A DNA stretch of 33,436 bases from Cellulophaga sp. (GTDB taxonomy: Bacteria; Bacteroidota; Bacteroidia; Flavobacteriales; Flavobacteriaceae): contig JANQTG010000207.1 in assembly GCA_030731855.1 (NCBI GenBank), positions 1 to 33,436 on the forward strand. The letters are read 5' to 3'. A model generated the notes under the pieces. That model did no database searches and was not told where the DNA came from. It worked only from the letters and a program-made list of their open reading frames with translations. How positions within the stretch are numbered: position 1 is the first letter of the stretch; each line of letters opens with the position of its first letter. Positions 1 through 33,436 of this stretch are shown here, in pieces. The translations under genes and the position numbers were made by a program.

Positions 1-1754
1 CCGAAAGTATCGCATCACTAGCCAATATTATCAATGAAAACTATATAAGTTGTATCGCCGTTGATGAAGCGCATTGTATATCTTCTTGGGGACACGACTT
101 TAGACCATCATACCAACAACTTGGTTTTTTAAAGCAACAATTACTGAATACACCTATAATTGCATTAACAGCAACTGCCGATAAAGCGACACGTTTAGAT
201 ATCGTACAACAATTACGAATACCTAATGCAAAGCAATTCATTACCTCTTTTGATCGCAAAAATATAAGTTTAACCGTACGCCCAGCAGATGGCCGAGTAG
301 AACAAATTTTAAATTTTATTCAAAAAAGACCCAATAGTTCTGGGATTATTTATTGTTTGAGTAGAAAAACGACCGAACAACTAGTCGCTAAACTAAAAAG
401 TAAAAAGATTGATGCGGAGGCCTACCATGCCGGTTTAACGTTTGATGAACGCACGAAAGTACAGGAAGATTTTATTTTTGATAAAACAAAGATTGTTTGC
501 GCTACCATTGCTTTTGGTATGGGTATCGACAAATCGAACGTGCGCTGGGTAATTCATTACAATATGCCCAAAAATATTGAAGGCTATTATCAAGAAATTG
601 GTAGGGCTGGTCGCGACGGTATTGCGGCTACTGCACTACTTTTTCATAGTTATGCTGATGTAATACAACTGCGAAGATTTGCTGAAGGTGCCACAAATGA
701 AGAGGTGCAAATTGCGAAGCTAGAGCGCATGAAACAATTTTCTGAGGCCACTACTTGCAGACGTAAAATTTTATTAAGCTACTTTGGAGAACTTTTAGCA
801 GAAAATTGTGGCAATTGCGATGTTTGCAAGAGTCCACCACAAGTTTTTGACGGTACCGTTATCGCTCAAAAAATACTATCAACCGTTGCCAGAGTTCAAG
901 AAAATGAAGCCATTGGTGTACTAATTGATGTACTGCGAGGTGCAAAAAATGCGACTGTTTTAGAGAAAGGTTTAGATAAGATAAAAACCTACGGGATAGG
1001 TCAAGATATTTCTTGGAAAGATTGGCAACACTACATTATTCAGTTAATAAATTTAGGCTATGCTGAAATTGCTTTTCAACACCGAAATGCGCTGCAACTA
1101 ACCGAATTTTCTAAAAATGTATTATTCAAAGGCGCAAAAGTATCGCTTACTAAGCCATTAGAACTGGTAGAGAAAATAGGAAATCCTAAAGAAAAAACTA
1201 AAAAAGCTCAGAAAAGTACTGAGTTATTTGAGCGTTTAAGGGTTTTACGACAAAAAATTGCCTTAGAAGAAAATATCCCGGCTTATTTGATTTTTAGTGA
1301 TGCCACATTACATGAAATTGTAGAAGAAAGACCTTTAACAGATGATGATTTTATTCATATTAGTGGTGTCGGAAATCGCAAATTGGAGGTTTATGGCGAT
1401 ATTTTTATGAATGAAATTAGAGCTTTTAATAAAGAGAAGAAGGCCAATAAAGAAGACACCTATAAAGTTACTTATGAATTATATCAAGAAGGATTATCGA
1501 TTGATGAAATTGCAGAGAAACGAAATTTAAAGTCGCAGACAATTTTTTCGCATATTGCAAAATTATATGCTGATGGCAAACCCATTAATATTTTTGATTT
1601 TATTGATAAGAAAGAAGTTGAAACAGTCAAAAAAGCTAAAATACATTTAGAAAATCCGGAAGGTCTAAAAACCTATTTTGATCATTTTGAAGAAAAAATG
1701 GATTATCATAAGATTCGTTTAGCTTTAGCTATTTTAGAGAAAGAGGAAAGATAA
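1..1754 (+). CDS. recQ: ATP-dependent DNA helicase RecQ, 5' truncated by window edge
   Basis: The reading frame is open from base 3, so the N-terminus with Walker A lies outside the window. RecQ is a 3'-5' superfamily 2 DNA helicase acting in recombination and repair. Visible in order: the DEAH motif II in VDEAHCISSWGHDFRPSY, TATA motif III (about base 170), the helicase C domain ending in the arginine-finger motif QEIGRAGRDG, a four-cysteine zinc module (CRRK...CGNCDVC, about 755-830), an RQC winged-helix region, an HRDC domain (about 1225-1430), and a C-terminal helix-turn-helix extension (about 1455-1750) as found in Bacteroidota RecQ. A TTG at 357 could be mistaken for a start, but homology runs straight through it. 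Very confident in the family. Confidence 0.96.
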   Translation, partial: ESIASLANIINENYISCIAVDEAHCISSWGHDFRPSYQQLGFLKQQLLNTPIIALTATADKATRLDIVQQLRIPNAKQFITSFDRKNISLTVRPADGRVEQILNFIQKRPNSSGIIYCLSRKTTEQLVAKLKSKKIDAEAYHAGLTFDERTKVQEDFIFDKTKIVCATIAFGMGIDKSNVRWVIHYNMPKNIEGYYQEIGRAGRDGIAATALLFHSYADVIQLRRFAEGATNEEVQIAKLERMKQFSEATTCRRKILLSYFGELLAENCGNCDVCKSPPQVFDGTVIAQKILSTVARVQENEAIGVLIDVLRGAKNATVLEKGLDKIKTYGIGQDISWKDWQHYIIQLINLGYAEIAFQHRNALQLTEFSKNVLFKGAKVSLTKPLELVEKIGNPKEKTKKAQKSTELFERLRVLRQKIALEENIPAYLIFSDATLHEIVEERPLTDDDFIHISGVGNRKLEVYGDIFMNEIRAFNKEKKANKEDTYKVTYELYQEGLSIDEIAEKRNLKSQTIFSHIAKLYADGKPINIFDFIDKKEVETVKKAKIHLENPEGLKTYFDHFEEKMDYHKIRLALAILEKEER

Positions 1755-1864
1755 TTGTTAGTGAGTTTTGGCTACTTGATGCTAGGTTTTGGTTAAAAGG
1801 TGATAATCAAAATATTAATGTATAAGTCACAAATATTTTTCATTTTTTTGTCTTAAAATAAAAA

Positions 1865-1894
1865 AGTATCTAGAAATTTAACTTTCTAGATACT
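1865..1894 (-). terminator. Rho-independent-type hairpin downstream of the cold-shock-domain gene
   Basis: A perfect 12-bp inverted repeat (AGTATCTAGAAA / TTTCTAGATACT) with a 6-nt loop. On the minus strand the stem is followed by a T-rich tract (1864 down to about 1850), which orients it as the terminator of the 1981-2424 gene. On the plus strand no T-run follows, so it is a weaker terminator for recQ. Confidence 0.6.
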
Positions 1895-1923
1895 AGTTAA
1901 TATATTTATGCTAAATAATTTTT

Positions 1924-1978
1924 CACCTCTCCTTCGGAGAGATCGTAATTGCTATTTTTGGCAGTTACGGGTGAGGCT
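1924..1978 (+). repeat. Dispersed two-hairpin intergenic element, copy 1
   Basis: About 55 bp starting CACCTCTCCTTCGGAGAG and ending TTACGGGTGAGGCT. It has a first stem (CTCTCC/GGAGAG) and a second stem (GTAATTGC paired with GCAGTTAC, one wobble). A diverged copy lies in inverted orientation at 18284-18336 and keeps both stems. This copy abuts the stop codon of the cold-shock-domain gene. It resembles REP-type palindromic elements; no function can be read from sequence. Confidence 0.7.
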
Positions 1979-1980
1979 TC

Positions 1981-2424
1981 TTAAACTTTTTTTACACGTA
2001 CGGCATTCATGCCTTTTTGTCCTTTTTCAAGTTCAAACTGTACCATATTATTTTCTTTAATTTCTTCTAAACATCCATTAATGTGGACAAAGAATTTTTC
2101 TTGTGTTTCAGTATCTTTAATAAATCCAAACCCTTTAGCATCGTTGAAAAACTCAACTCTTCCTTTTCTTGTTGGATCTATTTCTTCGTCACTTTCTTCC
2201 TTTTTAGGTATTCCAAGAACAATGCTTTCTGCATCAACTTTTATTTTTTTCGTCGGATCTGGAGGCGTATCTACCAAATGCCCGTTTTCATCAACATAAA
2301 CAAACATGCTGTCTTGTTCACCGCTTGTTTTACGTTGTTCTTTTTTCTTCGCTTTCTCTTCACGTTTTTTTAAACGCTTTTTTTCTCGTTCTTTTTTACC
2401 AAAGGTTTCTTGTGCTCTCGCCAT
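1981..2424 (-). CDS. Cold-shock-domain protein with long basic N-terminal arm
   Basis: This 147-residue protein is predicted to bind single-stranded RNA or DNA in the cytoplasm. Residues 87-147 form a cold-shock domain with RNP1 (KGFGFI, 98-103) and RNP2 (FFVHI, 111-115). Residues 1-32 are almost entirely Lys/Arg/Glu, probably a charged helix, and an acidic linker with two DPT motifs joins the parts. Canonical CspA is about 70 residues, so half of this protein is an extension; such arms recur in Bacteroidota CSD proteins. The gene stands alone, with a roughly 160-nt upstream region carrying a candidate -7 element, consistent with the long leaders of cold-shock genes. The RNA target is unknown. 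Confidence 0.9.
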   Translation of the reverse strand: MARAQETFGKKEREKKRLKKREEKAKKKEQRKTSGEQDSMFVYVDENGHLVDTPPDPTKKIKVDAESIVLGIPKKEESDEEIDPTRKGRVEFFNDAKGFGFIKDTETQEKFFVHINGCLEEIKENNMVQFELEKGQKGMNAVRVKKV

Positions 2425-2587
2425 TAAAAATGTAAGTTATAATTAATAATAGACCGCTTGTGAAAAGCTGTCGTGAAGTTATTGAAATTCCGAATGAACA
2501 CTAGGTAAACTTATTTGCCGAATAATCTATAGAGAAGTTGCAATAACGCGTATTTCAATGCACTAAAAAGGCTTTACAATACTTTTG

Positions 2588-2595
2588 CAAATATA
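2588..2595 (-). promoter_or_regulatory. Candidate Bacteroidota -7 element for the cold-shock-domain gene
   Basis: The minus strand reads TATATTTG, matching the phylum consensus TAnnTTTG. Transcription from here would give a leader of about 155-160 nt before the ATG at 2424. I found no convincing -33 TTG at the usual spacing, so support is partial. Confidence 0.4.
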
Positions 2596-2687
2596 AGAAG
2601 CTTTTTTTGATTTAAAAAATAGAAAATTGTACGCAACAAATTATAAATCAACACGTTTTAAAAGCAACCATAAAAAAAACTTTAGTT

Positions 2688-2834
2688 ATGACTTACTTAT
2701 CGCCACAAATTGCCGCTTTAGCTAAAAAGAACAAAGTGAAGTCTTTAGTAAAAAAACAAACCTCTTGTGGTATTTTTCAAGAGTATGGTTTAGAGCTTTC
2801 AGTTAAAGAAAATCAAAATTTAAAGAAAGAATAA
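2688..2834 (+). CDS. Small basic protein, 48 residues, unknown
   Basis: An ATG-initiated frame beginning MTYLSPQIAALAKKNK and ending NQNLKKE before TAA. It is lysine-rich, has one Cys (28), and no signal peptide or membrane segment. Its composition (A/L/K/E-rich, few rare residues) looks like protein rather than chance. It sits alone between the leader of the divergent cold-shock gene and a membrane-protein gene on the same strand 100 nt downstream. I do not recognise a family. It could be a spurious frame; only conservation would settle that. Confidence 0.5.
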   Translation: MTYLSPQIAALAKKNKVKSLVKKQTSCGIFQEYGLELSVKENQNLKKE

Positions 2835-2934
2835 TAGCTTTTAATCCTTTTAAAACTTATTTTATTTGTCTATACATTATCTGAATTAGATATGGTATCT
2901 TTAGGTTGAAAAAATTTCTTTTCTTAAAATATTA

Positions 2935-3855
2935 TTGAAATTGACAGAAATTACCAACAAAAGAAAAATTCTACCACTTATATTCGAAAAATTTTTTTCG
3001 GAAACTACGCGTGAGAAAATTGAAAAAATTATTCTGAGTATCGCGATATTCAGCTTTTTTATTCATTTGGCGCTTATTTACTTAATGAAATTCGGTTTTA
3101 TAGATTTACCTACGAACTCAGAATTATTTAAAAGTCCTATTTCAGCTGCTTATACACCCTTCTCTTTTATACTAATTTATGAGGTATATCTATTAATTTA
3201 CTATTTACCAAAATCATTTACTACTTACATTACCAAACAATATGAAATTATCACCCTAATTATTATTCGTAAATTATTTAATGATTTGTCAGATCTTGAG
3301 CTTTCATCAAATTGGTTTGAAATAAAAGGAGACCTACAATTTACTTATGATTTAATAGGTTCGTTGCTACTCTTTTTCTTAATTTATAAATTTCAAAAGC
3401 TAGGTAAAGTTAAATTTAGCTCTGGTAACACCGTGAACCCAACTATTGAAAAATTTGTTAAGAAAAAGAGATTAATCGCCACTATTTTAGTTCCGTTATT
3501 TTTTGTGATGGCTCTTTATACTTTAATAGACTGGACCGCTGGAATCTTTAAATCATCGAATACGATTCCTTCTTTTGAAAGTATCAATAATCTTTTTTTC
3601 GATCAATTTTTTACGGTTTTAATATTAGTCGATGTAGTACTACTTTTAATCTCCTTCTTTTATACAAATCAGTTTCATAAAATTATCAGAAACTCAGGCT
3701 TTGTTATCTCTACTATTTTAATTCGAATGTCATTTGGATCAAGCGGATTAACTAGCACAGTTTTAATTGTGTCAGCCGTACTTTTTGGACTCGCAATAAT
3801 TTTCATACATAACAAGTATGAAAAAAACGAGGCTATTGATAGCAAACCAATTTAA
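2935..3855 (+). CDS. Multi-pass membrane protein, unknown function
   Basis: The 306-residue product has about seven hydrophobic segments (near residues 30-55, 72-94, 140-155, 180-205, 222-246, 255-268 and 272-292). The short N-terminal tail is basic (TNKRK), suggesting a cytoplasmic N-terminus. No conserved catalytic motif is visible. The start is TTG at 2935. The frame is closed by TAG at 2902, and the first in-frame ATG falls after the first membrane segment, so TTG at 2935 or 2941 is needed to keep that segment. It appears monocistronic, with a 96-nt gap upstream. I cannot assign a family. Confidence 0.7.
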   Translation: MKLTEITNKRKILPLIFEKFFSETTREKIEKIILSIAIFSFFIHLALIYLMKFGFIDLPTNSELFKSPISAAYTPFSFILIYEVYLLIYYLPKSFTTYITKQYEIITLIIIRKLFNDLSDLELSSNWFEIKGDLQFTYDLIGSLLLFFLIYKFQKLGKVKFSSGNTVNPTIEKFVKKKRLIATILVPLFFVMALYTLIDWTAGIFKSSNTIPSFESINNLFFDQFFTVLILVDVVLLLISFFYTNQFHKIIRNSGFVISTILIRMSFGSSGLTSTVLIVSAVLFGLAIIFIHNKYEKNEAIDSKPI

Positions 3856-3900
3856 TTATTTACATAGGACGATGATCAAATAATTGAGAATATTATAATA

Positions 3901-4014
3901 CTAATTTTTGTCTCTCCCCACCTTATTGTAGGCACTAATCATTAAGTAAGCCCATAGCACTACACAAACAGTTATAAAAATAGAAAACCAAAAAACAATT
4001 TCGTTACTTTCCAT
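3901..4014 (-). CDS. 37-residue single-span membrane protein
   Basis: It starts MESNEIVFWFSIFITVCVVL, has one hydrophobic span (about residues 7-28) and a short basic tail (NKVGRDKN). Its ATG lies inside the end of the upstream 4004-4189 gene (11-nt overlap), a layout that favours translational coupling. Together with that gene it looks like a two-subunit small membrane unit. No family recognised. The coupled position and clean membrane topology argue that it is real. Confidence 0.6.
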   Translation of the reverse strand: MESNEIVFWFSIFITVCVVLWAYLMISAYNKVGRDKN

Positions 4015-4189
4015 TTGTAATTTGTTTAAGGAATATAGCGATACCCAATAGTGTAGGCGCCCATAAGCCTATGAAAATTCCGTGAAGCTCTTGACCATTC
4101 AAGAATAAGTATTCTGACGCAATAATAATAAGTACACAAATAGCGAGTAGAAATAAATTAGCTACTCCTATTTTCTTTAAAAAAGCCAT
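4004..4189 (-). CDS. 61-residue two-span membrane protein
   Basis: The product, MAFLKKIGVANLFLL onward, has two hydrophobic segments (about residues 9-29 and 36-55) separated by a short polar loop (NGQELHG). I chose the ATG at 4189; an in-frame TTG at 4198 would add three residues. It overlaps the 37-residue gene downstream by 11 nt, so the two are probably one transcript and may form a complex. Function unknown. The divergent neighbour is the formate/nitrite-family channel, but no functional link is visible. Confidence 0.65.
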   Translation of the reverse strand: MAFLKKIGVANLFLLAICVLIIIASEYLFLNGQELHGIFIGLWAPTLLGIAIFLKQITNGK

Positions 4190-4279
4190 TGATCTCAAAT
4201 TAGTTAATGCCTCTAATGTAAGAAAAATTAACTTATTATTAAGTTTTAATATAAAAAAGTAGCTAATTAGTAAGCGCTG

Positions 4280-4287
4280 TACTTTTG
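4280..4287 (+). promoter_or_regulatory. Candidate -7 element upstream of the FNT channel gene
   Basis: TACTTTTG matches TAnnTTTG. A start a few bases downstream would leave a leader of about 145 nt before the ATG at 4439. There is no clear -33 element. Confidence 0.35.
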
Positions 4288-4438
4288 TGAATTAAAAGCT
4301 TTCCAACATGTAATCAGCTTTTTAACCAACAAATATATTCCGCATTTGATTTAGGTTAAAAGTACTATCGATTAGCGTAATAACACGAATAGTAAAAATG
4401 TAAGTTGCACCGTGGTTATAAGCTACCCAACTAATTTT

Positions 4439-5284
4439 ATGGAATCAAAAAAAAAAGAACAAGAAAAACATCAAAAAGATTTAGAAAAAACTTCAAATAA
4501 AATTGATAGTGGAAACAAATACCGCGACATTTTAAGTAACGTTATTCATGAAGGAGAAGAAATTTTCAAAATCAAAAATAAAGCAATTACCTTAAGTGCC
4601 CTCATCGCTGGTTTAGAAATAGGTATTAGCTATTTTTTGATTGCTACTCTTTACCACTTATTATCAGACAAAATAGCGGAGGATAGTATTTTTAAGTTAT
4701 TTAGCGTCGTATATCCTGTTGGGTTTGTTTTAGTCATTTTAGGGAAATCGGCATTATTTACCGAGCAAACTTCAGTTTTAACTTTACCCGTGCTAAACGG
4801 ACAAAGAAGTATTTGGGAACTATTACGCATTTGGGGATTAGTAATTTTAGGCAACATAGCTGGCGGAATTGTTTTTACCTTATTTATTGGATTCCTTGGA
4901 CCACATTTAAACTTATTTACACACGAAACCATGGTGACTATAGGCCATCATGTTCTTAAGCCTAACGCATGGATTCTTTTTCTTAGTGCAATTGTAGCCG
5001 GCTGGTTAATGGGATTATTGAATTGGTTGATTAATAGTACCAAAAATTCATTAACGCGAATACTACTAATCATGATGATTACGGGAGTGATCGGGTTTGG
5101 AGGTTTTCACCATAGTATTGTGGGTAACATAGAGGTTTTTGGCGCTTTTTTATATTCTGATTCTATTAGCTTTTTAGACTACTTATTGTTTTTACTGCTT
5201 GCTTTGTGCGGTAATGGTATTGGTGGTGCTATTGTGGTGGGTCTTTTCAAATATCGAATTTTTCAGTCGAATTACGAAAAGTAA
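4439..5284 (+). CDS. Formate/nitrite transporter (FNT) family channel
   Basis: A 281-residue inner-membrane protein of the FocA/NirC/YfdC superfamily, pentameric channels for small monovalent anions such as formate, nitrite or hydrosulfide. Six membrane spans follow a charged cytoplasmic N-terminus (about 45 residues). Recognisable features are the EQTSVLTLPVLNG loop after span 2/3 and FGGFHHSIVGN, where the His pair (224-225) matches the channel His region of the family. Its soluble N-terminal tail and GGFHHS signature resemble the YfdC branch more than FocA. I chose the ATG at 4439 over GTG 4412 because residues upstream are not protein-like. No formate or nitrite enzyme is next to it, so the substrate is open. 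Confidence 0.88.
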   Translation: MESKKKEQEKHQKDLEKTSNKIDSGNKYRDILSNVIHEGEEIFKIKNKAITLSALIAGLEIGISYFLIATLYHLLSDKIAEDSIFKLFSVVYPVGFVLVILGKSALFTEQTSVLTLPVLNGQRSIWELLRIWGLVILGNIAGGIVFTLFIGFLGPHLNLFTHETMVTIGHHVLKPNAWILFLSAIVAGWLMGLLNWLINSTKNSLTRILLIMMITGVIGFGGFHHSIVGNIEVFGAFLYSDSISFLDYLLFLLLALCGNGIGGAIVVGLFKYRIFQSNYEK

Positions 5285-5337
5285 CCTTGATAGCGCAATT
5301 TCTAATTATTACCAAAAAAACATAAATTGATATCCGT

Positions 5338-5772
5338 ATGATGATAAAAAACACAACGATAACGAAGGGGTTTATTGCTGCTGGGTTCATGAACGCCTCA
5401 GTTTTAATTTTTTCAAGATTTTTTACCAATAAAACTATTAATGAATATGACCCAAGCGCGATGTCTAATTTTGGTTTAATTATGATTTTTATTTGGGGTT
5501 TAGCTTACACCTCAGTGGCAAAAAAATACTGCGAGGTTAAATGGCTTATTGGCGTATTTGCCCTTGAAAAACTTATTTATGGATGTATTTGGGTACATTG
5601 GTTGCTAAACAATACAATTTCTGAAGTATATGAAAAAGATATAATGGCAGCAATATTTTACGCCATGTACGGAGTAAATGATTGGATATTTTTTATTTTC
5701 TTTTTAGTAGTATTTTTTCAATTGCTAAAATCAAAAAATAATGAATACCGAAGAGCCGCTAAAAACCCGTAA
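5338..5772 (+). CDS. Four-span membrane protein, unknown
   Basis: The 144-residue protein has four hydrophobic segments (about residues 10-30, 43-62, 68-92 and 105-130) and a basic C-terminal tail (KSKNNEYRRAAKNP). Aromatic and acidic residues within spans (WVHW, YGVNDW) suggest a buried polar site, but no motif is recognised. It starts 53 nt after the FNT channel gene on the same strand with no terminator between, so co-transcription is likely. ATG at 5338 or 5341 are equivalent choices. Confidence 0.7.
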   Translation: MMIKNTTITKGFIAAGFMNASVLIFSRFFTNKTINEYDPSAMSNFGLIMIFIWGLAYTSVAKKYCEVKWLIGVFALEKLIYGCIWVHWLLNNTISEVYEKDIMAAIFYAMYGVNDWIFFIFFLVVFFQLLKSKNNEYRRAAKNP

Positions 5773-5800
5773 TTAGTAGTTGTTTGATAAGATGACATAT

Positions 5801-6394
5801 CTAAGCACCTGATTTGGTTTTAAGCCTTTCATATTCTTCCCAAGTATCGATGTCTACTACTTTTCCTTTTGGATTTAAAACCACCACATTTTTAAAGCTT
5901 AAGAGCTTTTTTGCACCAGAATCTCCTGAAAGGTTTACTAATTCATCAAAATATTCTTTACCAAAAATTGCAGGAACACCAATAGTATCAGCATATTTCG
6001 TCGCTATAATTTTTGATGAATCGCTATTGTAAGTACTCAGCAATAATTCTAAATAATTAGCATCCATTAAGGGTTGATCTGCTAAAATGATAAGAATCGC
6101 ATCGTATTTATTTTCTTTAGCCAAGTAATCTACACCAAAAGCAATAGTAGTACCTATGCCCTGCTCCCAATTTTTATAGTCTAGAATTGTAATTTTTTCC
6201 GAACCAATAGTCGATTTTATAAGTTCAGCATTCGCGCCTAAAACCACACATACCTTTTGAACCTTTAACTTTTTTGCCTCAGCTATTGCATGTCCTAATA
6301 ATGTTGTTTTTCGCCATGGTAACAATTGTTTAATCTTCTCTTTCATTCGAGAAGAACCTCCAGCGGCTAAAATTAAAATAGCTATGGTATTCAT
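5801..6394 (-). CDS. MocA-like molybdenum cofactor nucleotidyltransferase
   Basis: This 197-residue cytoplasmic enzyme belongs to the MobA-like NTP transferase family, MocA branch, which converts molybdopterin-type cofactor to its dinucleotide (usually cytosine) form for xanthine-oxidase-family enzymes. It shows the nucleotide signature LAAGGSSRMK (9-18), the KQLLPW lysine segment, the metal-binding Asp in ADQPL (D106), GVPAIF, the GDSGAK loop, and the terminal DIDTWEEY typical of MocA. Its ATG overlaps the stop of the XdhC gene (TAATG), so the two are translationally coupled. The operon position behind 2Fe-2S, Moco-binding and XdhC genes supports the cytidylyltransferase reading over a generic one. 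Confidence 0.9.
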   Translation of the reverse strand: MNTIAILILAAGGSSRMKEKIKQLLPWRKTTLLGHAIAEAKKLKVQKVCVVLGANAELIKSTIGSEKITILDYKNWEQGIGTTIAFGVDYLAKENKYDAILIILADQPLMDANYLELLLSTYNSDSSKIIATKYADTIGVPAIFGKEYFDELVNLSGDSGAKKLLSFKNVVVLNPKGKVVDIDTWEEYERLKTKSGA

Positions 6395-7404
6395 TACTCT
6401 AAAATACCTTTTGCCTTATCTTTTAAAGATTTTGGCGTTTGATTTCGAGTTATGGCCAATATTTCAGCAATAATAGCCACCGCTATTTCTTGAGGGGTTA
6501 CCGCGCCTAAATTTAAACCTGCCGGACCGTGTATGGTGTCGAAAAAGTTTGTGTCGACTTCAATATTTTTATCTAAAAAATCGGCTAAAAGTTTTTCTCT
6601 TCTTTTTGATGGTCCTAATAATCCAATATACGCTGGCTTCATATCTTTCAAAGCCATTAAGAATAATAAGTCTTTGGCGTAACTATGATTCATTAAGACT
6701 ATTGCCGTTTGATCATCAACATCTGTTGCTACGTAAGTTTCGGGCGCTATATTTTTTAAAATGGAAATACCCGGAAAGTTTTCTTTATTTTTTTCTTCAA
6801 GAGGATGGGCTATAACATGTACTTCCCAACCCAAATTACTCGCAAAACCGCACAATTGCACCGCATCGTGCTCTGCACCAAAAATAACCAATCGAAAACA
6901 AGGCGTCATTCTTTGTTCAAACACCTTTAATTCTGTATTCACCGCATGTTTTAAATAAACAGGAAGCGTAGTTGTTTGAAATTGGACTCTAGTACCCAGT
7001 CCTATTTCGCTGACATTTTCAGATTTGAAATAGGACGATATTTTAAAATTAAATCGTTCTTTTATTGAATTATGAAAGGTTGTTAAAAATAATTCGCTAG
7101 GTGCAAAAGGTTCTATTAAAACATATAATATGCCCTCACAACCTAATCGAAACCGCCCATCATACGTCATTACTTTAGGAGTATCAGTTTCAAATACCGT
7201 CGATGCCTGACGAATAATTTCTTTTTCGACACAACCACCGCTTACGGCACCGATCATTCTATTATCCTCAAATAACAACATCCGAACACCTGGTTTTCGG
7301 TATGATGATCCTTCGAGGGCTACGACAGTTATTAAAACTGATTTTATTTTCGAATCTTTAGCCAATTGATAATGATCAATAAGCTGTTTAAATTCATGTG
7401 TCAT
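6394..7404 (-). CDS. XdhC/CoxI family molybdenum cofactor insertion protein
   Basis: A 336-residue cytoplasmic accessory protein. XdhC proteins bind molybdenum cofactor, protect it, assist its sulfuration and hand it to xanthine-dehydrogenase-type enzymes. The N-terminal XdhC_CoxI domain contains EGSSYRKPGVRML (31-43) and the conserved GAVSGGCVE segment (52-60). The C-terminal Rossmann-like XdhC_C domain begins near FRLVIFGAEHDA and includes LLGPSKRREKLL and the GLNLGAVTPQEIAVAI stretch. It lies 22 nt after the catalytic subunit gene and overlaps the MocA-like gene by one base, so it belongs to the same operon and probably serves that enzyme. Confidence 0.93.
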   Translation of the reverse strand: MTHEFKQLIDHYQLAKDSKIKSVLITVVALEGSSYRKPGVRMLLFEDNRMIGAVSGGCVEKEIIRQASTVFETDTPKVMTYDGRFRLGCEGILYVLIEPFAPSELFLTTFHNSIKERFNFKISSYFKSENVSEIGLGTRVQFQTTTLPVYLKHAVNTELKVFEQRMTPCFRLVIFGAEHDAVQLCGFASNLGWEVHVIAHPLEEKNKENFPGISILKNIAPETYVATDVDDQTAIVLMNHSYAKDLLFLMALKDMKPAYIGLLGPSKRREKLLADFLDKNIEVDTNFFDTIHGPAGLNLGAVTPQEIAVAIIAEILAITRNQTPKSLKDKAKGILE

Positions 7405-7426
7405 TTAAAAGGTACAAAAGTTCAAA

Positions 7427-9589
7427 TTATCCAATAATTTCTTGTGGTATTACCTTAAGCAATTCTGGAAATTTAGAAAAAGGCTGATTCGTTAGTCGCT
7501 TTCCTGTTGCTGCTTTAAAGGCATTAGCCAACGCTGCACCAGCAGGTGGTAATGTGGGTTCGCCAAGACCAGTCGGCGCCGCATCACTTTTCATTAAATG
7601 GACTTCAATTTTAGGAATTTCTTTCATTCTAATCAGTCGGTAACGATCAAAATTCTGTGCATTAGGTTTTCCATCGGTAAAAGAGAAATCTCCATACATC
7701 GCATGGCCTATTCCATCAATTATTCCGCCTTCAATTTGATTCATTGCACCTAAGGGATTTACTACAATACCGCAATCAACAACACAAGTTACTTTTTTAA
7801 TTACCGGCATTCCGTTTTCTATTTGAACATCCGCAACCTCGGCAACATGCGTATTATGACAATAATAGGCGGCAAAACCTTGATACGTATTGGCTTCTTT
7901 TTTACCCCAATCGGCCTCGCTAGCTGCTTTCTTTATGACTGCTTGCATTCGTTCTGGAGAATACTGAATCCGTTCATCGGTGCTGCCTTTTACTTTTTCA
8001 AGTAAGTCTAAACGTAATTGAACCTTATCAACCTCTAACGTTTCTGCTAATTCATCAAAAAAGCTTTGTTCCGCAAAAGCAAGAAAATTAGTATAGGGTG
8101 CACGCCAAGCGCCCGTGGTAATATTACTGGAATAATTAGCGACATCCACTTGATAATTTTCGATTGCACCCGCTGGGAAAAAATTAGGAATTAACCCATA
8201 CATATTGCTATTAATAGCCGCTTCTTTTAATTGATAGCCCGTAATTTGCCCTTCTTTAATAGCGGCTTTGATTCTATATTTTATGGCAGGACGGTAGATT
8301 CCGTCCGTCATATCGTCTTCTCTAGAAAAAACTACTTTCACAGGTAATTTTGAAAGATTAGCAATTTGTGCCGCTTCCATTGCAAAATCGCCATATAAAC
8401 GTCTACCAAAGCCACCACCCATTCTGGTCATTTCTAATTTTACCTCTTCAAAAGGGCGTTCTAATTTTGCGGCAATCCCTTTTGCCGTACCTTCTGGAGT
8501 TTGAATAGGCCCCACCAGATGAATTTTTTCTGCTGTAACATGTGCAAAAAAGTTCATCGGTTCCATACAATTGTGCGGTAAAAAAGGAGATTCATACGTG
8601 CGTTCTAAAACCGTATCTGCTACTGCAAAAGCTTTGTCTACATCACCATCTTTACGAAGCGTTTTAAAAGAATTTCCATCTAATAAATCTACTAGTAATT
8701 TATCGTGATCTTCTGTACTTTCTAAATTTGTATCTGCTTTCCATACTGCTTTTAGCAGTTTTTTCGCCTTCATGGCCGTCCATGTGTCTTTGGCTATAAC
8801 GGCTATTTTATCATCAAATTGAATCACATCAATGACCCCAACAATGGCTTTTGTCTCATCAGCATCAAAAGAATCTAATTTCTGGCCAAAAGCCGGAGGT
8901 CTTAAAACAGAAGCAAACACCATGCCTTCTACTTTAAAATCTAAACCAAATAATGGTTTTCCTGTAATTATTTTATCAATATCAACATTTCTTGCATCAG
9001 TACCAATTATTTTAAAATCAGCAACATCTTTTAAAGCCACATTATCAGGAACTTCTAATAATGCGGCTTCTTTTACCACATCACCATAGCCTAAAGTTTC
9101 TCCTTTAGCATTAGTAATAATGCCTTCATTGGTGGTACATTCGCTCGCATCAACTCCCCATTTTGCTGCCGCAGCATTAATAAGCATTTGTCTTGCTGTT
9201 GCACCTGTTTGTCTAAAAGGTTCCCAGGCTAATCGAATGGAGTTACTACCACCTGCAAATTGATTTTTAAAATTGTCTGTATCTAAAAGGCCTTGCTGAA
9301 CAAATACATTTTCCCAAGCAACATCTAATTCTTCTGCAATAAGCATGGGCATAGAAGTTTTTACGCCCTGCCCAATTTCCGGATTTGGAGAAAATAAGGT
9401 CACCATTCCGTTATCAGCGATTTTTATAAAGGCATTGAAGTCGTTAAAATTTAACTTAGAAATGTCTATTGGTGGTTTAACACTGTCTTTACAGGCGGTA
9501 AAAAAATTAAAACCAATTAATAAACCTCCACTTGCTAAGGTTGATGTTCTGATAAAAGCTCTTCTATTAAAACGTATTGAAGATGACAT
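7427..9589 (-). CDS. Tat-exported molybdopterin-binding subunit (IorB/aldehyde dehydrogenase type)
   Basis: The 720-residue large subunit of a xanthine-oxidase-family molybdenum hydroxylase of the isoquinoline 1-oxidoreductase beta type. These enzymes hydroxylate aldehydes or N-heterocycles and pass electrons through the 2Fe-2S subunit. It starts with a twin-arginine leader (RRAFIRT, 9-15) and hydrophobic stretch ending FFTACKD; Cys33 could be lipidated, giving a Tat lipoprotein. Moco-binding GGGFGRR lies at 391-397, and the GLGEPTLPPAG segment carries the catalytic glutamate (E677). The length fits the fused IorB form. It follows the 2Fe-2S gene by 18 nt. Substrate unknown; no cytochrome c electron acceptor gene is adjacent. 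Confidence 0.93.
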   Translation of the reverse strand: MSSSIRFNRRAFIRTSTLASGGLLIGFNFFTACKDSVKPPIDISKLNFNDFNAFIKIADNGMVTLFSPNPEIGQGVKTSMPMLIAEELDVAWENVFVQQGLLDTDNFKNQFAGGSNSIRLAWEPFRQTGATARQMLINAAAAKWGVDASECTTNEGIITNAKGETLGYGDVVKEAALLEVPDNVALKDVADFKIIGTDARNVDIDKIITGKPLFGLDFKVEGMVFASVLRPPAFGQKLDSFDADETKAIVGVIDVIQFDDKIAVIAKDTWTAMKAKKLLKAVWKADTNLESTEDHDKLLVDLLDGNSFKTLRKDGDVDKAFAVADTVLERTYESPFLPHNCMEPMNFFAHVTAEKIHLVGPIQTPEGTAKGIAAKLERPFEEVKLEMTRMGGGFGRRLYGDFAMEAAQIANLSKLPVKVVFSREDDMTDGIYRPAIKYRIKAAIKEGQITGYQLKEAAINSNMYGLIPNFFPAGAIENYQVDVANYSSNITTGAWRAPYTNFLAFAEQSFFDELAETLEVDKVQLRLDLLEKVKGSTDERIQYSPERMQAVIKKAASEADWGKKEANTYQGFAAYYCHNTHVAEVADVQIENGMPVIKKVTCVVDCGIVVNPLGAMNQIEGGIIDGIGHAMYGDFSFTDGKPNAQNFDRYRLIRMKEIPKIEVHLMKSDAAPTGLGEPTLPPAGAALANAFKAATGKRLTNQPFSKFPELLKVIPQEIIG

Positions 9590-9607
9590 AGTATTTTTAT
9601 TAAGATA

Positions 9608-10069
9608 TTAAACCATTTTTTTTGCCGCTACGGCTACCGCTTGATGTATTCTGGTGTACGCTGCACAACGACAAATATTACCATGCATTGCGTTTTTTAT
9701 TTCATCATCTGTAGGTGCTGCATTTGTCTTTAAAAATGCGGCTGCTGTCATCATTTGTCCTGATTGGCAATACCCACATTGAGGTACATCAACCTCTTTC
9801 CAAGCTTCTTGAACAGGATGCGAACCATCTTCTGACAAACCTTCTATGGTGGTGATATTTTTACCTTCTACTTGTCCCATGGTAAGGCTACAGCTTCGAA
9901 CAGCGTTCCCCTCCAAATGCACGGTACATGAACCGCATTGTGCAATTCCACAGCCATATTTTGTGCCCACAAGATTTAAATGATCTCTTAAAACCCATAA
10001 CAAGGGAGTGTCTTCACTTACTTCAACTGTAGTTGATGTTCCATTTAAATTTAATGTATATGTTGGCAT
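9608..10069 (-). CDS. (2Fe-2S)-binding small subunit of the molybdenum hydroxylase
   Basis: This 153-residue electron-transfer subunit is of the IorA/CoxS type. The N-terminal plant-ferredoxin cluster is bound by C40, C45, C48 and C60 (CGIAQCGSC...C). The second cluster, in the C-terminal four-helix domain, is bound by C98, C101, C133 and C135 (CGYC and CRC). All eight ligands are present. It has no signal peptide, so it would be co-exported with the Tat-tagged large subunit encoded next. It is the first gene of the operon; the 185-nt upstream gap carries no clear TAnnTTTG element on this strand. Confidence 0.95.
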   Translation of the reverse strand: MPTYTLNLNGTSTTVEVSEDTPLLWVLRDHLNLVGTKYGCGIAQCGSCTVHLEGNAVRSCSLTMGQVEGKNITTIEGLSEDGSHPVQEAWKEVDVPQCGYCQSGQMMTAAAFLKTNAAPTDDEIKNAMHGNICRCAAYTRIHQAVAVAAKKMV

Positions 10070-10208
10070 AACTAATTAGAATAAATTAATAGCCTACAAG
10101 ATATCAAAAAAAAATAGAAAAAGATTTAAAAAATGATTTCAAGAAATTTTATAGACTAGCTAATCATCATTATTAACATTGTTTAACACTTTTTAATTAA
10201 AACAATTA

Positions 10209-10216
10209 TAATTTTG
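10209..10216 (+). promoter_or_regulatory. Candidate -7 element for the VWA lipoprotein gene
   Basis: TAATTTTG matches TAnnTTTG exactly, giving a short leader of about 30-40 nt before the ATG at 10255. A TTG at 10179-10181 is about 27 nt upstream, longer than the usual spacing. Confidence 0.45.
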
Positions 10217-10254
10217 TAGTAAAATCAGCGTTTAACGCTTGAACATTAAAATAA

Positions 10255-11358
10255 ATGATAATGAAATTAAATATAAAATCGATTGTGTACGCTTTGGCTA
10301 TTATTTTCACGGTTTCTTGTGGAAACGCTGAAGATGATGTTTTTTTTAACGGAGGTGGTTCTACTGCGACTGACTTAGGAGAAGGGAAATTGGTGGATAA
10401 CTGCCTTGGTCTAGGCACAAATCAATTAACCTTATCCATTCAAGATCAATTTACAACCTTGCCAGGTAAAGTGTCGATATTCTTTAGAGTTTCAGACACA
10501 GACGGGAATCCTGTACCAGGTTTAACAGCCAATCAATTTACAATTTACGAACAAGGCAGAAACGACGCATGTTTCAACAGAATTTCTACTTCAGAATCAG
10601 CAGCTAGAATTTCTCCAAATGCACAAATTTTTAATAACAATACCATATTAGTATTAGATTTAAGTAACAGTGTTTTAAGTAGTAGTTTACAAGAATTAAA
10701 AACGGCAACCGTAAGTTTTGTTAATAATGTAATGCCAACTACTGAAAGTCCTGCCATTAAAATGGCTATTTATTGGTTTGATGGTGAAAACAAATTACAC
10801 CTACTAAATGCCCTTACCTCATCTAAAGAACAATTAATTACGTCTATTAATGGTATTACAGATACCATAAGCAAGGATCCATCTACTGATTTATACGGAG
10901 CCGTAATTAAAGCAACTGATATAGCAACAAGTCTACTTAATGAAACTAAAAATAGAGCTGTAATTGGTGCTGCCTCTGTGGTTATTTTTACAGATGGTAC
11001 CGATCAGGCTTCACGATTCACAGAAAGAGCAGCTCTAGATAAAGTAATAAATGCGAACTTAAATATCTCGTTCTTTACTATTGGTCTGGGTGCTGAAATT
11101 AATACAGAGGTCTTAAAAAATATTGGAAAAACGGCAAGCGTTTTTGCTGGAAATAAGGCAGAACTAGAAACTACTTTTAATAACATATCACAATTGGTTT
11201 CTCAACGTGCCAACAGCTTTTATCTTTTTGAATATTGTAGCCCTAAACGCGATGGAAGTGGAGAAAGCAATCTAGCTATTCAAGTAAATTCTAACGGAAA
11301 ACAAGGTGCGGTACAAACTAAATTTAATTCAAGAGGCTTTACTGGAGGCTGCGAATAA
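10255..11358 (+). CDS. von Willebrand factor A domain lipoprotein
   Basis: A 367-residue envelope lipoprotein: a signal peptide ends in the lipobox TVSC with Cys22 as lipidation site. Residues about 58-110 form an Ig-like domain with DGNPVPGLTANQFTIYEQG, a pattern often found before VWA domains. The VWA domain starts at ILVLDLSNS, giving an intact MIDAS (D135, S137, S139), with further metal-site candidates in STDLYG and IFTDGTD. Four cysteines outside the signal peptide, including the penultimate residue, may form disulfides. VWA proteins bind protein partners; no target is indicated. It stands alone and is closed by a strong terminator. ATG 10261 is an alternative start. Confidence 0.9.
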   Translation: MIMKLNIKSIVYALAIIFTVSCGNAEDDVFFNGGGSTATDLGEGKLVDNCLGLGTNQLTLSIQDQFTTLPGKVSIFFRVSDTDGNPVPGLTANQFTIYEQGRNDACFNRISTSESAARISPNAQIFNNNTILVLDLSNSVLSSSLQELKTATVSFVNNVMPTTESPAIKMAIYWFDGENKLHLLNALTSSKEQLITSINGITDTISKDPSTDLYGAVIKATDIATSLLNETKNRAVIGAASVVIFTDGTDQASRFTERAALDKVINANLNISFFTIGLGAEINTEVLKNIGKTASVFAGNKAELETTFNNISQLVSQRANSFYLFEYCSPKRDGSGESNLAIQVNSNGKQGAVQTKFNSRGFTGGCE

Positions 11359-11380
11359 CAACTGTTTTTATATAATTTCA

Positions 11381-11417
11381 AGAAAGGCTATTCTAAACGA
11401 ATAGCCTTTCTTTTTTT
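11381..11417 (+). terminator. Strong intrinsic terminator after the VWA gene
   Basis: A perfect 13-bp stem (AGAAAGGCTATTC / GAATAGCCTTTCT) with loop TAAAC and a run of seven T. The mirrored A-run is short, so it acts mainly on the plus strand. Confidence 0.9.
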
Positions 11418-11499
11418 GCATTTAAACGTCTTTTTTGATCATTTCATCGTAGATAGTGATAGAGAATATTAAAATTTGAAATCATTAAAAATTAATTAC

Positions 11500-12327
11500 A
11501 TGAAAAAATTATCGATTATTACTTTGTTCAGTGTAGCATTATTAAGCTCATGCGTTTCTAAGAAAAAATATGTAGCGCTTGAGTCTGACTTAAACGACAC
11601 TAAAAGTAGATTAACGAAAACGCAAGTTGAAAAAGAAGATTTAGAGTCGCAAATGGCTAAAATTGAAGCTAGAGTTGCTGAATACAATGAAAAAATTAAT
11701 TCTTTAAAAGAAATTAACGACAGTCAATTAACTTCTGTGAATGATGTTGCCGTAATGAGCAACAACAACAAACAAAAGATGAGAAAAACTTTAAGCAAAG
11801 TAGATCCTTCGCTTTTGGTTAATGCCACTACGCTTGAAGACTCAATTAATGTTGCTATATCATACAACCTTAAAAAGTCTATCTCTGATGATGAAGATGA
11901 TGTAAATATTAATATCGATAAAACAGTAGTGATGATTAATATTTCTGATAAATTATTATTCAATAGCGGCAGTTACACTTTAAGCACAAAAGCAAATAGT
12001 ATTCTAATGAAAATTGCGGAAGTCATAAATTCTGAACCAAGTATGGAGGTTATGGTAGAAGGCCATACCGATGCTAGAACTATTAAAACGCCTATGTTTC
12101 AAGATAATTGGGATTTAAGTGTAAAAAGAGCCACCTCAGTAGTACGTTTACTTCAAGATAAATATAATGTTGCTCCAGAAAAAATGATTGCAGCAGGCAG
12201 AAGTAGCTATATTCCTTTAGTTGAAAACGATAGTAAAGAAAACAGGTCTAAAAACAGAAGAACTAAAATTGTAATTATTCCTAATTTAGATAAGTTTTTT
12301 GCGCTTTTAGATTCTGAAAATCTTTAA
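11500..12327 (+). CDS. OmpA-family peptidoglycan-binding lipoprotein with coiled coil
   Basis: A 275-residue outer-membrane lipoprotein. The signal peptide MKKLSIITLFSVALLSSC places lipidated Cys at residue 18. A coiled-coil segment follows (about 25-75, heptads rich in K/E/L), then a spacer, then an OmpA C-terminal domain (about 150-265) with the landmarks NSGSYTL, VEGHTDA, WDLSVKRA and NRRTKIV. The domain binds meso-diaminopimelate in peptidoglycan, so the protein tethers outer membrane to cell wall. I chose ATG 11500, directly before the signal peptide, over an upstream TTG at 11476. It is monocistronic between two strong terminators. Confidence 0.93.
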   Translation: MKKLSIITLFSVALLSSCVSKKKYVALESDLNDTKSRLTKTQVEKEDLESQMAKIEARVAEYNEKINSLKEINDSQLTSVNDVAVMSNNNKQKMRKTLSKVDPSLLVNATTLEDSINVAISYNLKKSISDDEDDVNINIDKTVVMINISDKLLFNSGSYTLSTKANSILMKIAEVINSEPSMEVMVEGHTDARTIKTPMFQDNWDLSVKRATSVVRLLQDKYNVAPEKMIAAGRSSYIPLVENDSKENRSKNRRTKIVIIPNLDKFFALLDSENL

Positions 12328-12353
12328 AAAATAAATGAACCTTTTAAGTTGAG

Positions 12354-12385
12354 ATAGGATTGTAAAATTGCAATCCTATTTTTTT
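12354..12385 (+). terminator. Intrinsic terminator after the OmpA-type gene
   Basis: A 9-bp stem ATAGGATTG / CAATCCTAT with an 8-nt loop and a following T-run of seven. It lies 26 nt after the stop codon. Confidence 0.85.
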
Positions 12386-12492
12386 AACAAAATAGTAGGG
12401 TTTTTGTCTTTAAAATTGTTTTAATTTTAAGCAATCCCAAATAAAATAACTTAACCATCCAAAGCAAATGTATAATGTAAAAAATATGAGTT

Positions 12493-12672
12493 ATGGATGT
12501 AATGAATCAATTAATAGATCAAAGTTCACTACGGGGAATGCCCAAATGGTTTAAGATTTTAGCAATCGCTAGTTTACTTAGTATTTTAAGCCTAATTTTA
12601 ATTACATTAGTTATGCTCCTAAAGAATGGTGCTGACTTAACGATTACCTATGGTTACCTTTACGATAATTAG
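12493..12672 (+). CDS. 59-residue single-span membrane protein
   Basis: It starts MDVMNQLIDQSSLRGMPKW, has one hydrophobic span (about residues 21-43, ILAIASLLSILSLILITLVM) and a polar tail ending GYLYDN. The frame closes 3 nt before the convergent M14 peptidase gene ends, so it fills the gap after the upstream terminator. Aliphatic-rich spans and a defined N-terminal helix argue for a real gene. No family recognised. ATG at 12502 is a possible shorter start. Confidence 0.6.
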   Translation: MDVMNQLIDQSSLRGMPKWFKILAIASLLSILSLILITLVMLLKNGADLTITYGYLYDN

Positions 12673-12675
12673 GTA

Positions 12676-14193
12676 TTAATTTAAAATTAGCGCATTTTTA
12701 AAGTATCCTTTATTATCTTTTAAATTTATTAGAAAACCATTGATAACAGCATATTCTAACGCTCCGTTTTTCTCTAAGAAAAAAGTTGGATTTATGCCAA
12801 CCGATAATCGTAAATTTTCTACCGACTTGTAATTAACGCCGACCATGTGCAAAGGTATTGGTGAAGCGACTAGACCAGCAGTTCTGTTTGCTACGGGAAT
12901 ATATGCATACCCTTGTTTTAATAATGCTAAAGCATCTAGTTTTAAAAAATCTGCCGTACTATTTATAATGTTTGGATATACTTTTCCAGATTTTACAGTA
13001 TATCCTTTGGCATTAAATGTTTCATACCCATAATAAGTCGATAAATCTCCTTGGTCAGCAATGGCACTTCGATACCAGAAGTCATTATTTCCTTTTTTAT
13101 CTATTTCGTTTCTATGAATTCCCAAATCGAGGGTATAGGTATTTCCTAAAAGCTCATACTGTACCTCTTCAATTTTTAAATCGAATAGTTTTCGATCATT
13201 TTCAGGGATTTTCTCGTAGTCTGCTATGTCTATATCCGTATAACTCTGATTTGAAATTGTATAAATTGCAGAGAGAATAGACACATAGTTCAACTTACGA
13301 ATTTCTTGTTTTTCTGGATCGTTGTAATACCCACCTGACTCAATTAAAATAGCACTTGTACCCCACTTTTGAATATTATCACCAAAAGCTCTGGGTTCAA
13401 AATCGTCATTATACCTCCCTACTTGTCCGGGTGCATATTTTTGAATAATACTGTTCATGAATACGATAATTTTCATAGCATTTCCACGAACTTCATTAAT
13501 ATCTTTTTCGTAATTGTAAGCCGGTGCTAAATACGATACGGTTGCAGGTTTATCAGTCCGTTCTGCATTGTAGTAGGTGCTTTGATCATGTAAATTAAAA
13601 CCAAAATCGGCCTGTAAACTATCGCGAACCCTTTTTAAGGTGCTACCTTCGGGAGATTGTAAATCCAGCGCATCACGATTTATATCGATGCCTAAGGTAT
13701 TTCTTCTGGTAAAAACTTCCGCACCATCTGGGTTAAGCATTGGTAAAAAGTGTAGCGTTAAGTTGTTTAAAATTTCTGCTTTTTCGGTCTTAAAATCATC
13801 ACTATCAAGAAAATTTAAAATATCAAAAATAGCCTGAGTTGCCGTGGGTTCGTCTCCGTGCATTTGTGACCAAAGAAATACACTCGTTGGTCCGGAACCA
13901 ACACTAATTAAAGACAAAGAACGCCCTTCTATTGAAGTGCCTACTCTTTTAACGGTATAGCCTTGTTTATTCTTAAATTGATTTATTAAAGGCTGAATAT
14001 CATTATGTTTAATTCTCCTTTTACCAAGAGTGGTTTCTTTATACGTATTATAAGAATCATATAAAGCGGTAGTTATATCATTTTTTTCAGCAGATGCTGT
14101 TTCCATTTTTTTATCTTTCTGTTGACAAGAAACGTTGGTTAAAATAGCAAATAGGAAGATGAATAAAATATTTTTCATTTTGATTGTTTTCAT
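12676..14193 (-). CDS. M14-family zinc carboxypeptidase lipoprotein
   Basis: A 505-residue metallopeptidase. The signal peptide ends with the lipobox NVSC (Cys23). The M14 catalytic domain spans about residues 42-310: zinc ligands H112 and E115 (MHGDEPT), H202 (FNLHDQS), substrate-anchoring INRDA, and catalytic-type glutamate E285 (LIESGGY). All key residues are present, so it should be active. A C-terminal domain of about 190 residues is unassigned. M14 enzymes in this setting may trim peptides of peptidoglycan or proteins. It follows the amidase gene by 12 nt as the last gene of a three-lipoprotein operon. MKNILF at 14178 is an alternative start. Confidence 0.9.
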   Translation of the reverse strand: MKTIKMKNILFIFLFAILTNVSCQQKDKKMETASAEKNDITTALYDSYNTYKETTLGKRRIKHNDIQPLINQFKNKQGYTVKRVGTSIEGRSLSLISVGSGPTSVFLWSQMHGDEPTATQAIFDILNFLDSDDFKTEKAEILNNLTLHFLPMLNPDGAEVFTRRNTLGIDINRDALDLQSPEGSTLKRVRDSLQADFGFNLHDQSTYYNAERTDKPATVSYLAPAYNYEKDINEVRGNAMKIIVFMNSIIQKYAPGQVGRYNDDFEPRAFGDNIQKWGTSAILIESGGYYNDPEKQEIRKLNYVSILSAIYTISNQSYTDIDIADYEKIPENDRKLFDLKIEEVQYELLGNTYTLDLGIHRNEIDKKGNNDFWYRSAIADQGDLSTYYGYETFNAKGYTVKSGKVYPNIINSTADFLKLDALALLKQGYAYIPVANRTAGLVASPIPLHMVGVNYKSVENLRLSVGINPTFFLEKNGALEYAVINGFLINLKDNKGYFKNALILN

Positions 14194-14205
14194 GTTTTAG
14201 CAATT

Positions 14206-14865
14206 TTACTTAATAGGAACAGTCTTAAACTTTAAATTCTTAGTCGCTTTTCGTACTTTTTTCATAAAATCTTCCCCAGGATCTGTTTTCGATGTTCGGT
14301 ATCCATCATCTTTTTCTAACCAAAGTTCATGCCCTTCAAAATTAGTGTATTCGTAATGTCCGATAACATAATCGATATCATATTTCGATTTTAAATATGT
14401 AACCAATTTAATATTCGCTTTTAATTGTGCTTTGGTTAATGGTGTATCTGCTGTTCCACCCACATTCTCAACGCCAATAGCAGCATGGTTCAAACCTATT
14501 ACGTGACGTGCCATATTAGTTTCAGACATCAATCTATAAATAGTACCATCTTGATCTATTAAAAAATGTGATGATACATTTAAACCACTAACATTTTCTA
14601 TGTCGGGGCGCCAGTTGGGTAGTTTTGTTTGGTAAAAAGCATCAAACGAAGCTTCAAAAGTGGGGATTGCCGTCCAATGTAAAACAACCATCTTAGGAAC
14701 TATGGTAATAGTAGCTTGTTCTAAACCATACCGATCCGATAAATAAGCAAAAGTTAATTGCTCGCGTTCCTCATTAAAAATAATAGGCTTATCCACTATT
14801 TTTTTTTGAATTCCACAAGAAGATATTAAAACTAAAAACATTAAGAAAAAAGATGATTTTTTCAT
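14206..14865 (-). CDS. N-acetylmuramoyl-L-alanine amidase (amidase_2) lipoprotein
   Basis: A 219-residue envelope amidase of the AmiD/PGRP-like amidase_2 family, which cleaves the bond between N-acetylmuramic acid and L-alanine. A signal peptide with lipobox LISSC (Cys17) is followed by the domain from about residue 50: candidate zinc ligands H63 (VLHWTA), H127 (GLNHAAIGVENVGG) and D195 (KTDPGEDF), with E133 and H170 (VIGHYEY) nearby. The start at 14865 puts MKKSS directly before the hydrophobic core; an upstream ATG at 14910 would add 15 residues that spoil the signal peptide. It lies between a 3D-domain gene and an M14 gene in one operon. Confidence 0.92.
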   Translation of the reverse strand: MKKSSFFLMFLVLISSCGIQKKIVDKPIIFNEEREQLTFAYLSDRYGLEQATITIVPKMVVLHWTAIPTFEASFDAFYQTKLPNWRPDIENVSGLNVSSHFLIDQDGTIYRLMSETNMARHVIGLNHAAIGVENVGGTADTPLTKAQLKANIKLVTYLKSKYDIDYVIGHYEYTNFEGHELWLEKDDGYRTSKTDPGEDFMKKVRKATKNLKFKTVPIK

Positions 14866-14926
14866 AACAGCACAGATATAGTTATCGGTTTTATAGTTGA
14901 GTAGCATCATTTAAAAAAGGCCATTC

Positions 14927-15343
14927 TTATTCTGGTCTATAAAAAATAGTAAGTTTTCTTCGACCCCATTCTTGCGCCTTTTTTTTATCTTTTCCCATAT
15001 AAATGTCAATTTTATTACGGTGTCTAAAATGCATCTTGTCTTTTACTAAAAAAGTGTCTGGAAAGGTATCAATCCTAACCATGGTATTATACTTTAAACC
15101 ATTTCGCATTAAATCGCGAGAAACTGCAATAACTTTCATGCCAGGTTTTAAGGTATCGCCCCAAGCAGCAATAGAAGGGTTTATGGCGGTGGTTTGTGAT
15201 GGCAGCGAATTATAAGCGGTTATCGTAACTTTTAATGGTTGCCAATCATGAAGATCTAGCTGCTGTTTTTCTTCTTCGTTACAAGCAATAACGAAAAATA
15301 TTATAAAAACAAACCCTATAATTTTTTGAAAAAGCATAGCCAT
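14927..15343 (-). CDS. 3D (Asp-Asp-Asp) domain lipoprotein
   Basis: A 138-residue lipoprotein: signal peptide with lipobox VIAC (Cys21), then a small double-psi beta-barrel of the 3D family. Family marks are VTITAYN (39-45), WGDTLKPGMKVIAVSRD (61-77), VRIDTF and the closing KDKMHFRHRNKIDIYMG with Asp102 and Asp113. 3D domains occur in MltA-type lytic transglycosylases and resuscitation-type factors, where the aspartates act on glycan. Here the domain is alone, without an MltA core. It is the first gene of the operon with the amidase and M14 peptidase, which supports a cell-wall role. MLFQ at 15337 is an alternative start. Confidence 0.85.
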   Translation of the reverse strand: MAMLFQKIIGFVFIIFFVIACNEEEKQQLDLHDWQPLKVTITAYNSLPSQTTAINPSIAAWGDTLKPGMKVIAVSRDLMRNGLKYNTMVRIDTFPDTFLVKDKMHFRHRNKIDIYMGKDKKKAQEWGRRKLTIFYRPE

Positions 15344-15453
15344 AAACTAAGTTCGGAATCTAAAGTACATTATTTTAACTTACTATAAAAAACCTTTTCC
15401 AGATTAGATTTTAGTTTATTGATTATATTTATCAAAATTGAAATCTATTAGGT

Positions 15454-16782
15454 ATGAAGTTTATAAAAAGATTACTGATCATAACCCTTATTGCAGTGGC
15501 TATTATTGTTTATTTTAATTATCCAAAATTGAATTTAATTTCAGGTTTTGCGTCTAAAAACATGGCTTCTAGCGTTTTTATTGCAGATAGAAATCCTGAT
15601 GCTATTCGTGATAACGATAATGATATTCCACTTGTTACTTTAGCTGAGGTTAAAATTGATGAAAATAGTGCAATAGGTAGTGTTTACGGACTTATGAAAC
15701 GTAAAAGTATTTACCGAGAAGGTTTAGGTTGCGTACTTATTAACGATGAATTTGATAGTACAAAACCATATCTAAAACCAAATAGACGTTTTTTCAACAG
15801 CGAGTTGGCTTTTCCCTATGGAAACTCAATGCCTAAAGATACCATCTTCGAAAATGTAAACTACCCTAAACTAATTGCAGCTGTAGCCAATAGTTTTTCT
15901 GATCCAGAAATTAAAAAAACAAGAACAGTACTCGTGTATCATAAAAACCGAATTATCGCTGAAAAATATGTAGATGGTTTCGATGAAAAAACATCTATTT
16001 TAGGCTGGTCTGCCACTAAAAGTATTATCGCAACACTCTATGGAATATTAGAATATCAGGGAAAAATAGCTTTAAATAGTCCTGCGCCCATTGCTGCATG
16101 GCAAACTGATGATCGTAAAAATATTACCTTAAATCATTTACTTCGGATGCAAAGCGGCTTAGCTTGGGAAGAAGATTATACCAAAATTTCTGATGTTACA
16201 AAAATGCTTTTTTTAGCTACAGATATGACAAAAGCTCAGGCTGAGAAAGAAGCGATCGCAAAACCGACTGAGGTTTGGAATTACTCTTCTGGAACATCAA
16301 ACTTATTGACAGGTATTTTAAGACAACAGTTTAAAACGGAACAAGAATTTTTAGATTTTCCATACAGTGCTTTAATCGATAAAATTGGTATGCATTCTAT
16401 GGTATTAGAAGCCGATATGGCAGGAAATTATGTAGGATCTTCTTATGCATGGGCAAATACACGCGATTGGGCTAAATTCGGAATTCTTTACCTGAATAAA
16501 GGCAATTGGAACGGCGAACAGCTATTTGATGAAAAGTGGATTCAATACATCACCAAACCCACGGCACATTCTAAGGGTACTTACGGTGGACATTTTTGGT
16601 TAAATGCAGAAGGAAAATACCCTGATGTACCTAGAGATATGTTTTCTGCCAATGGTTTTCAGGGGCAACGCGTATTTATCATTCCTTCTAAAGACTTAGT
16701 GATTGTTAGAACAGGACTCTCAGAAGAGCCAGAGTTTGATATGAATACTTTTTTACGAGAGATTTTAAGTGCTGTTGATTGA
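15454..16782 (+). CDS. Serine hydrolase, class C beta-lactamase/AmpC-like family
   Basis: A 442-residue membrane-anchored protein of the beta-lactamase-like serine hydrolase family. An N-terminal hydrophobic anchor (residues 5-22) is followed by a roughly 110-residue spacer and the catalytic domain. It has the nucleophile motif SxxK (S186-ATK189 in GWSATKS) and the second motif YSS (277-279). The third motif, normally HxG or KTG, is probably the NGFQGQ region. Members act as D-amino-acid peptidases, esterases or amide hydrolases, so the substrate cannot be predicted. It is transcribed away from the envelope lipoprotein operon, which may reflect a shared envelope role. The stop is at 16782, before a palindrome. 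Confidence 0.9.
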   Translation: MKFIKRLLIITLIAVAIIVYFNYPKLNLISGFASKNMASSVFIADRNPDAIRDNDNDIPLVTLAEVKIDENSAIGSVYGLMKRKSIYREGLGCVLINDEFDSTKPYLKPNRRFFNSELAFPYGNSMPKDTIFENVNYPKLIAAVANSFSDPEIKKTRTVLVYHKNRIIAEKYVDGFDEKTSILGWSATKSIIATLYGILEYQGKIALNSPAPIAAWQTDDRKNITLNHLLRMQSGLAWEEDYTKISDVTKMLFLATDMTKAQAEKEAIAKPTEVWNYSSGTSNLLTGILRQQFKTEQEFLDFPYSALIDKIGMHSMVLEADMAGNYVGSSYAWANTRDWAKFGILYLNKGNWNGEQLFDEKWIQYITKPTAHSKGTYGGHFWLNAEGKYPDVPRDMFSANGFQGQRVFIIPSKDLVIVRTGLSEEPEFDMNTFLREILSAVD

Positions 16783-16798
16783 TGTTTTTAATGCAATA

Positions 16799-16822
16799 AC
16801 CTGCCCGTCCGGCAGGCGGGTT
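16799..16822. repeat. GC-rich palindrome (dispersed intergenic repeat type)
   Basis: ACCTGCCCGTCCGGCAGG followed by CGGGTT, 17 nt after the serine hydrolase stop. CCTGCC and GGCAGG pair around CGTCC. An alternative nested pairing uses CCCG and CGGG. It stands out sharply from the AT-rich surroundings, and similar GC palindromes are scattered between genes in Flavobacteriaceae. It has no T-run, so it is not a classic terminator. Confidence 0.6.
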
Positions 16823-17062
16823 CATCAATATGAAAATGTAATAATGTAAAAGGTACCAATTATTTAATATAATAATTCTTGCTTTAAAGTGCTGATTCTA
16901 AGTCATGCAGGTTTATTGATTTGAAGATGCACCAATTAATCAATTCAACAATACTTAAATTAAAGATTTTTCCGTTTGACAGCAAGGCGACATACTAAAT
17001 AAAAATTAGATAGATTTAGTTGTCTACTGTACTATTTAACTTTTAAACTATCGGAGTAAAAT

Positions 17063-17099
17063 ACTAACTTACTATCCAACTAATTCACTAACTCACTAT
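17063..17099 (+). repeat. Short direct repeat ACTAACTyACTAT
   Basis: Two 13-mers, ACTAACTTACTAT and ACTAACTCACTAT, start 24 nt apart, and a partial third ACTAACTT begins at 17124. The rest of 16823-17110 is AT-rich without a plausible gene. Confidence 0.4.
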
Positions 17100-17110
17100 T
17101 TACTGCGCCA

Positions 17111-17174
17111 CACCACAAGTTTTACTAACTTCACAACAATAGTTTCGAGAACACGAATTAGGAAGTTACTTTTA
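17111..17174 (+). promoter_or_regulatory. Upstream block of RNA-like unit A
   Basis: Contains CACCACAA (17111), then TTCACAACAATAGTTT (17130-17145), then 21 nt later TACTTTTA (17167-17174), a one-mismatch form of TAnnTTTG. The same three elements occur with identical spacings (19, 37 and 33 nt between block starts) at 18129-18192. That is strong evidence of a preserved promoter or control region. In this copy CGAGAACAC (17146-17154) is a perfect complement of GTGTTCTCG at 17217-17225; copy B lacks that arm. Confidence 0.5.
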
Positions 17175-17179
17175 TACTA

Positions 17180-17263
17180 TACTTAATATAGAATTAGTTT
17201 TTTTCATTTTCATATAGTGTTCTCGTTAAAAGAGCTTTGCCCACAAGACAAAGCTCTTTTTTT
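17180..17263 (+). ncRNA. Candidate small RNA A with intrinsic terminator
   Basis: Inferred transcript of about 85 nt. It contains a 27-nt block (17200-17226) identical to 18218-18244, including CATTTTCATATAGTGTTCTC, followed by a perfect 12-bp terminator stem AAAAGAGCTTTG / CAAAGCTCTTTT (17228-17239 with 17249-17260) and a T-run to 17263. There is no open reading frame of note on this strand. The paired unit B has a different stem sequence but the same architecture. The 5' end is an estimate from the -7-like element. Confidence 0.55.
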
Positions 17264-17461
17264 ATTAGTGAAACTCGAGTTTTGAAAAATAGCGAAGCTT
17301 TGTATACAAAATTGTTCGTTGTACCTACATCACCGAAAGACTAATCTTGTAATCATTGAGCCTGGCCCTAGTGCTGCCGAATCTAGAATTTTATACCCCG
17401 ACACTCTCCATTGAAGTTTTTTTAATACTTAAAACTAAAATTACTAAATACTTAATCTAAA
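17264..17461. other. Gene-free spacer
   Basis: About 200 nt between RNA-like unit A and the stop of the DEAD-box gene. I see no start-anchored frame of useful length, no strong hairpin and no promoter match. Confidence 0.5.
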
Positions 17462-18076
17462 TTATTCTAACTCAAAAATTTCAGCATTTGCCATGAACGA
17501 CTCCTGCATACGCTCCATTCTATTATCAAACTGAGTAGAAAAAACTACATATTGGCATTTTTCTAAACTTTCGGGCGTTCTTAAAAGATCAGAAAAAGCG
17601 CTGGCCTTAATTAAGAATTCGGAGTCTTCAACCATAAAAAGTTTTAATTTGCCCAGATTAATACTATTTAAATAAAAAATCTTATTCAACCTTTTTGGCG
17701 TAGCAATAACAACATCTACACCATCATAAATATCAGCACGTTGATCTTCTATATTTTGTTCATCATAGGCACAATATATACGAATAGACATTCTTTTTGT
17801 AAATTTTTCAAATGCCGATGCTAAAGCTAAGGCAGCTTGTTTGTCTTTTACAAAAATTAAAGCTCTAGGTGCGTCTTCAAAGGCTTTACATTCTAATTTT
17901 TGGAGCGTCGCAATGATTAAAGCTGTTGTTTTTCCTGAATTGTCTGGTGCAATACCAAATATACTAGCACCTCCTTTTATTTTTGACAACACCCCTTTCT
18001 GGAAATCGGTATACCCAGTAATGTGATGTTCCGCAAGGGCTTCTTTTAATTCAGACTGTAATTTTTTATAAGACAT
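17462..18076 (-). CDS. Single-domain, degenerate DEAD-box helicase-like protein
   Basis: The 204-residue protein matches only the first RecA domain of DEAD-box RNA helicases; the second domain (motifs IV-VI) is absent and no frame continues downstream. The Q motif region is GYTDFQKGVL (Gln26), Walker A is APDNSGKT (43-50) with GKT kept, and motif Ib is ATPKRL (125-130). Motif II is eroded to VEDS (149-152) instead of DEAD, and motif III reads FST rather than SAT. ATP might bind, but unwinding is unlikely. The sequence is otherwise clean, so it looks like a maintained non-helicase derivative rather than a fresh pseudogene. Two similar RNA-like units flank it. Confidence 0.82.
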   Translation of the reverse strand: MSYKKLQSELKEALAEHHITGYTDFQKGVLSKIKGGASIFGIAPDNSGKTTALIIATLQKLECKAFEDAPRALIFVKDKQAALALASAFEKFTKRMSIRIYCAYDEQNIEDQRADIYDGVDVVIATPKRLNKIFYLNSINLGKLKLFMVEDSEFLIKASAFSDLLRTPESLEKCQYVVFSTQFDNRMERMQESFMANAEIFELE

Positions 18077-18128
18077 AAATTTTTTAATTCAGTTTTTTAA
18101 GGGTGATAAATAACATTAAATGAACTTT

Positions 18129-18192
18129 CACCACAACTTTTAAGCAGTTCACAACAATAGTTTTAATTTACAAAGCTTCAGTTCTATCTTTG
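18129..18192 (+). promoter_or_regulatory. Upstream block of RNA-like unit B
   Basis: CACCACAA (18129-18136), TTCACAACAATAGTTT (18148-18163) and a perfect TAnnTTTG match TATCTTTG (18185-18192), at the same spacings as unit A. The first two boxes share CACAA and may be a repeated operator, with the second overlapping the expected -33 region. On the opposite strand this same region is the leader of the DEAD-box gene starting at 18076. Confidence 0.55.
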
Positions 18193-18197
18193 ATATG

Positions 18198-18278
18198 TAA
18201 TAAAAAACGACATAAAATTTTTCATTTTCATATAGTGTTCTCGTAAAAGACTTAATCTTAATTGATTAGGTCTTTTTT
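18198..18278 (+). ncRNA. Candidate small RNA B with intrinsic terminator
   Basis: Inferred transcript of about 80 nt from the TATCTTTG element. It carries the 27-nt block at 18218-18244, identical to unit A, then a 13-bp stem AAAAGACTTAATC / GATTAGGTCTTTT (one U-G wobble) with loop TTAATT and a T-run to 18278. Stem sequences differ from unit A by paired changes, so structure is conserved while sequence is not. No protein-coding frame is evident on this strand. Confidence 0.6.
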
Positions 18279-18283
18279 AATTA

Positions 18284-18336
18284 AGCCCCACCCGTAATGG
18301 CGAAAATGAGATTACCACCTCCCCGAAGGAGAGGTA
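18284..18336 (-). repeat. Dispersed two-hairpin intergenic element, copy 2 (inverted)
   Basis: Read on the minus strand it begins ACCTCTCCTTCGGGGAGG and ends ATTACGGGTGGGGCT, matching copy 1 at 1924-1978 in both termini. The first stem is retained with a compensating G-U pair and the second stem is GTAAT/ATTAC. It begins 6 nt after the terminator of RNA-like unit B. Confidence 0.7.
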
Positions 18337-18382
18337 GAAATAACTAATTTTCAGTAAAAATTTCAAAAACACACTAAACTTG

Positions 18383-19225
18383 TTAAGGAATCCACTTATT
18401 TTTTCCAAAATCGGGCTTTCGCTTTTCTAAAAAGGCATTTCTACCTTCTTTAGCTTCCTCAGTCATGTAAGCTAAACGTGTAGCTTCTCCTGCAAATACC
18501 TGTTGCCCCACCATGCCATCATCCGTTAAGTTCATAGCGAACTTTAACATTTTAATAGAGGTTGGCGATTTTTCTAAAATCTCTTGTGCCCATTGGTATG
18601 CAGTATCTTCTAATTCTTCATGTGGAATTACGGCATTAACCATTCCCATTTCAAAAGCTTCTTGCGCCGAATAATTACGTCCTAAAAAGAAAATTTCTCT
18701 CGCCTTTTTCTGTCCCACCATTTTTGCTAAGTAAGCCGAACCATAGCCACCATCAAAACTAGTTACATCAGCATCGGTTTGTTTAAAAATAGCGTGCTCT
18801 TTGCTTGCTAAAGTCAAATCGCAAACTACATGCAAACTATGTCCTCCACCAACGGCCCATCCTGGAACAACGGCTATGACAGCTTTAGGCATAAACCGAA
18901 TTAAACGCTGTACTTCTAAAATATTTAAGCGATGCATGCCATCTTCACCAACATACCCTTGGTGTCCCCTAGCCTTTTGGTCGCCACCACTACAAAATGA
19001 AAATACACCATCTTTAGTCGAAGGTCCTTCACCAGAAAGTAAAACCACGCCTATTGACGTATCTTCTTGGGCATCATAAAAAGCTTGGTATAATTCGCTC
19101 GTAGTTTTAGGTCTAAAGGCGTTTCGAATATTAGGTCTGTTAAAAGCAATCCGCGCAACGCCATTGCATTTTTTATAGGTGATATCTTCGTACTCTTTTA
19201 CTGTTTTCCAAGCTATTTTTGTCAT
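18383..19225 (-). CDS. menB: 1,4-dihydroxy-2-naphthoyl-CoA synthase (MenB)
   Basis: A 280-residue crotonase-fold enzyme of menaquinone synthesis that cyclises o-succinylbenzoyl-CoA to 1,4-dihydroxy-2-naphthoyl-CoA in the cytoplasm. It has the FCSGGDQKARG oxyanion-hole segment (78-88), GWAVGGGHSLH (122-132) and QTDADVTSFDGGYGSAYL (149-166). Asp151 takes the place of the bicarbonate-binding Gly of E. coli MenB (Gly156), as in the Mycobacterium enzyme, marking the bicarbonate-independent type II form. The C-terminal FGKNKWIP is also typical. Full length. No other men genes are next to it; the upstream neighbour is a glycosyltransferase 100 nt away across a palindrome. Confidence 0.96.
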   Translation of the reverse strand: MTKIAWKTVKEYEDITYKKCNGVARIAFNRPNIRNAFRPKTTSELYQAFYDAQEDTSIGVVLLSGEGPSTKDGVFSFCSGGDQKARGHQGYVGEDGMHRLNILEVQRLIRFMPKAVIAVVPGWAVGGGHSLHVVCDLTLASKEHAIFKQTDADVTSFDGGYGSAYLAKMVGQKKAREIFFLGRNYSAQEAFEMGMVNAVIPHEELEDTAYQWAQEILEKSPTSIKMLKFAMNLTDDGMVGQQVFAGEATRLAYMTEEAKEGRNAFLEKRKPDFGKNKWIP

Positions 19226-19306
19226 CTGAATCAGGTTTTTATAGTTTTGGTATTTGTTGATTTTTTAAATTTATGTAAAGGTAAAGAAGTTAAAGTGTTA
19301 AGTTTA

Positions 19307-19356
19307 AAAGTCAAATGTCGAATGTCTAAAGTTTTTTTCTTTCGACATTTGACTTT
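19307..19356 (-). repeat. 16-bp palindrome spanning the glycosyltransferase stop codon
   Basis: A perfect inverted repeat AAAGTCAAATGTCGAA (19307-19322) / TTCGACATTTGACTTT (19341-19356) with an 18-nt loop that contains the stop codon at 19326-19328. GTCAAATG-type motifs recur just beyond the right arm. On the minus strand it is not followed by a strong T-run, so termination is possible but weak. It looks like a dispersed intergenic repeat. Confidence 0.7.
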
Positions 19357-20597
19357 AGCCATTTGACTCTATTGTTCTTCTCTTCAATCCATCTAGACAT
19401 ATATTTGGTGCTTTGCAAGGTTTGATGCCTTAAAAGTGATCCTATAAAATTAGTACTTCTATGTTTTTTTAAATCTGATTGAATTTGATTGATGGTTTTT
19501 AAAAGTTTTTTCGATAATTCGTTAGCACTAAAATCGGTATGTACTATTTCAAATCCATTTTGCTGGGCACTTAAAAATTGATCTTTATCGTTATATAAGG
19601 CTACAGCTACCTTTGCAAATTCCGTTTCATCATCTGCTATTTTACCATTAAATGGCAAATCAGTTATCATTCCCTCAACACCAATAGTGGTGGTAATACT
19701 TGGCGTTCCAAAGCGCATGGCGTCTAAGAGCTTTCCTTTTTGTCCTGCCCCAAACCTAAGCGGAGCTAAATTAATCCGAGCAGTAGTAAAAGTACTTTGA
19801 AGATCTTTTACATACCCCGAAATATAAAAACCTTGTTGGGGTTGGTGCATTTCTAATACCTGCTGAGGTAAATAAGCACCATAAATATATAATTTACTTT
19901 CAGGAAGTTGTTTATGAATTAGAGGCCAAATGGCAGTTTTTAACCATTTAATAGCGTCTACGTTAGGAATATGTTTGCCATTCCCTACAAAGATGAAATC
20001 TTTTCGCACTTCAAAACTTGGATACTTAACGATCTCCTCTTTTGTGACGTCCTCTATCATAAAAGGCAAATGAAGTAACAAATCACCATCAATTTTTACA
20101 ATATCCTTTAACAAAGTCATTTCGAAGCTAGAAATAATTAACGACATATCGCATCTGTAAATGCTGGCTATTTCTCTTTTGGTCGTATCATTTTCCAACC
20201 ACAAATCCATTGTAAATGGTAAAGAATTTTTAAAAGCTTCAAAACGCGTTGCTCTTAAACTGTGTAAATCTTCGGTATCTAACATCCGTAGTGCATTAGG
20301 TGCATATTCTGCAACACGCCAACCGAACTGCTCTTCTGTTATAAACCGATCAAAAACAACGATATTTGGAGCTAAATCGCTTACAAAAGTGTCAAAACTG
20401 CTATTGTTAAGTTCAATTTGTACTTTTTTGACTTTTACCGCAGATAAATCATAAGATAACTCTGACTCCGAAGCTGTACTCGCAAAAATTACCTGATAGT
20501 TATTTGATAAAAAAAACTGAATTAATTGCATTAATCGTGTTCCAGCACCTGTGGAAGGTTCTGGCCAGTGAACTCCGATAAAAAGTACTTTTTGCAT
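19326..20597 (-). CDS. Glycosyltransferase, GT4-like GT-B fold
   Basis: A 423-residue cytoplasmic glycosyltransferase. The N-terminal Rossmann domain opens VLFIGVHWPEPSTGAGTRL, with the glycine-rich acceptor-side loop. The C-terminal donor domain has DFIFVGNGKHIPNVDAI, a GYVKDL strand, then INLAPLRFGAGQKGKLLDAM with the sugar-nucleotide-binding segment and GTPSITTTIGVEGM. This domain order fits GT4 enzymes, which transfer sugars to lipid, glycan or protein; the acceptor is unknown. It follows the SF2 helicase gene by 12 nt, an unrelated but possibly co-transcribed neighbour. The last codons (KSNVERKKL) fall inside a palindromic repeat, so the C-terminus was probably reshaped by it. Confidence 0.88.
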   Translation of the reverse strand: MQKVLFIGVHWPEPSTGAGTRLMQLIQFFLSNNYQVIFASTASESELSYDLSAVKVKKVQIELNNSSFDTFVSDLAPNIVVFDRFITEEQFGWRVAEYAPNALRMLDTEDLHSLRATRFEAFKNSLPFTMDLWLENDTTKREIASIYRCDMSLIISSFEMTLLKDIVKIDGDLLLHLPFMIEDVTKEEIVKYPSFEVRKDFIFVGNGKHIPNVDAIKWLKTAIWPLIHKQLPESKLYIYGAYLPQQVLEMHQPQQGFYISGYVKDLQSTFTTARINLAPLRFGAGQKGKLLDAMRFGTPSITTTIGVEGMITDLPFNGKIADDETEFAKVAVALYNDKDQFLSAQQNGFEIVHTDFSANELSKKLLKTINQIQSDLKKHRSTNFIGSLLRHQTLQSTKYMSRWIEEKNNRVKWLKSNVERKKL

Positions 20598-20609
20598 GAG
20601 ATAGCTGGA

Positions 20610-22127
20610 CTATAATTTACCAGAAAATTTTTGAGAAATCTTTAATCGTAATTTCCGTTCGTAATCTTCAGCAAGCCATTCTTTATAATTCTTTGTATTA
20701 TTCATAATACAATAGGAATATAGGCGAACACGGTATTCTATTTCTTCTTTTAATTGCTTGGCTAAAATTCGGGCATCAAAAACATCTTCGCTATTTTCTA
20801 TACAAATTTTTGCATGTTGGTCTATGCTTCGTTCTAGTACTAATTTAGATTTTAATCCTGCCGAAAACACTTCTGTATATTCCTTTTTTATGTCAAAATT
20901 AAGTTCATCAGACTTAGAAAATTTTGCTTTCAATTCCTCTGGCATTTCGTATACAAAATCGCGCTCAATATCTTCATCATTTCTAATACTTTCAAGATAG
21001 AAATCGGGATACAGAAAAATTTCTTTCCAATCTATCGGAGCGTTCCACATACCAAAACGTGCTACATTGTTCCCCATATCGAGCACTTTAAAACTATTTT
21101 TATGAGGTAAAATACGAGAACCTCTACCAATCATCTGAAAGTAAAGCGTTAACGATTTTGTAGCGCGATTTAAAATGATGGTTTCTACCGTGGGTTCGTC
21201 AAAACCCGTAGTTAAAATACTTACCGATGTTAAAATAGCTCCTGGAGTTTTTTTAAACCATTCTAAAATTTCTCTACGTTCTGTAGCGTTATTTTTATTG
21301 TCTAGATGCCGAATATTATAACCCGCTTTTTTGAAAATTTCACAGACGTAAAGAGATGTGTTAATACCGTTATTAAAGATTAAGGTTTTAGTTCCTTGGG
21401 CAATATCTTCGTACGCAGCCACTAGCTTGTTAAGCATACTGTAATTACCGTAGAGTTCATCGGAAGATTTTACAGTATAATCGCCACCAACGCCTAATTT
21501 TAAGGTTTTTAAACTAACATCGCGGTGGTAAACCTCCGCTTCTGCTAGGTATTTTTTATCTATTAAAGATTGAATCGATTCGCCGATGATGAGCTTTTTA
21601 TAATGGTCTTTCATCGGGAGTTTACTATTAGAGCTTAAAGGGGTCGCGGTTACACCAAGTATAATCGCATTTTTAAAGTATTTAAATAGTTTTCGAAATG
21701 AGTTGTAATGTGCTTCATCAATAATAACTAAACCAATATTATTAATTTCAACCTTTTCTTCTTGCAATCTGTTGTTAAGTGTTTCAACCATAGCTACAAA
21801 ACACATATAATTGTCTTGGTCTATAAGCTCTTTAACACTGCTGTTTATAATTTTATTCTTAACCCCAAAACCATTAAGCATTTTAGAGGTTTGAGCACCC
21901 AGTTCTATTCTATGGGTTAGTACAACTACTTTTTTATTTCGTTCATTGATAAAACGCCTCGCTATTTCAGAAAAAACAACTGTTTTGCCGCCACCTGTGG
22001 GTAGTTGATACAATACATTAACATCATCAGGAGATTCATTGAAATACTGAAATATAGTATTCAAATCTTCTTTTTGATATTCGTAAAGTGTTTTTTCTGA
22101 TGTATCTTTTTCTAATTTCAAAAGCAA
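20610..22127 (-). CDS. Superfamily 2 DEAD/DEAH-type helicase (ResIII-like)
   Basis: A 505-residue SF2 ATPase. Motif I is PTGGGKT (43-49), motif II is DEAH (137-140) and motif III is TATP (160-163). A helicase C domain contains TTGFDEPTV and motif VI QMIGRGSR. The architecture matches the RadD/ResIII-type family of DNA-dependent ATPases rather than RNA helicases. A C-terminal region of about 120 charged residues is unassigned. The start is TTG at 22127: the frame has a stop nine codons upstream and no ATG between, and Walker A needs this N-terminus. It has its own candidate promoter at 22194-22201. Confidence 0.9.
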   Translation of the reverse strand: MLLKLEKDTSEKTLYEYQKEDLNTIFQYFNESPDDVNVLYQLPTGGGKTVVFSEIARRFINERNKKVVVLTHRIELGAQTSKMLNGFGVKNKIINSSVKELIDQDNYMCFVAMVETLNNRLQEEKVEINNIGLVIIDEAHYNSFRKLFKYFKNAIILGVTATPLSSNSKLPMKDHYKKLIIGESIQSLIDKKYLAEAEVYHRDVSLKTLKLGVGGDYTVKSSDELYGNYSMLNKLVAAYEDIAQGTKTLIFNNGINTSLYVCEIFKKAGYNIRHLDNKNNATERREILEWFKKTPGAILTSVSILTTGFDEPTVETIILNRATKSLTLYFQMIGRGSRILPHKNSFKVLDMGNNVARFGMWNAPIDWKEIFLYPDFYLESIRNDEDIERDFVYEMPEELKAKFSKSDELNFDIKKEYTEVFSAGLKSKLVLERSIDQHAKICIENSEDVFDARILAKQLKEEIEYRVRLYSYCIMNNTKNYKEWLAEDYERKLRLKISQKFSGKL

Positions 22128-22193
22128 GTAAGCGTTAATTCGTTAGTTGGTTTTTTTTATGAAGACCAAAAACCCCAATCTTACAAAATTAGC

Positions 22194-22201
22194 AGAAATT
22201 T
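22194..22201 (-). promoter_or_regulatory. Candidate -7 element for the SF2 helicase gene
   Basis: The minus strand reads TAATTTTG, an exact TAnnTTTG match, giving a leader of about 60 nt before the TTG start at 22127. A -33 element is not clear. The remaining gap to 22319 holds nothing else recognisable. Confidence 0.45.
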
Positions 22202-22319
22202 AGAGTTAAAACCAGTTTCTTAGACAATAAATATTTTTTGATTTTTAAAATTAAAATTTGTTCGCAGCATGTATCAAGATAAAAAAACTGAACATTTTAC
22301 TAAAACAGATTATAGTTTT

Positions 22320-23249
22320 CTAATAGCCTCTATTTTTTGAAACCAGATGTAGTAGTGGTAAATTCGCCTGCATACGTTTATAGTTTTCTACAATCTGAGG
22401 CACTACAGACTTTACATCTGACACACTAGCATAATGTGGTGTCATCATTATTTCATCAAAAGTCCAAAAAAAATGATCTTTGGGTAACGGTTCGTCATGG
22501 TAAACATCTAATGAAGCTCCTGAAATTTGATCATTATTGATAGCATCTCGTAAATCCTGGTCTACTAAATGACCGCCTCTAGCTACATTTATAATAAAAG
22601 CATTTTTAGGAAGCTGTTCAAATAATTGCTTATTGAGTATGCCTTTAGTATCTTTAGTTAAGGGCAGTAAGCACACCAAAATATCAGAAATATTTAAAAA
22701 AGCGCTTAATTCTTCTTTTCCGGCATAACTCGGAATGTTTTTTAAGTCTTTTCTAGTATTAGACCATCCTTGAACTTTAAAACCTACATTTTCTAAATCT
22801 TTCGCAACTTGACTCCCCAAAACACCCAAACCTAAAATACCCACGCGAACATCTGCAATGCGTTTATATGGGAAAGGTTGCCAAGTTTTTCTAGTTTGAT
22901 TTACTTTGTAAACATCTAACTTTTTTAAATTATGTAAAATGATAGCCAGAACGTATTCAGACATATCTATTGCCAATTGTTCATCAACAACACGTGTTAT
23001 TGGCAAATGTGTGGGCGCCGAAACATCTTCAAAAATAAAATCTACACCAGCTCCATTCGAAGCAATATAGGCTAAATTAGGATAGTCTTTTAAAGATCCT
23101 TCGGGATGTTTCCATACTAAGGCGACCTTTATTTTTTCTTTATCATGAGGTTCTAAATAACTATAAACCTCTAATGATGGATCATATTCTTGTAGCGCTT
23201 TTTTCCAAAGAGCTACTTTACCATCTTGTCTAATTATTACAATACTCAT
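22320..23249 (-). CDS. D-2-hydroxyacid dehydrogenase (glyoxylate/hydroxypyruvate reductase A-like)
   Basis: A 309-residue NAD(P)-dependent dehydrogenase. The Rossmann nucleotide-binding motif is GILGLGVLGSQVA (137-149). The catalytic triad of the family is present as R224 (NVARGG), E253 (DVYHDEPLP) and H272 (MMTPHYAS). The length and the substrate-side SNGAGVDF motif fit the GhrA group, which reduces glyoxylate and hydroxypyruvate. Its ATG overlaps the end of the DUF6155 gene by 4 nt, so they are coupled. The physiological 2-keto acid cannot be read from sequence. Confidence 0.92.
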   Translation of the reverse strand: MSIVIIRQDGKVALWKKALQEYDPSLEVYSYLEPHDKEKIKVALVWKHPEGSLKDYPNLAYIASNGAGVDFIFEDVSAPTHLPITRVVDEQLAIDMSEYVLAIILHNLKKLDVYKVNQTRKTWQPFPYKRIADVRVGILGLGVLGSQVAKDLENVGFKVQGWSNTRKDLKNIPSYAGKEELSAFLNISDILVCLLPLTKDTKGILNKQLFEQLPKNAFIINVARGGHLVDQDLRDAINNDQISGASLDVYHDEPLPKDHFFWTFDEIMMTPHYASVSDVKSVVPQIVENYKRMQANLPLLHLVSKNRGY

Positions 23250-23761
23250 AAGTCTTCTATTTCGGTTAAAGTTATCGAAAAATCATCTAAATACGACCAT
23301 TTTTGATGAACTGCAAGTGTATAAATTTTTTCAATACGCACTTTATAGTCGTTTACAAACCCGTGGTATATTATAAATTGTACAGCTTGTTGATACGAAC
23401 GCAATATACTTCTATAAAAAACATCATTTACATTTTTTTCTTCGGAAAAAGACTGACAAATTTCAATAGCATACAGCATAAAATCGGCTACTAAATAAGG
23501 GTTTACGCCAAGTGTTGTAAAGTGTTTAATATATTTTTGTGCTAAAGAGCGCCTTGCTCTGGGCTTTTTACGCTTTACAGGAAAAAATTCGTTACTAACT
23601 TTAACTTTTGCTACTTGTATTCGTTTTTCTTCATTCGGGTTAAATATAAAATTATAATACTCTTTAACCGAAGGAAATCGATCATATAAATCTATTAACT
23701 GTATCTCAAGTTCTTTTTTGGGAAGACTTTTAAGGTACGCTTTTAAAGCTTTTTTACTCAT
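23246..23761 (-). CDS. DUF6155 family protein
   Basis: A 171-residue soluble protein that looks like the Bacteroidota DUF6155 family: MSKKALKAYLKSLPKKELE at the start, a basic RKKPRARRS patch (about 64-72), and mostly helical character through VRIEKIYTLAVHQKW. No catalytic motif or membrane segment is visible, and the function is unknown. It overlaps the downstream dehydrogenase gene by 4 nt (ATGA). A perfect -7 element lies only 5 nt upstream of its ATG, so the mRNA is probably leaderless. Confidence 0.8.
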   Translation of the reverse strand: MSKKALKAYLKSLPKKELEIQLIDLYDRFPSVKEYYNFIFNPNEEKRIQVAKVKVSNEFFPVKRKKPRARRSLAQKYIKHFTTLGVNPYLVADFMLYAIEICQSFSEEKNVNDVFYRSILRSYQQAVQFIIYHGFVNDYKVRIEKIYTLAVHQKWSYLDDFSITLTEIEDL

Positions 23762-23766
23762 AGCGG

Positions 23767-23774
23767 CAAAGATA
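23767..23774 (-). promoter_or_regulatory. -7 element placing the transcript start at the DUF6155 ATG
   Basis: The minus strand reads TATCTTTG, an exact TAnnTTTG, then CCGCT, then ATG. With the usual +1 a few bases past the G, transcription would start at or within two bases of the start codon, implying a leaderless message. Confidence 0.55.
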
Positions 23775-23909
23775 AGTTTAGTTCTTTAATTTTTGAATAG
23801 TTCGCAATTAACCCTAAATTTTTCACAAAAAGTACATTATTTGTTGTTATTCCTTTGAAAAGTCAATAAAAAAACGTATTATGTAGATTCGTAAAACACA
23901 AGAAAATAT

Positions 23910-24773
23910 ATGAGGCAACTAAAGATTATTAAGCAGGTCACCAATAGAGAATCAAAATCATTAGATAAGTACTTGCAAGATATCAGTAAGATAGATTTAA
24001 TAACAGCAAATGAGGAAGTAGATTTAGCACAAAGAATACGCGAAGGAGATCAGCTAGCCTTAGAAAAATTAACGACAGCAAATTTACGATTTGTAGTTTC
24101 TGTAGCAAAGCAATATCAAAACCAAGGGTTAACCTTGCCCGATTTAATTAATGAAGGTAATGTTGGTTTAGTAAAAGCTGCTAAACGATTTGATGAAACC
24201 AGAGGTTTTAAATTTATATCTTATGCTGTTTGGTGGATTCGCCAAGCTATATTACAAGCTTTGGCCGAACAATCTAGAATCGTTAGGTTACCTTTAAATA
24301 AAATAGGATCGATTAATAAAATTAAAAAAGCCTTTTCTTATTTAGAACAAGCTCACGAAAGACCACCATCTGCCGACGAAATAGCAAAAGAATTAGAAAT
24401 GACGGTTAGTGAGGTTCAGCAGTCGCTTAAAAATTCAGGTAGACACGTATCTATGGATGCGCCCTTAAAAGAAGGTGAAGACTCTAATTTATACAATGTT
24501 ATAGGGTCTGGAGAATCGCCCAATCCTGATCAAAATTTATTGCACCAATCACTTAATATAGAAATTAATAGAGCTTTAGAGACCTTATCTCAAAGAGAAG
24601 CAGATGTTGTAAAACTATATTACGGTATTGGCGACCAACACTCTATGACTTTAGAAGAAATAGGACAGACTTTTGACTTAACACGCGAACGTGTACGACA
24701 AATAAGAGAAAAAGCTATTCGTAAACTAAAGCACAACTCTCGTAGTAAAATATTAAAAACCTATTTAGGATAA
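23910..24773 (+). CDS. rpoD: Primary RNA polymerase sigma factor, RpoD/SigA
   Basis: A 287-residue housekeeping sigma factor, the short form characteristic of Bacteroidota (no region 1.1). Region 1.2 starts [16 protein letters not shown]. Region 2 includes [26 protein letters not shown] and the promoter-melting [15 protein letters not shown]. Region 3 follows, and region 4 has [14 protein letters not shown] and the recognition helix segment [19 protein letters not shown]. This protein is what reads the TAnnTTTG elements noted elsewhere in the window. It is divergent from the DUF6155 gene and closed by a strong terminator. Confidence 0.97.
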
Positions 24774-24791
24774 TTTAAAATAGAATAAAGT

Positions 24792-24821
24792 AAAAAAGGC
24801 TCGCAAATGCGAGCCTTTTTT
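24792..24821 (+). terminator. Intrinsic terminator of rpoD
   Basis: Stem AAAAAAGGCTCGC / GCGAGCCTTTTTT with loop AAAT, perfect over 13 bp. The A-run and T-run make it potentially bidirectional, so it can also end the minus-strand transcript carrying the tiny peptide genes. Confidence 0.92.
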
Positions 24822-24851
24822 ATTTGACTAATTCAAAATACAAACTTTAGT

Positions 24852-24953
24852 TTAAGAACGACTAAGTTCGTTGATATTAAAATTTCCTAAAATTTCATTC
24901 AAATTATTGATGAAACTTACATAAGACGAGTTTTCTTGATTCTTGTTTGCCAT
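24852..24953 (-). CDS. Tiny peptide 2 (33 residues), paralogue of its neighbour
   Basis: The sequence begins MANKNQENSSYVSFINNLNE and ends INELSRS. It shares the pattern Y[LV]SF[LI]N[DN]LNEIL, then NEL, with the 32-residue peptide encoded 31 nt upstream on the same strand. Chance resemblance over twelve aligned positions between adjacent short frames is unlikely, so both are probably real. There is no signal peptide, Cys or membrane span; the core could form an amphipathic helix. It lies between the exopolysaccharide-type operon and the bidirectional rpoD terminator. Function unknown: a small regulator, an adaptor or a peptide precursor are all possible. Confidence 0.6.
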   Translation of the reverse strand: MANKNQENSSYVSFINNLNEILGNFNINELSRS

Positions 24954-24984
24954 AGTATTATTTATTTTTATGATTTGGGGTTTA

Positions 24985-25083
24985 TTAAAAAAAATCTAAT
25001 TCAACTAATTCATTTAAGCTTAAAATTTCATTTAGGTCATTTAAGAAGGATAAATATTCTTCTCCGTAGGTATCGTATAACAT
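24985..25083 (-). CDS. Tiny peptide 1 (32 residues), paralogue of its neighbour
   Basis: The sequence begins MLYDTYGEEYLSFLNDLNEI and ends VELDFF. It is acidic and helix-prone, with the shared core EYLSFLNDLNEIL matching SYVSFINNLNEIL in the next frame. It starts 118 nt after the stop of the beta-barrel gene on the same strand, so it could be the tail of that operon or an independent transcript; no TAnnTTTG match is visible in the gap. No known family recognised. Confidence 0.6.
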   Translation of the reverse strand: MLYDTYGEEYLSFLNDLNEILSLNELVELDFF

Positions 25084-25201
25084 ATATAAAATAGATTTGG
25101 TTACTTTGGTTTACGTGTTAAATTTATATTAATCTTAACTTTAAAAAAATATTATGTGGTGTAGCACTTATTTTTTGTTGTGAAATCTGATTTTATTGAA
25201 G

Positions 25202-26425
25202 CTAAAATTTAAATTGATAGTTTAAACCCAAGGTACCGGCTATAAAAAAGTCTCCAGGCCTAAAACTTAGTTCTTGCCTTGTTACCCCTAAAGTTAAACC
25301 GAGTCCGTTTTTGTTATTATTTAATAAAAATTGATATTCTATAAGTATGTTTTGCGATTCTAAAAACAAGAGACTTTCCGCCAATAATACATTGTCGGCT
25401 ATAAACTGTTTTAACTCCGAAGTATACCCAAAACTGGCATTTACACCAATAAAATTGTATTTGTCTTTTAGGTATTTACGTGCCAATATATTTCCAGAAA
25501 TATTTAAGGTATTATTTTCTGAGGGCGTTACATAAGGCCTTAAAGAAAAGAAGTAATTACCTGCATAAAGTCCGTAAGAACCCGTGAATATAAAAACCCT
25601 ACTTGTTCCAAAATTAAGATACCGAACGCCTAAGGAAGCTTCCATGGCATTCGGTAAATTGGTATACAGCTCTGCTCCTGCTCTATGCGCTGGAAAAATA
25701 GGACTATCAGAATACCCATAATTAAGATAAGCATATACCTTTTTTGAAAATTTAGGATACGCATCAACCTCTAGCTGCATGCCATTAATATTAAAACGAT
25801 TGCTATAATTTAAACGAGGTATTATAGTTCCGTATTTTGTTTTTGTACTGTATGCGATGCTCGCATAGGTCATGGGATCAAAAACTACATCAAAAACATC
25901 CACTGACGAGGTAAAGAGAATACTATTTTTTTGAACATCACCAGCCTCAGCATCTAAAAAAATAACTTCTTCTACGGTTTTATCGATCGTTAATGCTAAT
26001 TGGGCTTTTTCTTCTAGGGCTAATAAATCTTCATCATTTTCTAAATATTTTAATGCCTTATTGGCTAAACCTAAGGCTAAATAGTACTCCTCAGCGTACA
26101 TTTCATTGTTGATTGCCGCCACCCAAACTTCTTTTAGCTTTTTTTCTTTAGAAATTATTTTATTAAAATGATTTCGAGCTTCAAGATATTCACCATCCCA
26201 ACTATATGTTTTTGCTAGTAAATTACGAACATCTGCATACTCTGGGTATTTGCTTAAAATTTGTTTTAAAGTGTCACGTGCGGTAGTTCTATCGCCAGAA
26301 AATGCTAAATCGCGTGCGGCGAAAAAAGAAGCATCCGGATTGCCCGAATACTCTATAGTTTGAGCTCGCGTTGCACATAACACACATCCAAAACAAACCA
26401 ATAAAAATAGTTTTTTTAGGTACAT
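25202..26425 (-). CDS. TPR plus YaiO-like outer-membrane beta-barrel protein
   Basis: A 407-residue outer-membrane protein. The signal peptide runs to about residue 21 (CATRAQ). About three TPR-like helical repeats follow (residues 28-140, ATARD-type pairs such as YPEYADVRNLLAKTYSWDGEY), then a beta-barrel from about residue 160 made of alternating aromatic strands and ending LGLNYQFKF, with the terminal Phe typical of barrel proteins. TPR followed by a barrel is the layout of exopolysaccharide exporters such as PgaA, and the barrel resembles the YaiO family. It is the last large gene of the operon, 1 nt after the TPR-membrane protein, and is predicted to carry the glycan across the outer membrane. 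Confidence 0.85.
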   Translation of the reverse strand: MYLKKLFLLVCFGCVLCATRAQTIEYSGNPDASFFAARDLAFSGDRTTARDTLKQILSKYPEYADVRNLLAKTYSWDGEYLEARNHFNKIISKEKKLKEVWVAAINNEMYAEEYYLALGLANKALKYLENDEDLLALEEKAQLALTIDKTVEEVIFLDAEAGDVQKNSILFTSSVDVFDVVFDPMTYASIAYSTKTKYGTIIPRLNYSNRFNINGMQLEVDAYPKFSKKVYAYLNYGYSDSPIFPAHRAGAELYTNLPNAMEASLGVRYLNFGTSRVFIFTGSYGLYAGNYFFSLRPYVTPSENNTLNISGNILARKYLKDKYNFIGVNASFGYTSELKQFIADNVLLAESLLFLESQNILIEYQFLLNNNKNGLGLTLGVTRQELSFRPGDFFIAGTLGLNYQFKF

Positions 26426-26426
26426 T

Positions 26427-27572
26427 TTATTTTTTTGAAGCTAAAAAAGCTTCAATTTTTAGATTGTTACTAAACGTATTTGTTGTAACTCCTTTTTTGT
26501 TTAAAGCTTCATAAGCTCTATTTACTTTATGGTTTACTTCGTCGCTAGCAATTGAATTTTTAATTATAACATCAATAAGCTTTACGACTTGTTCGTTATT
26601 GTCTGACCAGTAATACACATCTAATAAAGCACTATAAATATCGTCGTAGCTGCTATTTTTTAGTAAACACTCTTCAAAAACGCTAATAGCTTCATCGTAA
26701 TTACCTTTCCAAGCATTAATTCTACCTTTTAAAATTCTTGCATCAATATGGTTAGGTACTTCAGACAAAATATAGCGTAAAAGCAAAAGCGCTTTTTCCG
26801 GTTCATTTTCAAAAGCAAATTGCCGGGCCGTAATAAAAGCATAATCATGATTTTTACCGTTAAACTGACTGTTGATCCAGACAATTTCTTCTTCGCTAAA
26901 CTTTTCTTTTATTTTTTCTTCGTTACCGAGTTTATTAATTTCTTCTGTATCTGAAAAAGTATGTAGTACATTAAATACTAAATATTTAGTTTTATTTTGA
27001 TTAATTGGTTTTCCTTCAACCAAAAGTGTTGCAACAAAAACAGTAAAAAATATAATGGTTAATGGGAACATCTTATTAATGTGATGGTAAAACTTTTTAG
27101 TGAATTTATAGCCGTAAAAAAAAAGCAGTGTTACAGGTATTAACAACAAAATAATAGTGAAGGAAACGCTACCAGAATTCGATAGTATCCTAAAAATATA
27201 AGATACCGTATTACTCTCTGTATTTACTCCTAAAGGTATTAAAGTAGTTGTATAGTGTGTCACTAATAACGCCTCTATGCCTAGTAACAACAACAATAAA
27301 CCATAAATAATTTTAAACCCTAAACTTGGCTTAAATCTTTCTAAAAAGTGATAAGGAGCAACCAATACTAAGCCAATTAAGGAGCTAAAGCCTATATGGT
27401 TCACAAGAGCCAAAACAAAGCTGATACTAAAAATACCATCAATAACACCTTTTAGGTATAAGTTGGCGTATTGATAGGTAACTATCAACAACGAACTAAA
27501 GAAAAATGCTATTATTAATCTTGTATACTCTCGTAGGGATGTGGATATTTTTTCAACTTTAATTGTTTCCAT
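26427..27572 (-). CDS. Membrane protein with five spans and C-terminal TPR domain
   Basis: A 381-residue inner-membrane protein. Five hydrophobic segments (about residues 17-38, 46-72, 87-108, 131-157 and 170-188) are followed by a soluble, probably periplasmic part with TPR-like repeats (about residues 238-350, e.g. HIDARILKGRINAWKGNYDEA). The membrane part resembles the N-terminal region of LtaS/MdoB-type sulfatase-fold transferases, but no sulfatase domain follows; that similarity is by eye only. The ATG at 27572 is 1 nt after the GT2 stop; a longer frame from 27665 would overlap that gene heavily. It probably links the synthase to the TPR/barrel exporter encoded next. Confidence 0.75.
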   Translation of the reverse strand: METIKVEKISTSLREYTRLIIAFFFSSLLIVTYQYANLYLKGVIDGIFSISFVLALVNHIGFSSLIGLVLVAPYHFLERFKPSLGFKIIYGLLLLLLGIEALLVTHYTTTLIPLGVNTESNTVSYIFRILSNSGSVSFTIILLLIPVTLLFFYGYKFTKKFYHHINKMFPLTIIFFTVFVATLLVEGKPINQNKTKYLVFNVLHTFSDTEEINKLGNEEKIKEKFSEEEIVWINSQFNGKNHDYAFITARQFAFENEPEKALLLLRYILSEVPNHIDARILKGRINAWKGNYDEAISVFEECLLKNSSYDDIYSALLDVYYWSDNNEQVVKLIDVIIKNSIASDEVNHKVNRAYEALNKKGVTTNTFSNNLKIEAFLASKK

Positions 27573-27573
27573 T

Positions 27574-29004
27574 TTAAGTTGCTTTTGCAAATCCTTTTCG
27601 GGTAATTGTACCCCAGCCAGATTGTATTTTAAATAATTTTTTATAATTGCCACGAACCGCTGCAAATACTACAATAGGATGAAAAATAAAGGGTTCTAAA
27701 ATGGCACAAGCCATCAAAATCAGAATATCTTTAGTGCGGTTATACTCGTTATAAGAATAGACTTCCCAAAGGATGGCGTAAAAGCTAAACATGATAGAAA
27801 AAATGTAAATAAGTGCCGTTATGGCAATAAAAAAAGGAACATTTAAAATACCAATATAATAGAAAAGTATGATGGTAAAAAAACCAAAAAATTCTAATAA
27901 TGGCGCCAACCATTCATAAAAAAACCAATACGGATAACTGATTAATCCTAAGCGACCATATTTTCTGTTGAAGAACATGTTTTTGTGGGTGTATAAGGTT
28001 TCTAAGTTTCCTCTAGACCACCTGTCGCGTTGGTTTACTAATATTTTTACACTCTCTGGTACTTCTGTCCAACAAAGCGGATCAGGTATATATTCAATGG
28101 TATGCGGAAGTTCGTTTTCGATCATATATTTACGCATCCGGAAAACAATTTCCATATCTTCCCCTACGGTATGCGTATCATAGCCACCACAGGCAACGGC
28201 AATTTCTCGATCAAAAAAACCAAAAGCACCTGAAATAATTAAAAGACCATCTAGCCTACCAAAAGCCATTCTTCCTAATAAAAATGAGCGCGTATATTCT
28301 AACATTTGAAATTTAGCCAACCAATTTTTAGGCAAACGTATTTCTTCTAAAGCACCACCATTAATAATGCATGAATTAGCCACTCTAATAACACCACCAA
28401 CAGCAATTACTCTTTTTTCGCTTCGCTGAAAAAATGCTTTTACCACATGCAATAAAGCATCAGGCAATAACAAACAATCTACATCGATACACCCTACATA
28501 CGGGTTTTTAGATAAATACATACCCGTGTTCAGGGCGTCAGATTTTCCACCATTATCTTTATCGATTACAGTAAGCTTAGAAAATGACTCTTGTTTTGAT
28601 TTATAAATACCTCTAATTGGTTTAGATTTCCAATCCGGATCTATTTTTTGATTAATTTTCACTAAATCATAGGCATCAATCATTTTTTGTAACGTGTCGT
28701 CTTTACTACCATCATTGACTACCATTACTTCATAATTCACATATTTTAAAGATAAAAGTGAACGTACATTTTCTACGATATTCATACCTTCATTATACGC
28801 AGGCGCAACAATAGTTAATCCTGGCGCTAATGGAGAAGCCATAACTTTAGACAAATCGCCAAAACTATTTTTATTTTTGTAATGGATCGAATTTCGACTC
28901 GATAAATACCCCATTACCACAAATAGTGAAAACAAAATAAGTGAAAACGTAAAAAAAACTACGTTTATATATTCTAACAATACGTTAAATACGCCGCTAT
29001 CCAT
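27574..29004 (-). CDS. Processive family 2 glycosyltransferase (PgaC/cellulose-synthase-like)
   Basis: A 476-residue inner-membrane glycan synthase. An N-terminal span (about 12-32) precedes a GT-A domain: VAPAYNEG (66-73), NDGS with D98, metal-binding DVD (174-176), the catalytic GED (281-283) and the processivity motif QRDRW (325-329), the QxxRW hallmark of synthases that polymerise and translocate. Three or four C-terminal spans follow (about 353-440). All catalytic residues are intact, so activity is likely. Its start overlaps the HEAT-repeat gene by 8 nt. The sugar donor is unknown; similarity is closest to the PgaC/IcaA type. No PilZ domain is visible, so c-di-GMP control is not indicated. 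Confidence 0.92.
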   Translation of the reverse strand: MDSGVFNVLLEYINVVFFTFSLILFSLFVVMGYLSSRNSIHYKNKNSFGDLSKVMASPLAPGLTIVAPAYNEGMNIVENVRSLLSLKYVNYEVMVVNDGSKDDTLQKMIDAYDLVKINQKIDPDWKSKPIRGIYKSKQESFSKLTVIDKDNGGKSDALNTGMYLSKNPYVGCIDVDCLLLPDALLHVVKAFFQRSEKRVIAVGGVIRVANSCIINGGALEEIRLPKNWLAKFQMLEYTRSFLLGRMAFGRLDGLLIISGAFGFFDREIAVACGGYDTHTVGEDMEIVFRMRKYMIENELPHTIEYIPDPLCWTEVPESVKILVNQRDRWSRGNLETLYTHKNMFFNRKYGRLGLISYPYWFFYEWLAPLLEFFGFFTIILFYYIGILNVPFFIAITALIYIFSIMFSFYAILWEVYSYNEYNRTKDILILMACAILEPFIFHPIVVFAAVRGNYKKLFKIQSGWGTITRKGFAKAT

Positions 29005-31153
29005 TTAGTTTGTTTTCTAGTTTAGAAGGAAAATGCAATAAGTGGTGAAAAAAACTATGTTCTTCTTTTGTGAGTCCGTTTTCGGCTTCTAAAACATTTT
29101 CTTTTCCATTGGTTTCAAAATGATGAATGGAGGACAAATCCTCAGAAAAATCCACATCAAAATCAATATCAAAAACGCTGAAGGGTTTCGTTTCTAAAGA
29201 AGATACTTCTTCATCTTCCAAAACAAAACAAAGATCCAAACTTTTTAATTCTTTATTTGCTGAGAGAGATTCCTCCGTAATATTTTCATCCCTATCATAT
29301 TTTCTATAATTATCTGCTTGTTCCTGCTCGTAATCGATAGTTTGCTCTTTTAAAGTCTGTACTCTTTTTTTGTCATCGAATGCTTGTTCTGGAGCCTCTT
29401 TTTCTTGAATCTTTTCTAGTAGCTTAGCCTTTATAAGAACAGCTTTTTTTCGAATCTCGAAATTATGATGGTTATGCAGCGTATTTAGAAAAGAAAGCTC
29501 TTTACTATTACCTACTTCTAAAATTTCATCGAGAAGTAATAATTTACAATAGTCATCACTTACCTCAAAAAGAGATTTAAATATACTCTGGTGATCTGAA
29601 CTAAGTGCTGTACTTATACTTTCATGGTCAATTGTTTTTGACAATAAATCATTATCGTTTAAACCAGTTTGTGTTTGTTTAATATCATGATAAGCCGAAA
29701 AATCTAATGCACGATAGTCTTTTAAACCAAGATCAGGTTCTTTTTTTATGTCTAAAAATTCAGAAACTTTGGTGTGTTCTTTTTTAAAAAACTCAATTTC
29801 AGTATAATATGATGAATTTATAAATTCATACTTAGGTTTTTCTTCGGTTTTATCAGTCAAATTACTTCTAATTTCATGACTTTCTAAAATATTGTGCAGT
29901 GCTTTATTTTTTTGATACTCATCAAAATTTTCTTCGCTATCCTTGAAGGTATCTTTCATGTTATAATCAGGTGATAAATCAGGGGTACTATCTTGATGAT
30001 CAGATATAGTAGCTTCTACAACCAAATCTTCATCATTTATCTCATCTACCATATATAATTCCTTTGATGCTTCTAGGTTTATTTCTTCTAAGCCTTCCGT
30101 AGGCATAACATAACCTGGCTTAATAGTATTTATGGCGCTTAAAGCTTTACTCTTTACCAAAAAATTAATATCAACTTTATCCACCTCTTCTAAAAATAAG
30201 ATATCGTCTTCATTTTCAAAACTTGCTATGGCATCTAAAATAACTAACTTGATAGCATTACTACTTTTCCAAAAAACGGATTTTAAGGTACTCCTAGAGG
30301 CTTTGAAATGGAATTTTTTAATACAACTTATGGCTTCTTGTTTGATATGATCGTTTTTATGACGTACTAGCGCTATGATTGCTTGTTCTGTATCGTTTTG
30401 GTCATAGTGTTTTATTAGGCGCAATGCAAAAAGCACCACATGCTTATTTTTTGAGGTTAACCAATTGCTAAACCTAGGCGGCTGAAAATTATCGAAACCC
30501 GCCAATACTTCAATTATTTTTAATTGTTGCCATTGTGATATCTGATATGTTGTAGTATCTAAAAAATAAGAAATACCCTCTGGTGTAAGGGTAACTATTG
30601 ATATTTCTGCTTGTTTTCTAATGACTGATCTCTTATCATTAATGAACCTACTTATAAAAACATAGGCTTCTAAAACCTGCATTTGGGTAAGTTCAAACAT
30701 GCCCTGAGAAATTCGTTGCCAGCGCCAACTTTTTAACTTAAGAAAAGATTCTAAATCTAGATTTAAGTCTTTGTATAATTGAAAAAGTCTTTTTCGAGTA
30801 TCTCCAGAAACATCTTTTTTGAGGTCTAGTAGAATGTCTGCCAAAATGGCTCTATTTTTTTTGTCTTTTATTAACTCTCTAATCGCTATTTTTTGATTTA
30901 TATAGCTACTTTTTTCATCTTTTGTGCCCTCTTTTTCATGATAAAATAGAAACTCGCTCACCATAGGAGCTAATTGCTTTTTTAAAGCAGTTCTACTTAC
31001 CATAATTTTTTGATGCCTATTTCTAAAATAAAAAACAAAGAAAAAATAAACAGTAGCTAATATGGTGAACAGCAGGGTTAAGTCCCAAAGAATACTAGTA
31101 TGTATTTTTGGAGCGGTAATCAAAAAGTAGGTATTTAAAATTTGGGGGTTCAA
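28997..31153 (-). CDS. Membrane-anchored HEAT-repeat protein with acidic linker
   Basis: A 718-residue protein. One N-terminal span (about 22-44) is followed by a basic segment and about five HEAT-type helical repeats (about residues 140-355). Then comes a long acidic, low-complexity linker (about 360-515), a second short HEAT block (about 525-595, with FEIRKKAVLIKAKLL) and an acidic tail rich in Asp/Phe (FDIDFDVDFSEDL). It carries no enzymatic motif. HEAT arrays bind proteins, and the basic segment after the span predicts a cytoplasmic location, so it may scaffold the GT2 or receive the phosphorelay signal. It overlaps the GT2 gene by 8 nt and follows the response regulator by 9 nt. Confidence 0.8.
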   Translation of the reverse strand: MNPQILNTYFLITAPKIHTSILWDLTLLFTILATVYFFFVFYFRNRHQKIMVSRTALKKQLAPMVSEFLFYHEKEGTKDEKSSYINQKIAIRELIKDKKNRAILADILLDLKKDVSGDTRKRLFQLYKDLNLDLESFLKLKSWRWQRISQGMFELTQMQVLEAYVFISRFINDKRSVIRKQAEISIVTLTPEGISYFLDTTTYQISQWQQLKIIEVLAGFDNFQPPRFSNWLTSKNKHVVLFALRLIKHYDQNDTEQAIIALVRHKNDHIKQEAISCIKKFHFKASRSTLKSVFWKSSNAIKLVILDAIASFENEDDILFLEEVDKVDINFLVKSKALSAINTIKPGYVMPTEGLEEINLEASKELYMVDEINDEDLVVEATISDHQDSTPDLSPDYNMKDTFKDSEENFDEYQKNKALHNILESHEIRSNLTDKTEEKPKYEFINSSYYTEIEFFKKEHTKVSEFLDIKKEPDLGLKDYRALDFSAYHDIKQTQTGLNDNDLLSKTIDHESISTALSSDHQSIFKSLFEVSDDYCKLLLLDEILEVGNSKELSFLNTLHNHHNFEIRKKAVLIKAKLLEKIQEKEAPEQAFDDKKRVQTLKEQTIDYEQEQADNYRKYDRDENITEESLSANKELKSLDLCFVLEDEEVSSLETKPFSVFDIDFDVDFSEDLSSIHHFETNGKENVLEAENGLTKEEHSFFHHLLHFPSKLENKLNG

Positions 31154-31162
31154 ATTAACTTT

Positions 31163-31537
31163 TTAGTTTTGATGGGCTAACTCTTTTTGCAAACGCAATA
31201 TAAGTTCTGCCGGACTTATGGGTTTAGACAAAAATTCGTTAGCACCTAATTTAAATGCACTGAGCACGTTTTCTTCATTCCCAGCAGATGACAATACTAT
31301 AATGGGTATTTTTAATTTTAATTGATTCCGTACATAATCCGTTAGTTCTAAACCTGAAAAATAAGGCATCATAATATCTGTTATGATAACATCTGGCCTA
31401 TTTTCTTCAAGATATTCTTTTACTTTTTTTCCATCGGAACAAATAGTAACCTGATACCCATCTTTTTTAAGACGATAATCTAATAATGACGCCAATAAAG
31501 CATCATCCTCTGCTAATAGTAATTTTTTACTATTCAT
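31163..31537 (-). CDS. Single-domain response regulator (CheY-like)
   Basis: A 124-residue receiver domain with no output domain. Acidic pocket E10-D11-D12, phosphoacceptor D54 (IITDIMMP), signalling Ser83 (VLSSAG) and Lys105 (LSKPIS) are all present, so phosphorylation should occur. It probably acts by protein contact rather than DNA binding. It lies 7 nt after the hybrid kinase gene and 9 nt before the HEAT-repeat gene. The obvious partner upstream is the HPt domain of the kinase, and the obvious target downstream is the HEAT protein or synthase, though this is inference from gene order. Confidence 0.95.
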   Translation of the reverse strand: MNSKKLLLAEDDALLASLLDYRLKKDGYQVTICSDGKKVKEYLEENRPDVIITDIMMPYFSGLELTDYVRNQLKLKIPIIVLSSAGNEENVLSAFKLGANEFLSKPISPAELILRLQKELAHQN

Positions 31538-31544
31538 TTACTAT

Positions 31545-33299
31545 TTATTTTTTACTGTTTTTTAGTTCAAGTAAGCTTTCTTCAATAGCATTTTCTATTC
31601 GGGGATATTCGCTAATAAAACAATCGTATAAAAAATTTAGATATTTAAAATCACGATCTTCATCACAGGTTTTATGCATTTGTTCCACTATTCTAAAGAG
31701 TCCATTTGAATGCAGCATTCTTAAACTCGCTTTTATTTTGTGGGTACTAAAGCGGATGCCTTCTATATCTAAATTTTTTAGGTCTAACTTAGTTTTTCCA
31801 ATAAATTCGACCATATTATTTTTAAAAAGTTGAATTAACTCTTCTAAAATACTAGCGTCTTGTAAACACTCGTCATATAAAGGCATCAAGTTAACATCAG
31901 GGGCTTCTTCTTGGTTTATTTTTGAAATAATAGGATGGCTCATTGTCGATTTATTCATAGGATCATCGGTTATAGCTGTTTTTATTTTATGTAGTAATTC
32001 GTCTGCTTTAAATGGTTTTAAAACATAATCGTTAATACCACTTTTTTTGCATAAATCTTCGTCTTTAACTGAAAAATCTGCTGTTAAAGCAATAATTGGT
32101 ACAGAACCTATTTTAAGATCTTTATTTTGCCTTATCATTTTCGCAATTACAAAACCAGTAGTTTCTGGTAATTGTAAATCCATCAATATTAGATCTATTT
32201 TATTCGTTTGTAAAACCCACAAACCTTCTTTAACATCATCCGTAATAAAAGGCTTACAACCCCAACTTTCAAGTCTGTTTTTAATTAGTTTTTGATTCAT
32301 GGTATTATCTTCAAAAACTAAAATAGAAATATCTTTTAGCTGCGTCTCTGTCTCCTTATTCTGGGTTTTAATTACATTAGTTTCTGCAATTGAATTTGTG
32401 TTGATTTTATAGGGGATAGAAAAATTAAAGGTAGTACCAATACCTACTTTACTTGTTACTTTAATACTACCGTCTAAAGAATCAATTAAATGTTTTACAA
32501 TACCTAAACCTAATCCAGTACCGCCATATTTTTTTGAAATATTAGGATCGGCTTGCTGATAATAATCGAAAATGGTACCGATACTATTTTCGGCAATACC
32601 AATTCCTGTATCTTTTAATATAAAATTTAGTGTAAGCGTATCGTTTTTTAGATTTTTAGCTTCAATATGAAGTGCTATGGTACCTTTATCAACAAATTTA
32701 ATGGCGTTACCTAATAAATTCAATAGTATTTGCGAAAGTTTTGAAGGATCTCCTACAAGGCTAAAAGGAGTATTATCTGAAATAGAATAGGTAAAACTAA
32801 CATCCTCATTCACTATTAGCGTTTTACATAAATAACACACATCTTTTACCAAATTATGAATATTAAAATCTACATTTTCTACGTAAACATGGCCAGACGT
32901 TATTTTTGAATACTCTAAAAGCTCGTTAATAATTTTTAACAAGGTGTTTGAAGCTGTTTTAATCGCATTTACATTCGAAAACTGATCTTCTGACAATGCA
33001 TCTTCCAATAACAAATCGGTAAAACCAATAATTCCGTTTAATGGCGTTCTAATTTCATGGCTAACTCTTGCAATTACAAGGGCTTCTGTATCTTTTATAG
33101 TTATAGATTTTTTATCGAAATCAGTAGATAAAAGCTTACTTTCAGCATCAAGTGTTGTTTTGTTTTCTAGATTTTTCTTAAAATTTAGAAATGATTTTTT
33201 TATTCGATTCGCTTCTTCTGATGTAAGCTGGTCGAAAGAAAAACTATTTAGTTTTAATTCTAGTTCAGAAATGTGGGAAAGTAAGTCGTTCGATTTCAA
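31545..33299 (-). CDS. Soluble hybrid histidine kinase: HisKA-HATPase-REC-HPt
   Basis: A 584-residue phosphorelay kinase. Residues 1-70 are a predicted coiled coil without a recognisable sensor domain or membrane span. HisKA carries the phosphoacceptor H81 (SHEIRTPLNGI). HATPase_c has the N box (N198, LLGNAIK), G1 DTGIGI (230-235) and G2 GGTGLGLG (259-266). The receiver has D374 (LMDLQLP) and K428 (VLKPF). The C-terminal HPt domain has H520 (STHKIKAS). The full His-Asp-His relay is therefore in one chain, with the single-domain regulator as the likely final acceptor. It is the first gene of the exopolysaccharide-type operon. How it senses input is not evident. Confidence 0.95.
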   Translation of the reverse strand: MKSNDLLSHISELELKLNSFSFDQLTSEEANRIKKSFLNFKKNLENKTTLDAESKLLSTDFDKKSITIKDTEALVIARVSHEIRTPLNGIIGFTDLLLEDALSEDQFSNVNAIKTASNTLLKIINELLEYSKITSGHVYVENVDFNIHNLVKDVCYLCKTLIVNEDVSFTYSISDNTPFSLVGDPSKLSQILLNLLGNAIKFVDKGTIALHIEAKNLKNDTLTLNFILKDTGIGIAENSIGTIFDYYQQADPNISKKYGGTGLGLGIVKHLIDSLDGSIKVTSKVGIGTTFNFSIPYKINTNSIAETNVIKTQNKETETQLKDISILVFEDNTMNQKLIKNRLESWGCKPFITDDVKEGLWVLQTNKIDLILMDLQLPETTGFVIAKMIRQNKDLKIGSVPIIALTADFSVKDEDLCKKSGINDYVLKPFKADELLHKIKTAITDDPMNKSTMSHPIISKINQEEAPDVNLMPLYDECLQDASILEELIQLFKNNMVEFIGKTKLDLKNLDIEGIRFSTHKIKASLRMLHSNGLFRIVEQMHKTCDEDRDFKYLNFLYDCFISEYPRIENAIEESLLELKNSKK

Positions 33300-33360
33300 G
33301 ATTTAGTGATTTGAATTTTTATACTTTATAGTGTAAAAATGTAATAATCACTGAGAGAAC

Positions 33361-33396
33361 ACAACAAAATGTTACCTGACTAGTCATTGTTGTTGT
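33361..33396 (-). promoter_or_regulatory. Hairpin in the leader of the kinase-exopolysaccharide operon
   Basis: ACAACAAAATG (33361-33371) pairs with CATTGTTGTTGT (33385-33396) over 11 bp with one bulged G. It sits 62-97 nt before the first ATG of the operon, so it could be leader structure or an operator. No T-run follows on the minus strand, so it is not a terminator. No TAnnTTTG match was found in 33300-33436. Confidence 0.35.
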
Positions 33397-33436
33397 AAAA
33401 GACAAGAAATAAGAGGTTTAAAGCTAATTTGTAGTC

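Follow-up and report, generated by a model that had tools for sequence, protein, structure and literature searches.

Paired repeats in a Cellulophaga genome as probable copies of a multicopy small RNA with a candidate LytTR-type regulator

Two repeated units, at 17111–17263 and 18129–18278 of the window (the whole 33,436-nt stretch of Cellulophaga sp. DNA analysed here), appear from comparative sequence data to be two copies of a multicopy small-RNA (sRNA) gene of marine flavobacteria. Our preferred reading, to which we assign a probability of roughly three in four, is that these are copies of a trans-acting sRNA in the regulon of an autoregulated LytTR-type two-component system. The family seems real, widespread and apparently undescribed, with a clear candidate regulator; in the top-ranked open-licence literature that we searched, we found no earlier description of the sRNAs or of their control circuit. 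Flavobacteria are important degraders of algal polysaccharides, and to our knowledge little is known of their post-transcriptional control. The gain is an easily recognised sRNA family of a large clade and a covariance model of it; candidates for the transcription factor and the sensor kinase come with it, as does a list of genes that may be co-regulated, so that clade-wide sRNA control becomes directly testable in cultivable marine strains.

Repeated units in the window

A repeat search of the window returned an upstream pair (17111–17145 and 18129–18163; 35 nt, 86% identity) and a block pair (17200–17230 and 18218–18248; 31 nt, 97% identity), each with an offset of 1018. The elements that the original prediction had described as shared, CACCACAA, TTCACAACAATAGTTT and an identical 27-nt block, all lie where it had placed them, and the terminators of the two units differ in stem sequence, yet each pairs, as it had claimed. 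The TAnnTTTG-like element assigned to both units is clean in copy 2 (TATCTTTG, 18185–18192, plus strand), and its copy 1 counterpart (TACTTTTA, 17167–17174, plus strand, 34 bp past the second upstream box) is a weaker TAnnTT match; both occupy the position of a −7 element. The proposal that each unit comprises a promoter and a structured transcript stands as far as the promoter and a transcript with compensatory terminators are concerned, but the 5′ blocks CACCACAA and TTCACAACAATAGTTT are better placed as upstream activator boxes outside the predicted transcript.

Both units read on the plus strand. Copy 1 has a putative activator site at 17112–17138, formed by ACCACA (17112–17117) and ACAACA (17133–17138) 21 bp apart, and a predicted small RNA of about 85 nt at 17179–17263, whose start is predicted and whose end is the T-run of the terminator. 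Within this RNA lie the conserved single-stranded block TTTTTCATTTTCATATAGTGTTCTCGT (17200–17226) and an intrinsic terminator (17229–17263) identified by folding and covariation. The corresponding features of copy 2 are an activator site at 18130–18156 (ACCACA 18130–18135, ACAACA 18151–18156), an RNA of about 82 nt at 18197–18278, its start likewise predicted, and a conserved block at 18218–18244 whose 27 nt are identical to those of copy 1. A covariance model, in whose training set both copies were included, matched them at 17179–17261 (80 bits) and 18197–18278 (79 bits), and their fold z-scores were −3.6 and −3.65, respectively. Searching the 3.8-Mb source genome with 24 nt of the block and up to three mismatches gave three sites, all exact, against none for the reversed control pattern; the third copy is on contig C178.

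Distribution and conserved structure

With up to two mismatches, a 19-nt core was present in 21 of 40 genomes, namely the source genome, all 17 other Cellulophaga and three others, and each of the 18 Cellulophaga genomes carried three to seven core copies. Outside Cellulophaga the core occurred in one of seven genomes of other genera in the family and in two of 15 from other families (G033 and G034), and the sites in these last two look like chance matches because neither a promoter nor a terminator accompanies them. The exact core was found in at least 120 stretches of public genomes, with 133 exact sites among the matches listed; the genera represented there include Cellulophaga, Maribacter, Allomuricauda/Flagellimonas, Arenibacter, Zobellia, Robiginitalea, Eudoraea, Muriicola, Croceitalea, Euzebyella and others. 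An sRNA promoter stands at 125 of these 133 listed sites, and five more are cut by the end of the locus. One further site (L134) has a terminator and an off-pattern promoter, one from Bacilli (L191) is a chance match by its appearance, and the remaining one (L122) is promoterless and antisense to a start codon.

A covariance-model search for homologues found the RNA in 63 of 299 genomes of the family at E ≤1e-3. Matches reached E <1e-8 in 49 of the 63; those in the other 14 (E 2.5e-6 to 8e-4) may be chance terminators. A class-wide search with the same approach gave matches in 8 of 198 genomes including the source genome, those in the other 7 of 197 all being at 1e-7 or weaker; these are mostly plain terminators, and one of them (L232, 1e-7) is only loosely block-like. 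Comparison with Rfam, including 6S-Flavo and Flavo-1, gave no match at the gathering score in the window or in nine further sRNA loci from several genera, and a permissive search of 16790–18400 returned three matches with E-values of 1.1–3.5, all far below gathering scores.

The predicted transcript has a median length of about 82 nt (n = 208, from predicted starts) and runs from a variable A/T-rich 5′ part through the block and, mostly, TAAAA to a hairpin with a T-run, such that its conserved part is the 27-nt block plus the terminator; the core of the block changes hardly at all across many genera. Folding of six copies gave the terminator as the main stable structure, and in the consensus fold of a diversity-selected alignment it was the sole conserved hairpin. 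That alignment (A1) holds 50 of 67 sequences, themselves picked for diversity from 208; the 17 others were excluded by hand, several having been clipped by the end rule and the rest being unusually long or irregular. Across the 50 sequences, 10 of the 14 pairs of the terminator stem show two-sided changes and 96.5% of cells are paired, in keeping with the conserved stem pairing that the original prediction called for. The covariation score of the terminator was 0.517 against 0.290 in shuffles, none of 500 of which scored as high.

Promoter and candidate regulator

We surveyed the upstream regions of 84 copies from 19 genomes, seeking an anchor box, [AG]CA[AT]C[AT], 70–92 bp upstream of the core as the sole constraint; one copy offered two candidates, and the nearer was used. 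A second box (A-C-A/C-A-C-A) lies exactly 21 bp above the anchor, a weaker third box is often present 42 bp above it, and TAnnTT occurs at +34 from the anchor in 84/84 copies. The distance from promoter to RNA block varies between copies, while the geometry of the promoter stays invariant. A −33 element is poorly defined at these promoters, and we read the boxes and TAnnTT together as a promoter equipped with an activator site.

LytTR regulators elsewhere are described as recognising direct repeats of 9 bp, most of them separated by 12-bp spacers and placed immediately upstream of the −35 element, as in ACCACTTAC-12 bp-ACCACTTAC; the repeat criterion given there is 9 bp with an 11–13 bp spacer, about 4–11 bp upstream of −35 (PMC6193735). 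The sRNA boxes, which start ACCAC or ACAAC and recur with a 21-bp start-to-start period, have the same period as these sites and a similar start (PMC6193735). LytTR regulators can also autoregulate, which is a usual sign of a cognate regulator (PMC6193735).

A LytTR response regulator gave one match at E ≤1e-60 in each of the 18 Cellulophaga genomes, 90–97% identical to the query from Cellulophaga genome G014 in the other 17. Activator boxes are visible upstream of its gene in all 18, where the site scores low (3.1–27.6 bits, compared with a median of 59 for sRNA promoters). We also scanned 17 Cellulophaga loci of a TPR/HisKA_2 histidine kinase, a set that excludes the split kinase of G016, with a promoter matrix of 94 columns built from 209 sRNA promoters. 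In 12 of these a site of the sRNA type stood upstream of the kinase match, at most 1.2 kb away: two directly before the kinase (19.5 bits in G014, 23.1 bits in the source genome), eight before a variant RNA that carries the 5′ motif CCCAAATCTTA, and two before an sRNA; the scan found no site in the other five.

The LytTR protein is thus the best candidate for the activator of the sRNAs, given the 21-bp period and similar start of the boxes, the sites at the regulator gene and the linkage to the kinase. We compared 15 strongly sRNA-positive with 15 negative genomes, chosen by handle from the family and class-wide covariance-model results before any search for the regulator in them. The regulator was present at 90–95% identity in 15/15 positive genomes; among the negative ones the best match was 57–76% identical in 13/15, and 2/15 had none at E 1e-70. 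This co-occurrence is suggestive only, because the positive genomes appear to form one clade.

The same matrix was applied to 2.0 Mb of G014, half of the genome, with the sRNA locus on the menB side excluded. It found ten sites of at least 4 bits, where three column-permuted matrices averaged 0.33; in the first 1.2 Mb there were five sites of at least 14 bits, and none in ten Markov simulations or with six rearranged matrices. The best six sites lie at a gene for a small protein of secreted or outer-membrane type, 320 nt upstream of an ABC transporter ATPase, at a variant sRNA, at a pair of tiny ORFs, at a TPR/HisKA_2/HATPase kinase and at a REC-LytTR response regulator. The remaining four score 5.2–11.0 bits, and one of them lies at a kinase operon also found in the window.

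The tiny-ORF pair is likewise present in the window, behind an sRNA-type promoter on the minus strand (25119–25181, with boxes at 25181 and 25160 and TAAATTTA at 25126) that scores 32.7 bits here and 20.4 in G014. The boxes are also visible in Eudoraea (L190, 11.2 bits); the Maribacter locus L118 ends short of them. Tiny ORF 1 (24985–25083, minus strand; 32 aa, MLYDTYGEEYLSFLNDLNEILSLNELVELDFF) is about 81% identical in both L118 and L190, and tiny ORF 2 (24852–24953, minus strand; 33 aa, MANKNQENSSYVSFINNLNEILGNFNINELSRS) is 58% identical in L118 and 48% in L190. The two are related to each other, a sigma-70 gene is nearby, and a Pfam search with both gave no match.

Neighbouring genes

Neighbours were surveyed within 1.2 kb of 215 copies in 161 loci, with L122 and L191 excluded and one place sometimes represented twice (for example L063/L188 and L039/L086). 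Counts are lower bounds because many loci end at 8 kb. In the window, copy 2 is convergent with a menB-like gene of the enoyl-CoA hydratase family (18383–19225, minus strand; Pfam ECH_1). This menB-like gene is a landmark of the sRNA locus, lying convergently on the 3′ side and within 1.2 kb of 76 copies in 53 of the 161 loci. A TPR/HisKA_2 histidine kinase gene follows 34 copies in 33/161 loci downstream in the same direction, at a distance of 298–571 nt in 32 of the 34 cases. The menB-like and kinase positions recur across genera, and therefore both look ancestral.

Between the two copies of the window lies a gene on the minus strand (17462–18076) for a conserved DEAD-like protein of 204 aa with a single RecA domain (Pfam DEAD, 1.9e-16), a neighbour outside the RNA unit. 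It had been taken for a degenerate DEAD-box remnant, a description that does not survive comparison, since the protein is full length (about 203 aa, one domain) and is found beside sRNA copies in 18/18 Cellulophaga, with an aligned length of 199–204 aa in all of them. Among 31 aligned rows Walker A ends in GKT, or GKS in one, and motif II is altered and conserved in its altered form, mostly (V/I)(E/D)DAE and VEDSE in the window. Of 120 genomes of the family, 39 contain relatives about 200 aa long. The RNA flanks the DEAD-like gene in 2 of 30 such loci read, the other 28 being without the core, and in 21 of the 161 sRNA loci, all from Cellulophaga except one from Arenibacter, the gene is no further than 1.2 kb from an sRNA copy (40 copies in all). 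These counts speak against the suggestion that protein and RNAs form one unit, and the DEAD-like gene is, on this comparative evidence, a separate conserved gene.

Candidate targets

The complement of the RNA block is CGAGAACACTATATGAAAATG, which contains the start-codon-like ATGAAAATG. The genome of Flavobacterium sp. ASW18X carries four sRNA copies and a single core site that lacks the promoter; this site lies antisense to the start of an ORF of 128 aa, whose beginning resembles a signal peptide. The predicted duplex there has 22 contiguous pairs (one of them G-U) and an energy of −32.2 kcal/mol; 200 shuffled blocks average −12.6, and none of them reaches this energy. This site is suggestive only, because in a collection this large a few 19-mer matches should arise by chance. 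The protein of L122 had no match in the 18 Cellulophaga genomes, in a search run without a positive control.

Wider searches for antisense sites gave little above background. An 18-nt search with up to three mismatches in 18 genomes found about 224 sites among the matches listed, after subtraction of the sRNA copies, versus 218 for the reversed control. A 21-nt search with up to five mismatches in 3.3 Mb left 17 sites once the sRNA copies were removed, versus 19 for the control, the nearest matches being further sRNA copies or L122. Perfect antisense k-mers of the block and of its reversed control numbered 19 and 11 for 9-mers, 3 and 4 for 10-mers, and 1 and 1 for 11-mers. When the block was paired with 1024 start regions from G014, weak duplexes (−8 to −11) were slightly more numerous than for any of 20 shuffled blocks, and at −12 to −16 the numbers fell within the range of the shuffles, with no clear enrichment. 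For the leaders of the regulator, the tiny ORFs, rpoD and the menB-like and DEAD-like genes, pairing was not clearly above shuffles. The best-looking target, a lipoprotein start in G014, was rejected because the site differs in the source genome and at the other readable starts, in a comparison covering about half of the loci. That the sRNA pairs with translation starts is plausible, but these data support it weakly.

Discussion

In the circuit that we favour, the TPR/HisKA_2 kinase would activate the LytTR response regulator, which would then bind the boxes and turn on its own genes together with the sRNAs. With less assurance, we suppose that the unstructured block UUUUUCAUUUUCAUAUAGUGUUCUCG, whose complement contains ...ACACUAUAUGAAAAUG..., might pair with mRNA start regions and block translation, and that the sRNA copies might act additively. 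A more ambitious version, which we rate at somewhat under even odds, is that of a clade-specific, self-contained circuit in which an autoregulated LytTR/HisKA_2 system has as its main conserved outputs redundant start-codon-blocking sRNAs and the related microproteins of 32–33 aa, the latter possibly serving as feedback modulators or signals. If true, this would be a first for Bacteroidota, as far as the literature we searched shows: a multicopy sRNA family driven by a two-component system.

Other explanations keep the sRNA and change either its function or its control. It might titrate a protein, as a 6S- or CsrB-like sponge, with the invariant block as the protein-binding site: invariance at nearly all positions of the block exceeds the needs of a short seed, and our Cellulophaga searches gave no convincing mRNA target. 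Each RNA, however, offers a single unstructured site, its only conserved hairpin is the terminator, and one sRNA-positive genome contains the 22-pair antisense site at a start codon, all of which make us regard a sponge as unlikely. We are about equally doubtful that another regulator, for example a second LytTR paralogue, activates the sRNAs, in which case the boxes would mark a common regulon and not direct control. Related proteins are many (40–76 candidate places per Cellulophaga genome), and a second regulator-like protein, at 48–72% identity, is found in 9/15 sRNA-positive genomes; on the other hand, autoregulation is usual for a cognate LytTR regulator (PMC6193735), and the candidate is the only identified LytTR protein kept at ≥90% in all 15 sRNA-positive genomes tested.

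Explanations that dispense with an independent sRNA family fare far worse. The units could stem from a tandem duplication of the regulatory region of the DEAD-box gene, RNA and protein forming one functional unit, and the gene does lie between or beside sRNA copies in Cellulophaga, in Arenibacter (L116, L181) and in one further genus (G089). We think this very improbable, as no such gene is present within 1.2 kb at 140 of the 161 sRNA loci (some of which end sooner) and the core is missing from 28 of the 30 DEAD loci read. Tandem copies, several to a genome, would also fit a chance or mobile repeat, and a mobile element had been named at the outset as a possible origin. The conserved chromosomal positions beside the menB-like and kinase genes across genera, the compensatory changes in the stem and the divergence of the 5′ parts all count against it, leaving it next to no credence.

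Closest in phylum is the FopS/GibS family of Bacteroides thetaiotaomicron, likewise multicopy, which binds near start codons and represses translation; it is set apart by its description, which places the seed of FopS in the 5′ part and gives it canonical promoters, possibly with an unknown regulator (PMC11697453). Five Cia-dependent sRNAs and the Qrr family are named in that source (PMC11697453). Rfp18 of Flavobacterium psychrophilum is a conserved sRNA with predicted mRNA targets, described as strongly structured and pairing through its third stem-loop (PMC9723704). We considered and rejected identity with Rfp18, whose described architecture differs from the one stable hairpin (the terminator) and several copies found here. 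Compared with FopS/GibS as described there, with a 5′ seed, the flavobacterial block stands directly before the terminator.

In Streptococcus, each genome encodes several short csRNAs that are related to one another, and their promoters have in common a site for the response regulator CiaR, an OmpR-type regulator. The flavobacterial family resembles them, and two-component-controlled multicopy sRNAs of the csRNA/Qrr/LhrC kind in general, in having several near-identical sRNA genes per genome and a common geometry of regulator sites, and differs in its candidate LytTR regulator and TPR/HisKA_2 kinase, in its sequences and in its phylum. The Qrr RNAs of Vibrio are redundant sRNAs that form the output of a two-component relay and require sigma-54 and Hfq. 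Redundant sRNAs as the output, here proposed, of a two-component system are common to both families; the flavobacterial one differs in its promoter, which is of the TAnnTTTG type, and in having no match among the Rfam families. In Staphylococcus aureus, the LytTR regulator AgrA drives both its own operon and a regulatory RNA, RNAIII, which is single, long and structured. The candidate LytTR control would be alike in the two systems, with many short RNA copies in flavobacteria in place of one long RNA.

Next to the two tiny ORFs (32 and 33 aa, reverse strand), an operon-like run of genes on the same strand (25202-33299) encodes a hybrid histidine kinase, a receiver protein, a HEAT-repeat protein, a GT2 glycosyltransferase, a TPR protein and a YaiO-type barrel, and looks like an exopolysaccharide cluster. 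Scanning with the matrix built from sRNA promoters, we found a weak match to the sRNA-type promoter at 33375 (16.7 bits). Because this match lies near the start of the run, the run may be a member of the sRNA-promoter regulon. The same type of scan found an sRNA-type promoter site (7.4 bits) at a similar gene in genome G014. Allomuricauda-type genomes (loci L077, L087, L089, L101 and L146, among others) carry a second box promoter some 160 nt downstream of the sRNA core, and this promoter leads into the TPR/HisKA_2 kinase gene. The orthologue of the LytTR regulator in genome G006 (L365; G006:C13:9718-10407) is listed with one in-frame TAG.

The sRNA itself occurs as five tandem copies about 225 bp apart in genome G007 (L070:7850-8750), with core variants that end in TCA or TTA. 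A (C)CCAAATC(TTA) motif recurs close to the 5' end of variant sRNAs, and the regulator and tiny-ORF leaders carry a similar form; we located the motif or its similar form at L255:16883, in the regions upstream of L370-L377, in the L291 leader and in the leader at 25100 of the window.

The conserved sRNA block contains GTGTTCTCG, whose reverse complement, CGAGAACAC, stands in the promoter spacer of copy 1 (17146-17154), upstream of the inferred sRNA start. This match is present in the corresponding copy of genome G013 and nearly so in G010.

The protein encoded at 17462-18076 (reverse strand) belongs to a DEAD-like family with a single RecA domain, a Walker A GKT and an altered motif II; this family is present across many Flavobacteriaceae genera.
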